This document shows, piece after piece, positions 1-48,093 of a DNA stretch of 48,093 bases; position 1 is the first letter of the stretch; every line of letters starts with the position of its first letter. The notes beneath the pieces are model-generated. The model was not told where the DNA came from. It was given only the letters and a program-made list of their open reading frames with translations, and searched no databases. The stretch covers positions 1 to 48,093 of the forward strand of contig CAIYPA010000051.1 of the NCBI GenBank assembly GCA_903927965.1, in the 5' to 3' direction. The stretch comes from an uncultured Bacteroidia bacterium. GTDB lineage: Bacteria > Bacteroidota > Bacteroidia > Bacteroidales > Prolixibacteraceae. The translations under genes and the position numbers were made by a program.

Positions 1-920
1 CCATAACCACAACAGATGCTTCATCCATTGCTTCAACAACCGCAACCAGTGGTGGCAATATTACCAGCGATGGCGGTTCTGCCGTGACAACCCGTGGGGT
101 GTGCTGGGGTACTGCCACCAATCCAACAGCAGCCAATTCAAAAACCTCTGATGGTACAGGAATTGGCACTTTTACAAGCAACCTTATCGGCTTAATTGAA
201 AATACCACCTATTATGTAAGGGCCTATGCCACAAACAGCATTGGAACTAGTTATGGCAGCGAAATCTCGTTTAAAACCCTGGCCAATTCAAATGGGATAA
301 CCTTTAACCCTGACCTGACCTATGGAACGATGACCGATAACGATGGGAATGTTTACAAAACAATCACAATCGGCACACAAACATGGATGGCAGAAAACCT
401 TAAAACCACTAAATACCGCAACGGCGATCCGATACCTAATGTTACAGACAATGCTGAATGGCTTGCTTTAGCTACCGGTGCCTATTGCTGGACCAACATC
501 GATCCAGCAAATAAAGCTGTTTACGGTGGGTTATACAATTGGTATGCAGTTGCCGACAGCCGCAACATTGCCCCTGGTGGCTGGCATGTCCCTACCGATG
601 CCGAATGGACCACCCTAACTACTTTTCTTGGCGGCGAATATGTAGCAGGCGGTAAACTAAAAGAGACAAGCTTAGCACATTGGTTAAGCCCAAACACCGG
701 TGCATCCAATAGCAGCGGTTTCACCGCCATTCCAGGGTTATGCCGTGACTACAACAATCCCGCATTCTTCCGTATGGGTGACAGCAACTACTTGTGGAGC
801 AGCACGGCAAATGCTTCTACCACTGCTTGGTTTCGCGAACTTAGCTATGGCGATACCAATGCTGGTCGTGGCTTGTATTACAAGAAGGGCGGCTTCTCTG
901 TCAGGTGCGTGCGTGATTAA
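1..920 (+). CDS. FISUMP-domain surface protein, 3' end only
   Basis: The reading frame (starting at base 3) is open to the left edge, so only the C-terminal part is present; a GTG at 84 is internal, not the start. Visible order: a fibronectin-like module with the motif TTRGVCWGT and NTTYYVRAYATN (about residues 25-95), then a FISUMP domain (Fibrobacter succinogenes major paralogous domain, TIGR02145) with TWMAENLKTTKYRNG, YNWYAV, GWHVPTDAEW, LWSST and the terminal GGFSVRCVRD. FISUMP proteins are secreted or surface proteins of unknown function in Bacteroidota and Fibrobacter. The protein ends directly after the FISUMP domain with no T9SS sorting domain. Family assignment is secure; function is not known. 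Confidence 0.85.
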   Translation, partial: ITTTDASSIASTTATSGGNITSDGGSAVTTRGVCWGTATNPTAANSKTSDGTGIGTFTSNLIGLIENTTYYVRAYATNSIGTSYGSEISFKTLANSNGITFNPDLTYGTMTDNDGNVYKTITIGTQTWMAENLKTTKYRNGDPIPNVTDNAEWLALATGAYCWTNIDPANKAVYGGLYNWYAVADSRNIAPGGWHVPTDAEWTTLTTFLGGEYVAGGKLKETSLAHWLSPNTGASNSSGFTAIPGLCRDYNNPAFFRMGDSNYLWSSTANASTTAWFRELSYGDTNAGRGLYYKKGGFSVRCVRD

Positions 921-1159
921 TTGTGCCAGGAAACACGGAACGTGTCTCGTTACGTTTTGTGTATGCTGTTTTCAAGATGGTGGGCTGCAACAGATTGCTT
1001 TATCTGATAAGGAACTAGCTGTTATAGATAAACAGAGGCCTCACAACAAAACGGGCTATAAAAACGGGTTTATGGACGATCCACAGATATGGGTAATAAA
1101 AAATATTTAAACTGCCTATCCCTTTTGGTCAGGAAGGCTTAATAAAAATCATAAAACAC
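921..1159. other. Intergenic gap, no gene seen
   Basis: The roughly 240 bases between the FISUMP gene and the large T9SS protein contain no convincing gene. An overlapping reading frame running through 700-1110 has no recognisable composition or motif. No TAnnTTTG box or terminator hairpin was found. Confidence 0.4.
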
Positions 1160-4100
1160 ATGAAATCTTTACAAAGATTGAGAAAATTCACCGGAAGAAT
1201 GGCAATCGCTGTTCTTGCGCTGATGCTTAGTTCTTGGTTCTTAGGATTTTCGCCAGTTATTGCCGGCAATGTGGTGACAAGCGGGACATCCCTTGTGATC
1301 ACTCCAGGCAGCACCTTTGTTTCCATGGACAACCTATCGGTTGGAAATGGGGCAACAATTAAAAACGCAGGTCTCCTTATCTTGAAAAAAAACCTTGCCA
1401 ATGAAAACACTTTGCCAAATCAAACGGGTACAGGCACGGTGGAATTTTCCGGCTCGGTCAGTCAAACCGTGAGCGGCCAGAACATTTTACAGGATATCAC
1501 GGTAAACAATTTGTCGGGCATCACCATTGGTGGAAATACAAACATCAATGGGATCCTCACCTTGGCCCTAGGGAATATTGCCATCATTGATTATTCACTA
1601 TTACTTGGCCCATCTTCCTCGATTTCAGGCACGCCATCGGCCACTTCTATGGTAGTTGCCACAGGTCCCGGCGAGCTGCGCAAGGAGTTTGCTCCCGGTT
1701 GTACTCCCGGAAGTTTTATTTTTCCTGTCGGTAATGAAACTGGTATACCCGGGTATTCACCGGTTACGCTTTCTTTCACCGGGGGAACTTTTGCTACAGA
1801 CAGCTATGTAGGTGTCAAATTATCGAACTCAGCTTATGCCGGATTGTCGGGGAATTATCTGAACCGTTACTGGACCCTTACTCAAAATGGGATTACAACT
1901 CCCCAATATAGTGCAATGTTCCAATATTTGCCAACCGATGTTGTTGGGGTTGAGACCGGTATCACTTGCGTAAAAGTTGCCCCATCGCCCGCAACGACCT
2001 TTAGCACAGCCAATTCCATTCTTCATCAACTCAATGCAACTGGGACCGCAATGGTTGGCACATTTACCGGTACCCAAATATGCACCATGGTCGTCAGCCC
2101 GTCCGATGTAAATGCACCTTCCGCAGCGGCAGCTTCGGTTCCATTTCAGGTAACCACAGGATGTAACTGGACAGCGGCAAGCGACCAAACCTGGTGTACA
2201 GTAACACCTACCGGTGCAGGTAACGGAACAATAACGGCTAACTGTACCGAAAATATTTCTTCAAGTCAAAGAACAGCAATTGTAACAATTACTGCACCCG
2301 GTGCTTCCGGAAGCCCACAAACAGCAAAAGTAATCCAGGCAGGGTGTACATTGCCGGCCAATGCAGGGACAATCTCAGGTGCTGCTACTGTTTGTAAGGG
2401 ACAAAGTTCTGTTATCTATACTGTTCCGACAATTGCAAATGCAACCTCTTATATCTGGACTTTGCCTTCAGGGGTATCAGGTACCAGTACAAACAATACC
2501 ATCACAGTTGATTATTTGGGAACTGCCGTTTCGGGGGATATTACTGTTAGGGGAAACAATGCCTGTGGAAATGGCACAACGTCAACTTTGGCAATTACCG
2601 TCAACTCGAACTGCAATTCCCATTTTACCCCGGTTTGGGGCGGTAATGGGATCGACCACATGAACATCAATATCCATTCTGCAAAGTTGGATGGGGTTGG
2701 ATTGGTCTCAGGAGATGAAATAGGAATATTTGACGGGTCAAAATGTGTCGGATATGCTATCCTCTCCGATACATTATCCTCAACGAACATCCTTAGCATA
2801 GCAGTTTCCCGGAAAGAAGGCACTTTGGACGGTTATACCACGGGGAATGACATTACCTTTAAACTTTTCGATAAGAGCAAAAACCTTGAGATTTCGAATC
2901 CGGAAACTGTTTATTCCGATTTGGATCCTACATGGAGCACGGACGGAAAGTTTACAATCGATGCTACGGCATTTGTAGCATTGACAGGATATACCGTTGT
3001 TAAACAGGATATCGCCCTTATCGCTGGTTGGAACATTGTTTCGGCCAACGTAGTCCCGGCCAATGTGGACCTCAAAAATGTTTTCCAGCCATTGATCACA
3101 GCCGGAAAACTCCAGAAGGTAATGGATGAAGCCGGAAAAACGATCGAAAACTTTGGTGTTTTTGGTGGATGGAAAAACAACATTGGTAACCTGAACTCGA
3201 TCAAAGGCTACAAAGTAAACCTTACCAATGAAGCCACCCTTACGATCGAAGGTGTACCGGTTGTGTTGCCATTGGAAATCAGCCTTATGGCAGGTTGGAA
3301 CATCATCTCTTATCCTTGTTCAAATTTGCAGGATGCAAAAGTATTGCTCCAATCGTTGATCGATGCCGGCAAACTTAAAAAGGTGATGGACGAATCGGGA
3401 AAAACCATTGAGAACTTTGGGGCATTTGGTGGCTGGAAAAACAATATCGGGAACTTTATCCCCGGTAAGGGTTACAAAGTAAACACAACTGAGAGTTGCA
3501 TATTGACAATCCCTGCAACTCCAACCAAAGCTGTGAGTTATGTCGCCGAAGTTTTGGCCTCCACTCACTTTGTAAAGGTATTCAGCGGCAATGGAACCGA
3601 TCATTTTAACATCAATCTGGTCGATCTGGAAACATCAGGCTTAAAGGCTGGAGACGAAATCGGGATCTTCGATGGGCAATATTGTGTAGGCTCGGCGACA
3701 ATCGGAGAAGGCCAACTTAAATTGGGAAGCATTAGCATCCCGGCCTCAGCCAACGAAGGGACAGGTAACATAGTGAATGGTTTCTCTTCCGGCAACACAA
3801 TCGGGTTTCAATTGTATAGGGGAAACCAATCGTACAAATTAGAGATGGAAACGCTTGCGGGAAGTCAGTCATTTGAAAAGAACGGGTCGGTGTTCGTAAA
3901 AGTAAACGCAAGCACTCTTCCTGTTGTTCAGGTTGCGGATGGACAAGAGGCGTTTAGGTGTTACCCGAATCCTTTTACCGATGAGTTGACAATTTATATA
4001 CAGAATAGTTCAGTGTCCGAAGTAAAGGTTGAGGTCTATAATCTTCTGGGGCAAAAGATAAAAAACTTGTTTAAAGGGAGGAACAACGGAGAACTGATAC

Positions 4101-4198
4101 TTAAATGGAACGGCTCAAATGACTCTGGCCAACTGGTAATTCCAGGGGTTTATCTGATTAGGATGAACAACGAAACAAGAAAGGTTTCCTTTAAATAA
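1160..4198 (+). CDS. Large secreted multidomain protein with T9SS type A sorting domain
   Basis: 1012 residues. A Sec signal peptide (hydrophobic stretch about 14-30, cleavage near SPVIA) is followed by a beta-rich region. Next come a BACON-like domain (about 310-395, with TTGCNWTAASDQTWCTV) and a PKD/Ig-like domain (about 396-480). A module beginning HFTPVWGGNGIDHMN (about 488) recurs as HFVKVFSGNGTDHFN (about 804); both contain GDEIGIFDG and CVG. Between them lie two tandem copies (about 620 and 710) of a unit with AGWNI, GKTIENFG and GGWKNNIGN. The last 80 residues (RCYPNPF..., VYNLLGQ, PGVYLIRM) are a type A C-terminal sorting domain, known to direct export by the type IX system and attachment or release at the cell surface. 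Substrate or ligand is unknown; BACON domains often bind glycans or mucin, which is inference here. Confidence 0.85.
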   Translation: MKSLQRLRKFTGRMAIAVLALMLSSWFLGFSPVIAGNVVTSGTSLVITPGSTFVSMDNLSVGNGATIKNAGLLILKKNLANENTLPNQTGTGTVEFSGSVSQTVSGQNILQDITVNNLSGITIGGNTNINGILTLALGNIAIIDYSLLLGPSSSISGTPSATSMVVATGPGELRKEFAPGCTPGSFIFPVGNETGIPGYSPVTLSFTGGTFATDSYVGVKLSNSAYAGLSGNYLNRYWTLTQNGITTPQYSAMFQYLPTDVVGVETGITCVKVAPSPATTFSTANSILHQLNATGTAMVGTFTGTQICTMVVSPSDVNAPSAAAASVPFQVTTGCNWTAASDQTWCTVTPTGAGNGTITANCTENISSSQRTAIVTITAPGASGSPQTAKVIQAGCTLPANAGTISGAATVCKGQSSVIYTVPTIANATSYIWTLPSGVSGTSTNNTITVDYLGTAVSGDITVRGNNACGNGTTSTLAITVNSNCNSHFTPVWGGNGIDHMNINIHSAKLDGVGLVSGDEIGIFDGSKCVGYAILSDTLSSTNILSIAVSRKEGTLDGYTTGNDITFKLFDKSKNLEISNPETVYSDLDPTWSTDGKFTIDATAFVALTGYTVVKQDIALIAGWNIVSANVVPANVDLKNVFQPLITAGKLQKVMDEAGKTIENFGVFGGWKNNIGNLNSIKGYKVNLTNEATLTIEGVPVVLPLEISLMAGWNIISYPCSNLQDAKVLLQSLIDAGKLKKVMDESGKTIENFGAFGGWKNNIGNFIPGKGYKVNTTESCILTIPATPTKAVSYVAEVLASTHFVKVFSGNGTDHFNINLVDLETSGLKAGDEIGIFDGQYCVGSATIGEGQLKLGSISIPASANEGTGNIVNGFSSGNTIGFQLYRGNQSYKLEMETLAGSQSFEKNGSVFVKVNASTLPVVQVADGQEAFRCYPNPFTDELTIYIQNSSVSEVKVEVYNLLGQKIKNLFKGRNNGELILKWNGSNDSGQLVIPGVYLIRMNNETRKVSFK

Positions 4199-4282
4199 AG
4201 GTATGATTCTTTTGAAGGTTTTAATTTTTTAATGTTGATGGGTCAACGTCCTAAGATCACCTATTCCTGTTTTATATTTCCC

Positions 4283-4321
4283 AAATCCGATCCCAGGTTA
4301 CTGAGGATCGGATTTAATTTT
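4283..4321 (+). terminator. Intrinsic terminator between convergent genes
   Basis: A perfect 11-bp stem (AAATCCGATCC at 4283-4293, GGATCGGATTT at 4305-4315) with an 11-base loop and a T-rich tail. It lies after the T9SS protein and before the end of ybaK, so it can serve the plus strand, and possibly both. Confidence 0.8.
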
Positions 4322-4354
4322 GATAACAAATTGAGATTACAATTGAGCTGTTTT

Positions 4355-4849
4355 CTAATCCTTGTCGGTTTCCGATTCAGATGTTAGTCCTGCTCTTTTC
4401 GCACCACAAGCCTTCACCAAATCATCGGGCGAAAGCCTGATCTGCATCCCCCGTATTCCAGCACTGATATAAATAATACCCTGGTTGAATGCCGCTTCGT
4501 CGATATAAACCGGGAGGTTCTTTTTCATGCCAAGTGGGGAACAACCACCCCTGATGTAACCGGTCAATGGCTCAAGATCTTTCATTTTAATCATCGCCAC
4601 TTTTTTGTTGGAGCTTGCAATGGCTGCTTTTTTCAGGTCGATCTCTTCACCTCCCGGGATAATGCAGACGAAATTCCCGTTTTTATCGCCTTCGAGTACC
4701 AATGTTTTAAAAACCTGGTTGATCGGAATCCCAGCGGTTTCGGCCAGGTGAACGGCACTTAAGTCTGATTCGTCAACATGGTATTCTACCAATTCATAAT
4801 CGATTTTTAATCGGTCAAGGATTCTGGCTGCGTTCGTCTTCTTCGTCAT
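4355..4849 (-). CDS. ybaK: Cys-tRNA(Pro)/Cys-tRNA deacylase YbaK family
   Basis: 164 residues, the usual size for YbaK/EbsC proteins, which hydrolyse mischarged aminoacyl-tRNA (Cys-tRNA-Pro) in the cytoplasm. Seen: KTNAARILDRL at the N-terminus, the VFKTLVLEG segment carrying the conserved lysine, and the GGCSPLGMKK loop typical of the family. The start codon lies inside the 3' end of the upstream dus gene (35-base overlap), so the two are translationally coupled and form an operon with a tRNA theme. The acidic tail ESETDKD is probably not conserved. Identity of family is secure; the exact tRNA substrate is inferred from the family. Confidence 0.92.
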   Translation of the reverse strand: MTKKTNAARILDRLKIDYELVEYHVDESDLSAVHLAETAGIPINQVFKTLVLEGDKNGNFVCIIPGGEEIDLKKAAIASSNKKVAMIKMKDLEPLTGYIRGGCSPLGMKKNLPVYIDEAAFNQGIIYISAGIRGMQIRLSPDDLVKACGAKRAGLTSESETDKD

Positions 4850-5807
4850 ATCGAAATCTTTGAAAGTTCTCGTTCACCGCAATTTCATACTTGGCGATAT
4901 TGGCAGCTTTTTTGATCCGTTTGAACGTCTTGTGCTGGTCGGGAAAAGCAAAGCTGAAATAGCTCCAGAATTTTTCCATCCTCATCAGCAGGTGGCTGTT
5001 CCCACTCAACAACTTTGAATAACCCAATATCATTTCATCGTGAAAATCGCGAAGGATCTTCGCCTTTTGGGCCTTATCCTGAACTGGAAGATTCTTTAAA
5101 ACGGATGGGAAAAATGGATTCTTGAGGATCCCCCGCCCGATCATCCAGGTGGTGGTATTCCCGAACAGGCCTTTCAATCGATTATAATCCTCAATTGTTT
5201 CGATATCACCATTATAAATAAGATCAGACCCTAATATTTCAACTGTATTTCTATATATTTCCAAATCCGGACTCTCCTTATACAACTGTTTTGCAAACCT
5301 TGGATGAAGGATAATTTCGCTTAAAGGAAAGTCTTTCAAAACCCCGGCAACTTTGATGATATCGTCGTGGGATGTTAAGCCTGAACGTAGTTTCACCGAA
5401 ACCTTTGCATGGATCTGAGGAAGCGATTCTTCAAGGATGGCTTTTATTGTGTCGGGATGGGGGAGGAGCCCCGCACCAAAGCCTTTGTTGGTTACCATGG
5501 GATAAGGGCACCCAAGGTTCCAGTTGATTTCACCATATCCATTGTCTTGCAGCACCTTTGTCAGAAACACAAAGTCAGCAGTATTTCCGGCAAGTATTTG
5601 TGGTATAAGAGGATAGCCAAGATTATTCGATGTTTGGATATCCCGCAGGTGCGATTTTTTTATCGTTCCATCATTTTGACGGACGATATAAGGGGCAAAA
5701 TATTTGTCCACACCACCGAAAAGTCGGGCATGGGCTGACCGGTAGATGTAATCGGTTGACTCCTGAAGTGGGGCGAAATAAATTTTCAAGTCTGATGATT
5801 TCTGCAT
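4815..5807 (-). CDS. dus: tRNA-dihydrouridine synthase family protein
   Basis: 330 residues from the ATG at 5807. The enzyme family reduces uridine to dihydrouridine in tRNA using FMN and NADPH. Seen: FAPLQESTDYIYR near the N-terminus, the catalytic cysteine in NLGCP (Cys100) with the following GFGAGLL, VKLRSG (substrate/FMN), HPR, NGDIET and the phosphate-binding IGRG. The frame stays open about 85 codons upstream, but that extension overlaps the divergent promoter and the DUF4271 gene, and the family match begins at MQKSSDLK. A TAnnTTTG box (CAAAAATA on the plus strand, 5812-5819) ends only four bases before the ATG, so the message may be nearly leaderless. Which Dus subfamily cannot be told. 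Confidence 0.9.
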   Translation of the reverse strand: MQKSSDLKIYFAPLQESTDYIYRSAHARLFGGVDKYFAPYIVRQNDGTIKKSHLRDIQTSNNLGYPLIPQILAGNTADFVFLTKVLQDNGYGEINWNLGCPYPMVTNKGFGAGLLPHPDTIKAILEESLPQIHAKVSVKLRSGLTSHDDIIKVAGVLKDFPLSEIILHPRFAKQLYKESPDLEIYRNTVEILGSDLIYNGDIETIEDYNRLKGLFGNTTTWMIGRGILKNPFFPSVLKNLPVQDKAQKAKILRDFHDEMILGYSKLLSGNSHLLMRMEKFWSYFSFAFPDQHKTFKRIKKAANIAKYEIAVNENFQRFRYDEEDERSQNP

Positions 5808-5811
5808 GGCA

Positions 5812-5819
5812 CAAAAATA
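5812..5819 (-). promoter_or_regulatory. Candidate -7 box for dus-ybaK
   Basis: TATTTTTG on the minus strand fits the Bacteroidota -7 consensus TAnnTTTG. No TTG is seen at the expected -33 spacing. It is very close to the start codon. Confidence 0.4.
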
Positions 5820-5857
5820 GTGATGTTTTTCACATGGGGTATCATCCCTATATTTCT

Positions 5858-5865
5858 TAACTTTG
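5858..5865 (+). promoter_or_regulatory. -7 box for DUF4271-hemD
   Basis: TAACTTTG followed by CACCGCC is a perfect TAnnTTTG box. It places the transcription start near 5871, which excludes the TTG at 5863 as a start codon and supports the ATG at 5890. No clear -33 TTG. Confidence 0.6.
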
Positions 5866-5889
5866 CACCGCCAAAAAATTTTAATCTTT

Positions 5890-6936
5890 ATGTTTGTTTT
5901 TCCGTTGGTCGAAAATGAGATTTCTGAAGCTTCTGCTGCTCCTTCAGCAGGGCAGCCCGGCCAACAACGTGTTGTTAAGGCAACACCAAAAAGCAAGGTT
6001 TCTGGAAAGGAAAAGGCAACAACTGGCAAACAGGCAAATGCCGGGATTAAAGGTAAGCTCACTAAACTTAAAAACGGTAAAGAGTCCCTACGGAATACCT
6101 ATGTTGAGGAACCCGTTGTAAAGGACTCATTGTGGAATATTTACACCGGCAACCCAGGTTTTTACGTAACAAAAGGCGATACTGTCAATTTTGGGAATGT
6201 AACCACACTTTCCGACTCGGCATTTCTTGAAGTGCAACGGACTATCGTGCCCACTACAATAAAGCCCTATGGATTTGTTGGCAAAGAATTGGTCTTGCCC
6301 AATCAGGGTTGGATATTGGGCCTGATCTTGATTCTATGGATGATTTTTGCATCTGTCAGGGTCCGGTTCCTGCAATATTTAAGCCTACTGTTCACGAGTC
6401 TGGTCAATTTTAATGCTGCGACCCGGTTGTTTCATCAGCGTGGATATAAAATAATGTATGGTGCTTTGCGCCTCGATTTTATTTTTCACCTTGTCGTTCC
6501 ACTTTCCGTCTATCAGATTGCAACGTTTTTCAAGGTCGATATTCCGGGTTTCCCACCAATTATCTTTTTTTTCGCATTATTATTGATCATCAACGGCTAC
6601 TTTTTCACCAAGATTTTACTCTACAGGGTGGCCGGTTCCATTGTCATGCTGAAGGACCAAACCGAAGAATCTGTATTTAATATCAAACTGTATTATAAGG
6701 CTTTAGGTATATGTCTCCTACCCATCGTCACCATTCATGCAATCATCCCCGAAACCAATATCATTACGATTTGGGTGATGGCTGCCTTGATTGTGATTAT
6801 GTATATTTCAACGGCCATTCGAAGTATTTATCTAGGAAACCGAAAAGACATTTCAATTTTCTATTTGATTTTGTACCTTTGTACCCTTGAAATTCTACCG
6901 TTGCTTTTGATTTTTAAACTCATGAGTACAGAATAA
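5890..6936 (+). CDS. DUF4271 membrane protein
   Basis: 348 residues from the first ATG downstream of the promoter box. The N-terminal 130 residues are polar and low in complexity (Lys/Ala/Gly-rich). The C-terminal part has about five or six membrane segments (for example WILGLILILWMIF, IFFFALLLIINGYFF, IITIWVMAALIVIMYI, LYLCTLEILPLLLIF) and matches DUF4271, a family that in Bacteroidota commonly sits directly before hemD as here. Function is unknown; linkage to haem synthesis or envelope functions is only contextual. The N-terminus is not signal-like, while another frame at 5915 reads MRFLKLLLLL; a frameshift near 5950-5990 is possible. Confidence 0.8.
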   Translation: MFVFPLVENEISEASAAPSAGQPGQQRVVKATPKSKVSGKEKATTGKQANAGIKGKLTKLKNGKESLRNTYVEEPVVKDSLWNIYTGNPGFYVTKGDTVNFGNVTTLSDSAFLEVQRTIVPTTIKPYGFVGKELVLPNQGWILGLILILWMIFASVRVRFLQYLSLLFTSLVNFNAATRLFHQRGYKIMYGALRLDFIFHLVVPLSVYQIATFFKVDIPGFPPIIFFFALLLIINGYFFTKILLYRVAGSIVMLKDQTEESVFNIKLYYKALGICLLPIVTIHAIIPETNIITIWVMAALIVIMYISTAIRSIYLGNRKDISIFYLILYLCTLEILPLLLIFKLMSTE

Positions 6937-6941
6937 GGAGT

Positions 6942-7727
6942 TTGGAAGAAATACGAATTTTAAAAGTTATTAAGTTGAAAATCAGAAAAATATTAGTATC
7001 GCAACCCGAGCCGAACACTGCCAGTTCACCTTATAGTGACTTGGCAGTAAAGCACAATTTAAAGATTGACTTTCGTCAGTTTATACAGGTTGAGGCTGTC
7101 CTTGCGAAGGATTTTCGCAAGGATAGGATCCAGGTCCTTGACCATTCTGCGATTATTTTCACCAGCAGGATGGCGATCGACCATTTCTTCCGGATCACGC
7201 AGGAGTTAAGACTGACCATCCCTGATACAATGAAATATTTCTGTATTTCAGAATCCACTGCTTTTTACCTGCAAAAATACATCATTTACCGCAAGCGTAA
7301 GATCTTCCATGCCAACGGTAAATTTGCCGATCTGGTCGATGTATTGCTCAAGCACAAGGATGAAAAATACCTGATCCCGCTGTCCGATATTCACAAGGAC
7401 GAAATACCTGTTCTTCTTGAAAAAGCGAAAATACCTGTTACAGAGGCAATTATGTATCGAACGGTTAGTGCCAACCTGTCGGATATCAAAGATTTGAATT
7501 ACGATATGCTTGTCTTTTTCAGTCCAAGCGGAATCAAATCATTGATGCACAATTTCCCCGATTTTGAACAGAAGGAGATCAAGATCGCCACATTTGGGCA
7601 GGCGACAGCCCAGGCTGTGAGGGATGCGGGTTTGCGCCTTGACGTGGAAGCTCCGGCACCGGACGCCCCTTCGATGCCCGCCGCGATAGAGAAGTTTATC
7701 TCCGATTATAACAAGAACAACAAATAG
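6942..7727 (+). CDS. hemD: Uroporphyrinogen-III synthase
   Basis: About 261 residues; HemD closes and isomerises hydroxymethylbilane to uroporphyrinogen III in tetrapyrrole synthesis (cytoplasm). Seen: the N-terminal KILVSQPEP and SPYSDLA with DFRQFIQVE, then DHSAIIFTSRMAIDHFF, LIPLSDIH and the C-terminal VFFSPSGIKSL plus ATFGQATAQAV, in the family order. HemD sequences diverge greatly but these segments match Bacteroidota members. No ATG is available: TTG at 6942 (6 bases after the DUF4271 stop) or TTG at 6975 are the candidates, the second giving the more usual N-terminus. Cotranscribed with DUF4271; a terminator hairpin follows the gene. Confidence 0.85.
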   Translation: MEEIRILKVIKLKIRKILVSQPEPNTASSPYSDLAVKHNLKIDFRQFIQVEAVLAKDFRKDRIQVLDHSAIIFTSRMAIDHFFRITQELRLTIPDTMKYFCISESTAFYLQKYIIYRKRKIFHANGKFADLVDVLLKHKDEKYLIPLSDIHKDEIPVLLEKAKIPVTEAIMYRTVSANLSDIKDLNYDMLVFFSPSGIKSLMHNFPDFEQKEIKIATFGQATAQAVRDAGLRLDVEAPAPDAPSMPAAIEKFISDYNKNNK

Positions 7728-7746
7728 AAAATATTATTTTCAACTG

Positions 7747-7775
7747 AAAGGGGGGAGTAACATTCCCCTTTTTTT
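7747..7775 (+). terminator. Terminator-like hairpin between hemD and rnpA
   Basis: AAAGGGG (7747-7753) pairs with CCCCTTT (7765-7771), followed by more T. It lies 14 bases before the rnpA start, so either read-through feeds rnpA or this is partial attenuation. Confidence 0.6.
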
Positions 7776-7788
7776 GTACTTTTAAGTT

Positions 7789-8175
7789 ATGGGTTCCTTC
7801 AGTTTTGGAAAAGATGAGAAACTGTGCAGCCAAAAGCTGATCGGGGAGTTGTTCCTCTCCGGGAATACCTTTTTGTGCTATCCTTTGAAGGTGGTATGGA
7901 AAATTGAAGTGTTGGAGACGCCCCATCCTGCCCAGGTTGTGTTCAGCGTCCCGAAGCGGTTGTTCAAACGTGCCCACGACCGGAACCTGCTCAAGCGACG
8001 GATGCGCGAAGCCTATCGCCTCCGGAAACACGAACTTTATGAGTTGCTCGACTCAAACGGCAAAAAGATTGTTTTTATGCTGGTTTACATTGCCAAAGAA
8101 GAATTGGAATTCAAACAGTTGGAAAGTGCAATGAATAAGGTGATTGCAAAATTTGGAAAAAGCATCGCTGAGTAG
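7789..8175 (+). CDS. rnpA: Ribonuclease P protein component
   Basis: 128 residues, typical for RnpA, the protein subunit that helps the RNase P RNA bind and cleave pre-tRNA 5' leaders. The family's basic signature is present as RAHDRNLLKRRMREAYR (about residues 62-78), preceded by FSVPKRLFK and followed by the beta strand IVFMLVYIA. Start ATG at 7789. The last 170 bases (about 7998-8175) recur as a broken copy at 10504-10673. In most Bacteroidota yidD or a peptidase gene follows; here an accessory patch does. Confidence 0.95.
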   Translation: MGSFSFGKDEKLCSQKLIGELFLSGNTFLCYPLKVVWKIEVLETPHPAQVVFSVPKRLFKRAHDRNLLKRRMREAYRLRKHELYELLDSNGKKIVFMLVYIAKEELEFKQLESAMNKVIAKFGKSIAE

Positions 8176-8222
8176 TCTGTAAGCCGTAAATTAATTTGGC
8201 AAAAAGTTCGTTTAAAATTAAG

Positions 8223-8330
8223 CCTGAATAACAAAAACACAGCCCTGCAAATTATCAAAACTTGTACATTTTGCAAGTTTTGATAATTTGATTTATCAAA
8301 GTGATAACCGGATTTCGCCGTTCGGGTAAC
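8223..8330 (+). repeat. Palindromic repeat, copy 1, with ATPase gene relic
   Basis: About 108 bases closely matching 9181-9288. It opens CCTGAATAACAAAAACACAG and then holds a perfect 17-bp inverted repeat (arms 8248-8264 and 8274-8290). The part after the palindrome (8291-8330) corresponds to the codons for IIKVVTGLRRSGK in the ATPase at 9260, but carries a stop and breaks off after the Walker A start. It is therefore a relic of a second ATPase gene end. Confidence 0.8.
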
Positions 8331-8407
8331 ATTCAGCCACGAACTAACGCAACCTTCAATTATCTTAAGCATCTATTGATTGATTAACATTAATAAACTA
8401 TTTACAG

Positions 8408-8707
8408 ATGAAAAAACTGATTATCTTAATTATAGCCTTGATTCCCCTTGTTTCGAATTGCAAAAAGGAGAGTGAAGCTTATTCGGAGTTGCAGATCAGG
8501 GAAATTGCCTGGAATTCATTGGGTGCACAAGAAAAATTGACGGTGAATGTTGATTGGAAACATGCACCGGTGAGTGAATCAACATTCTATCAAAAGAGAG
8601 TTTATGCCGTACGTTTCAACACAACCGATGATGCTTTACTTGGGCCGATTGTCGTGTATGTTGATACTTCAACGAAAGTTGTCCTGGGTTATGCAACGCG
8701 GTTTTAA
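8408..8707 (+). CDS. Small lipoprotein-like protein, copy 1
   Basis: 99 residues. MKKLIILIIALIPLVSNC is a lipoprotein-type signal with Cys18 as the likely acylated residue (Asn at -1 is unusual). The mature part contains LQIREIAWNSL, LTVNVDWKHAPVSES, YAVRFNTTDDALLGPI and YVDTSTKVVLG. I do not recognise the family; the YAVRFNT...DALLGPIVVYVD segment resembles a short beta sheet. The next gene is a diverged tandem copy. Likely periplasmic side of a membrane; function unknown. Confidence 0.7.
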   Translation: MKKLIILIIALIPLVSNCKKESEAYSELQIREIAWNSLGAQEKLTVNVDWKHAPVSESTFYQKRVYAVRFNTTDDALLGPIVVYVDTSTKVVLGYATRF

Positions 8708-8728
8708 TGGATCAATTGTGTTTAAATT

Positions 8729-9028
8729 ATGAAAAAACTGGTCATATTATTTTTGGCCTTGAATCCCGTTGTTTCGAATTGCAGTAAGGAAACTGAAGCT
8801 GACTTGCAATTGCAGATCAGGGAAATTGCCTGGAATTCGTTAAGCGAACAAGAAAAATTAACAGTGAATGTTGATTGGAAACAAGCGCCTGTAAGTGAAT
8901 CAAGCTACAACCAAAAAAGTGTTTATGCTGTGCGCTTCAACACTACTTATGATGCTTTATTGGGACCAATTACCGTATATGTCGATATTTCCACCAAAGT
9001 TGTTTTAGGCCAGGCGTTAAGGGATTGA
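8729..9028 (+). CDS. Small lipoprotein-like protein, copy 2
   Basis: 99 residues, same length as and mostly identical to the preceding gene (MKKLVILFLALNPVVSNC, LQIREIAWNSL, LTVNVDWKQAPVSES, YAVRFNTTYDALLGPI, YVDISTKVVLGQ). The 21-base spacing and shared reading pattern show a tandem duplication. Substitutions keep the frame and the VYAVRFNT core, so both copies look maintained. Function unknown. Confidence 0.7.
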   Translation: MKKLVILFLALNPVVSNCSKETEADLQLQIREIAWNSLSEQEKLTVNVDWKQAPVSESSYNQKSVYAVRFNTTYDALLGPITVYVDISTKVVLGQALRD

Positions 9029-9180
9029 TCAATTTAATCACATTCAAATGGTTTGATTACTTATTTATCAAGGGACATCTTCGCCACCTATCTCATTAAA
9101 TGTGGAAAACAGGGGTTTATCATTCTGGTGAAAGAACGAAATTTCGATATTGGAGAGAGTTGGAAACAAATAAAATTGGC

Positions 9181-9288
9181 CCTGAATAACAAAAACACAG
9201 CACCGCAAATTATCAAAACTTGCAAAATTTGCGAGTTTTGATAATTTGATATTATCAAAGTGGTAACCGGATTACGCCGTTCGGGCAA
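9181..9288 (+). repeat. Palindromic repeat, copy 2, running into ATPase gene
   Basis: Same element as at 8223-8330. Inverted arms 9206-9222 and 9232-9248 pair over 17 positions with one G-U. The palindrome's right arm ends exactly where the truncated ATPase coding sequence begins (FDIIKVVTGLRRSGKS), so it stands in place of the expected N-terminal 20-30 codons. Confidence 0.8.
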
Positions 9289-10414
9289 ATCTACACTGTT
9301 GGAGTTGTTTAGAAATCGTTTGCAAAAAGAAGGTGTAATGCCCGATCAAATTCAGTTTTTCAATTTTGAATTACCCGAAAACTTTCTGAACAAGTCGTGG
9401 GATATGTTATATTTTGAAATAAAATCCAAATTAAAGCAAGATAAATCAAATTACATTTTTCTCGATGAAATTCAGAATATTGCTGACTTTGAAAAATTGG
9501 TTGATGGACTCTATGCAAGCCAAAATACAGATGTATATATTACAGGTTCAAATGCAAATTTGTTATCGAGTGAATTGGCTACCTTATTGAGTGGAAGGTA
9601 TATAGAAATTTCAATTTTGCCATTTTCGTTTGCTGAATACTTGGAGAGCAGGAGAATTGAAACAAGCAATAAGTATCTGAATTACGAAGCTCTGTTTTTT
9701 GATTATGTGAATGAAACTTCGTTGCCAAAGGGCGTGGAATTACGAGAAGAAGGCTTTGACAAAGTTTACGAATATCTCGAAGCATTGTATGCCACGATTA
9801 TTGAAAAAGACATAACACAAAGGCATAAAATCAACGACAAACGTGCTTTTGGCAATGTAGCAAAATTTGTCGCAACCAATATAGGCAGTCAGGTGTCGCC
9901 CGGCAGTATATCAAAAGCACTGAAGGCCGATAATCAGAGCGTACACCATGCAACAGTGGAGAAATTCATAGATTATTTGGTTGAAAGCTTTGTTTTTTAC
10001 CGCGTTAATCGATTTGATATAAAGGGCAAAAAACAGCTTGCCACACAGGAAAAATATTATCTTGTTGATTTGGGGTTGTTGAATGTGATGGTAGGCAGGG
10101 AAAGGACAGCAGATAAAGGTCATATCCTTGAAAATATTGTATATCTTGAACTTTTAAGACGGGGGTACAAAATTTGGACAGGCACACTTCGCAACGGCGA
10201 AATTGATTTTACCGTCAAAAATCGCAACGGCGAAATTGAATATTATCAGGTAGCATGGGAAATCACAAATGAAGAAACGGAAAAACGCGAATTTACACCA
10301 TTAGAAACCGTTAAAGACAATTACCCGAAATTTTTGCTAACAACCGAATCATTTCCACTAGGCAGGGCGGGTATAATTCACCGAAACGTATTTGAATGGC
10401 TGCTGGAAAAATAA
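9260..10414 (+). CDS. AAA ATPase with DUF4143, N-terminus missing
   Basis: 384 residues from GTG 9260 (frame open back to 9245). Seen: Walker A GLRRSGKST at the very start, Walker B YIFLDEIQNI (about residues 70-79), the TGSNANLLSSELATLLSGR sensor segment (about 95-113), and a C-terminal DUF4143 restriction-endonuclease-like domain with KYYLVDLGLLN, GHILENIVYLELLRRGY and NGEIDF. Full-length members have about 20-30 residues before the P-loop, ending in a segment like IIKVVTG; here a stop codon and a palindrome replace them. The family is widespread and its role is unknown (suggested nucleic acid or defence functions are not established). It may be inactive or use a poor start. Confidence 0.75.
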   Translation: MVTGLRRSGKSTLLELFRNRLQKEGVMPDQIQFFNFELPENFLNKSWDMLYFEIKSKLKQDKSNYIFLDEIQNIADFEKLVDGLYASQNTDVYITGSNANLLSSELATLLSGRYIEISILPFSFAEYLESRRIETSNKYLNYEALFFDYVNETSLPKGVELREEGFDKVYEYLEALYATIIEKDITQRHKINDKRAFGNVAKFVATNIGSQVSPGSISKALKADNQSVHHATVEKFIDYLVESFVFYRVNRFDIKGKKQLATQEKYYLVDLGLLNVMVGRERTADKGHILENIVYLELLRRGYKIWTGTLRNGEIDFTVKNRNGEIEYYQVAWEITNEETEKREFTPLETVKDNYPKFLLTTESFPLGRAGIIHRNVFEWLLEK

Positions 10415-10503
10415 TTAGAAAGAAAAAAATCGGTCACACGACTACGTGAAGATGCTTGAAGGGGTCCTGAAGGCTATTTGTGCGTTGTCTATAGCTCAAA
10501 ACG

Positions 10504-10673
10504 CCGGATGCGCAAAGCGTACCGCCTTAGAAAACACGAACTTTATGAATTGCTCGACTCAAACGGCAAAAAGATTGTTTTTTTGCTGGTTTACATTGCA
10601 AAGGGAAAATGGATTATAAACAGTTGGAAAGTTCAATGAATTAGGTGATTGCGAAATTTGGGAAAAAGCCTAA
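10504..10673 (+). pseudogene. Broken second copy of the rnpA 3' end
   Basis: Bases here match the last 170 bases of rnpA (about 7998-8175) with long identical runs, for example CTCGACTCAAACGGCAAAAA and TTGCTGGTTTACATTGC. Read in the rnpA frame it starts RMRKAYRLRKHELYELLDSNGKKIVF, loses the frame through a one-base deletion near 10607 (GCAAAGGGAAAATGG against GCCAAAGAAGAATTGG), and has an in-frame TAG further on. No 5' half of rnpA is present. This looks like a duplication scar flanking the lipoprotein/ATPase segment. Confidence 0.85.
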
Positions 10674-10913
10674 CAGAAAAACAGGAATAACATAATTTCA
10701 TAAAGGAAAGATCGTTACTTTTACAGGATGGTTTGTTTAAAAAGTAGTAAATAGTGATTTTGTAATTTGGCATAAATGGTGATTTCAAGAATTTAAACAC
10801 TTATTATTCTGATTATGAATAATCTATATCAATTGTTAGTTCGATAATGCAGGAAATGACCATTTTCATGGTGGTAACATAATCGTCGGATACAAAAATA
10901 GGAGAGACATATT
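10674..10913. other. Intergenic, AT-rich, no gene seen
   Basis: With the preceding 10415-10503 and the rnpA fragment this makes about 500 bases without an intact gene. The part next to 10914 carries a GGAG motif (TAGGAGAGACATATT) just upstream of the next start, an unusually good Shine-Dalgarno for this phylum. No perfect TAnnTTTG box was found. Confidence 0.4.
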
Positions 10914-11945
10914 ATGAGAAATAGGATTGTGATATTCATTGTAATTATAGGCGTTTTCATTAATAATGCGCTAGGCAAGTATGAACCCAATAAAGTTGAC
11001 TCCTTGAAAAATGAGATCGAAGTATTAAGACACCAAGTAAACGAACTCGATGAGAGACAAAGATTTTATGGAGAGCAAATAAATGGTCAGACGGGCTTGC
11101 TCGATACTGCATTTGATGGAATCTCTGCTGAATTAAGTGCATCATCAAACTTCATTGGAATACTTGGTATTATCATTGCCATTATCAGTGTAGGTTTGGG
11201 TGTCTATGTCGCAAGAATTGAAAAAAACGTCAAAATAATGAAAACTGATAGTGAGTTATTATTACAAAGAAATATTCAGATTAAGCAAGAGGTTGAAGAG
11301 TTAAGTGAAAAAATGACAAAAGACATTTCAGGATTATACACACTTATTCGAAATGAAGAATCAAATCAAATGATTGATAGACTTATTTCTGTTCCGGAAG
11401 ATATAATTAACCTATTTAATAATTTAACAAGTAGAGATTTAGAAAAAGAGCATTTCTCTAAAATAAAGGAAGCATTTCTGCAATTAGAACCAAATGTACT
11501 CGGATACCAAAGTTATCTAACATTATTTTTCCAACATTTCTCTGATCTATCGCTTCTTGACAATGATATAAAACCCAAATTTTTAAAGTCCTTGCCAGAG
11601 AATTTTTCAAATGCATTTAAAAATGACATATTGAAATCTACAAATGACTTTTTTAATGCAGTTTTACAACAATCAATATCAAAATCCATCAATGAAATTA
11701 ATGAATATATTTTAACACTTTGTAATTCATCTTTTGCTGAGACGGAAGAAGTATATTTCGTAATAAACAATGCGATGAAAAGTAGAGGAAGTAAATTTGA
11801 ATTATATGATTGTATTAGCAAAGCAATTGAATTCAGATTATTCAGAAAGAATTTTGGAAAATTGATTTTGGACTATAAATTCGAGAATCTTTCTCCTAAA
11901 GAAAATGCAATAATTCAAGATATTAACAGCGTAACAACGATATAA
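10914..11945 (+). CDS. Membrane-anchored coiled-coil protein of unknown function
   Basis: 343 residues, strongly AT-rich compared with its neighbours. Seen: N-terminal signal or anchor (IVIFIVIIGVFINNALG), coiled-coil heptads (about 28-55, VDSLKNEIEVLRHQVNELDE), one membrane helix (about 80-100, FIGILGIIIAIISVGLGVYV), a second coiled coil (about 102-140), and a soluble helical C-terminal domain of about 200 residues rich in Asn, Phe and Leu. I do not recognise the family. It ends one base before the next gene, so the two are an operon. The topology suggests a periplasmic N-terminal stalk and cytoplasmic C-terminal domain, or the reverse. A phage-exclusion or stress-sensor role is conceivable but unsupported. 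Confidence 0.75.
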   Translation: MRNRIVIFIVIIGVFINNALGKYEPNKVDSLKNEIEVLRHQVNELDERQRFYGEQINGQTGLLDTAFDGISAELSASSNFIGILGIIIAIISVGLGVYVARIEKNVKIMKTDSELLLQRNIQIKQEVEELSEKMTKDISGLYTLIRNEESNQMIDRLISVPEDIINLFNNLTSRDLEKEHFSKIKEAFLQLEPNVLGYQSYLTLFFQHFSDLSLLDNDIKPKFLKSLPENFSNAFKNDILKSTNDFFNAVLQQSISKSINEINEYILTLCNSSFAETEEVYFVINNAMKSRGSKFELYDCISKAIEFRLFRKNFGKLILDYKFENLSPKENAIIQDINSVTTI

Positions 11946-11946
11946 A

Positions 11947-12207
11947 ATGAGCACATTTTCTATTGCAATAAAAACAGGTCTTCTTACTAATAATGTAATA
12001 AACCTTTTAAATGGAGATGCAGACGTTGGTACTGCAAGTAAGCTTGGTGTGATGAGATTTTCTCTTCAGGAATTTCTTAATGGCAAGGCAAATATTTCTA
12101 TGGCATCAAAACTTGGATTAATGACTAGTGATTTACAATTGTTGTTAGACATTATAGGTAAACAAGGTGCTATAGGACTAATCATAGGTTTATTAATGAA
12201 GAAATAA
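11947..12207 (+). CDS. Small three-repeat protein, unknown
   Basis: 86 residues, starting one base after the upstream stop codon, so translationally linked to the membrane coiled-coil protein. It is built of a repeating unit of about 23 residues: VINLLNGDADVGTASKLG, then LQEFLNGKANISMASKLG, then a degenerate LQLLLDIIGKQGAIGLIIG. The C-terminus (AIGLIIGLLMKK) is hydrophobic with a basic end. I do not recognise a family; the LNGxAxxxxASKLG unit faintly recalls a helix-turn-helix. AT-rich like its partner, which suggests they arrived together. Confidence 0.65.
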   Translation: MSTFSIAIKTGLLTNNVINLLNGDADVGTASKLGVMRFSLQEFLNGKANISMASKLGLMTSDLQLLLDIIGKQGAIGLIIGLLMKK

Positions 12208-12306
12208 TATCTATTTTTATTCAATAGGACTTCATGTTGTCAGCAAAGCCCAGCCTGAGCAAAGTTTTAAAATGTGATTGTTGAACTTTATAATTTTTAA
12301 CGCAAC

Positions 12307-12846
12307 ATGGACAAACAAAGAAAAGCAGAAATCGAAATCAGAAAAAATCAAATCCTGGATCTGATTAAGGAATTTTGTAATCTGAAACTTGATGCAGAGT
12401 ATTTGGAATTATCGGAACAACTTTTAAACAAACTGGGAAGAAAAAGGGATGTTCCATTTATTGCCGGAAAGATCGAAATTTGGGCAGTGGCCGTAATCCA
12501 TGCCCTTGGCACCATTAATTTTCTTTTTGACAAATCATTTGAACCCTATGTTACAGTGGATGAAATCAATGGCTTTTTTCAGACGAACAAGTCTTCGACC
12601 GGGCAAAAATCGAAATTCATAAGGGACTTGTTAAGACTCGGCTACTACGACAGCGAGTTTTCAACCACTCGTATGAAGCAGAACAATCCATTTGATAAAT
12701 TGACAATGGTTAATGGTTTCATTGTATCGAAAGTGCCTTTGGCAGAAGCAATTACAAAAAAGGAACCCTTACCAAAAATACAAATCAAAAAAGAGAGTAA
12801 AGTCAATTTGGACGATTCCCAATTGAGTCTTTTTTCTAATGAATAA
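12307..12846 (+). CDS. DUF6398 domain protein
   Basis: 179 residues. The N-terminal 120 residues match DUF6398: IKEFCNLKLDAEYLEL, LLNKLGRKRDVPFIAGKIEIWA, VIHALGTINFLFDKS and a segment VTVDEINGFFQTNKSSTGQKS that reads like a small helix-turn-helix. The C-terminal 50 residues are lysine-rich and unconserved. Function is unknown; the arrangement of a helical domain plus a possible HTH suggests a regulatory role, which is inference. Ten bases separate it from the spike-protein gene, so the two are likely cotranscribed. Confidence 0.7.
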   Translation: MDKQRKAEIEIRKNQILDLIKEFCNLKLDAEYLELSEQLLNKLGRKRDVPFIAGKIEIWAVAVIHALGTINFLFDKSFEPYVTVDEINGFFQTNKSSTGQKSKFIRDLLRLGYYDSEFSTTRMKQNNPFDKLTMVNGFIVSKVPLAEAITKKEPLPKIQIKKESKVNLDDSQLSLFSNE

Positions 12847-12855
12847 ACAAATCAG

Positions 12856-13629
12856 ATGACGGCAAAAAAAACCGTAACAAAAAAAGTTTCCGACTCAAAA
12901 ACCACCACCCCACCGGATGTGGTATCTACACCTATAGGAACGGTGCCCGCAGCAGCAGGAATGGTTATCGGGAAAGTCAGGCAGTTGGGCAATGATCCCC
13001 TCAACGAAAACCGCATTCTCATCGGGCTACCCTGGCCTGACGGAAGTACAAAAGATTTGTGGGCACGAGTGGCAACCCTCTATGCAACACAAGGGGCGGG
13101 TAGCTTTTTTCTTCCTGAGATTGGGGATGAAGTGGTGGTCGGATTCTTCAATCAGGATCTCAATTGTCCGGTAATTCTCGGAAGCCTCATTGGCAACAGG
13201 CAAACTCCACCTTATCCCTGCACGGAACAGAATCAGAAGAAAGCCATTGTAACCCGGGAAAAATTAAAGATTGAATTTGATGAGGAGAAGAAGATCATCT
13301 CCATCGTGACACCAGGTAATAACCAATTGGTTATTAGTGATGAAGGAAAGTCCATTCAGCTATCCGATCAGAATGGAAATAAGCTGAGTCTCGATTCAAA
13401 CGGAATAACCCTATCTTCTGCCAAAGATATCATCCTGAAATCTAAGGGAAACGTTATTATTGATTCTGCTTCCAATATAAATATTGGATCCAAATCAGAT
13501 ATTGTTCTAAACGGGTTGAACGTAAAAGCCACTGCCCAGATTGGATTTACTGGTAAAGGCAATGCAACAGCCGAATTATCGGCCGCCGGTACGACCACTG
13601 TCAAAGGTGGAATAGTCATGATCAACTAA
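12856..13629 (+). CDS. VgrG C-terminal / gpV-like spike protein
   Basis: 257 residues. After a 35-residue Lys/Thr/Pro-rich leader comes a gp5/VgrG-type OB fold (about 37-120: GMVIGKVRQLGNDP, RILIGLPWPDG, WARVATLYATQGAGSFFLPEIGDEVVVGFF, PVILGSL), then a beta-helix of short repeats (about 130-257: ISIVTPGNNQLVISDE, KDIILKSKGNVIIDSASNINIG) ending KGGIVMIN, as VgrG needles do. In type VI secretion, contractile injection systems and phage tails this trimer forms the puncturing spike. The usual N-terminal gp27-like half is absent and the upstream sequence does not encode it. The PAAR tip gene follows 11 bases later. No sheath, tube or baseplate genes are in the window, so it is an orphan spike module. 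Confidence 0.85.
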   Translation: MTAKKTVTKKVSDSKTTTPPDVVSTPIGTVPAAAGMVIGKVRQLGNDPLNENRILIGLPWPDGSTKDLWARVATLYATQGAGSFFLPEIGDEVVVGFFNQDLNCPVILGSLIGNRQTPPYPCTEQNQKKAIVTREKLKIEFDEEKKIISIVTPGNNQLVISDEGKSIQLSDQNGNKLSLDSNGITLSSAKDIILKSKGNVIIDSASNINIGSKSDIVLNGLNVKATAQIGFTGKGNATAELSAAGTTTVKGGIVMIN

Positions 13630-13640
13630 AAAAAACGAAT

Positions 13641-13940
13641 ATGCCTCCAGCAGCAAGATTAACAGACATGCACACTTGCCCGATGCAAACGCCGGGTATT
13701 CCTCCTATTCCGCACATTGGCGGACCTGTTGTGGGGCCCGGGGCACCAACAGTTCTTATCGGCAAGATGCCAGCCTCAGTCATGGGTGACAGTTGCGTTT
13801 GTGTCGGCTCTCCCGATTCAATCATCAAAGGGTCAGCCACGGTGATGATCTGTGGTAAACCTGCAGCCCGAATGGGCGATACCACAGTGCATGGTGGTAC
13901 AATTATATTGGGATGCCCTACAGTACTGATTGGCGGTTAA
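13641..13940 (+). CDS. PAAR-domain spike tip protein
   Basis: 99 residues, wholly a PAAR domain: PPAARLTDMHTCPM at the start, then GGPVVGPGAPTVLIGKMPAS, DSCVCVGSPDSIIKGSATVMICGKPAARMGDTTVHGG and GCPTVLIGG. PAAR proteins cap VgrG/gpV trimers as a sharpened, metal-binding cone and can carry effectors. His and Cys residues that could bind metal are present (H11, C13, H84, C91 by position). No effector domain is fused. It follows the spike gene in one operon, and a small hairpin closes the gene. Confidence 0.9.
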   Translation: MPPAARLTDMHTCPMQTPGIPPIPHIGGPVVGPGAPTVLIGKMPASVMGDSCVCVGSPDSIIKGSATVMICGKPAARMGDTTVHGGTIILGCPTVLIGG

Positions 13941-13953
13941 ACGTAACCGCTTT
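13933..13953 (+). terminator. Small terminator after PAAR gene
   Basis: GCGGTTA (13933-13939) pairs with TAACCGC (13944-13950), loop AACG, then TTT. The stem overlaps the PAAR stop codon. Weak T-tract. Confidence 0.45.
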
Positions 13954-14025
13954 AGGAAGAGGGCTAAACCCGAAACAGCAATTTATAGTTTTAACAAGCA
14001 TAAGAAATAGTCTAATATCTATAAA

Positions 14026-14739
14026 ATGAAACGAACCTTATTTGTGATTTTCCTTGTATTATTTATGAATACCTGGATATCTGCTCAAAAACAAAAACCG
14101 GTAGTTGTAAAGGCGGGTACGAGCCTGAACGAGTATTTCCCGATGTCGGAAAGGTACCTTTATCCAGAGTTTACCCAGGGGAAAGGCTTTTTTCAAAACA
14201 ACATGATCGTTCCTTGCCTTTTTAATCTTAACCTTTTGTCAGGCGAGATGGAGTTTATCAGCTCGAAAGATACTCTGTTAATTGCAAAAAAGACGGAGAT
14301 TATTTCGATCGTCGTGGCGAAGGATACTTTTTATTATCATGATGCTTATCTGCAACTGATCCAAAGTGGGCCGCTCAAACTCTTTTTGAAGCGGGGCCTT
14401 AAAATTCAGGATATTCGTAAGGAGGGCGCCATGGGGACTATCAACAGAACTGCGGCTTCCGATTCTTATAGCTTTATCGTATTGGGCAAGCGCTCCTTTG
14501 ATTTGAAACCGACCGAAGACGTTGTACTCCAGAAAACCCAGGAGTATTTCTATTCATTGTGGGGGGGTGACTTTATACCATACACCCGGAAAAATATCCA
14601 AAAGGTCCTGCAGGGAAGGGAGAATGTGATCAAGGATTTCATAAAGTCCAATTCAACCGATTTTGATTCAAGGGAGGATATTATTCGGTTGACTGATTAT
14701 GTGAACATGCTTTTATCAAAAAATTCAGGGAAACCATAA
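14026..14739 (+). CDS. Exported protein of unknown function
   Basis: 237 residues with a Sec signal peptide (TLFVIFLVLFMNTWISAQ, cleavage after SAQ). The mature part has GTSLNEYFPMSERYLYPEFTQGKGFF, then NLLSGEMEFISSKDTLLI and a helical C-terminus. I do not recognise a named domain; similar exported proteins with a motif like L-Y-P-x-F-x-x-G are common in Bacteroidota as hypothetical proteins. It sits five bases before an exported alpha/beta hydrolase, suggesting one operon. Role unknown. Confidence 0.7.
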   Translation: MKRTLFVIFLVLFMNTWISAQKQKPVVVKAGTSLNEYFPMSERYLYPEFTQGKGFFQNNMIVPCLFNLNLLSGEMEFISSKDTLLIAKKTEIISIVVAKDTFYYHDAYLQLIQSGPLKLFLKRGLKIQDIRKEGAMGTINRTAASDSYSFIVLGKRSFDLKPTEDVVLQKTQEYFYSLWGGDFIPYTRKNIQKVLQGRENVIKDFIKSNSTDFDSREDIIRLTDYVNMLLSKNSGKP

Positions 14740-14744
14740 ATAAG

Positions 14745-15668
14745 ATGAAACGGTTTGTGCTTTTGGTTTCATTGGTCTTCATGATCCCTACCCTGACGAT
14801 CAGGGCAGCAATTCTGAATGATTCGATCCCTTCGGGTAAAAATTTTGAAAAAGCCGCCTTCCGTCTCTGGTATCCCGATCAAACCAAAACAATCAAAGGA
14901 GTCATTGTTCTTGTACCCGGTTCAAATGGGGATGGCAGAGGGTTGGTCAATGATTTGTTATGGCAGGAACTCGCTACAAAACACAATTTTGCATTGTTGG
15001 GTTGTTATTTCACCGATCAGCCACATGATGAGATGGAGGTCGAGAATTACGCCAATGCAAAGGAGGGTAGCGGACAGGCACTGATAACTGCATTAACCAA
15101 ATTTGCACAAAAAACAGGATTACCAGAATTGGCAGATGCACCCCTTGTCTTGTGGGGACATTCAGCCGGAGGTGAATTCAACTACGAGTTTGTGAATTGG
15201 AAACCTGAGCGGGTGATCGCCTTTGTCGTTAACAAGGGCGGATTTTACTTCACTGCACTGAGTTCACGACAAGCCAGAGATGTACCGGGCCTTATTTTTA
15301 CCGGAGAAAAGGATTTACAGTCCCGAAAAGATATCCTGAAGGGGATTTTTTCAATCAACAGAAGGGTGGGGGCCCTATGGACATTTGCCGAAGAACCTGG
15401 GGCGGGACACGAAATAGGGCAAACACAAAAATTGGCCGGTATTTTTTTCAATGAGGTGATTCCCCTTCGGATTCACAAAAAGATTGATTTAAAAGACAAT
15501 TCAACGGAGCTTCAACCCATTTCTGTAAACTCTGGATTTGCCGGAAATTGTAAGACACTGAATTATAGTATAATATCCAACGAGCAAAAAGATCCTTCCA
15601 TCTCCTGGTTGCCAACGCTAAAATTTTCGGAGTCCTGGTTGTCTTTTATAAAGGGTTCTCCTTTTTAA
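14745..15668 (+). CDS. Exported alpha/beta hydrolase
   Basis: 307 residues with a Sec signal peptide (FVLLVSLVFMIPTLTIRAA). Alpha/beta-hydrolase features: oxyanion region VIVLVPGSNGDGRG (about 53-66), nucleophile elbow LWGHSAGGEF with Ser140, GLIFTGEKDL with the likely acid residue, and GAGHEIG with the catalytic His. The layout is like the PHB-depolymerase/LpqC or dienelactone-hydrolase branch. Expected to hydrolyse an ester or similar bond in the periplasm; substrate unknown. The C-terminal 60 residues look like a small beta extension. Cotranscribed with the exported protein before it. Confidence 0.8.
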   Translation: MKRFVLLVSLVFMIPTLTIRAAILNDSIPSGKNFEKAAFRLWYPDQTKTIKGVIVLVPGSNGDGRGLVNDLLWQELATKHNFALLGCYFTDQPHDEMEVENYANAKEGSGQALITALTKFAQKTGLPELADAPLVLWGHSAGGEFNYEFVNWKPERVIAFVVNKGGFYFTALSSRQARDVPGLIFTGEKDLQSRKDILKGIFSINRRVGALWTFAEEPGAGHEIGQTQKLAGIFFNEVIPLRIHKKIDLKDNSTELQPISVNSGFAGNCKTLNYSIISNEQKDPSISWLPTLKFSESWLSFIKGSPF

Positions 15669-15738
15669 TGTGAATCATTGAATTTCAGCTTACAGGGACT
15701 TAAAAATTCAGATCGTTTAGTCAAAAACCCGGTCAATT

Positions 15739-15787
15739 ATCTCCCAATATTTCCTAATTTGTGATTAATTAGGAAATATTGGGAGAT
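15739..15787 (+). promoter_or_regulatory. Perfect 21-bp inverted repeat upstream of fic
   Basis: Arms 15739-15759 and 15767-15787 are exact reverse complements (each holds CTCCCAATATTTCCTAATT), loop TGTGATT. It ends six bases before a TATATTTG -7 box and 51 bases before the fic ATG, so it lies where an operator would. There is no T-tract to make it a terminator. Confidence 0.65.
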
Positions 15788-15792
15788 ATGTT

Positions 15793-15800
15793 TATATTTG
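15793..15800 (+). promoter_or_regulatory. -7 box for fic
   Basis: TATATTTG is a perfect TAnnTTTG match, placing the transcript start near 15806, ahead of the ATG at 15838. The matching -33 TTG is not at canonical spacing; the inverted repeat occupies that position. Confidence 0.55.
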
Positions 15801-15837
15801 CCTAAATCAAAATTTCGGAAAATCAGGAGATTCCAGG

Positions 15838-17166
15838 ATGAAACAGATTGAACACGCACCAAATTGGATCAGTGAAAAGCTTTATAATGAGGTAAATCGG
15901 CTTCGTTTAAATGACGATTTTCAGGTACTGGTCAATGAGTTGAACGAAAAGTACTTGTATTGGGACAAAGTTAAATATCATACTTCGGCTTATGTAACTG
16001 ATCCTAAAGTGTTGTGGGCTGCCCTTAAATTAAGCCGGACAATCAATGCCAAAAAAATTCAGTTCCGGGAGTTCAAATTTATTTTCAATTTGACCGACTC
16101 AATACAAAAGGGGCTTCATGAGTTCGACCTGTATATCAGTGGTCATTTGGGTACGCAGAATTTAATTCCTGAAGGTGATAAAAAGCGGTACCTTGTTAGC
16201 TCAATCATGGAAGAGGCGATTGCATCAAGTCAAATAGAAGGAGCTGTTACAACGCGGAAACAAGCCAAAGAGATGCTCAGAAAAAATATCAAACCCAAAA
16301 ACAAGTCTGAGCAAATGATCCTGAATAATTATATCACAATTAGGCATATCGTGGCTATTAAGGATGAACCGATTACAACTGAAAAGTTATTGGAAATCCA
16401 TCAATTGATCTCCAATCAAACGCTGGCTGACAGGAAAGATGAGGGAGCTTTCAGGTCGGATAATGATGTAAAAGTAATTGATGTTGCCAACGGAAAAATT
16501 GTACATTCACCTCCTGATTATCAGGATATTCCGAAATTGATGGAGGAAGTTTTTCTCTTTTTTAACAAAGATAAAAATGGACATTTTATCCATCCTATTG
16601 TCAAGGGTTGTATTGTCCATTTTATGATAGGGTTTATCCATCCTTTCGCAGATGGCAATGGTCGGACTGCAAGGGCCTTGTTTTATTGGTATTTATTGAA
16701 AAACGGCTACTGGCTAACCGAATATTTGTCAATTTCACGGTTAATTGTAAAAAGCAAGGCTCAATATGCCAGGGCTTATCAATATACCGAATTGGACGAA
16801 AACGATTTGACCTATTTTATCATTTATAAGATAAAAACGATGCAGTTGGCTTTTGACGGTCTGATCGAATACATTCAATTAAAGACCAACGAAAAGCGGA
16901 AAACCTTAAATTTTCAAAAGATAAAGGGGATCAATTCCCGGCAAGCGCAGATCCTGAAATGGCTGTTTGAGGAACCGGAATTGATGTTTAGTGTCAAAGA
17001 ACTCGAAACCAGATTATCCGTCTCGAATCAGACAGCCAGGACTGATTTGACGGAATTGGTCAATCTGGGTTACCTTGAACAGATCGATTTAAACAACAAA
17101 ACGAAGGGATTTTGTCGTACAGATAATTTTGAGATCGTGTTGTCAAAGGAATTACCCAAAACATAA
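15838..17166 (+). CDS. fic: Fic family protein with C-terminal winged helix
   Basis: 442 residues. Fic enzymes usually transfer AMP from ATP to a target hydroxyl. Seen: N-terminal helical region with the inhibitory motif S-S-Q-I-E-G (residues 130-135; (S/T)xxxE(G/N) of class II Fic proteins, so the enzyme is self-inhibited), the complete catalytic loop HPFADGNGRTAR (268-279), and a C-terminal winged helix (about 365-435, NSRQAQILKWLF, SVKELETRLSVSNQTARTDLTELVNLGYL). The winged helix makes autorepression through the upstream inverted repeat plausible. No antitoxin gene (fiTA) is next to it. A bidirectional terminator overlaps the stop codon. Confidence 0.92.
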   Translation: MKQIEHAPNWISEKLYNEVNRLRLNDDFQVLVNELNEKYLYWDKVKYHTSAYVTDPKVLWAALKLSRTINAKKIQFREFKFIFNLTDSIQKGLHEFDLYISGHLGTQNLIPEGDKKRYLVSSIMEEAIASSQIEGAVTTRKQAKEMLRKNIKPKNKSEQMILNNYITIRHIVAIKDEPITTEKLLEIHQLISNQTLADRKDEGAFRSDNDVKVIDVANGKIVHSPPDYQDIPKLMEEVFLFFNKDKNGHFIHPIVKGCIVHFMIGFIHPFADGNGRTARALFYWYLLKNGYWLTEYLSISRLIVKSKAQYARAYQYTELDENDLTYFIIYKIKTMQLAFDGLIEYIQLKTNEKRKTLNFQKIKGINSRQAQILKWLFEEPELMFSVKELETRLSVSNQTARTDLTELVNLGYLEQIDLNNKTKGFCRTDNFEIVLSKELPKT

Positions 17167-17205
17167 ATTGCATCCAGCTTTAGCTGGATGCAATTTATGT
17201 TTTAT
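17161..17205. terminator. Strong bidirectional terminator between fic and aro genes
   Basis: A perfect 18-bp stem (17161-17178 with 17183-17200, loop TTTA; arms contain AATTGCATCCAGC) followed by TTTATT on the plus strand. On the minus strand it is followed by TTTTGGG. It separates two convergent genes and overlaps the fic stop codon. Confidence 0.9.
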
Positions 17206-18293
17206 TCAGCATCCATAATTTCAGTCTGTTGACGGACCGAATCTTCGTGGATCAGCTGGAAGATGATCTTTATAAAGGTCTCATCGAGATTGAGTTTGCG
17301 TGCGATGTTGGTGCGGTCCTCCATGATTTGCGTCCAGCGGTTGATTTGAAGGGCGGTAACCTTGTTCTGTTTTTTATAGTTGGCAATCTGCTTCACAATC
17401 TCCATCCTTGAAGCAAGAATTTCTATGATTTCATGGTCGATACCATCAATCCTTGAGCGGAGCGTATCGAGCATGTTTTCGAAAAGCGGGTCGTTGGAAC
17501 TTGTATATTTAATCACGAGCCTATCAAGTATTTTTGCCAGTTCGGCTGGTGTAACCTGTTGGTCTTTATCACTTAAGGCACACGATGGATCGATATGTGA
17601 TTCCAGCATCAAACCATCCAAACCCAAGTCGAATGCTTTTTGGGAAATTTCGAACAGGAACTCCCGTTTGCCGGAGATATGGCTTGGGTCGCAAATAATT
17701 GGAAGATTGGGCATCAGCTGCCTGAGTTCGATCACTGTTTTCCAGTTTGGATAGTTGCGGTACTTGGTTTCGCTGAATGGCGTAAATCCGCGGTGGATCG
17801 CTACGAGGTTCTTTAAACCTGCCTGGTTAAGCCTTTCGAGTGCCCCCATCCACAACTGCACATCAGGATTTACCGGATTCTTTACCATGATCACCTGGTC
17901 GGTCCCCTTCAGAACATCGGCAATTTCCTGAACAACAAAAGGTGAAGCGGTCGAACGTGCACCAATCCAAAGCACATCGACACCAGCCTTCAAACACTCT
18001 TCAACATGTTGTGCATTGGCCACTTCGGTTCCTACCATCAGTCCTGTTTCCTGTTTGACCTGTTTCAACCATTCCAGAGCAATGCTTCCCATCCCTTCAA
18101 ACGAACCCGGGCGGGTACGGGGTTTCCAGATTCCGCCACGATAGACGAAGACACGTTTGTCTTTTGCAAGTTCACGGGCGGTGGCCATTGTCTGCTCTTC
18201 CGATTCAAGACTGCAAGGACCACTGATCAGCAGTGGGTTGTCTATTGTTGGTAACCAATGATTGATTGGATTGATGTCTAATTTTGTAACCAT
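17202..18293 (-). CDS. Bifunctional DAHP synthase / chorismate mutase
   Basis: 363 residues: an N-terminal type I-beta DAHP synthase (about 1-260; LLISGPCSLES, VYRGGIWKPRTRPGSFEG, LWIGARST, VMVKNP-like IMVKNPVNPD, AIHRGF, ICDPSHISG, LMLESHIDP) and a C-terminal AroQ-type chorismate mutase (about 275-360; LRSRIDGIDHEIIEILASRMEIV). It condenses PEP and erythrose 4-phosphate, the first step of the shikimate pathway, and converts chorismate to prephenate; the mutase domain is known in such fusions to confer feedback control. It starts five bases after tyrA and shares its attenuated transcript, so entry into the pathway and the tyrosine branch are regulated together. Confidence 0.95.
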   Translation of the reverse strand: MVTKLDINPINHWLPTIDNPLLISGPCSLESEEQTMATARELAKDKRVFVYRGGIWKPRTRPGSFEGMGSIALEWLKQVKQETGLMVGTEVANAQHVEECLKAGVDVLWIGARSTASPFVVQEIADVLKGTDQVIMVKNPVNPDVQLWMGALERLNQAGLKNLVAIHRGFTPFSETKYRNYPNWKTVIELRQLMPNLPIICDPSHISGKREFLFEISQKAFDLGLDGLMLESHIDPSCALSDKDQQVTPAELAKILDRLVIKYTSSNDPLFENMLDTLRSRIDGIDHEIIEILASRMEIVKQIANYKKQNKVTALQINRWTQIMEDRTNIARKLNLDETFIKIIFQLIHEDSVRQQTEIMDAE

Positions 18294-18298
18294 GATTT

Positions 18299-19195
18299 TT
18301 ATTTTGTGTAAAATTTAATAATTGTTTCTTCATTCTTCGTAAGCGATGGGTTTTCACCTTCAAGGACACCACGGATTTTATTTGCACTTACAATTAATTC
18401 CGATAATTGTTTAGGATCGTTGTTTTTAAGGCTCTCCTTAAATGCTTCGAGGTGGTGGATATATACTTCGAGTGCTTCAGAAATGTAATCGCGGTTTTGC
18501 CAGAAAATAGGGGCCCACATTTCGGGGGAGCTTTTTGCAAGACGAACAGTCGATTGAAAACCGCCGGAAGCCAGGTCGAAAATAATGTTGCGGTCCTCAA
18601 TGGCAAGAACAGCATTGGCCAGGGCAAAAGAGGTGGCATGTGGAAGATGTGAAATGAATGCGGTGGTGTGGTCCTGCTCGTCGCTGGTCATATAGGCAAT
18701 CGGCATTCCAAGAGACTGGTACATCTTTTCGACAAGAGCCAGATGTTGCGGCCTGCACTTGTCCTGATCGCAGACGATACATATTTTCCGTTCAAACAGG
18801 TGTTCGATTGCGGCATTCGGCCCACTGTTTTCAGTTCCGGCCATCGGGTGCGAAGCGATATAATTTCCGCGTTGAGGGTGGTTTTTTACAGTTTCGGCAA
18901 TTTCCCGTTTTGTAGATCCAACATCAGTGACGGTTGTTGAGGGCGATATCTGATCCAGGATTGAAGGAAGTACCTTGACGATTCGATCGACAGGAATGGC
19001 CAGAATGATGATATCAGCTTCTTTTATAGCTGTTTCCAGATTTTCGATCCGATCGGCGATGCCCAGTTCAAGGGCAACCCTTGCGTTATCAGGGTCATTG
19101 TCAACGCCGATGATCTCTGTGGCAAATCTGGTCCTCCGTAAATCTTTGGCCATCGATCCACCGATGAGCCCAAGTCCGATTACTGCTAATTTCAT
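18299..19195 (-). CDS. tyrA: Prephenate dehydrogenase
   Basis: 298 residues. The N-terminal Rossmann fold has GLGLIGGS (7-14) and an acidic residue after the second strand (GVDND), indicating NAD. Catalytic-region motifs: DVGSTK, SHPMAGTENSGP and a helical C-terminal dimer domain with HLPHATSFALA and DLASGGF. It oxidatively decarboxylates prephenate to 4-hydroxyphenylpyruvate for tyrosine synthesis. First structural gene after the aromatic leader peptide and attenuator; its ATG is 22 bases beyond the terminator T-run. No ACT domain is fused. Confidence 0.95.
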   Translation of the reverse strand: MKLAVIGLGLIGGSMAKDLRRTRFATEIIGVDNDPDNARVALELGIADRIENLETAIKEADIIILAIPVDRIVKVLPSILDQISPSTTVTDVGSTKREIAETVKNHPQRGNYIASHPMAGTENSGPNAAIEHLFERKICIVCDQDKCRPQHLALVEKMYQSLGMPIAYMTSDEQDHTTAFISHLPHATSFALANAVLAIEDRNIIFDLASGGFQSTVRLAKSSPEMWAPIFWQNRDYISEALEVYIHHLEAFKESLKNNDPKQLSELIVSANKIRGVLEGENPSLTKNEETIIKFYTK

Positions 19196-19217
19196 AATTT
19201 TGTCATTTGAAAACCAT

Positions 19218-19250
19218 AAAAAAAGGTCCCCGCTTTGGAGACCTTTTTTT
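19218..19250 (-). terminator. Attenuator terminator of the tyrA operon
   Basis: On the minus strand AGGTCTCC pairs with GGGGACCT (one G-U), extended by a run of A before and seven T after (plus-strand A at 19218-19224). It lies between the leader peptide and tyrA. Its 5' arm (GTCTCC, 19237-19242) can instead pair with GGAGAC at 19289-19294 in the end of the leader gene, giving an antiterminator. Confidence 0.9.
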
Positions 19251-19278
19251 GATTTAATATTGTTGTTTTTGCAATACT

Positions 19279-19344
19279 CTACCGTTTAGTCTCCGAACGA
19301 AGGCTAAGATAACTAAACCAAAAATAGAAAGCATTGCTGTTCAT
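19279..19344 (-). CDS. Aromatic leader peptide of the tyrA-DAHPS/CM operon
   Basis: A 21-codon gene too short for routine gene calling. It encodes a peptide with the run FYFWFSY at residues 6-12, that is three Phe, two Tyr and one Trp in seven codons. It begins ATG at 19344 and stops TAG at 19279-19281. The Trp-Phe-Ser codons (GTTTAGT, 19312-19318) are complementary to ACTAAAC (19284-19290) further on in the gene, which in turn overlaps the GGAGAC antiterminator strand. The elements match the 1:2, 2:3, 3:4 logic of trpL/pheL attenuators: stalling at aromatic codons would free strand 2 to pair with strand 3 and let transcription continue into tyrA. Confidence 0.88.
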   Translation of the reverse strand: MNSNAFYFWFSYLSLRSETKR

Positions 19345-19370
19345 TGCATCAAACTGTTATAATTCAGCGA

Positions 19371-19378
19371 CAAAAATA
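19371..19378 (-). promoter_or_regulatory. -7 box for the attenuated aro operon
   Basis: TATTTTTG on the minus strand, 27 bases before the leader-peptide ATG. Fits TAnnTTTG; no clear -33 TTG at 19-base spacing. Confidence 0.5.
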
Positions 19379-19453
19379 AATAAAATTTTCAGTTTTATGG
19401 GATAAATCATAAAAGTTGCGAAAATTAAATTTTGTAACCTATAATATTATTGA

Positions 19454-19605
19454 CCGGGACTGAAGTCCTGGGGTACGGCATGAAACCCCGGGACCAAAGC
19501 CCTGGGTTACAAAATGAGTCGTTCCTACGGAACTGCGAAGTGGCGACACTCCATAGAGTCGTAGGCTCGGCCCATGTTGTAAGGACGGATTTTAATCCGT
19601 CTCCG
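19454..19605. repeat. REP-like palindromes on the downstream side of the transposase
   Basis: Between tyrA and the transposase lie short palindromes: GGGACTGAAGTCC and GGGACCAAAGCCC types (19457-19503), GTTCCTACGGAAC (19521-19533), GAGTCGTAGGCTC (19556-19568) and GACGGATTTTAATCCGTC (19584-19601). The same set recurs at 20190-20470 on the other side of the gene. Confidence 0.75.
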
Positions 19606-19636
19606 TCCCGTCAACACAACAACAGAAGGTCTTGGC

Positions 19637-20098
19637 TCATATCAGCTCCTCAAAAATATACCGCTCATCATAATCCACCTCAAACCGATCCAGGAACTCC
19701 TTGTACTCTTCCAAAAATTTTTGGTGTTTGTGGTGCTCCTCCTGGTTGGCAATGTAATGATAGACATTGTCGATCTGGGAATGACTGTACGAAAACACCC
19801 CGTATCCTACCTGCCACTCAAACCGTACCTTTGTAAGGCGGTGATCGTTAATGTATTTTGAGGATTTGGCTTTTATGGTTTGCATTAATTCAGAGATGGA
19901 TACTGTAGGTTTTAATCCGAAAAAGCAATGAACATGGTCCTCAATGCCATTAACGATGATTGTTTTGCAGCCGGTTTCATTGATCAGGGTTCCCAAAACA
20001 CCCATAAGGAGAGGTTTCCACTTTTTATCAATAACGGCTTCGCGGTATTTTACTGCGAATACGGATTGAATGTAAACTTGATGATAGGTATTTGCCAT
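19637..20098 (-). CDS. IS200/IS605-type (RAYT-like) Y1 transposase
   Basis: 153 residues. A single-domain HUH nuclease: the metal-binding HVH is in GIEDHVHCFFGL (His55, His57) and the nucleophile is probably Tyr115 in HYIANQEEHHK. Such enzymes cut and rejoin single-stranded DNA at hairpins. There is no companion TnpB/IscB. The gene is flanked on both sides by families of short palindromes rather than a single pair of IS ends, which is the arrangement of REP-associated tyrosine transposases. Intact; activity cannot be judged. Confidence 0.88.
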   Translation of the reverse strand: MANTYHQVYIQSVFAVKYREAVIDKKWKPLLMGVLGTLINETGCKTIIVNGIEDHVHCFFGLKPTVSISELMQTIKAKSSKYINDHRLTKVRFEWQVGYGVFSYSHSQIDNVYHYIANQEEHHKHQKFLEEYKEFLDRFEVDYDERYIFEELI

Positions 20099-20141
20099 GG
20101 TTTTTTGGTTAAAGGTAATATCGGAAATTAAAAAATGGATC

Positions 20142-20160
20142 GTGCCGATGGCACTTTTTT
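20142..20160 (+). repeat. Small hairpin by transposase start
   Basis: GTGCCGATGGCAC followed by T6. It lies just upstream of the minus-strand transposase gene, so it is probably another REP-like palindrome rather than a working terminator. Confidence 0.4.
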
Positions 20161-20189
20161 CTTGGGATTAAAATCGGGGTTTACAATTG

Positions 20190-20497
20190 TTATCCTTTTC
20201 CCGGGGATTAAAATCCCGGGCTACAACATGGATCGTTCCTACGGAACTGCGAAGTTAAGATATATCGAAGAGCCGTAGGCTCGGCTTATGTTGTAAGGAT
20301 GGATTTCAATCCGTCCCCATTAGTGACACCCCAAAGAGCCATAGGCTCGGTTCATGTTGTAAGGATGGATTTTAATCCGTCCCCAAAAGCTAACAACACA
20401 GTGTAATAGTGACACATCGAAGAGCCATAGGCTCGGCCCATATTGTAAGAACGGATTTTAATCCGTCCCCATCAGTAACAGCCAGAGTCTGGCTGTT
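20190..20497. repeat. Tandem REP-like array upstream of the transposase
   Basis: It begins with CGGGGATTAAAATCCCGGG (20202-20220) and GTTCCTACGGAAC (20234-20246). Three units follow at about 20270-20318, 20336-20384 and 20422-20470, each with GAGCC(G/A)TAGGCTCGG, then ATGTTGTAAG or a variant, then GGATGGATTTTAATCCGTCC or a variant. The array ends in a near-perfect palindrome AACAGCCAGAGTCTGGCTGTT-type hairpin (20477-20497). Units share both palindromes and the spacer, so they are copies of one element. Confidence 0.8.
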
Positions 20498-20532
20498 TAT
20501 CAATATCTTAAGTTATATACCAACCAACTGCA

Positions 20533-21726
20533 TCAGTCAACCATCAACAACCCGGGATGACCTCCCGTAATATTGATCCCCCCCTCAGGCGAAACAACAA
20601 ACGTGTTTTCGATACCGACCATCCCAACTCCGGCAATCCCTTTTTTGGGTTCGATGGCAAAGACCATCCCTTCCTGGATCGGCTCATCAAAGCCATTGGC
20701 AATTACGGGCATTTCATCGATTGTAAGTCCAATACCATGGCCGAGGAACTTTACTTTACGCGAACCAAATCCCATAAAGTTCTGTATAAACTCAGGTCGT
20801 AATCCACCCAAAATTTCATTGTAGATCACTGATGGAATCGCACCCGGCTTTAACATTAATGCTATATTGTTCTGTATTTCAACACATTTCAAATGGATTT
20901 CAACCGCTTCGTCAGGTAACTGTTTTCCAAATACATAGGTCATGGTTTTATCGGTATGGTAACCTTCGATACCACAACCAATATCCACAAAAACCAGATC
21001 ATCCCGACGAAGTTTCCTGTCCCTGTTTCCCATAATCGGAACAGCAGGGCTCATCCCATAATTTCCACCAGGCCCGTTAAAGGAGGTGGGGTAGATGGAA
21101 CTTTCCCCAAAAGCAATCTGTCCGAGGATCGACTCCGTATCGAACATGCTGAAGCGGGCAACCCCATGATGCCCTTCGCGGACCAAGGCAGTATAGAGGT
21201 CGCAGAAGAATTCCGATTCACTGATCCCTTCGTGCAACATCCCGGGAACAAGTTCTTCGGTTACCCGCTGATGGATTTTCCCCGATTCGATCATTAAATC
21301 AAGTTCATAACGGCTTTTAACCGCCCTTACGGCACCAATCTGAAGATCGGCAGATTCTATTTTTGAAAATGGGAAGTACTTCTGGAACCGCTGCAACATC
21401 GCAATCGGGACAATCTCTTTTTCAAGATAAACCGTATCCGGAAGGTTTTTCATGGTTATGGCAGCATCGCGGTAGCTCTCCATTGGCCTGATGTCCGGGA
21501 AAAGCGATTCATCGACAGCACGTTCAAAACTGCGCCTGATCCACAAAACCGCTTCATCGTACCTTGGGATAAATAGGACCCCTTCCTGCATGGTCCCGGT
21601 AAAATAATAAGTATTGATTTTGCTGAAAACCGCCACAATCTGCCATTCGGGATTGCGCTGGTCCATAAGCTTCCTGAACCGCAAAAGCCGCGATTCCAAT
21701 TCACTTTGTGGAACTTTAAAAACCAT
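20533..21726 (-). CDS. M24 family metallopeptidase (Xaa-Pro aminopeptidase-like)
   Basis: 397 residues from ATG 21726; the frame is open further upstream but overlaps exbD. An N-terminal creatinase-like domain (about 1-150) precedes a pita-bread catalytic domain with metal ligands in [21 protein letters not shown] (two Asp expected; the first is D of VDIGCG, the second D of HTDKT), GHGIGL (His), and two Glu in FAIEPKKG and GIENTF. Such enzymes remove N-terminal residues preceding proline. It is last in an operon with ExbB and ExbD (nine bases after exbD). Cytoplasmic, as no signal peptide is seen; connection to the energy-transducing pair is unknown. Confidence 0.88.
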
Positions 21727-21734
21727 TGTAAAAT

Positions 21735-22151
21735 CTATTTGTTGAGCAACTCTTTTCGTGTCGTGGCCAACACCATCTTGACCTGGGTCTTGGATCCCAG
21801 TTGTAACACATCGATCAGGTTTTGGACCGCGATGGCATTGTCGCATCTTACAATTGCAAACAGCTCAGGATTTTCCTTTTTCAGCCTTTGCAACTCAGGC
21901 TCGATGGCCGCAAATTCGAATTGCTTGTTGTTGATGTAATACTTCAATTCTTTCGTAATCGATATCGCGATCTCCTTGGGAGGTTTGTTCATCGTCTGCG
22001 TCTTGTCCACCTGTGGAAGTACCAGCTTGATGATCCCGGGTGTGATCATGGTAGAGGCGATCAGGAAGAACAACATCAGAAAGAACATGATATCGCTGAA
22101 GGAATTTGAAAATACCTCGAACGGTGGGTTCCTGTCGTTCCTGATGTTCAT
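21735..22151 (-). CDS. exbD: ExbD/TolR biopolymer transport protein
   Basis: 138 residues: a short cytoplasmic N-terminus, one membrane helix (about 18-38, [19 protein letters not shown]) carrying the conserved Asp in the SDIMFFL motif that conducts protons, and a periplasmic domain (about 60-135). It overlaps the exbB stop by four bases. With ExbB it forms a proton-driven motor that energises TonB or Tol; no tonB is in the window. Confidence 0.9.
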
Positions 22152-22762
22152 ATTTTAACGTTGTTGATCAGGTCAATAAACCGTATGGCCCGAAGTTCCC
22201 ATTGCTGGATCAGCTTGTTGATCCTGTGGTTCAGATAATGGTAGGAGATATAGGCAATAATTCCAATGCTAAGGCCCACTCCCGAAGTGATCAATTTTTC
22301 GTATAAACCTCCTGAAATCAAGGAGATGCTGATATTGTCGGCCAATGATATATTGTAAAAAATCTTGATAACCCCTGAAATGGTACCGATGAAACCCATC
22401 ATCGGGGCGACCCCTGCGATTACGCCGAGGAAATAGATGTTCCCATCGTATTTGTAAAGCTCAAGTTTGCCTTCCATCTCCATCTGATCGTGGATATCGC
22501 GGAGCGGCTTGCCAAGGTTCAACAGCCCTTTTTCAAGTATCCGCGTTTCGGAACAGTTGGCAGAGGAGCATAAATTCAATGCAAGGTCTATTTTACCCTC
22601 TTTTACAAGGACTTTCAATTTTTCCAAAAAAGGTTCATCGATTTTTTTTTGGGTATAGAGAAAATACAGACGTTCGCAAAGGATAAAAATGGAGACCAGG
22701 GAAAGAAAGAACAAAGGGTACATCAACCAGCCACCCTTCATCAACAGGTCGAAAAACGACAT
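22148..22762 (-). CDS. exbB: MotA/TolQ/ExbB proton channel family protein
   Basis: 204 residues from ATG 22762 (MSFFDLLMKGG). Three membrane helices: GGWLMYPLFFLSLVSIFILCERL near the N-terminus, YFLGVIAGVAPMMGFIGTISGVI, and ITSGVGLSIGIIAYISYHYLNHRI. The APMMGFIGTISG and LITSGVGLSIGIIAY segments are the family signatures. Longer starts (22858, 22792) are less likely: a terminator T-run at 22857-22863 on this strand belongs to the upstream fucosidase transcript. Inner-membrane motor subunit acting with ExbD. Confidence 0.9.
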   Translation of the reverse strand: MSFFDLLMKGGWLMYPLFFLSLVSIFILCERLYFLYTQKKIDEPFLEKLKVLVKEGKIDLALNLCSSANCSETRILEKGLLNLGKPLRDIHDQMEMEGKLELYKYDGNIYFLGVIAGVAPMMGFIGTISGVIKIFYNISLADNISISLISGGLYEKLITSGVGLSIGIIAYISYHYLNHRINKLIQQWELRAIRFIDLINNVKI

Positions 22763-22856
22763 ATTGCCTACAACATCGAATAATATTACCATAACAATGA
22801 ATTTAAGACTATTTTTTTTAAGGTAATTACTTTTCCGGTCAGGATGAATAATTTCC

Positions 22857-22891
22857 AAAAAAACGACTTCAACGCCTAAGCCTTGAAGTCG
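22857..22891 (-). terminator. Terminator after the fucosidase gene
   Basis: CGACTTCAA (minus strand from 22891) pairs with TTGAAGTCG (to 22864) in a 9-bp perfect stem, then seven T. It isolates the fucosidase transcript from exbB. Confidence 0.9.
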
Positions 22892-22933
22892 CCAAATTTA
22901 GGTAGAATATTGCTATTCTAAAAACTTACCTTT

Positions 22934-24322
22934 CTATTTAACTTTTATTTTGAAAGCCCATGCATAGCTGCACAAAGTTGGCCTTGCTTTTTCTTTCGGA
23001 TATTTGATTGTTAGACCGTTAGAAGCATCCCATGTCCATTTCAGGTCACCAGGGACACCCAACATGGTGATTTTGGAACCTTCAACCGGTTTTACCGATT
23101 TCAATTTAAACTCATCACCTGCCCATTTGAGGAAGATAGCATAGGCATAATCACCTTTGGAAGTAAACCTTGCATCTCCTTCGATTTGTGTTCTCCAGAC
23201 CCTTGTCCCATAAATCGCTTCACCGTTAACTTTCAACCAATCGCCCAGTTTCAACAATGGGTATTGTTCATATTCGGGAATTACTCCGGCGGCAGTTGGA
23301 CCAACATTGATATCAAAGTTGCCGTTGCGGCTTATACCGTCAATGGTTTTATCGATAAACTCCTTCGGGCTCATGCAGTCTTCCATGTCGGTATCCTGGT
23401 TGTAACCGAATGTCTTGGCAATTCCCTGCCAGAAAGACCATTTGTGTGTGAGTATCCCTAAACTTCCATCGTTATAGCTGTACTCGACATTGTACAAATC
23501 ACCGTGTTTGCCGCGGTCCTCTTTCCCAAATCGGTCATTTACAAATACTTCCTGATTCCTTTTGGCAGCTTCGTTATAATAATAGGCAACCACTTCTTTC
23601 ATTTTCCAGAAAGGTTCAGGATGATCCCATTCCCCGTCGAAGTAGAAAAAATCGGGATGGTATAAGCTGATCAACTCTTTTATCTGGGGGATCATGTAAT
23701 CATCGACATAGTTGTTCACCTTCTTTAATCCGGCATAAGGAATATCCTTACCAGTATAGAGAGGGTTGTACCATTCATAAAGAGAGTAATACAAACCAAC
23801 TTTGAGTCCTTCCTTACGCGCGGCAGCAAAATACTCACCCAAGATATCTTTTTTCGGGCCCATTTTAAACGCGTTCCGATCGGTATATTGAGTTGGCCAC
23901 AAACAAAATCCATCGTGGTGTTTGGAGGTGATGAACATGTATTTGGCCCCCATATTTTTCGCGAATTTGGCCCATTCGGTTGGGTTGTACGATTCGGCTT
24001 TCCACATAGGGATGAAATCATCGTAAGTAAAATTCTCACCATAAGTTGCTTTGTGATAGGCCACTGTCGGATTTTGTTTGTCCTTCATCCGGTTGCCATA
24101 CCATTCGGCATATGAAATGCCTTTTTCGCGTGGTGCCCAGGCAGGTACGGAATAAACACCCCAATGCATGCTTAATCCAACTTTGGCGTCATCGTACCAT
24201 GCCGGCATTTTATGGCTGTCGAGTGATTCCCATGTGGCTTTGTAGGGGCCCTGTGCTGAAATTTTCGAAATGGCCAAAGTGCCAATCGACAAACAAACAA
24301 TAAAAAATAATTTTATTCGCAT
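22934..24322 (-). CDS. Alpha-L-fucosidase, GH29
   Basis: 462 residues from ATG 24322 with a Sec signal peptide (IKLFFIVCLSIGTLAISKISAQ). GH29 features: MPAWYDDAKVGLSMHWGVYSVPAW, YMFITSKHHDGFCLWPT, GLKVGLYYSLYEW and the nucleophile Asp229 in FYFDGEWDHPE; then NDRFG and a C-terminal beta domain. It retains alpha-L-fucose from glycans with overall retention of configuration, acting in the periplasm or at the surface. A TATATTTG box at 24352-24359 lies downstream of the DUF1080 stop, so the gene has its own promoter and the upstream in-frame start at 24367 is excluded. It adjoins the sigma/SusCD locus and probably supplies its substrate. Confidence 0.92.
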   Translation of the reverse strand: MRIKLFFIVCLSIGTLAISKISAQGPYKATWESLDSHKMPAWYDDAKVGLSMHWGVYSVPAWAPREKGISYAEWYGNRMKDKQNPTVAYHKATYGENFTYDDFIPMWKAESYNPTEWAKFAKNMGAKYMFITSKHHDGFCLWPTQYTDRNAFKMGPKKDILGEYFAAARKEGLKVGLYYSLYEWYNPLYTGKDIPYAGLKKVNNYVDDYMIPQIKELISLYHPDFFYFDGEWDHPEPFWKMKEVVAYYYNEAAKRNQEVFVNDRFGKEDRGKHGDLYNVEYSYNDGSLGILTHKWSFWQGIAKTFGYNQDTDMEDCMSPKEFIDKTIDGISRNGNFDINVGPTAAGVIPEYEQYPLLKLGDWLKVNGEAIYGTRVWRTQIEGDARFTSKGDYAYAIFLKWAGDEFKLKSVKPVEGSKITMLGVPGDLKWTWDASNGLTIKYPKEKARPTLCSYAWAFKIKVK

Positions 24323-24351
24323 AGTTGCAGTTTTTTGGGTTCTAAAAAATA

Positions 24352-24359
24352 CAAATATA
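24352..24359 (-). promoter_or_regulatory. -7 box for the GH29 gene
   Basis: TATATTTG on the minus strand, a perfect TAnnTTTG match about 30 bases before the fucosidase ATG. No -33 TTG at canonical spacing. Confidence 0.55.
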
Positions 24360-24380
24360 ACCACCAAATTTTAGATTGCC

Positions 24381-25805
24381 TTAAAATTGTATCTTACATC
24401 CCGCAAATTCATCAAAATAATAGGCACCGCTTCCAGGCTGGTCGTTTTTGCCACCAATTGAAATTGTTGTTTCAATCACAGAATCGGATTTGAAAGTACG
24501 GCTAACATCGGAAGAAGTGACCAATTTTGTGTTGTGCTTTAACCGGCTGAAAGGAATTAAGACCAGTCGGGGAGAGGTGTCGCCCTTCTCGGGAAGGTAA
24601 TCAAAATCCCATAGGTCATTTATATTCTTTCCTTCTTTACCACTGGTGTTGAATTGGATTGTCATCTTCCTGCCTGAGCCATCGGGTTGAAACCAGACAC
24701 GTGCGCCGTTGAAACCGGTGAAATCCCATTTACCGGTAAGGCTGGCTGAACATGAAACCTGGTCTTCTGATTTGGAGGTAATATAACCAAACTTCAGCCC
24801 ATTTTTACCCAGGACTTTAATTTTGGGTTCAAGACTTAAGGTTGTATTGCCGCCCTTTACAGAAGGTTTCCAGGCTGAAGCAAGTTGTGCATTGTTGCTG
24901 TATGAATCAAAATTGTCGATCACTTTGGTAGATGGTGCAGGTTGATTGGCAGCAACCTGGGTTTTGGATTTGTTGTCAGAATTTGCTATCTTATTGTCAT
25001 CCAATAGCATAATTTTAATGTCGCGGAAATCGATTGGCTGTCCTTCAGCCTGAAGTGCAATGTAACCGCCCTCGAGTACTGTACCAACGGGAACGGGGTA
25101 ATTTTCTGGCAAAAGACTTCCGCCAACCTGCGCCTTCGACCAGACAAGGACCGTATCCCCATTGACGACATGGTAAACCGACTTGCTTCCATGGACGATA
25201 ATGTCGAGTTTGACCCACTCGTTGTTGTAGTAATATTTTGAAGTTGCTGGGATACAATGCTCGGTTGTGAGGTTATCTTTAATAAATACAGTCGTTCCCG
25301 GAGTGCAGGCGTTCGCAGTGGTTTGTTTGACTTTATCGGTACATCCCAGCAACTGGACTTCGACAGAGACCGGCCAGTTTTCGGTTTCGTCCATGCTTTC
25401 GGCCGATTGGGAATGGACCATCACGCCACTGTTGCGGAGACAATAGCCGGGGGCATCTGCAAACACCTCTCCTACAAAACGGTATTCCATGTGAAGGATA
25501 TAAGACGAGAACTTATCTTTGTAAAACAGGTGACCAAACCGACCATTGAAAGCTTTAAAATCGCGGTAATCGACCCTGAGCAACCCATCTTCAACGCGGA
25601 AACCATTGTGTGGGTTTTCGCCTGCCTTATATCCTGTAACTTTGGGAATCCATCCTTCAAGGTTTTTCCCGTTAAAAAGGGAAACCCATTTTTTACTTTT
25701 GGTGACGGGCACAGGTTTTTTTTTCGCTGGAGTAGTTTGTGCTTCCGATTTCAGACCAAGCATGAAAAGTGCAGTAATGAGCAATAAAATGAGTTGACGG
25801 GCCAT
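24381..25805 (-). CDS. DUF1080 (3-keto-disaccharide hydrolase type) protein with CBM-like tail
   Basis: 474 residues with signal peptide (LILLLITALFMLGLKSEAQ). Residues about 37-265 are DUF1080: WVSLFNGKNLEGWIPK, FRVEDGLLRVDY, HMEYRF, CLRNSGVMVHSQ, VEVQLLG, EWVKLDIIVHG and IALQAEGQPIDFRDIKI. Members are lectin-like folds; some cleave 3-keto-glycosides. A Ser/Asn/Lys linker is followed by a second beta-sandwich (about 295-474, IDNFDSYSNNAQLASAW... GAYYFDEF) resembling a CBM11-type carbohydrate-binding module. Exported. It precedes GH29 on the same strand but the latter has its own promoter. Substrate unknown. Confidence 0.85.
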   Translation of the reverse strand: MARQLILLLITALFMLGLKSEAQTTPAKKKPVPVTKSKKWVSLFNGKNLEGWIPKVTGYKAGENPHNGFRVEDGLLRVDYRDFKAFNGRFGHLFYKDKFSSYILHMEYRFVGEVFADAPGYCLRNSGVMVHSQSAESMDETENWPVSVEVQLLGCTDKVKQTTANACTPGTTVFIKDNLTTEHCIPATSKYYYNNEWVKLDIIVHGSKSVYHVVNGDTVLVWSKAQVGGSLLPENYPVPVGTVLEGGYIALQAEGQPIDFRDIKIMLLDDNKIANSDNKSKTQVAANQPAPSTKVIDNFDSYSNNAQLASAWKPSVKGGNTTLSLEPKIKVLGKNGLKFGYITSKSEDQVSCSASLTGKWDFTGFNGARVWFQPDGSGRKMTIQFNTSGKEGKNINDLWDFDYLPEKGDTSPRLVLIPFSRLKHNTKLVTSSDVSRTFKSDSVIETTISIGGKNDQPGSGAYYFDEFAGCKIQF

Positions 25806-26094
25806 GGCATTTCTATTAGTGAATTAATCTGGAAGTGCAAAAGTGCAAATTAGATGGTTAAGATGGCACTATTTTGAAGGGTTTAGTAGCACATTATTTT
25901 CATGGATCATTCAATAGCAACCAGCGGCTGGCAACTGGCAGCTGGCTGGGTTCAAAAAGTAAATCCGATCCTCAATAATGACCAATTGTCACTTAAATTA
26001 TCAATATTTAGAAATACATCTAGCTTTCGATGCAGGGTCTTGCTTTGAAAGTGAGCCAGCCGCCAGCCGCCAATTGCCAGTTGCAGGTCAACAG
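25806..26094. repeat. Intergenic region with inverted TGGC-rich repeats
   Basis: Between DUF1080 and the sigma gene. Two copies of a TGGC-rich element face each other: CAACTGGCAGCTGGCTGG at 25932-25949 and, inverted, GCCAGCCGCCAATTGCCAGT at about 26062-26081. A third copy (ACTGGCGGCTTGCAACTGGC) lies at about 26781-26800 beyond the sigma gene. No gene is seen in the interval. Confidence 0.6.
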
Positions 26095-26124
26095 TTGCAA
26101 GCCATTTGATTATTGTTATATTTG
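26095..26124 (+). promoter_or_regulatory. Canonical Bacteroidota promoter for the ECF sigma gene
   Basis: TTG at 26095-26097, exactly 19 bases, then TATATTTG at 26117-26124: a textbook TTG-N19-TAnnTTTG promoter. Transcription should start near 26131, which makes the GTG at 26148 the first usable start codon of the sigma gene. The sigma gene is thus read by the housekeeping sigma factor. Confidence 0.85.
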
Positions 26125-26147
26125 TAATCGTAAAAACCGACTTTTCT

Positions 26148-26753
26148 GTGAGAAAAACTGAAAACAAAGATTATAATCTAGTCTGGAACCTGTTTGTTGC
26201 CGAAAGCAATCAGGAAGCCCTTGGAATGATCTATTTCAGCCATTACGATTTGCTTTATAATTATGGCTTGCGGTTTACAAAGGACAATCAGATGATCGAA
26301 GATGCAATACAGGATGTTTTCAGCTATTTTCTCAAATCGGCAGGAACCCTTTCTCCTGTAAAGAACCTGAAGGCTTTCCTGCTACAGTCGTTCCGGCATC
26401 AATTGATTCTTGACCTCAAAAAAAGGAACCGCCTTAACAGTTCCGATGACCTGACCGAAAACAAGGTTGAAGGACACGAACCTGAGGTTGAGGACGTTTT
26501 TGAGGAGGAGTGGAGCGACCGTCTTGGTAAAACGATCACAAAATGTATGGAGCGGCTTTCCAAAAAACAGAAAGAGGCCATCTTCCTGAGGTTTCAAAGC
26601 GAACTATCATACGACGAAATAGCTGTATTATTGGGAATTACAGTCGATTCGTGCTATAAATTGGTTTACCGTTCATTAAAGGAACTCCGTCAGGAGGTTG
26701 AACAATTGGAAAAGGGGAGCAAACATCTGATGGGGATCCTTTTAGGAAGGTAA
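26148..26753 (+). CDS. ECF-type RNA polymerase sigma-70 factor
   Basis: 201 residues from GTG 26148 (the promoter rules out the TTG at 26106). Region 2 is at about 25-80 (MIYFSHYDLLYNYGLRF, DNQMIEDAIQDVFSYFL) and region 4 at about 135-185 (LSKKQKEAIFLRF, LSYDEIAVLLGITVDSCYKLVYRSLKEL). No region 3. It pairs with the FecR-like gene downstream and SusC-type transducer in the standard trans-envelope relay: ligand at SusC, signal through FecR, release of sigma and expression of the SusCD operon. A 236-base interval separates it from fecR. Confidence 0.92.
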   Translation: MRKTENKDYNLVWNLFVAESNQEALGMIYFSHYDLLYNYGLRFTKDNQMIEDAIQDVFSYFLKSAGTLSPVKNLKAFLLQSFRHQLILDLKKRNRLNSSDDLTENKVEGHEPEVEDVFEEEWSDRLGKTITKCMERLSKKQKEAIFLRFQSELSYDEIAVLLGITVDSCYKLVYRSLKELRQEVEQLEKGSKHLMGILLGR

Positions 26754-26778
26754 TTTAAGGGAGAAGATAATTTTGAGG

Positions 26779-26900
26779 GCAACTGGCGGCTTGCAACTGG
26801 CTACTGGCTGGTCATCAAAGCATTATAGCGATCCATGTTGGTAACTTTGCGTTCATCGCGAACTTTGCGTGAAATATTGCCATGAATAGGAGGTCGTCTT
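26779..26900. repeat. Repeat-bearing spacer between sigma and anti-sigma genes
   Basis: Contains the third TGGC-rich element and two copies of AACTTTGCG (about 26840-26870), a type of short sequence often scattered between genes in this phylum. No gene seen. Confidence 0.4.
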
Positions 26901-26989
26901 CGCAAATTGAAAAATTCCTGAAAAAATGTTAAAATTTTTGTCCAGATTTTTATTCCCGATCACTCTATTGATAAAATGTCAACAAACTA

Positions 26990-28153
26990 ATGAATTTACA
27001 TCATTTCAACACTTATTCGAGTGAGGATTTTTTAATTGATGGGGACTTTCTGGAGATTGTTTCCGGCGGCCCTAATGCCATTGAAGATTTGAAGGGAAAA
27101 ATCCCGTTGAAACGTTTTGAAATCGAATTGGCAATTGAAATGTTGAATAATTTGCAGCAACCAGAATTTCAGCAATTACCAGAGATAAAGCTTGAACAGT
27201 GGAATCGTATCCTGAAGCACCACAAAAAAAGGATCAGGTTGAAATGGTTCAAATATGCCGCTTCGTTGTTAATGATCATCGGAAGCGGCACCTTTGCCCT
27301 GTTTCATTTTAGACAGCAACCCAACATTGAAAAGTTTGCAGCGTCCACAACGGTCAGTTATCAGGATACTGAATTGATCCTTGCAGACGGGAGGCATGTG
27401 GGTATCAGCCTGAAACAATCGAATGTAAAATATTCGGCAGATGGCGCAGGGGTTTTGGTGAACGATACGACCCACATGAAACAGATTGTTGCTGAGGGTG
27501 CTTATAATCAAATGATCGTACCCCATGGCAAACGCTCGTTTATCCAACTTTCCGACGGGACCAAAGTTTGGATCAATTCCGGTTCAAGGTTGGTTTTTCT
27601 TCCGGTTTTCAAAGGGAACAAGCGGGAAGTTTTTCTTGAGGGGGAAGCTTATTTTGAAGTCGCAAAAGATTCAAAGAAACCTTTTTATGTCCGTACAGAT
27701 GCTTATAATGTGAAAGTTTATGGGACAAGGTTCGATGTTCAGGCATATAAGTCAGACAATGAATACAATACAATTTTATTGGAGGGTAAGGTCAGTCTTG
27801 AGTTGAAGCTGGGAACTTCAAATTCGAAAGAGCATTTTCTTTTGCCAAACCAGAAAGCCTCTTTAACGGATCAGAAAGGCAATCTATTAATTACCGAAGT
27901 TGCCAATGTTGACAATTATACTGCCTGGAAAGATGGTTACCTGATCTTTAAAAATGAACCGTTCCCTGAATTGCTAAAACGGGTTTCCCGCTATTATAAT
28001 ATTATTATAATACCTAATAATCAGACTAGTAACAATCGTTTATCGGGAAAGCTCGACTTAAAGGATAATCCAGAGCGGGTACTCGATGGATTGGCAGTTA
28101 TTTCAAAATCACGGTATGCAAAACAAGAGAATCAATATGTTTTTTATGAATAA
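26990..28153 (+). CDS. FecR family anti-sigma factor
   Basis: 387 residues: cytoplasmic N-terminal sigma-binding part (about 1-80), one membrane helix (about 86-105, KYAASLLMIIGSGTFALFHF), and a periplasmic FecR domain (about 170-270: VPHGKRSFIQLSDGTKVWINSGSRLVFLPVF, REVFLEGEAYFEVAKDSKKPFYVRT, VYGTRFDVQAY, TILLEGKVSL) followed by a DUF4974-type C-terminal domain (about 315-387, FKNEPFPELLKRVSRYYNI). It holds the ECF sigma factor inactive until contacted by the SusC-like transducer's N-terminal domain. Stop codon is 107 bases before susC, with a hairpin between. Confidence 0.93.
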   Translation: MNLHHFNTYSSEDFLIDGDFLEIVSGGPNAIEDLKGKIPLKRFEIELAIEMLNNLQQPEFQQLPEIKLEQWNRILKHHKKRIRLKWFKYAASLLMIIGSGTFALFHFRQQPNIEKFAASTTVSYQDTELILADGRHVGISLKQSNVKYSADGAGVLVNDTTHMKQIVAEGAYNQMIVPHGKRSFIQLSDGTKVWINSGSRLVFLPVFKGNKREVFLEGEAYFEVAKDSKKPFYVRTDAYNVKVYGTRFDVQAYKSDNEYNTILLEGKVSLELKLGTSNSKEHFLLPNQKASLTDQKGNLLITEVANVDNYTAWKDGYLIFKNEPFPELLKRVSRYYNIIIIPNNQTSNNRLSGKLDLKDNPERVLDGLAVISKSRYAKQENQYVFYE

Positions 28154-28178
28154 ATAAAGTGGCTCGTTTATAAAAAAA

Positions 28179-28205
28179 CCGGCTGATGCTCGCAACATCA
28201 ACCGG
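28179..28205 (+). other. Hairpin between fecR and susC
   Basis: CCGGCTGATG (28179-28188) pairs with CATCAACCGG (28196-28205) with one mismatch, loop CTCGCAA. Preceded by A7 and not followed by T, so it is not a plus-strand terminator; it could protect the susC message end. Confidence 0.45.
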
Positions 28206-28260
28206 CTAAAAATCAATCATGCCGCAAGGCACAATGTTTAATTAATTCAGTTTCAAAATT

Positions 28261-31200
28261 ATGAAAAAAAATTCGGATGACCGCTCTTTCTGTTTAGGGA
28301 AGAGGTTAAAAGTTAATTTGCTAGCTATGAAACTATTAGCAGTTTTGCTCTTTGCTGGTTCGATGGCTGTTTCGGGCAGCTCCTATTCGCAAAAGACAAA
28401 GATTGACGTTCAGCTCCAGAACTCTTCATTGACTGATATTTTCAGTTCGATTGAAAAGTCGAGCGAGTTCATTTTTTTCTACGATGATGCCATTATCAGC
28501 GGAAACGTCAAAAAGTCTATCTATGCGAAAGGGGAAAAAATTGAAAAAGTCCTTGAACAACTATTCGAAGGGACTGATGTTTCGTTTATGATTGACGACC
28601 GGCAGGTATTCCTTTACAAAAAGGATGACTTGAAGTCGCTCAATCCACTTGTTGCTGCAAGTAAGGCAGAACAGCAACAAGGAAAGGCGATATCTGGTAG
28701 TGTGAAGGATCAGAAAGGTGAAGCTATTCCTGGAGTTACGATCATCGTAAAAGGGACGACCACGGGTGTTATCACCGATGGACAGGGGAATTTCAATATC
28801 CGTATCCCCAACAATCAGAGTGTTTTACAATTTTCTTTTGTTGGATATACGACCCAGGACGTAAAAGTTGGAACTCAAAATGCGATCAATATCGTGATGG
28901 CCGAAAGCACGGTCAATCTTGACGAAATGGTGGTTACCGCCCTCGGTATCAGAAAGGAAGCCAAAAAATTGGGTTATTCGACCACTTCAGTAAATAAGGA
29001 GGCCATTTTGACCAATCGTACCACAAACCTTGGAAACAGTTTGCAGGGTAAGGTAGCAGGCTTGAACGTATCTGCACCGGCAGGTGGTCCCGGAGGTTCT
29101 TCCAAAATCCGTATCCGTGGGCAGTCTTCATTTGGTGGCAACAACTCCCCATTGATCATTGTGAATGGTGTCCCAATCAACAATTCAGCCATTTCAGCCG
29201 GAGGCTCGGCAGGCAACGGAACTGGCAATCCTACAGGAGGTTCATCTGACCAGGGTGATGGTTTACAGAGTATCAACCAGGATGATATCGAATCAATGAC
29301 AGTCCTTAAAGGTGCTGCTGCAGCTGCATTGTATGGATTCCGCGCAAAAGACGGTGCAATTATCATTACGACCAAAAGTGGTAAAGGGAAAGAAGGGATC
29401 GGCGTTGAAATTACCTCCAACTTTCAGGCTGACAAAGCACTTGACTATACCGATTTCCAGTATGAGTACGGACAGGGTGAGTATGGCAAACGCCCAACTA
29501 CAACAGCTGAAGCACAAAGTTCAGGTGTACACAGTTTTGGAGAAAAATTCGACGGCGTTTTGACACCTCAATTTGACGGAAGCATGCAACCTTATGTAGC
29601 CAACAAAAACCGCATCAAGGATTTTTACCGCACAGCCATTAATTTCACAAATTCAGTTGCTTTGACAGGTAGCAGTGACAAAGGAAGTTTCCGTATGTCA
29701 TTTGCAAATACATCGGCTGATGCTATCGTTCCAAATTCCGATTTCAAAAAGAAGATCCTGAACTTTGGTTTGAATTACAAGTTCACCGAGAAATTTTCAA
29801 TTCAACTCAACTTCAACTATTCGAACGAAAACAACCATAATCCACCGCAGATTGGTTTGCAGGATATGAACGCCAATACGACCATTTATACAATGGCCAA
29901 CAGTATTGATGTAGCCTGGTTAAAAAATACATATAAAGATGTCAATGGAAATGAACAGCCGCTTGCACGTTTCACGAACAGGAACAATCCATATTGGGTT
30001 GCATACCAACGGTTTGAAAATGTAAAACGTGACCGTTTGTTTGGCAATGCATCTGTCCGTTACCAGTTGTTGGATTGGCTCTATGTTCAAGGCCGTGTAG
30101 GTCAGGACTATTACACCCGTCCATACAATTATGACCGTCCTACAGGTACACGTTCGATCGGGGCTGCTGCCTCAGGTTTTAATGGGTATTATTATCAGGA
30201 TGTTACCACCTTCCGTGAAAGGAACCTTGACTTCCTGGTCGGGGCGAATAAGACCTTTGGTGATTTCGGTATTGATGTAACCGCCGGTGGCAACCAGATG
30301 CAACAGATTTGGGACAACATTGGTGCATCTGTTACCAATTTCTATGTTAGGGACTTATACACAATCGGCAATGGCCAGACCAAGAACCCATTCTATAACT
30401 ATTCAAAGAAGGCGGTCAATTCATTGTATGGTTCTGCCGAATTTTCGTACAAAAACTATTTGTACCTGAATGCCACTGCCCGTAATGACTGGTTCTCGAC
30501 ATTGAACCCAAATTCAAACAATTACCTCTACCCATCTGCAAGTTTGAGTTACGTATTCAGCCAATCTTTCAAATCGATGCCGACCTGGTTGAATTTCGGC
30601 AAGTTGCGTGCATCCTATGCTGAAGTAGGAGGAGATACCGATCCTTACGCCAACAACTTATACTATTCGGTCAACTCAAACCAGTTCAATGGTAATGCTC
30701 TCGGATCAATTTCCGGTGCGGTTAGTCCAAACCCGAACCTTCGTCCGTTAAAAGTTAAGGAAATGGAATTAGGCCTCGAATTAAGGTTGTTGAACAGCAG
30801 GGTCAACCTCGATGTTTCTGCCTATAAGAAAAACTCAGTGGATGAAATCCTGAAAGTTGACGTATCCAACGCTTCCGGTTTCAGCCAGACGCTTGTCAAC
30901 GTTGGAAAACTTGAAAACAAAGGGTTGGAATTTATGTTGACGGTAATCCCCATTAAAACAAAAAACCTGACCTGGGAATCGGGGTTCAACACCAGTTACA
31001 ACATCAGCAAAGTAATTGCCCTTGCTAACGGTCAGGCAAGGTTTGATGTGGGCACAGGTGAATTCTTTGGGTTTGTGTCCCATGAAGTTGGGATGCCTTT
31101 GGCTTCTTTGCGTGGATTCGACTACAAACGCGATGCCAATGGGAACATCATCACAGTCGGTGGACTTTTCCAACAGGGAAATATTATTACCTATGGAAGT

Positions 31201-31725
31201 GCCATTCCAAAATGGGTTGGTGGGTGGACCAATGCGATCAACTACAAGCATTTGAGGATCACTACACAGGTTGACTACAAAGCTGGGTTCAAGATCATGT
31301 CGAATTCCAACCTGAACTTTATCCGTGAAGGTTTGACCCAATCATCCCTGGTAGGCCGCGATGGTGGTGTATTGATGGCAAGCGTAAATGCAGATGGCAC
31401 CCCGAATACGACCAGGGTTGAAGCTGAACAGTTTTATACACAATACCGCAGCACCAATATCGCCACTCCTTTTATCTTTGATGGTAGTTTTATCCGGTGG
31501 AGGTCATTGTCGATTGGTTACGACCTTTCAAGTTTGGTCACCAAAACCTTTATCAAACAACTTGTTGTTTCGGCAGTTTGCAACAATGTGATGATGCTAT
31601 CCAAACACATCGACAATCTTGATCCTGAAGCCCAGGTATCTGCTTCCGATAACCTTCAGGGTATTGAGACCCACACACTCCCAACAACCCGTAGTTTCGG
31701 TTTAAACATTAATGTCAAATTATAA
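28261..31725 (+). CDS. SusC/RagA-type TonB-dependent transporter with signalling domain
   Basis: 1154 residues. Order: signal peptide (about 23-43, LLAVLLFAGSMAVSGSSYS), STN secretin/TonB N-terminal domain (about 45-122, VQLQNSSLTDIFSSIEKSSEFIFFYDD), carboxypeptidase-regulatory-like domain (about 140-215, ISGSVKDQKGEAIPGVTIIVKGTT), plug (about 230-385, LQGKVAGLNVS, KIRIRGQSSFGGNNSPLIIVNGVPI, SMTVLKGAAAAALYG) and a beta-barrel to the C-terminus. The STN domain marks it as a transducer that talks to the FecR anti-sigma factor. It imports oligosaccharides across the outer membrane, capped by the SusD-like lipoprotein encoded next. Energised by TonB-ExbBD. Substrate is not readable; fucose-containing glycan is inferred from GH29. 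Confidence 0.95.
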   Translation: MKKNSDDRSFCLGKRLKVNLLAMKLLAVLLFAGSMAVSGSSYSQKTKIDVQLQNSSLTDIFSSIEKSSEFIFFYDDAIISGNVKKSIYAKGEKIEKVLEQLFEGTDVSFMIDDRQVFLYKKDDLKSLNPLVAASKAEQQQGKAISGSVKDQKGEAIPGVTIIVKGTTTGVITDGQGNFNIRIPNNQSVLQFSFVGYTTQDVKVGTQNAINIVMAESTVNLDEMVVTALGIRKEAKKLGYSTTSVNKEAILTNRTTNLGNSLQGKVAGLNVSAPAGGPGGSSKIRIRGQSSFGGNNSPLIIVNGVPINNSAISAGGSAGNGTGNPTGGSSDQGDGLQSINQDDIESMTVLKGAAAAALYGFRAKDGAIIITTKSGKGKEGIGVEITSNFQADKALDYTDFQYEYGQGEYGKRPTTTAEAQSSGVHSFGEKFDGVLTPQFDGSMQPYVANKNRIKDFYRTAINFTNSVALTGSSDKGSFRMSFANTSADAIVPNSDFKKKILNFGLNYKFTEKFSIQLNFNYSNENNHNPPQIGLQDMNANTTIYTMANSIDVAWLKNTYKDVNGNEQPLARFTNRNNPYWVAYQRFENVKRDRLFGNASVRYQLLDWLYVQGRVGQDYYTRPYNYDRPTGTRSIGAAASGFNGYYYQDVTTFRERNLDFLVGANKTFGDFGIDVTAGGNQMQQIWDNIGASVTNFYVRDLYTIGNGQTKNPFYNYSKKAVNSLYGSAEFSYKNYLYLNATARNDWFSTLNPNSNNYLYPSASLSYVFSQSFKSMPTWLNFGKLRASYAEVGGDTDPYANNLYYSVNSNQFNGNALGSISGAVSPNPNLRPLKVKEMELGLELRLLNSRVNLDVSAYKKNSVDEILKVDVSNASGFSQTLVNVGKLENKGLEFMLTVIPIKTKNLTWESGFNTSYNISKVIALANGQARFDVGTGEFFGFVSHEVGMPLASLRGFDYKRDANGNIITVGGLFQQGNIITYGSAIPKWVGGWTNAINYKHLRITTQVDYKAGFKIMSNSNLNFIREGLTQSSLVGRDGGVLMASVNADGTPNTTRVEAEQFYTQYRSTNIATPFIFDGSFIRWRSLSIGYDLSSLVTKTFIKQLVVSAVCNNVMMLSKHIDNLDPEAQVSASDNLQGIETHTLPTTRSFGLNINVKL

Positions 31726-31743
31726 CTCAACGATAATTATCAT

Positions 31744-33273
31744 ATGAAAACAAAATATATCTACCTGATACTGTTGGTATTCTTGACAGGTCTGAATAGT
31801 TGTGACAAAGATTTTGAACAGATCAATACAAATCCTGTTCTTGCTACCTCGCTCGATCCGATGTACCTTTTTTCGACTGCTGAGTACAGTTCCGGAGTCA
31901 GCACACTTAATTACCAGAGCGCGCTTGTTCAACAGATCCTCACCCCATTTACCGGGGTTCTCGAAGGCGGAAACCACAACATTGTGTATGATCCGAATTC
32001 AAATGCCCTTTTTAATTCCTATTATACCGCTTCAAGTGGTCCGGTTGTCCTGTTGACCGATGTTCTCAACAAGACAAAGAGCCTCCCGGCAAGGAGCAAT
32101 CTTTACAACATGGCACGTATTTGGAAGGCCCAAGTGTTCATGGTATTGGTCGATACTTATGGAGATGTTCCCTATTCTGAAGCAGGTCGCGGTTACATTG
32201 ATGGTATTTATTTGCCAAAATATGATGCCAACAAAACCATTTATGACGATTTGGTAAAAGAACTGGATGAGGCGACCAAAGCCCTTGATGCCACAAAGAC
32301 CATCGAAACAGGCGATTTGTTCTACAAAGGGAATATTGCCCAATGGAAGAAATTGGGAAATTCGCTATTGCTTCGCATTGCAATGCGTTATGCAAAGTCT
32401 GATGCCGCAAAAGCACAGCAATATGCAACGGCTGCTTTTACCGGTGGTGTGATGCAATCGAATGCCGACAATGCCTTGCTTGCTTACAACAGTACTTTCA
32501 ACCATCCATCTGCAAATACCTATCAGGGAACTGAAAGGGGCAATTATTATATTGCAAAGCCATTTGTCGATTATCTTAAAAATACCAACGACCCACGCCT
32601 TGCAGTGATTGCTGTTAAATATGCAGTTCCTGCCAATCCATTGGCCACTGCTGGGGCTGAGGATGTTACTCCTGCCAATCAGATTGGTATCCCGGTTGGT
32701 TACAATGAATCATCAATCGTCAACGCACCCGACTATCCCGGGAAATCGGGAGCAGCATGGAAGTATTCGCAATTGAACAGGCGAACAGTTGCGAAAATTG
32801 ACATTCCTGAGTTTATTGTCACTTATGCACAGACCCAGTTGTTGCTTGCAGAAGCAGCTCAGAAAGGATGGATCACAGGATCAGCAGCCACTTATTATAA
32901 CGCAGGTGTTAAGGCACATATGGATCAGATGGCCAAATACGATGTTACTGCCACAATTCCGGTCGCAAGTCAGGATGCTTATCTGGCTGCCAATCCGTTT
33001 GATGCTGCAAAGGCTTTGGAACAGATCAACACCCAGTATTGGATCGCTTCTTTCCAGAATGGGTCAGAAGCCTGGGCTAATTTCCGTCGCAGCGGGTACC
33101 CGGCTTTGGCACCAAATACTTATCCAAGTGCTGACCCGGCAGTTACCGGAGGTTTTGTACACCGTTTGGTTTATCCTGTCAGGGAAAAATCAGTGAATAC
33201 CACCAATTACAATGAAGCAGTTGCCCGTATGGGAGCTGATAATCTTGCAACCCGGGTATTCTGGGACAAATAG
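31744..33273 (+). CDS. SusD/RagB-like surface glycan-binding lipoprotein
   Basis: 509 residues. Lipoprotein signal MKTKYIYLILLVFLTGLNSC with Cys20 acylated. The body follows the SusD-like_2 type: YMARIWKAQVFMVLVDTYGDVPYSEAGRG is the characteristic helix pair with DTYGDVPY, then IYDDLVKELDEA, WKKLGNSLLLRIAMRYAK and the C-terminal QYWIASFQNGSEAWANFRRSGYPAL. It forms a lid on the SusC barrel and binds the incoming glycan. Follows susC after 18 bases; a strong hairpin follows the gene. Confidence 0.95.
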   Translation: MKTKYIYLILLVFLTGLNSCDKDFEQINTNPVLATSLDPMYLFSTAEYSSGVSTLNYQSALVQQILTPFTGVLEGGNHNIVYDPNSNALFNSYYTASSGPVVLLTDVLNKTKSLPARSNLYNMARIWKAQVFMVLVDTYGDVPYSEAGRGYIDGIYLPKYDANKTIYDDLVKELDEATKALDATKTIETGDLFYKGNIAQWKKLGNSLLLRIAMRYAKSDAAKAQQYATAAFTGGVMQSNADNALLAYNSTFNHPSANTYQGTERGNYYIAKPFVDYLKNTNDPRLAVIAVKYAVPANPLATAGAEDVTPANQIGIPVGYNESSIVNAPDYPGKSGAAWKYSQLNRRTVAKIDIPEFIVTYAQTQLLLAEAAQKGWITGSAATYYNAGVKAHMDQMAKYDVTATIPVASQDAYLAANPFDAAKALEQINTQYWIASFQNGSEAWANFRRSGYPALAPNTYPSADPAVTGGFVHRLVYPVREKSVNTTNYNEAVARMGADNLATRVFWDK

Positions 33274-33301
33274 GGTTTACAATTATTAATAAAATAAGTG
33301 G

Positions 33302-33347
33302 CAGCCATGATTAATTTTTTATTTTTATCAATTAATCATGGCTGTTT
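33302..33347 (+). terminator. Hairpin terminator after susD
   Basis: CAGCCATGATTAATT (33302-33316) is an exact complement of AATTAATCATGGCTG (33330-33344), 13-base loop, followed by TTTC. It probably sets the susCD level above that of the downstream catabolic genes. Confidence 0.75.
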
Positions 33348-33383
33348 CATCCCGGATAATCGGGAACAATAAATAAATTAATT

Positions 33384-34313
33384 ATGAAAAAAACAGGTTT
33401 ACTAATTGTTTTTGTGTTCTGCTTTATTTTTGCCAATGCCCAGCGTGTGGGAATGTCACCTGAATACATCAAGGCACTTACCTCAGAATGGAAAGGGGAG
33501 CGTTCGGCTGATGGCCGTCCCAGGGTATCGGATAATATTTTAGCAAGGTTAAAGAATATTTCGATGGAGGAAGCCTGGGGCGTACTCCGTAATAAGGGTT
33601 TTATGAACCAGTTTGAAAATAACTGGGTGATTATCAATCCAGATAGTGCCATGACCGGCCGGGTTGTGACTGCCCAGTACATGCCATTAAGGCCTGACCT
33701 TCAAAAGCAAGTGAAAGACCAAGGGGTTGCCGAAAACAGGTCTCCCAAAGGTGGGACCAATTCATGGCCAATCGATGTTTTAACAGAAGGGGATGTCTAT
33801 GTTGCAGATAGTTATGGAAAAATAGCTGATGGAACTTTAATTGGGGACAACCTCGGAAATGCCATTTATGCAAGGTCAAAAAGGGGGGTTATCTTTTATG
33901 GTTCTGTCCGCGATCAGGAAGGATTGAGCGAAATCAAAGGTTTCAACGGTTGGATCAAAGGAAACGATCCCTCCTATATCGACCAGATGATGCTGACCTC
34001 CATCAATGCACCCGTAAGGATTGGCCGGGCTACCGTTTTACCGGGCGATGTCGTTTTGGCAAAAAAGTATGGTGTAATTTTCATACCAGCTTATTTGGTT
34101 GAAAATTTGGTCCTTACCTCTGAATTTACAGCTTTGCGCGACCAGTTTGGACATCAGCGTTTGCGCGAAGGGAAATATAAACCAGGCGAAATCGATACCG
34201 AATGGACTGAAGCCATCAAGAAGGATTTCCTCAACTGGATCAACAACTATCCCGGAAAACTTCCCATGTCGAAACAGGAATTGGATAATTATCTGAAAGA
34301 GAGGAATTACTAA
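33384..34313 (+). CDS. Exported RraA-like aldolase family protein
   Basis: 309 residues with a Sec signal peptide (GLLIVFVFCFIFANAQ, cleavage after Gln20), unusual for this normally cytoplasmic family. The RraA/HMG-CHA aldolase core (about 85-260) keeps the active-site pattern: GDNLG (154-158) and YGSVRD with Arg176 and the metal-binding Asp177, plus DVYVADSYGK. Family members include divalent-metal aldolases that cleave 4-hydroxy-2-keto acids to pyruvate plus an aldehyde or acid, and RNase E regulators; the intact aldolase residues and catabolic neighbours favour the first. It sits 14 bases before the dehydratase-like gene. The signal peptide argues for a periplasmic reaction. Confidence 0.85.
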   Translation: MKKTGLLIVFVFCFIFANAQRVGMSPEYIKALTSEWKGERSADGRPRVSDNILARLKNISMEEAWGVLRNKGFMNQFENNWVIINPDSAMTGRVVTAQYMPLRPDLQKQVKDQGVAENRSPKGGTNSWPIDVLTEGDVYVADSYGKIADGTLIGDNLGNAIYARSKRGVIFYGSVRDQEGLSEIKGFNGWIKGNDPSYIDQMMLTSINAPVRIGRATVLPGDVVLAKKYGVIFIPAYLVENLVLTSEFTALRDQFGHQRLREGKYKPGEIDTEWTEAIKKDFLNWINNYPGKLPMSKQELDNYLKERNY

Positions 34314-34326
34314 AAATTGAACTGAA

Positions 34327-35826
34327 ATGAAGAGTATTATACAAAAGATAAAAGAGCAAAATATTACGAGGGAAAAAGGGGAGGCCGCTGCTATCCGGTT
34401 GGAAATCAATAATCCAATGACTGAGAAAAACCGCAGGAATTTTCTTAAGAAAAGCCTTTTGGGAGGAATATCCTTAGCAGGGATGATGACTTTGCCCATT
34501 GAAGATACAATTGCCCAGGCGACCGCCAATGTAAGCAGGTCGTCCAACCCCTCTGAATTAAAAATTACCGACTTAAGATATTGTTTGACCGGTGTGCTGG
34601 GAAATACGGCAATCATCCGTATAGACACAAATCAGGGAATTTATGGTTTAGGCGAAGTAAGGGATGGTGCCGATGTCCGTTATGCACTCATGCTGAAAAG
34701 CCGTATCCTTGGGATGAACCCATGCAATGTGGAAATGATATTTAAAAGCATCAAGCAATTTGGTGGCCCTTCACGCCAGGCAGGTGGTGTTTGTGGCGTC
34801 GAAATGGCTTGCTGGGATTTGGTGGGCAAGGCTTATGGTGTGCCTTGCTGGCAACTGTTAGGCGGCAGATATCGCGACAAGATCAGGTTATATGCAGATA
34901 CCCCCGAATCGCACTCACCCGAAGAACAATTGAAGCTGATTAAATACCGTACCGAAGAACAGGGATATACATGGCTGAAAATGGACTTGTCGATTGGTGA
35001 ACTGAAAGGGATACCTGGTACGATTGTGAACGGAAAATTCTGGGAAAGCGGAAATAAGGATCTTGCACAATGGGGGGATCAGGCAAATTATATGTCCTAT
35101 GGCAATACTGAGCACCCGTTCACACAGATTCAGATCACCGAAAAGGGAATTGAGGAACTCGCTAAAGTAGCTGAACATGCGCGAAGTTTGGTAGGTTACG
35201 AAATTCCTTTATCGACAGATCATTATGGTCATTTCGACCTGAACAATGGGATAAGGCTGGGCCGTGCCCTTGAGAAATACAGGTTGGCCTGGATGGAAGA
35301 CATTGTATCCTGGGAATTGACTGATCAGTGGAAGACCATGTCGGATGCTTTGGAAACACCTCTTCTTACAGGGGAAGATATTTACCTGCTCAAGAATTTC
35401 AAACCACTGATCGACATTCATGCTGTCGATATCATCCATCCTGACCTGTCAACTTCAGGTGGTCTTCTCGAAACGAAAAGGATCGGCGATTATGCCGAAG
35501 AACATGGTATTGCTATGGCGATGCACCAGGCAGGTACTCCCGTATCGTTTATGGCAGGGGTTCATTGTGCTGCCGCGACCCAAAACTTTTTGGCCCTCGA
35601 ACATCACTCTGTTGACCTTTCCTGGTGGGAAAGCCTTGTTAAGACAACTGACGGTCGCCAACTGATCACAAAAGGTTTTGCCAATGTTCCATTAATGGCA
35701 CCGGGATTGGGAATTGAACTTAACGATGAAGAGGTGAAGAAACACCTGCATCCTAAAGACAAAAGCTATTTTGGACCAACTCCCGAATGGGATGACAAGC
35801 GTTCGCATGATAGGGTTTTCAGTTAA
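34327..35826 (+). CDS. Tat-exported mandelate racemase/muconate lactonizing-type dehydratase
   Basis: 499 residues from ATG 34327; ATG 34417 is equally possible and would put the twin-arginine motif N-R-R-N-F-L-K-K six residues from the start, followed by SLLGGISLAGMM. Enolase-superfamily features: N-terminal capping domain (GNTAIIRIDTNQGIYGLGE), catalytic Lys in WLKMD (about 218), metal ligands Asp298 (STDHYG), Glu324 (WMEDI) and Glu350 (TGEDIY), and His400 in AMHQAG. The Lys, His and carboxylates suggest an acid-sugar dehydratase or epimerase. Export in folded form by Tat fits a metalloenzyme. With the exported RraA-like protein and a BASS carrier it points to sugar-acid breakdown outside the cytoplasm; substrate (L-fuconate or another aldonate) is inferred. 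Confidence 0.88.
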   Translation: MKSIIQKIKEQNITREKGEAAAIRLEINNPMTEKNRRNFLKKSLLGGISLAGMMTLPIEDTIAQATANVSRSSNPSELKITDLRYCLTGVLGNTAIIRIDTNQGIYGLGEVRDGADVRYALMLKSRILGMNPCNVEMIFKSIKQFGGPSRQAGGVCGVEMACWDLVGKAYGVPCWQLLGGRYRDKIRLYADTPESHSPEEQLKLIKYRTEEQGYTWLKMDLSIGELKGIPGTIVNGKFWESGNKDLAQWGDQANYMSYGNTEHPFTQIQITEKGIEELAKVAEHARSLVGYEIPLSTDHYGHFDLNNGIRLGRALEKYRLAWMEDIVSWELTDQWKTMSDALETPLLTGEDIYLLKNFKPLIDIHAVDIIHPDLSTSGGLLETKRIGDYAEEHGIAMAMHQAGTPVSFMAGVHCAAATQNFLALEHHSVDLSWWESLVKTTDGRQLITKGFANVPLMAPGLGIELNDEEVKKHLHPKDKSYFGPTPEWDDKRSHDRVFS

Positions 35827-35869
35827 TTTTTAGCCCTGTAATTCAAACAATTAATTTGGGTAAAAACCT

Positions 35870-35940
35870 CTGCGAAAATCAGCGGGATCTGCGGGAGAAT
35901 AAAAAATTGCCCGCAGATTTCGCAGATGGACGCAGAAATC
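35870..35940. repeat. Imperfect palindrome between dehydratase and transporter genes
   Basis: CTGCGAAAATCAGCGGGATC... on the left faces GCCCGCAGATTTCGCAGATG on the right, around an A-rich centre. The words GCGGGA/CCCGC and TCTGCG/CGCAGA pair. This TCTGCG-type intergenic palindrome is frequent in Bacteroidota; no gene lies in 35827-36053. Confidence 0.55.
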
Positions 35941-36053
35941 TAGATAAGTACAATTAACATTTAGAATCAACGATCTTCCTTTTAATGTCTCCTCTAAAGA
36001 AATAGTGGACCAGGGGGGATTTTTCGTTTTGAGAAGATTTTAGTTTTAAAGAT

Positions 36054-37340
36054 ATGGTCAAGAAATTAAGTTTATCACTACTGGTTATTTCCGCAATCTC
36101 TTTTTGTGGAGCACTGCTACTCTTATCTACCGGTAACCCATCGGTTGGTGGTCCTTTGTTAATGGCAGGTTTTATCGCCCTTGCTCTTGGTGTAAGGGGT
36201 TATCCCTCAACAAAAGGATTCTCATATACCATCTGGATTTTTACGGCAGTAACTGCCTCGATGTTCTATCCGCAATTTTTCCTCTCTGTGGGTGATTTCC
36301 AACTTAAATTGTTGATTGTTCCACTTTTACAGATCATCATGTTTGGGATGGGATCGCAAATGAGCTTTGAGGATTTCACTGGGGTCATCAAAATGCCTAA
36401 AGGGGTAGTCATTGGGGTTGGGGCGCATTACCTGATCATGCCCCTGGTAGGATTCGGGATTGCCCATATTTTTAAATTCCCACCTGAAATTTCGGCAGGG
36501 ATCATCCTGATCGGATGCGTGCCAAGCGGTTTGGCCTCTAATGTAATGTCCTATATTTCAAGGGCTAACCTGGCATTGGCAGTCACAATCGGCGCAATAT
36601 CGACATTGTTGTCACCTTTTGTTACACCATTTCTGATGAAATGGCTTGGAGGACAGTATATTGAAGTCAACTTTTGGAAGATGATGCTCGATATCCTGAA
36701 TATGATTATCCTTCCAATCGTTGCCGGGTTTATTTTTAACCTTTTTTCGAAGGAAGGGAAAGTAAAAATCAGTGCAAAAATCCTTCAGTTGGTGGCTTAT
36801 TTCGTTATTATCCTGCTCTCGAACCTGGTCTATATGAAATCCAAAAATTCAGATTTACCAGATTTTGTATTTGCTTTCCTCAAATCGTTGGGATGGTTCT
36901 TTCTACTTCCAATGATGGGTGCTATGTTGTTGAAATATATCATGAAAGGCGATAACCAATGGATGGGAAAAGTCCTCTCATTTATCTCCATGCTTGGGAT
37001 TGCCGTCATTATTACCATTATAACGGCAGCTGGCCGTGATAGTCTTTTGAAAGTGGGGGTGCTGCTGATCATCACAAGTTTCCTGCATAATATGACAGGC
37101 TATACATTAGGCTATTCTGTTTCATGGTTGTTTGGTATGCCAGAAAAAGACCGAAGGACTGTCGCTTTCGAAGTAGGAATGCAGAATGGTGGTCTCGCTT
37201 CGGGACTGGCTTTGGAGATGGGAAAAATTGCTACAGTAGGTCTTGCTCCGGCCATTTTCGGACCTTTGATGAACGTGACCGGTTCTGCCCTAGCGACCTG
37301 GTGGCGCGGTAGGATGCCGGAAGAGGTTGAGAAGGTTTGA
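36054..37340 (+). CDS. BASS family (bile acid:sodium symporter type) transporter
   Basis: 428 residues with about ten membrane helices. After two N-terminal helices (LSLLVISAISFCGALLLL, GGPLLMAGFIALALGV) the BASS core begins near residue 60: QIIMFGMGSQMSFEDF, GVGAHYLIMPLVGFGIAHIF, GIILIGCVPSGLASNVMSYISRANLALAVTIGAISTLLSPFVTPF and VAFEVGMQNGGLASGLAL. The crossover segments CVPSGLASNVMS and EVGMQNGGLA are the sodium/substrate-binding motifs. BASS carriers import organic anions with sodium; plant BASS2 carries pyruvate. Placed after the exported dehydratase and aldolase it could import their product. 228 bases separate it from them, so cotranscription is uncertain. Confidence 0.88.
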   Translation: MVKKLSLSLLVISAISFCGALLLLSTGNPSVGGPLLMAGFIALALGVRGYPSTKGFSYTIWIFTAVTASMFYPQFFLSVGDFQLKLLIVPLLQIIMFGMGSQMSFEDFTGVIKMPKGVVIGVGAHYLIMPLVGFGIAHIFKFPPEISAGIILIGCVPSGLASNVMSYISRANLALAVTIGAISTLLSPFVTPFLMKWLGGQYIEVNFWKMMLDILNMIILPIVAGFIFNLFSKEGKVKISAKILQLVAYFVIILLSNLVYMKSKNSDLPDFVFAFLKSLGWFFLLPMMGAMLLKYIMKGDNQWMGKVLSFISMLGIAVIITIITAAGRDSLLKVGVLLIITSFLHNMTGYTLGYSVSWLFGMPEKDRRTVAFEVGMQNGGLASGLALEMGKIATVGLAPAIFGPLMNVTGSALATWWRGRMPEEVEKV

Positions 37341-37612
37341 GGGAGAGATTTGAAAATTAGTTAATTTGAAGATTTGAAAATGAATTTGGAAGAATATAGT
37401 ATCCCAGTGAAGGAAATTTGTCAATGTACAATCAATTACACCGTAGGTGTTAAACTATTGTAGAATAATAAAATGACACATCGAACAGAGGCACAATCAG
37501 AAAAGTTTAAAAGAGAGAAAAGTTGCGTTGTGCCGCAATGCAAATGTTCTTAGGAGAACCGGTCTCCTGGTTATAAATTGAAGTCAAATTTACCCAAGAT
37601 TAAAATAGGAAG
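37341..37612. other. Intergenic, no gene seen
   Basis: AT-rich with short direct repeats of ATTTGAA/AATTTGAAGATTTGAAAATG type at the left end. No reading frame with recognisable content. Confidence 0.4.
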
Positions 37613-37613
37613 A

Positions 37614-37647
37614 GGGGAAAATAGCTTAAATGCTGTTTTCCCTTTTT
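37614..37647. terminator. Terminator after the response regulator gene
   Basis: GGGGAAAATAGC pairs with GCTGTTTTCCC (one mismatch) around TTAAAT, with T5 on the plus strand and a T-rich tail on the minus strand. It follows the stop codon of the minus-strand response regulator and may also stop read-through from the transporter side. Confidence 0.65.
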
Positions 37648-37653
37648 ATATTT

Positions 37654-38334
37654 CTATGCAATTTCAACAAATTTAAACCCGATACCCCTTACGGTTTCGA
37701 GAAATTCCCCATCAATAAAATCGGACAATTTTTTCCTGAGGTTTTTAATATGGACGTCAATATAATTTGAATTGTAATTTTCTTCGATAATATCGCCCCA
37801 AATGTGTTCGGATATCTGGAGACGTGTGACAACCCTGTTTTTATTGAGTACCAGAAAGCTAAGGATATCGTATTCTTTTCGTGTAAGCGATACTACATTG
37901 CCATGGGATGTGACAAGCCTTTTATCCAGATCAACATCTAAATTATTGATTGTTATGATATTGGCTTTAATACCATGTTTTCGCCTCATGACTGCCATAA
38001 TCCGCGATTTCAGTTCAAGCAACGAAAAAGGTTTTGGTAGGTAATCATCGGCACCCAGATTGAGACCCTTGATCCGGTCCTCAAGGGCACTTCGGGCTGA
38101 AAGGATGATCACGGCTGTGTCGGTCTTATTGGCAATGGACTCTTTCAGCAATTCAAGACCTTCATAATCAGGAAGTCCCAGATCAAGTAGAAGAAGGTCG
38201 TAATCATTTGAAAATAATTTTTCCGAAGCTACTTTTCCTGTATAGGCCTCATCACAAGCGAATCCCTCCTTTTCGAGGTAGTTCCTTACTTCATTGGCCA
38301 AAGAAATTTCGTCCTCTACAATTAGTACTTTCAT
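37654..38334 (-). CDS. OmpR/PhoB-type response regulator
   Basis: 226 residues. Receiver domain (1-115): acidic pocket VEDE (7-9), phosphoacceptor Asp51 in LLLLDLGLPDYEG, Ser/Thr in VIILSARS, and Lys in DDYLPKPFSL (about 101). Winged-helix output (about 125-224): VSLTRKEYDILSFLVLNKNRVVTRLQISEHIW, YIDVHIKNLRKKL, ETVRGIGFKF. It is encoded back to back with the histidine kinase at 38422, across an 87-base region that likely holds both promoters. Target genes are not visible; the repeat protein at 39837 is a nearby candidate. Confidence 0.93.
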   Translation of the reverse strand: MKVLIVEDEISLANEVRNYLEKEGFACDEAYTGKVASEKLFSNDYDLLLLDLGLPDYEGLELLKESIANKTDTAVIILSARSALEDRIKGLNLGADDYLPKPFSLLELKSRIMAVMRRKHGIKANIITINNLDVDLDKRLVTSHGNVVSLTRKEYDILSFLVLNKNRVVTRLQISEHIWGDIIEENYNSNYIDVHIKNLRKKLSDFIDGEFLETVRGIGFKFVEIA

Positions 38335-38421
38335 AATCCAATTTTTTCACTGACATTTGAGGATTCAAACCTAATCGAAAAATTGGTAACGAACAATTGT
38401 AAATGACTTATAATTTTAAAA

Positions 38422-39768
38422 ATGAGACTTGAGTTAAAGCTGGCATCAATAGGTGCCCTTTCAAAAATCGTGATCTTTATTATATTATTCATCCTGCTCC
38501 AAAAGTTTATTGGTTCGCAGGCTCTACGTCATACCGATCGTGACCTTTTAAAAATGAAAGATAAAACGATGTCCATTGTAAACAAAATTGGCATAGCATC
38601 GTTCTTGGACATTGAGAACGACAGTGTTTTTGCGAGTTACAATATGCTCAAGGATGAGTATATAAAAATTGACATAGATACGACTGAAACACCGGGAACA
38701 ATCGAGTTTTCGAATGATGTAAGGGTGATCGAAGAGGAAGAATTTGATTTTCGCATCCTTAACTATGCTTTCGTCATAGGCAGGCAGCATTATTTATTGG
38801 AGATTGGCAAAAATTTACAATTGATCACTTCACTAAACAGGACGCTTGAAAATATATCCATAACGATCATGCTTGTGGTTTTAATCATTACGATTCTTTT
38901 TGATATTGGTATTTTTAAATATTTGCTGGATCCCCTTAACAGGAGGATTATCCCTAAATTAAAAACTATTACCAATCCTGAAACTTATGAATATACCCAG
39001 CTAAAAAGTACAACATCCGATTTTGTCTATCTGAACAATGCATTGAACGAATTGATGCTCAAAGTCACAACAATACTTAAAAACCAACAAAAATTTACTG
39101 CGGATGTTTCGCACGAGTTGTTTACTCCCATATCGATCATGCAAACCAAATTGGAAAACCTTCTGACTTCAGGAAATCTGCCAGACCAATTTGTTGCCAC
39201 AATACTGGATCAGCAAAATCACTTGAACCGTTTGCAACAGATTATCAAGGCATTGCTTCTGATTGCCAGAATAGAGAATGATCAATTCGCTAAAAACGAG
39301 ACAGTTGTAGTCCATGAAATTGTGGATGAAATTATTGTGAACATCGAAGACCGGGCGGATATGAACAATATCACAATCGAAAACCTTATCCCTTTGGGTT
39401 GCACCCTTGCACATGTTAACAGGTCGTTGTTGTATATCATGATATTTAATCTTGTAAGTAATGCAATAAAATACAATGTCGATGGTGGATGGATCCGTAT
39501 TTCAACGTTAACTACATCTGAAAATATTTGTATCGAAGTGGAAGACAATGGGATAGGGATTGATTCAGACCAGATTTCCCGGGTTTTTGATCGTTTTAAA
39601 AGAGTTGACCCAACCTCTGGTGAAGGGCATGGATTGGGACTCTCCATTGTTAGCAGTATTGTCCGTTTTCATGGCGGTTCTATTAATGTGAAGTCAACGA
39701 AGGGGCAGGGTTCTACCTTTAAAATCCAATTACCGTTAAAATATGTTAATTTAATTACCGGCACCTAA
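38422..39768 (+). CDS. Sensor histidine kinase
   Basis: 448 residues. Two membrane helices (about 14-32, SKIVIFIILFILLQKF; about 145-165, ISITIMLVVLIITILFDIGIF) enclose a periplasmic sensor domain of about 110 residues rich in acidic residues. DHp: FTADVSHELFTPISIM with His231 (Phe replaces the usual Arg in SHELRTP). Catalytic ATPase domain: N-box IFNLVSNAIKYN, DNGIGID, FDRFKR and GEGHGLGLSIV. It phosphorylates the divergently encoded OmpR-type regulator. Signal is unknown. Confidence 0.93.
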   Translation: MRLELKLASIGALSKIVIFIILFILLQKFIGSQALRHTDRDLLKMKDKTMSIVNKIGIASFLDIENDSVFASYNMLKDEYIKIDIDTTETPGTIEFSNDVRVIEEEEFDFRILNYAFVIGRQHYLLEIGKNLQLITSLNRTLENISITIMLVVLIITILFDIGIFKYLLDPLNRRIIPKLKTITNPETYEYTQLKSTTSDFVYLNNALNELMLKVTTILKNQQKFTADVSHELFTPISIMQTKLENLLTSGNLPDQFVATILDQQNHLNRLQQIIKALLLIARIENDQFAKNETVVVHEIVDEIIVNIEDRADMNNITIENLIPLGCTLAHVNRSLLYIMIFNLVSNAIKYNVDGGWIRISTLTTSENICIEVEDNGIGIDSDQISRVFDRFKRVDPTSGEGHGLGLSIVSSIVRFHGGSINVKSTKGQGSTFKIQLPLKYVNLITGT

Positions 39769-39798
39769 ATCTTCATGATTCCTTCATAGTAGTAGTCC

Positions 39799-39806
39799 TA
39801 CTTTTG
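39799..39806 (+). promoter_or_regulatory. -7 box for the repeat protein gene
   Basis: TACTTTTG fits TAnnTTTG, 31 bases before the ATG at 39837 and 30 bases after the kinase stop, so the gene can be transcribed on its own. Confidence 0.5.
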
Positions 39807-39836
39807 GATCATTAAACTATAAAAAATATTTTAGAT

Positions 39837-40193
39837 ATGAAAAAGTTAGTTCTCGCATTAAGTTTTGTTTTTGCACTTGGATTGGTTACCGTTAATGCAC
39901 AGGAAGCTGCTAAAAAAGCTCCTGCAGCTAAAGCAAAAACTACACAGACCGTTACAAAACCAGCTGCTAAAGCTGCAACTCCTGCTGCCGCTGCAAAACC
40001 AGCTGCAAAACCAGCTGCTGCTGCAAAACCAGCTGCGAAACCAGCTGCTGCTGCAAAACCAGCTGCGAAACCAGCTGCTGCTGCAAAACCAGCTGCGAAA
40101 CCAGCTGCTGCTGCAAAACCAGCTGCAAAACCAGCTGCTGCTGCAAAACCAGCTGCAAAACCAGCTGCAAAACCAGCTCCTGCAACAAAGTAA
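39837..40193 (+). CDS. Exported Pro-Ala-Lys repeat protein
   Basis: 118 residues. Signal peptide MKKLVLALSFVFALGLVTVNAQ, cleavage after Ala21-Gln22. The mature part contains only Ala, Lys and Pro apart from a short Thr/Gln/Val/Glu lead: repeats of K-P-A-A-A-A-K-P-A-A, encoded by near-identical 30-base units from about 39985 to 40190. A histone-H1-like, strongly basic rod. With an export signal it would be a periplasmic or secreted polycation or linker. Repeat number is likely to vary between strains. Followed by a strong terminator, so it is a single-gene unit. Confidence 0.8.
   Translation: MKKLVLALSFVFALGLVTVNAQEAAKKAPAAKAKTTQTVTKPAAKAATPAAAAKPAAKPAAAAKPAAKPAAAAKPAAKPAAAAKPAAKPAAAAKPAAKPAAAAKPAAKPAAKPAPATK
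39985..40180 (+). repeat. 30-bp in-frame tandem repeat
   Basis: CCAGCTGCTGCTGCAAAACC alternates with AGCTGCGAAA or AGCTGCAAAA in units of 30 bases, about five to six copies, all in the coding frame of the Pro-Ala-Lys protein. Differences are limited to single synonymous G/A changes. Confidence 0.85.
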
Positions 40194-40208
40194 TCAACTT
40201 TAGGAAAT

Positions 40209-40243
40209 AAAAAACCGCAGATGTTCTCTGCGGTTTTTTTTAT
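40209..40243. terminator. Strong bidirectional terminator
   Basis: A-run, ACCGCAGA, loop TGTTC, TCTGCGGT, then T8. Perfect 8-bp stem extended by A-T pairs. It ends the Pro-Ala-Lys gene on the plus strand and can also stop metG transcripts on the minus strand. Confidence 0.92.
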
Positions 40244-40317
40244 TTCCTATTTTATATATTTCAACATATTTCTCCCATTTCTATCTTATATCATCGAAAA
40301 ATTTTGTTGACTAATGC

Positions 40318-42372
40318 CTACTTCACTTCCGATCCATCTTTGATTTTTGATACTGGTGCAACGAATACAAGCGAACCAACCGGATTCTCGGCCATCAGGA
40401 TCATCCCCTGCGACTCGATCCCTTTCAACGTTTTGGGAGCAAGGTTCACCAGAATAGAAACCTGCTGTCCGATGATCTTCTCAGGTTCAAAATATTCTGC
40501 AATGCCGGATACCACAGTCCTCTGATCGATGCCGGTATCAATGGTGAGCTTTAATAATTTTTTTGTCTTCGCCACTTTTTCGGCAGCTATAATCGTACCA
40601 ATACGGATATCCATTTTAGCAAAATCTTCATATTCAATGTTATCCTTTGCAGGTTTGGCCGTGGAGAGTTCCAACTCGTTGGCTTTTTTGGTCGCTTGAA
40701 GTTTATCGACTTGTGCCTGGATCACATCATCTTCGATTTTCTCGAACAGAAGTTCCGGTGTATTTATTTTGTGGCCTGCCCCAATCAGGTCGGTACGGCC
40801 AAGTTCGCTCCAATCAAATTTTGTAAGGTTCATCATCCCGCGCAGTTTGTTCATCGAGAACGGGAGGAACGGTTCAAAAACAATTGTCAGGTTGGCGGTG
40901 ATCTGAAGCGCCACATTCAGGATTGTTTTCACACGTTCAGGATCGGTCTTCACCACTTTCCACGGCTCCATATCGGCAAGGTATTTATTCCCCAACCGTG
41001 CCATTTCCATGGCAAGCCTCAATGCTTCGCGAAAATGGAAGGTGTCCAAAGCTTTTTCAGTTTCGACCTTTAGGTTTCCAATCTCTAAAAGAGCATTGCT
41101 ATCATATTCAGTAAGTTCACCCAATACCGGAACTTCGCCGTTGTAATTTTTATCGGTTAGTATCAAAGCCCTGTTAACGAAATTTCCAAGGATTGCCACC
41201 AACTCGCTGTTGTTGCGTGTCTGGAAATCCTTCCAGGTAAAGTCGTTGTCTTTTGTCTCTGGCGCATTGGCAGTCAGGGTATATTTCAGGACATCTTCCT
41301 TCCCAGGGAAAGCTTCGAGGTATTCGTGCAACCAGACAGCCCAGTTTCGGGAAGTCGAGATCTTGTCCCCTTCAAGGTTTAAAAATTCATTGGCAGGGAC
41401 ATTGTCGGGCAAATTATAGGTGCCCTCAGCTTTTAAAATCACAGGAAAAATAATGCAATGGAATACGATATTGTCCTTGCCAATAAAGTGCAACATCCTT
41501 GTTTCTGAATCTTTCCACCATTTTTCCCAGCTTCCGTATTTCTCAGGTTGATCTTCGCAAAGCACTTTCGTGTTGGAGATATAGCCAATGGGGGCATCGA
41601 ACCAAACATACAGGACTTTCCCCACCGCTTCCGGAATTGGAACGGGAACCCCCCAATCGAGGTCTCGGGTAACTGCACGTGGGTTTAACCCACCATCGAT
41701 CCACGATTTGCATTGCCCGTAAACATTGGGTTTCCACTCTTTATGGCTTTCCAGTATCCATTCGCGCAGCCAGGGTTCATACTGGTCGAGTGGTAGGAAC
41801 CAATGTGTGGTCTCCTTCATGACCGGTTTGTTGCCACTGAGTACCGATTTTGGATCGATCAGGTCAGTTGCATTAAGGGTACTCCCACAACTTTCGCATT
41901 GGTCGCCATAAGCTTTTTCGTAATTGCATTTTGGACAAGTCCCTGTGATATAACGGTCTGCAAGGAATTGTTTGGCCTCCTCGTCATAAAACTGTTCGGA
42001 GGTTTGTTCCGTAAACGCACCTTTATCATACAACGTTTTGAAAATTTCGGAAGCGGTCTCGTGATGGATTTTGGAGCTTGTCCGTGAATAAACATCAAAC
42101 GATATCCCAAATTTCTCAAACGAATCTTTGATCATCCCATGGTATTTATCGACTACATCCTGTGGCGTAATCCCCTCTTTTTTTGCTTTTAAGGTAATTG
42201 GTACCCCATGTTCGTCGGAGCCGCCGATAAAGGCAACCTCTTCGCCTTTGAGACGAAGGTAACGTGCATAAATATCGGCAGGTACATAAACACCTGCAAG
42301 GTGGCCAATATGAACCGGTCCATTGGCATATGGCAAAGCTGAAGTGATCAGCGTTCTTTTGAAATTCTTCAT
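40318..42372 (-). CDS. metG: Methionyl-tRNA synthetase
   Basis: 684 residues. Class I synthetase: [16 protein letters not shown] with a literal HIGH at 21-24, zinc-knuckle pair [18 protein letters not shown], the KMSKS-equivalent KISTS in [15 protein letters not shown], an anticodon-binding helical domain, and a C-terminal EMAP-II/Arc1p-type tRNA-binding domain (about 580-684, [48 protein letters not shown]). It charges tRNA-Met. The C-terminal domain gives the long dimeric form. Preceded by a good TTG-N20-TATCTTTG promoter. Confidence 0.97.
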
Positions 42373-42412
42373 CGGTTGTAATTTTCCAGCGTTTCTGTCA
42401 AAAACTGAGGTG

Positions 42413-42443
42413 CAAAGATAATACGATCAAAGATAGCAATCAA
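42413..42443 (-). promoter_or_regulatory. Promoter of metG
   Basis: Minus strand: TTG (42443-42441), 20 bases, TATCTTTG (42420-42413), a good match to TTG-N19-TAnnTTTG, about 40 bases ahead of the metG ATG. Confidence 0.7.
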
Positions 42444-42593
42444 GAGGAATTGAGTGGGAGATCAGAAGAACGAAGAAGGGAGACGGGAAATGATGTAATG
42501 AAGATTTAAAAAATTAAAAATGAAGGAATTAAAAATGAAGTTGAAGAACAGGCGGGTTAAGAAACAATATTTAGATTTCCGGAATTTTCATTG

Positions 42594-42601
42594 TATATTT
42601 G
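42594..42601 (+). promoter_or_regulatory. -7 box for DUF433 gene
   Basis: TATATTTG, perfect TAnnTTTG, 23 bases before the ATG at 42625. It supports that ATG over longer in-frame starts further upstream. Confidence 0.55.
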
Positions 42602-42624
42602 TACTTATAATAAATAATTGGCTT

Positions 42625-42861
42625 ATGAATCAGGAACTATTTAAAAGAATAACCATTGACCCGGATATTTGCCACGGAAAACCAACTATCCGGGGGCTTC
42701 GCTATCCTGTTGAAAATATGCTTGAACTAATGGCATCTGGGATGACTGTGGAAGAATTATTGGCAGACTATCCTGATCTTGAAAAGGAGGATTTTCTAGC
42801 TTGTATTGATTATGCTGCAAAGTTGACACAGATAAAAAGCATTTATAGTCTTGCTTCATAA
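42625..42861 (+). CDS. DUF433 domain antitoxin-type protein
   Basis: 78 residues from ATG 42625. DUF433 (PF04255, VapB45-like winged-helix) features: RITIDPDICHGKPTIRGLRYPVENMLELMASGMTVEELLADYPDLEKED. In intact loci it precedes a DUF5615 PIN-like toxin beginning with M(R/K)F(I/L)(I/V)DAQLP. Such a start (MRFIIDAQLP) occurs 96 bases downstream but the gene is ruined, so this looks like an antitoxin left without its partner. It would bind DNA and repress its own promoter; that is inferred from the family. Confidence 0.85.
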   Translation: MNQELFKRITIDPDICHGKPTIRGLRYPVENMLELMASGMTVEELLADYPDLEKEDFLACIDYAAKLTQIKSIYSLAS

Positions 42862-42957
42862 AATGAGCCGATGAGAAACAATCAATAACAGACATATATT
42901 GAAATTTAATGTTTTATATATAGTCGAATCTGAAATTTAAAAGACAATTTTAGAACG

Positions 42958-43110
42958 ATGAGATTCATTATAGATGCCCAATTGCCACTTTCCCTATCAA
43001 TATTTTTAAAAGCAATTTTTGACCAACATCTTGAAAAGATATCTTACCTGATGGAGGTCAATTCCCTTATTGAAATTACAAGGACCGAAATTGTTGTACA
43101 TGGACGATAG
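42958..43110 (+). pseudogene. Remnant of DUF5615 PIN-like toxin gene
   Basis: A 50-codon frame starting MRFIIDAQLPLSLSIFL, matching the N-terminus of DUF5615 proteins (family length about 110-120), then losing similarity after about residue 20 and stopping at 43108-43110. The later acidic active-site residues are absent. The remnant runs into the VOC gene (11-base overlap), so its 3' half was probably deleted when the VOC gene was joined on. Confidence 0.65.
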
Positions 43111-43480
43111 ACCAAAAATGATCGGAATCGCTCCACAGATAGTGGTTCCTGATGTGACAAAAACAGCCGAATATTACAGGGATATACTTGGTTTCAGGAT
43201 CATTGGCTATTTCCTTGATCCACCTGTCTATGCGATGGTGGAAAGGGATGGGTTACAAATCCATTTTGCAAAATCTGATTCTTCCGAAATTAATGTGAAT
43301 GAGAATGTCAGAAAGGGATCAACCGACTTTGTTATTTGGGTTCCTGAAATAGATGCTTTCTTTGATGAACTTAAATCACAGGGTGCCGATATTGTAGAAG
43401 GGATCGTTAAACGGGTTTATGGTAGCCGTGAATTTCTTGTCCGCGACTGCAATGGATATAAGATTCTATTTGCGGATTAA
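43100..43480 (+). CDS. VOC family (glyoxalase/bleomycin-resistance type) protein
   Basis: 126 residues from ATG 43100 (ATG 43118 is an alternative). A single VOC module pair: APQIVVPDVTKTAEYYRDILGF at the start, then VYAMVERDGLQIHFAKS, DFVIWVPEIDAFFDELKSQGADIVEG and EFLVRDCNGYKILFAD. VOC proteins are metal-dependent lyases, dioxygenases or resistance proteins; His74-type and Glu ligands (QIHF, EFLVRD) are present in usual positions. Reaction is not predictable. It starts inside the toxin remnant, indicating a rearranged junction. Confidence 0.85.
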   Translation: MDDRPKMIGIAPQIVVPDVTKTAEYYRDILGFRIIGYFLDPPVYAMVERDGLQIHFAKSDSSEINVNENVRKGSTDFVIWVPEIDAFFDELKSQGADIVEGIVKRVYGSREFLVRDCNGYKILFAD

Positions 43481-44177
43481 TGGTTGAAATACCCCAAAGC
43501 TATCCCAAACTAAGAAGTACTGACTTAAAACAATGTCCAGAATTTCTCCACAGACTCTATTAGGAGAGCTGACATCCCTCGTCCGAAGGAAGTATTGAGC
43601 TTTTCCGGAACTACTCCTACGTACGGTTTTCGTTGTTACCATTTTTCCTTGATGGTGCGGTCCCATTTACTTTTGAGTCTTTACAGAGCTCTGGTTCGGG
43701 ACCGTTTACCCGGGATTATTCAAATTTACCCGTTTTAGGGGAATTGGCTTTTGAAGCTTTTTAAGACGTCCGAAATTATGAAATTGAATGATCTATCCAA
43801 ACTATTGTTGCAAACAATTAACAATTAAGCATATACCGAAAAATGGACTTGTTGTTGCTAACAAAAGAGAACGTATTACAAACAGAGTTCTCTTATTATG
43901 GGTGAGGATGGTAGTGGAGGTTTCATTTACCTTATATTCAAGGATTTAATTATTCTTACATCGAAACTTTCGAACTTTGTTTTAGTGTACGGGTGGCGGT
44001 TGATACAGTAAAAGTCACCGCGACACTTCATCCTAATGTTTGATTGTTGGGGATCAAACATATAACCCCATTCCTATTTCAAATATTTCCAGCTATTTCA
44101 AATATTTCTATTCTTTTCAACTATTTCAACTATTTCCACCTATTTCCACCTATTTCAATTCTTACCCTCAACATCCT
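43481..44177. other. Long intergenic region without a gene
   Basis: About 700 bases. No gene with recognisable content on either strand. Contains a 7-bp hairpin (GTTTGAT 44038-44044, ATCAAAC 44053-44059), and a tract of a degenerate 9-base word CTATTTCAA/CTATTTCCAC repeated about eight times at 44078-44160. The middle (43540-43760) is richer in G+C and may be a decayed insertion. Confidence 0.5.
44078..44160 (+). repeat. Degenerate 9-base tandem repeat
   Basis: Successive words CTATTTCAA, ATATTTCCAG, CTATTTCAA, CTATTTCAA, CTATTTCCAC, CTATTTCCAC, CTATTTCAA. It lies directly downstream of the AraC-type gene's stop codon (that gene is on the minus strand). Confidence 0.7.
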
Positions 44178-45185
44178 TTACCCATTGTTCATCCTATACG
44201 CCTGCGGCGTTTTCTTGAAATGGCGTTTGAAAACGGTGGTGAAATATTGTGGTGAGGAGAACCCACATTGGTAGGCGATCTCGGTTGCCGAAATTTCAGG
44301 ATGTGAGAGCAACATCCCGGATGCCTTTCCCAATCTGATCCTGTTAATGTATTCCATTGGTGTACAATTGCTTATCTCAACACAATATTTGGTGAACCTT
44401 GTGGTCCCCAGTTTACACCAGGCTGCCATTTCAGGCAATGTCCAGGGTTTATGGAGATGGTCTTCGAGCGAACTCAGAAATAGCCTGACAGTCCTCCGCG
44501 AGGCGACCAACTCTTCATTCAACAGGATTTTACCCTCCTGAAAATGTTCAAGCAAAGCGATCAGCAATGAGTTCATCAGGACCCTCAGTTTTGATTCATA
44601 ATCTTTGTCGCCACACTCTTTGATCACCTTTCCGATCCTGATAAAACAATCTTTAAGTTCGGGAGTTGCAATCCATACCGGCTGCTCATTTTGCCTGAAA
44701 TAGAGGGTCAGCTTTTCAAGATCTGCAGGATTCAGGATTACCCAGTTGGGCCAAACCCATTCCTGATGAGGGTGGCGTACCCCGACATCTAAAATCACCC
44801 AGTGCAATTTGCTCAATGCCACGTTTGGGTTCCCCAATTTATGGCCAATCCAAGGTCGGGTGATTGTCAAATGGTTGGTAGAGAGGTCGTATTTATCCTC
44901 CCCAAGAAAGAAGGTAAGATCGCCAGATTCAAGGTAGCAAATTTCTATCCCCTCGTTGGTGTGCCAATCCAAACCCCAATCCTGTTGCTTTTTGATATTC
45001 CAATAACCGATACTCTTAATTCCGGTCAGCTCCGTTTTGCCAAGCCTTTTGCCGGGATAGGCATCCCTGGCAAGGGTTGTAAGTTCCAGTTCGCCCTTAT
45101 CGGCAGCACTTTTTACCGGGCTGCAGTTATCAGCCTTGTAGGACAATTTGCCCTCCGGGTCATAGAATTGTGCACGCCTTTCCAT
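44178..45185 (-). CDS. AraC family transcriptional regulator
   Basis: 335 residues. N-terminal cupin-type sensing domain (about 70-160: DWHTNEGIEICYLESGDLTFFLGEDKYDL, TITRPWIGHKLG) and a C-terminal double helix-turn-helix (about 235-332: LHKPWTLPEMAAWCKLGTTRFTKYCVEISNCTPMEYINRIRLGKA, ATEIAYQCGFSSPQYFTTVFKRHFKKTPQAYR). The second HTH is the AraC signature. It diverges from the isomerase gene at 45325 across 139 bases and probably controls it and the ThuA gene. Ligand presumably a sugar or sugar derivative. Confidence 0.93.
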   Translation of the reverse strand: MERRAQFYDPEGKLSYKADNCSPVKSAADKGELELTTLARDAYPGKRLGKTELTGIKSIGYWNIKKQQDWGLDWHTNEGIEICYLESGDLTFFLGEDKYDLSTNHLTITRPWIGHKLGNPNVALSKLHWVILDVGVRHPHQEWVWPNWVILNPADLEKLTLYFRQNEQPVWIATPELKDCFIRIGKVIKECGDKDYESKLRVLMNSLLIALLEHFQEGKILLNEELVASRRTVRLFLSSLEDHLHKPWTLPEMAAWCKLGTTRFTKYCVEISNCTPMEYINRIRLGKASGMLLSHPEISATEIAYQCGFSSPQYFTTVFKRHFKKTPQAYRMNNG

Positions 45186-45324
45186 CTCTAAAATAAATTT
45201 TTACACTGAAAGATTTTGAACAAACCATCATTTGAACCCACTTACTTTTACCTTTACCGGAAGAGGGCTAATGAAAGAAATTGTAAATCGTTTTGACAAA
45301 TATACAAATTTAATAAGACACACA

Positions 45325-46155
45325 ATGGAAGGAAAAATCAAGCTGGGTATCAACATGGAGTTTGTTCGGCATCACGACCTTTCGTTTGCCAATGGCGTGA
45401 AAAAAGCTGCCGAAATCGGATATGAATACATTGAACCAATGGTGCATTTGGGTCGTGAACTGCTGAGTGAAGCGGGCTATTTCCATTCAGTATCTCTTTT
45501 CGATGACCCATTGGCAATCAGGGAACTATGCGACAGGAACAAAGTGAAGCTTTCTGGATTGTCATCACATACACCACTTTGCAAACCGGAGATCAGTGTC
45601 GAATATCTTAAAATGGCAATCCGGTGGGCCTCACAGGCTGGAGCACCGGTAGTCAACACCGACGAGGGGCCAAAGCCGTTCTGGACAACCAAAGAGTTGG
45701 ATTATCAACTGATGACCTATACGCTGACGGAGGCTTCCATGGTTGCCGAACGCCACGGGATTAAAATCGGGTTGGAACCGCACCAGCAATACAGCAAAAC
45801 TCCCGATGGCCTCGACAGTATTTACAATCTGGTCGGTTCTCCCACTATTGGGATCAATTTCGACACAGGCAACAGCTATCTTGCCGGAGGTTCCGATGTT
45901 TACGATTGGCTCGAAAGGGTGAAGGACCGGTTGGTCCATCTCCATGCAAAAGATATCAGCCTGTCGCAGAGCAATGCCGAAAGGGGAAAGGTCAGTGGTA
46001 CTCCGGTTGGTTGTGCTTGCGGTGATGGGGTTGTTGACTGGCAACGGGTCATCGACATCGTAAAATCAAGCGGTAGGGAGATTGTCTTCAGTGTGGAATG
46101 TGGTACGATAGATCAGGCAATCCGTAGTTATGAACATCTGTCGAGGTTATTGTAA
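45325..46155 (+). CDS. Sugar phosphate isomerase/epimerase family (TIM barrel)
   Basis: 276 residues from ATG 45325 (frame open upstream to a TTG at 45232, but the family match starts at KIKLGINMEF). AP-endonuclease-2/xylose-isomerase-like barrel: GYEYIEPM, LSGLSSHT, metal ligands in KIGLEPHQQYS (Glu), GINFDTGN (Asp), HLHAKDIS (His) and FSVECG (Glu). Family members isomerise or epimerise sugars or inositols, often C3 epimerases or inosose enzymes. No export signal, so cytoplasmic. 64 bases before the ThuA protein; likely regulated by the divergent AraC protein. Confidence 0.88.
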   Translation: MEGKIKLGINMEFVRHHDLSFANGVKKAAEIGYEYIEPMVHLGRELLSEAGYFHSVSLFDDPLAIRELCDRNKVKLSGLSSHTPLCKPEISVEYLKMAIRWASQAGAPVVNTDEGPKPFWTTKELDYQLMTYTLTEASMVAERHGIKIGLEPHQQYSKTPDGLDSIYNLVGSPTIGINFDTGNSYLAGGSDVYDWLERVKDRLVHLHAKDISLSQSNAERGKVSGTPVGCACGDGVVDWQRVIDIVKSSGREIVFSVECGTIDQAIRSYEHLSRLL

Positions 46156-46219
46156 TGTGCTGAAATATATTGAAATAAAGAAATACAATTGAAATATTAG
46201 CATATAATCCATCTGAATA

Positions 46220-47914
46220 ATGAATAGGATAATTCTTCTTCTTTTGATGATTGCATCTGGTTATCAGGGTTTTGCCATCTGGGACAATTCATCCGATAAG
46301 GGGAACAGTGCTTTGATCAAGGTATTGATTTTTAGTGGAAAGAATAACCATGAATGGCAAAAGACAACGCCAATGCTGGTCAGGATTTTTAATCAGGCCA
46401 AGCTTTTTAAAACTTCGGTAACCGAAAGGCCGGACACGTTGACCTATGATCACTTAAAAAAGTACGATCTTATTCTGAGCAATTGGAACACCTGGCCCGA
46501 TAACCAAATGAAATTGAGCGATGAGTGGGAAAAGGGGTTTGAAAAATATGTAAACGAAGGGGGAGGAGCCCTGTTCTTTCACGCCGGCGCATCTTCGTTT
46601 TACAGTTGGGAGAATTATCATAGGATCGGAATCGGAAGATGGGGCGCCGCGACCAAACATGGCAGGCCAACCAAAGGGTGTGTTTACAGTTTTGACCAGG
46701 ATCATCCGATAACAAAGGGGTTAAGTGATTTCTATATAGTTGACGAACTTTGGGAAAATACAGACATTTATCCGGGTGTGAAATCACTTGGTTCTTTGTC
46801 TGGTGTTGACGAGAAAGACGGCCACAAGATCGACTTTCCTGCCATTTTCGTTAACCAGACAGGGAAAGGGAGGAGCTTTTTTACAATTCTGGGACATGAT
46901 GAACGAGCCTTGTTAAACACTGGTTTACAGACTCTTCTATTGAGGGCAGCCCAATGGTGTGCAGGTAAGGAGATTACTGTAAAAGTTCCTGCTGAAATTA
47001 CGGTTGCGAAAGTGATTAGAAAAAGTCAGTTCGGGTGGTGCCAGACAGATACAACAATTGGTTTGTCCAATCATTCAGAGGTGGTTTGGCAATTCAACTT
47101 TAACGACCGTTATGGAAAACCCTATTTTCATCCTGTGAATGTTGGGAAGACTACCCTGACTTGTGTCGCGCCACCCGATCATCCCTGGCACCTTGGCCTT
47201 TGGTTTTCATGGAAATACATCAATGGGGTCAACTATTGGGAATATTTGAACGATTACAAGACTCCCGAAACAGGTTACCGCTCAGAAGGGGTTACAGAAT
47301 TACAGATAAAAGAATTTGTCAAAAACAAGGATTTTTCGGCAGATGTTCGTTTGAAATTGAATTACCATCCATTAAAAGGTGCAGTGGCATTATCAGAGGA
47401 ACGGTCGTTACACATATCAGCACCACTTAAAGACGGAAGTTATTACATGGATGAGGATCATCTTTTCAAAGCCTTGTTGGACAGTGTAATACTGGATCGG
47501 ACACCCATCGTTGGCGAACAGGGTGGACAATCGTGGGGCGGTTATGCAGGATTATCGGTCCGGTTTAACCAGAAATTCAACACCCCGGAAATAATTTCTG
47601 ACGGAGACAGTACAAAATTCTGGAAAGGGAATTGGTTTTTTATGGGATTTAACTCTTTATCAGGTGGGAGGGCTGGACTCGCCATGATGCAGCACCCAAA
47701 GTTCACAACGAATTCAACCAGTTGGTATGCAATCAAAGACCCGAAAACCCCGTTTTTCTATTACAGTCCTGCGGCCTTGTTCGACCGTAAAATCATCCTG
47801 AAAAAGGGGGAGACCTTGCGATTAAAATATCGTATTTTGGTGCTAACTGGAACAGAATCAAAGCAGCAGTTGCTGGAAAAGTATGAACAGTACCTTAAAA
47901 ATAACACCAATTAA
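46220..47914 (+). CDS. Exported ThuA-like plus DUF6807 (PmoA) fusion protein
   Basis: 564 residues with signal peptide (IILLLLMIASGYQGFA). N-terminal ThuA/trehalose-utilisation domain (about 33-250): IKVLIFSGKNNHEWQKTTPML, YDLILSNWNTWPD, FEKYVNEGGGALFFHAGASSF, HPITKGLSDFYIVDELWENT and GHDERALLNTGLQTLLLRAAQWCAG. C-terminal DUF6807 (about 270-560): GKPYFHPVN, DHPWHLGLWFSWKYINGVNYWE, LLDSVILDRTPIVGEQGGQSWGGYAGLSVRF. The two domains usually occur in sugar catabolic loci, separately or fused; biochemical roles are not settled, glycoside processing such as 3-keto-sugar metabolism being suggested. Periplasmic. Confidence 0.88.
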   Translation: MNRIILLLLMIASGYQGFAIWDNSSDKGNSALIKVLIFSGKNNHEWQKTTPMLVRIFNQAKLFKTSVTERPDTLTYDHLKKYDLILSNWNTWPDNQMKLSDEWEKGFEKYVNEGGGALFFHAGASSFYSWENYHRIGIGRWGAATKHGRPTKGCVYSFDQDHPITKGLSDFYIVDELWENTDIYPGVKSLGSLSGVDEKDGHKIDFPAIFVNQTGKGRSFFTILGHDERALLNTGLQTLLLRAAQWCAGKEITVKVPAEITVAKVIRKSQFGWCQTDTTIGLSNHSEVVWQFNFNDRYGKPYFHPVNVGKTTLTCVAPPDHPWHLGLWFSWKYINGVNYWEYLNDYKTPETGYRSEGVTELQIKEFVKNKDFSADVRLKLNYHPLKGAVALSEERSLHISAPLKDGSYYMDEDHLFKALLDSVILDRTPIVGEQGGQSWGGYAGLSVRFNQKFNTPEIISDGDSTKFWKGNWFFMGFNSLSGGRAGLAMMQHPKFTTNSTSWYAIKDPKTPFFYYSPAALFDRKIILKKGETLRLKYRILVLTGTESKQQLLEKYEQYLKNNTN

Positions 47915-47990
47915 TTTGTATCCCTTAGTGACTTAGTGCCTTTCCCGAAAAGTCAGCGATTTTTTACGGGGTATTCATTTTAGTAAATTA
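47915..47990. other. Short convergent intergenic region
   Basis: Contains CTTAGTGACTTAGTGCC, a doubled CTTAGTG word of a kind often seen between genes in this phylum. No hairpin of note. Confidence 0.35.
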
Positions 47991-48093
47991 TTACTTGAAC
48001 CTGAAATCCAATTTATAATCATAAAGCCATGGTATCTTGGGGTTAATTCCCTCGGATACCAATTTGGCCGGTAAGCCTTGATAATTTTCCCGC
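47991..48093 (-). CDS. C-terminal end of an unidentified protein
   Basis: A minus-strand frame open to the window edge and ending TAA at 47991-47993. The visible C-terminus contains LPAKLVSEGINPKIPWLYD and ends YKLDFRFK. The aromatic, alternating end (LYDYKLDFRFK) looks like a terminal beta strand. About 33 residues are too few to name the family. Confidence 0.55.
   Translation of the reverse strand, partial: RENYQGLPAKLVSEGINPKIPWLYDYKLDFRFK

Follow-up and report, generated by a model that had tools for sequence, protein, structure and literature searches.

The window, a stretch of 48,093 nucleotides, is a single contig from an assembly of 7.57 Mb and carries two adjacent aromatic biosynthesis genes on its minus strand. 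The first, tyrA (18299..19195), encodes prephenate dehydrogenase (Pfam PDH_N, 1.9e-38; PDH_C, 2e-21). The second (17202..18293), which starts 5 nt past tyrA, encodes a fusion of DAHP synthase I and chorismate mutase II (DAHP_synth_1, 2.4e-38; CM_2, 1.8e-19), here called DAHPS-CM; these are the operon partners that an initial annotation of the sequence had named. A gene for a Fic-domain protein with a C-terminal HTH (15838-17166, plus strand) is convergent with the operon. On the upstream side the regulatory region adjoins an IS200-like Y1 transposase gene (19637-20098, minus strand; Pfam), after which GC-rich DNA at 19429-19515 lies inside an 11-nt inverted repeat (ATTTTGTAACC/GGTTACAAAAT) and is perhaps a REP-type element.

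Between these neighbors and tyrA, on the minus strand, lie the parts of a putative transcription attenuator. A predicted promoter -7 box, TATTTTTG (19371..19378), matches the Bacteroidota consensus TAnnTTTG and is followed by a leader ORF of 21 codons (19279..19344) that reads MNSNAFYFWFSYLSLRSETKR and ends in TAG, with aromatic residues at codons 6-10 and 12. Within the ORF, strand 0 (GCAAUGC, 19331..19337) covers Ser-Asn-Ala codons and strand 1 (GUUUAGU, 19312..19318) the end of the Trp codon with the Phe and Ser codons. Strand 2, GGAGACUAAAC (19284..19294), is bipartite: GGAGAC (19294-19289), extended by a U, pairs with strand 3, and ACUAAAC (19290-19284) pairs with strand 1. Directly past the leader stop, strand 2b (GUAUUGC, 19271..19277) can pair with strand 0, in a helix that encloses 1:2, or with strand 3a (CAAUAUU, 19256..19262), in an inner antiterminator helix that was recognized from the predicted fold and from pairing counts. 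Strand 3 (GGUCUCC, 19237..19243) is common to the antiterminator (2:3) and the terminator (3:4); the latter, found by pattern scan at 19218..19250, consists of the hairpin of strand 3 with strand 4 (GGGGACC, 19231-19225), flanking A-U pairs and a U7 tract (19224-19218) that ends 22 nt before tyrA. An intrinsic terminator therefore lies between the leader and the first regulated gene. The predicted free energy is -10.5 kcal/mol for the 1:2 hairpin and -12.6 kcal/mol for the transcript folded up to strand 3, a fold that includes 2b:3a. Taken on its own the terminator is unremarkable, since the scan found two terminator-like sites in 1.5 kb where shuffled sequences led us to expect 1.3.

The initial annotation had described the leader with its F-Y-F-W-F-S-Y stretch, four strands (GUUUAGU, GGAGAC followed by UAAAC, GUCUCC within what we call strand 3, and GGGGACC) and the U7 tract, and all of these are where it placed them. 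It treated the anatomy as one of four strands, missing the two-part construction of strand 2 and the additional conserved helix 0:2b.

To compare leaders among relatives, upstream regions were collected from the family Prolixibacteraceae, which NCBI places in Marinilabiliales, class Bacteroidia; order-wide searches used the GTDB order, which we take to be Bacteroidales. The family search gave matches in 46 of 61 genomes, and loci were taken from the best 30 of the 46; the best matches include Prolixibacteraceae, Prolixibacter, Mariniphaga, Draconibacterium and uncultured Bacteroidia and Bacteroidales. Eighty loci were gathered. A locus was dropped if its last 200 upstream bases were the same as another's (17 loci), if it had no gene start (L068) or if its TyrA match was distant or partial and missed the E cut of 1e-60 (eight loci). 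This left 54 distinct upstream regions; 13 of these (L001-L013) belong to the genus of the window and 41 lie outside it. Leader ORFs were chosen by a density rule.

All 54 regions carry an F/Y-rich leader ORF, a terminator hairpin of at least seven pairs ahead of a U-tract, and tyrA followed by a DAHPS-CM gene. A stricter detector that asks for leader and terminator together recognized 52 of the 54, and none of the 54 reverse complements. The 2:3 duplex has a predicted energy of -6.2 kcal/mol or better in every row, in another register in L053 and L063. In 51 of the 54 regions the 70 nt that precede the leader ATG contain TAnnTTTG or TAnnnTTTG, compared with a mean of 5.5 and a maximum of 13 in 100 base shuffles; TAnnTTTG is the Bacteroidota promoter consensus named in a passage of PMC9723704. 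The leader of the window has six aromatic residues, and those of many relatives in other genera have nine or ten. Strand 1 coincides with the aromatic codons in the window, as had been claimed; in other genera it is found elsewhere, though still in or beside aromatic codons. A search of plasmid records with the leader of the window gave no match. The notion that a plain terminator of the upstream DNA stands beside a chance ORF and regulates nothing could appeal to the chance expectation for a lone terminator and to the transposase just upstream, and is exceedingly improbable given that leader, antiterminator and terminator recur together in the 54 relatives and in none of the reverse complements.

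Pairing was examined in an alignment of the 54 leaders made with MAFFT, in which every ungapped 7-bp helix placement with enough letters (4571 in all) was scored. The 2:3 antiterminator ranked first, with 96.8% of cells paired, and the 3:4 terminator second, with 94%. Third (columns 28-34 with 94-100, 86.6% of cells paired) was 0:2b, which joins the Asn/Ser codons that precede the aromatic run to the UAUUG directly past the stop. Neither the percentage paired nor the covariation score of 2:3 was reached by any of 500 shuffles, and sliding the helix by one column lowered pairing to 67% or less; five of its pairs are changed on both sides, a number reached by 16 of 500 shuffles. The covariation score of 0:2b was likewise reached by none of 500 shuffles. 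Its doubly changed pairs number four, a figure that 78 of 500 shuffles reach; columns 29-99 show changes from A-U to G-C, and columns 33-95 from U-A to C-G.

MAFFT misaligned strands 4 and 3a between the genus of the window and the remaining leaders. The counts for 1:2, 3:4 and the inner helix therefore use the 41 leaders outside the genus, and those for 2:3 and 0:2b use the full set of 54. In the 41-leader alignment 88.8% of cells are paired in 0:2b, 88.2% in 1:2 and 95.1% in 3:4, and 14 of the 22 pairs of these three helices are changed on both sides, which none of 500 shuffles reached. The covariation scores of 2:3 and 3:4 exceed those of all 500 shuffles and of all slid controls. For the inner helix 2b:3a, 80.4% of cells are paired in the 41 leaders and several pairs are often broken. 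Together with 2:3 it gives a covariation score above all shuffles, with eight doubly changed pairs, a number that 54 of 500 shuffles reach. The isolated 2b:3a duplex beats shuffles in only eight of 54 rows, in a segment that cut the helix short, and the inner helix is therefore the least certain part of the structure. RNAalifold, applied to the whole MAFFT alignment, returned only mutually compatible helices: it chose the apex of 1:2 and 3:4 (15 pairs), and neither 2:3 nor 0:2b. The initial annotation proposed that an alignment of relatives would refute the attenuator if the aromatic codons or alternative pairings were not conserved. Both are conserved among the 54, and the mutually exclusive 1:2, 2:3 and 3:4 that it described show compensatory changes, 2:3 across the 54 leaders and 1:2 and 3:4 across the 41. 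Comparison of the sequences establishes the anatomy of the element, its conservation and its covariation.

Switching between the two states was modelled by folding transcripts that end at strand 3, with pairing barred under a fixed ribosome footprint, and by reading out the highest 2:3 pair probability. The median over the 54 leaders was 0.004 with no ribosome, rose to 0.997 when a ribosome was stalled near the end of the aromatic codons and was 0.0 when it stood at the stop; for the window the three values were 0.008, 1.0 and 0.0. With a stalled ribosome 46 of the 54 leaders exceeded a probability of 0.5 and eight did not; without one, eight exceeded it, and with the ribosome at the stop none did. 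When the ribosome was moved codon by codon, the median probability climbed along the ORF, stood at 0.92-1.0 in columns 37-61 and was 0 from column 64. Aromatic codons occupy columns 37-58 (72-100% of rows) and make up at most 9% thereafter. The sole notable share before the run is at column 25, where 30% of codons are aromatic and a stall would be less effective (median probability 0.49). The modelled folding switches as attenuation predicts: control codons are so placed that a stall would free strand 2, in 46 of 54 leaders by this computation, and termination of translation would cover it. The earlier proposal that a ribosome stalled at strand 1 favors antitermination is in line with the model for the window. 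With the main footprint the on-zone of the window spans codons 3-14, and stalls at the non-aromatic codons 3-5, 11, 13 and 14 would switch it too. Position thus appears to be permissive in the window, and specificity would come from the codons present.

We conclude, with a probability of roughly 0.93, that the element is a transcription attenuator of the ribosome-mediated (leader-peptide) kind and makes expression of tyrA and DAHPS-CM depend on how much charged tRNA-Phe and tRNA-Tyr is available, with Trp as a possible third input in the genus. With aromatic amino acids plentiful, the ribosome would reach the stop and cover strands 2 and 2b, so that the 3:4 terminator forms and transcription ends. 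With aromatic amino acids scarce, it would stall on the F-Y-F-W-F-S-Y run and cover strands 0 and 1; strands 2 and 2b would then pair with 3 and 3a, the terminator would be blocked and the operon transcribed. If the leader were not translated, 0:2b and 1:2 would form and the terminator would win. The stalling, the read-through and the response to amino acids are inferred.

Which amino acids would be sensed is suggested by the codons. Leaders rich in codons for the end products of the operon precede the genes, as identified by Pfam, in 54 of 54 cases. In the aromatic runs 396 of 420 codons are aromatic, and all 358 TTN or TAN codons end in T or C; the latter result is the more telling, because the run was picked for its aromatic content. 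The initial annotation held that one leader senses all three aromatic amino acids. Its Phe and Tyr part agrees with the presence of both codons in 54 of 54 leaders; its Trp part does not hold across the family, where Trp codons are present in 38 leaders and absent from 16. We give slightly better than even odds to a narrower version of the same mechanism, in which only Phe and Tyr are sensed and the Trp codon is incidental. It accords with the Trp counts and with the two Trp leaders that trpE of the same genome has of its own. The tyrA leaders of the family are balanced (F 198, Y 190, W 43), whereas the three pheA leaders found in Prolixibacteraceae carry Phe almost exclusively (F 15, Y 2, W 2), so the residues seem matched to the operon. 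Against this version, the Trp codon is kept in 13 of the 13 leaders of the genus of the window, a stall at its position gives a modelled 2:3 probability of 1.0, and DAHP synthase also feeds Trp. We read the leader of the window, from its codons, as a Phe/Tyr sensor for which Trp is possible.

It is very unlikely that the element senses free aromatic amino acids, by nascent-peptide arrest of the TnaC type or as a metabolite-binding element, instead of a shortage of charged tRNA. A conserved leader ORF followed by a terminator would be compatible with either device too. Arrest peptides require specific residues, whereas the 54 leaders keep F, Y and W present and in place but in no fixed order. 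At the Rfam gathering threshold the window has no match, T-box and riboswitch models included, and in 20 loci tested the sole match is a tRNA, with no riboswitch, T-box or Phe_leader. More improbable still is that the U-rich codons are a by-product of the pairing of strand 1 with the purine-rich strand 2 and no sensor at all. The aromatic codons of several relatives do pair with the end of the ORF, but selection for pairing does not account for third bases that are never A or G (either would turn the codon into Leu or a stop), nor for other reading frames of the run that yield mixtures of Ile, Phe and Leu, nor for leaders of other operons that carry His, Trp or Ile/Leu/Val codons.

Leaders of this kind are not confined to tyrA. 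The order was searched, at a cut of E 0.01, with R1, a covariance model that describes the terminator state; 49 of 295 genomes had matches, four of them in Prolixibacteraceae; about three would be expected by chance, the E-values being rough. From outside the family 26 matched loci were fetched (L089-L114). An F/Y-rich leader is present at 25 of them, identified by script at 22 and by eye at three (L093, L094, L096). By Pfam the next gene is pheA (PDT) at 20 loci, a class I/II aminotransferase at three and ilvD at one (L090, the exception among the 26, which has at the beginning of its reverse strand two Ile-rich leaders in series, each with a terminator); L098 and L112 reach a contig edge. 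A class-wide search with R1 had matches in 44 of 295 genomes, and 12 of 29 inspected loci had an aromatic leader with terminator, compared with two of 29 on the reverse complement. The script found no such leader at the other 17, many of which are plain terminators by eye, so weak R1 matches alone are not evidence.

An independent search for PDT had matches in 43 of 99 genomes of the order. Aromatic leader and terminator occur together at 24 of the best 30 loci, compared with one of the 30 reverse complements; two of the 30 belong to Prolixibacteraceae and both lack the pair, leaving 24 of 28 outside the family. PDT was found in 44 of 46 Prolixibacteraceae genomes, and an aromatic leader with terminator precedes pheA at three of the 30 best loci there. 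The contrast between 24 of 28 and three of 30 has a Fisher p of 5e-9, species not being independent. The simplest reading of these distributions is that in Prolixibacteraceae the tyrA-DAHPS operon keeps an attenuator and pheA, now elsewhere, has mostly lost its own. In pheA leaders elsewhere in the order Phe also predominates (F 132, Y 85; Mann-Whitney p 0.011, again with species that are not independent); the ratio is approximate because one peptide was counted per two-leader locus. In the genome of the window (L115), as also in L185, a terminator-like hairpin and U-tract precede pheA with no aromatic leader, the hairpin in L115 lying a few bases past a TATATTTG box; it may be left over from an attenuator since lost.

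Two leaders with separate terminators occur at five of the best 30 pheA loci of the order (L152, L160, L164, L167, L177), and tandem forms were also found at L095, L104, L110, L111 and L113, L111 and L177 being one place. L170 was not counted, because its two ORFs share one terminator. These tandem aromatic attenuators sit before pheA or an aminotransferase gene in other families of the order; the attenuator of the window is single, with one leader ORF and one terminator.

Other amino acid operons of the same genome have leaders of their own, read by eye. At trpE (PF04715; L116, contig C396) there are tandem Trp leaders, MKTFKSIWLWWGNTFLC and MKQLSQNTWAWRWQDYFLQT, each with a terminator; at hisG (PF01634; L120, contig C458) a His-rich leader with GHHHH, MINTIIHKGHHHHLP, with a terminator; and at ilvD (Pfam; L082/L119, contig C320) an Ile/Leu/Val-rich leader, MKNIFTNSLLLVVIILVLAG, with a terminator. 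The remaining weak model matches in this genome (L083, L084, L085) have no aromatic leader and were set aside. Taken as one joint claim, the following is in our judgment fairly probable. Leader-peptide attenuation would be a general and old control of amino acid operons in Bacteroidia, a class largely without Shine-Dalgarno initiation; the aromatic attenuator would be a bipartite double switch (0:2b and 1:2 against 2:3 and 2b:3a), and pheA, ilvD and trpE would have related leaders in tandem; and in Prolixibacteraceae a tyrA-DAHPS operon separate from pheA would have taken over the control, with the leader codons retuned to F/Y before tyrA and nearly all F before pheA.

Among Rfam models searched at E 5, the best match in the window is RF01859, Phe_leader, and the rest were judged to be chance. 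The whole model (1-125) aligns, with 31.5 bits and E 0.0013. This is below the gathering threshold of 55, so the element appears to work like RF01859 but cannot be filed there. The 20 loci tested likewise contain no leader that scores as high as an Rfam threshold, and such elements are therefore probably unannotated. The E. coli pheA attenuator likewise has a Phe-rich leader peptide, alternative pairings and an intrinsic terminator ahead of an aromatic operon; the element described here differs in that its leader mixes F and Y, strand 2 is bipartite, strands 0 and 3a are present, the promoter is of the Bacteroidota type and the genes are tyrA and DAHPS-CM. The enterobacterial trp, his, ilv and thr attenuators are the textbook cases of classical ribosome-mediated attenuation. 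They share the proposed mechanism and anatomy, with leader ORFs and terminators found here at trpE, hisG and ilvD, and differ in phylum, in the genes governed and in that trpE here has Trp leaders in tandem.

Attenuation in Bacteroidota, of which the initial annotation knew little, is indeed little studied, and Lopatovskaya 2010 reportedly covers Bacteroidetes. It is not wholly undescribed: a transcriptome study of Flavobacterium psychrophilum mentions "strong clues" of leader-peptide attenuation before amino acid operons (PMC9723704), a proposal that matches ours in phylum, kind of operon and mechanism, although the passages in question name no genes and show neither leader sequences nor pairings. 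A B. thetaiotaomicron transcriptome report (PMC7366714) notes short ORFs, "reminiscent of leader peptides", within long 5' UTRs. The uORFC-13-1 motif before aroF of Acholeplasma, as a section of PMC8632094 describes it, also has a uORF with Phe codon(s) and a terminator ahead of a DAHP synthase gene; it belongs to another phylum, shows no sign of common descent, and no mixed Phe/Tyr run is reported in that section. Salmonella mgtCBR, in the passages of PMC3641672 that treat its tandem attenuators, has two leader ORFs in series, as do the pheA, ilvD and trpE loci, but senses two different signals, ATP and proline; our tandem loci have the same kind of codon in both leaders, and the window has a single one. 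A search of the open literature, with most subscription papers outside its scope, gave nothing else describing a leader at tyrA-DAHPS.

The mechanism is classical and was already suggested in Flavobacterium; of some interest are helix 0:2b, the loci with tandem attenuators and the apparent move of control from pheA to tyrA-DAHPS, along with the conservation of a leader-peptide attenuator among relatives in a group where such control has received little study. For classical attenuation, translation must begin promptly at the leader and stay closely coupled to transcription. A passage of PMC7366714 describes the mRNAs of Bacteroidota as being without Shine-Dalgarno sequences, so the set of putative aromatic, Trp, His and Ile/Leu/Val attenuators in one genome opens coupling in the phylum to direct test. 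The attenuator would also offer an amino-acid-responsive switch for the genetics of Bacteroidota. In other Bacteroidia, two loci (L123, L131) carry an Ile/Thr-rich leader with a terminator, MIFNTSIITTIIITTG in L123, which resembles E. coli thrL.
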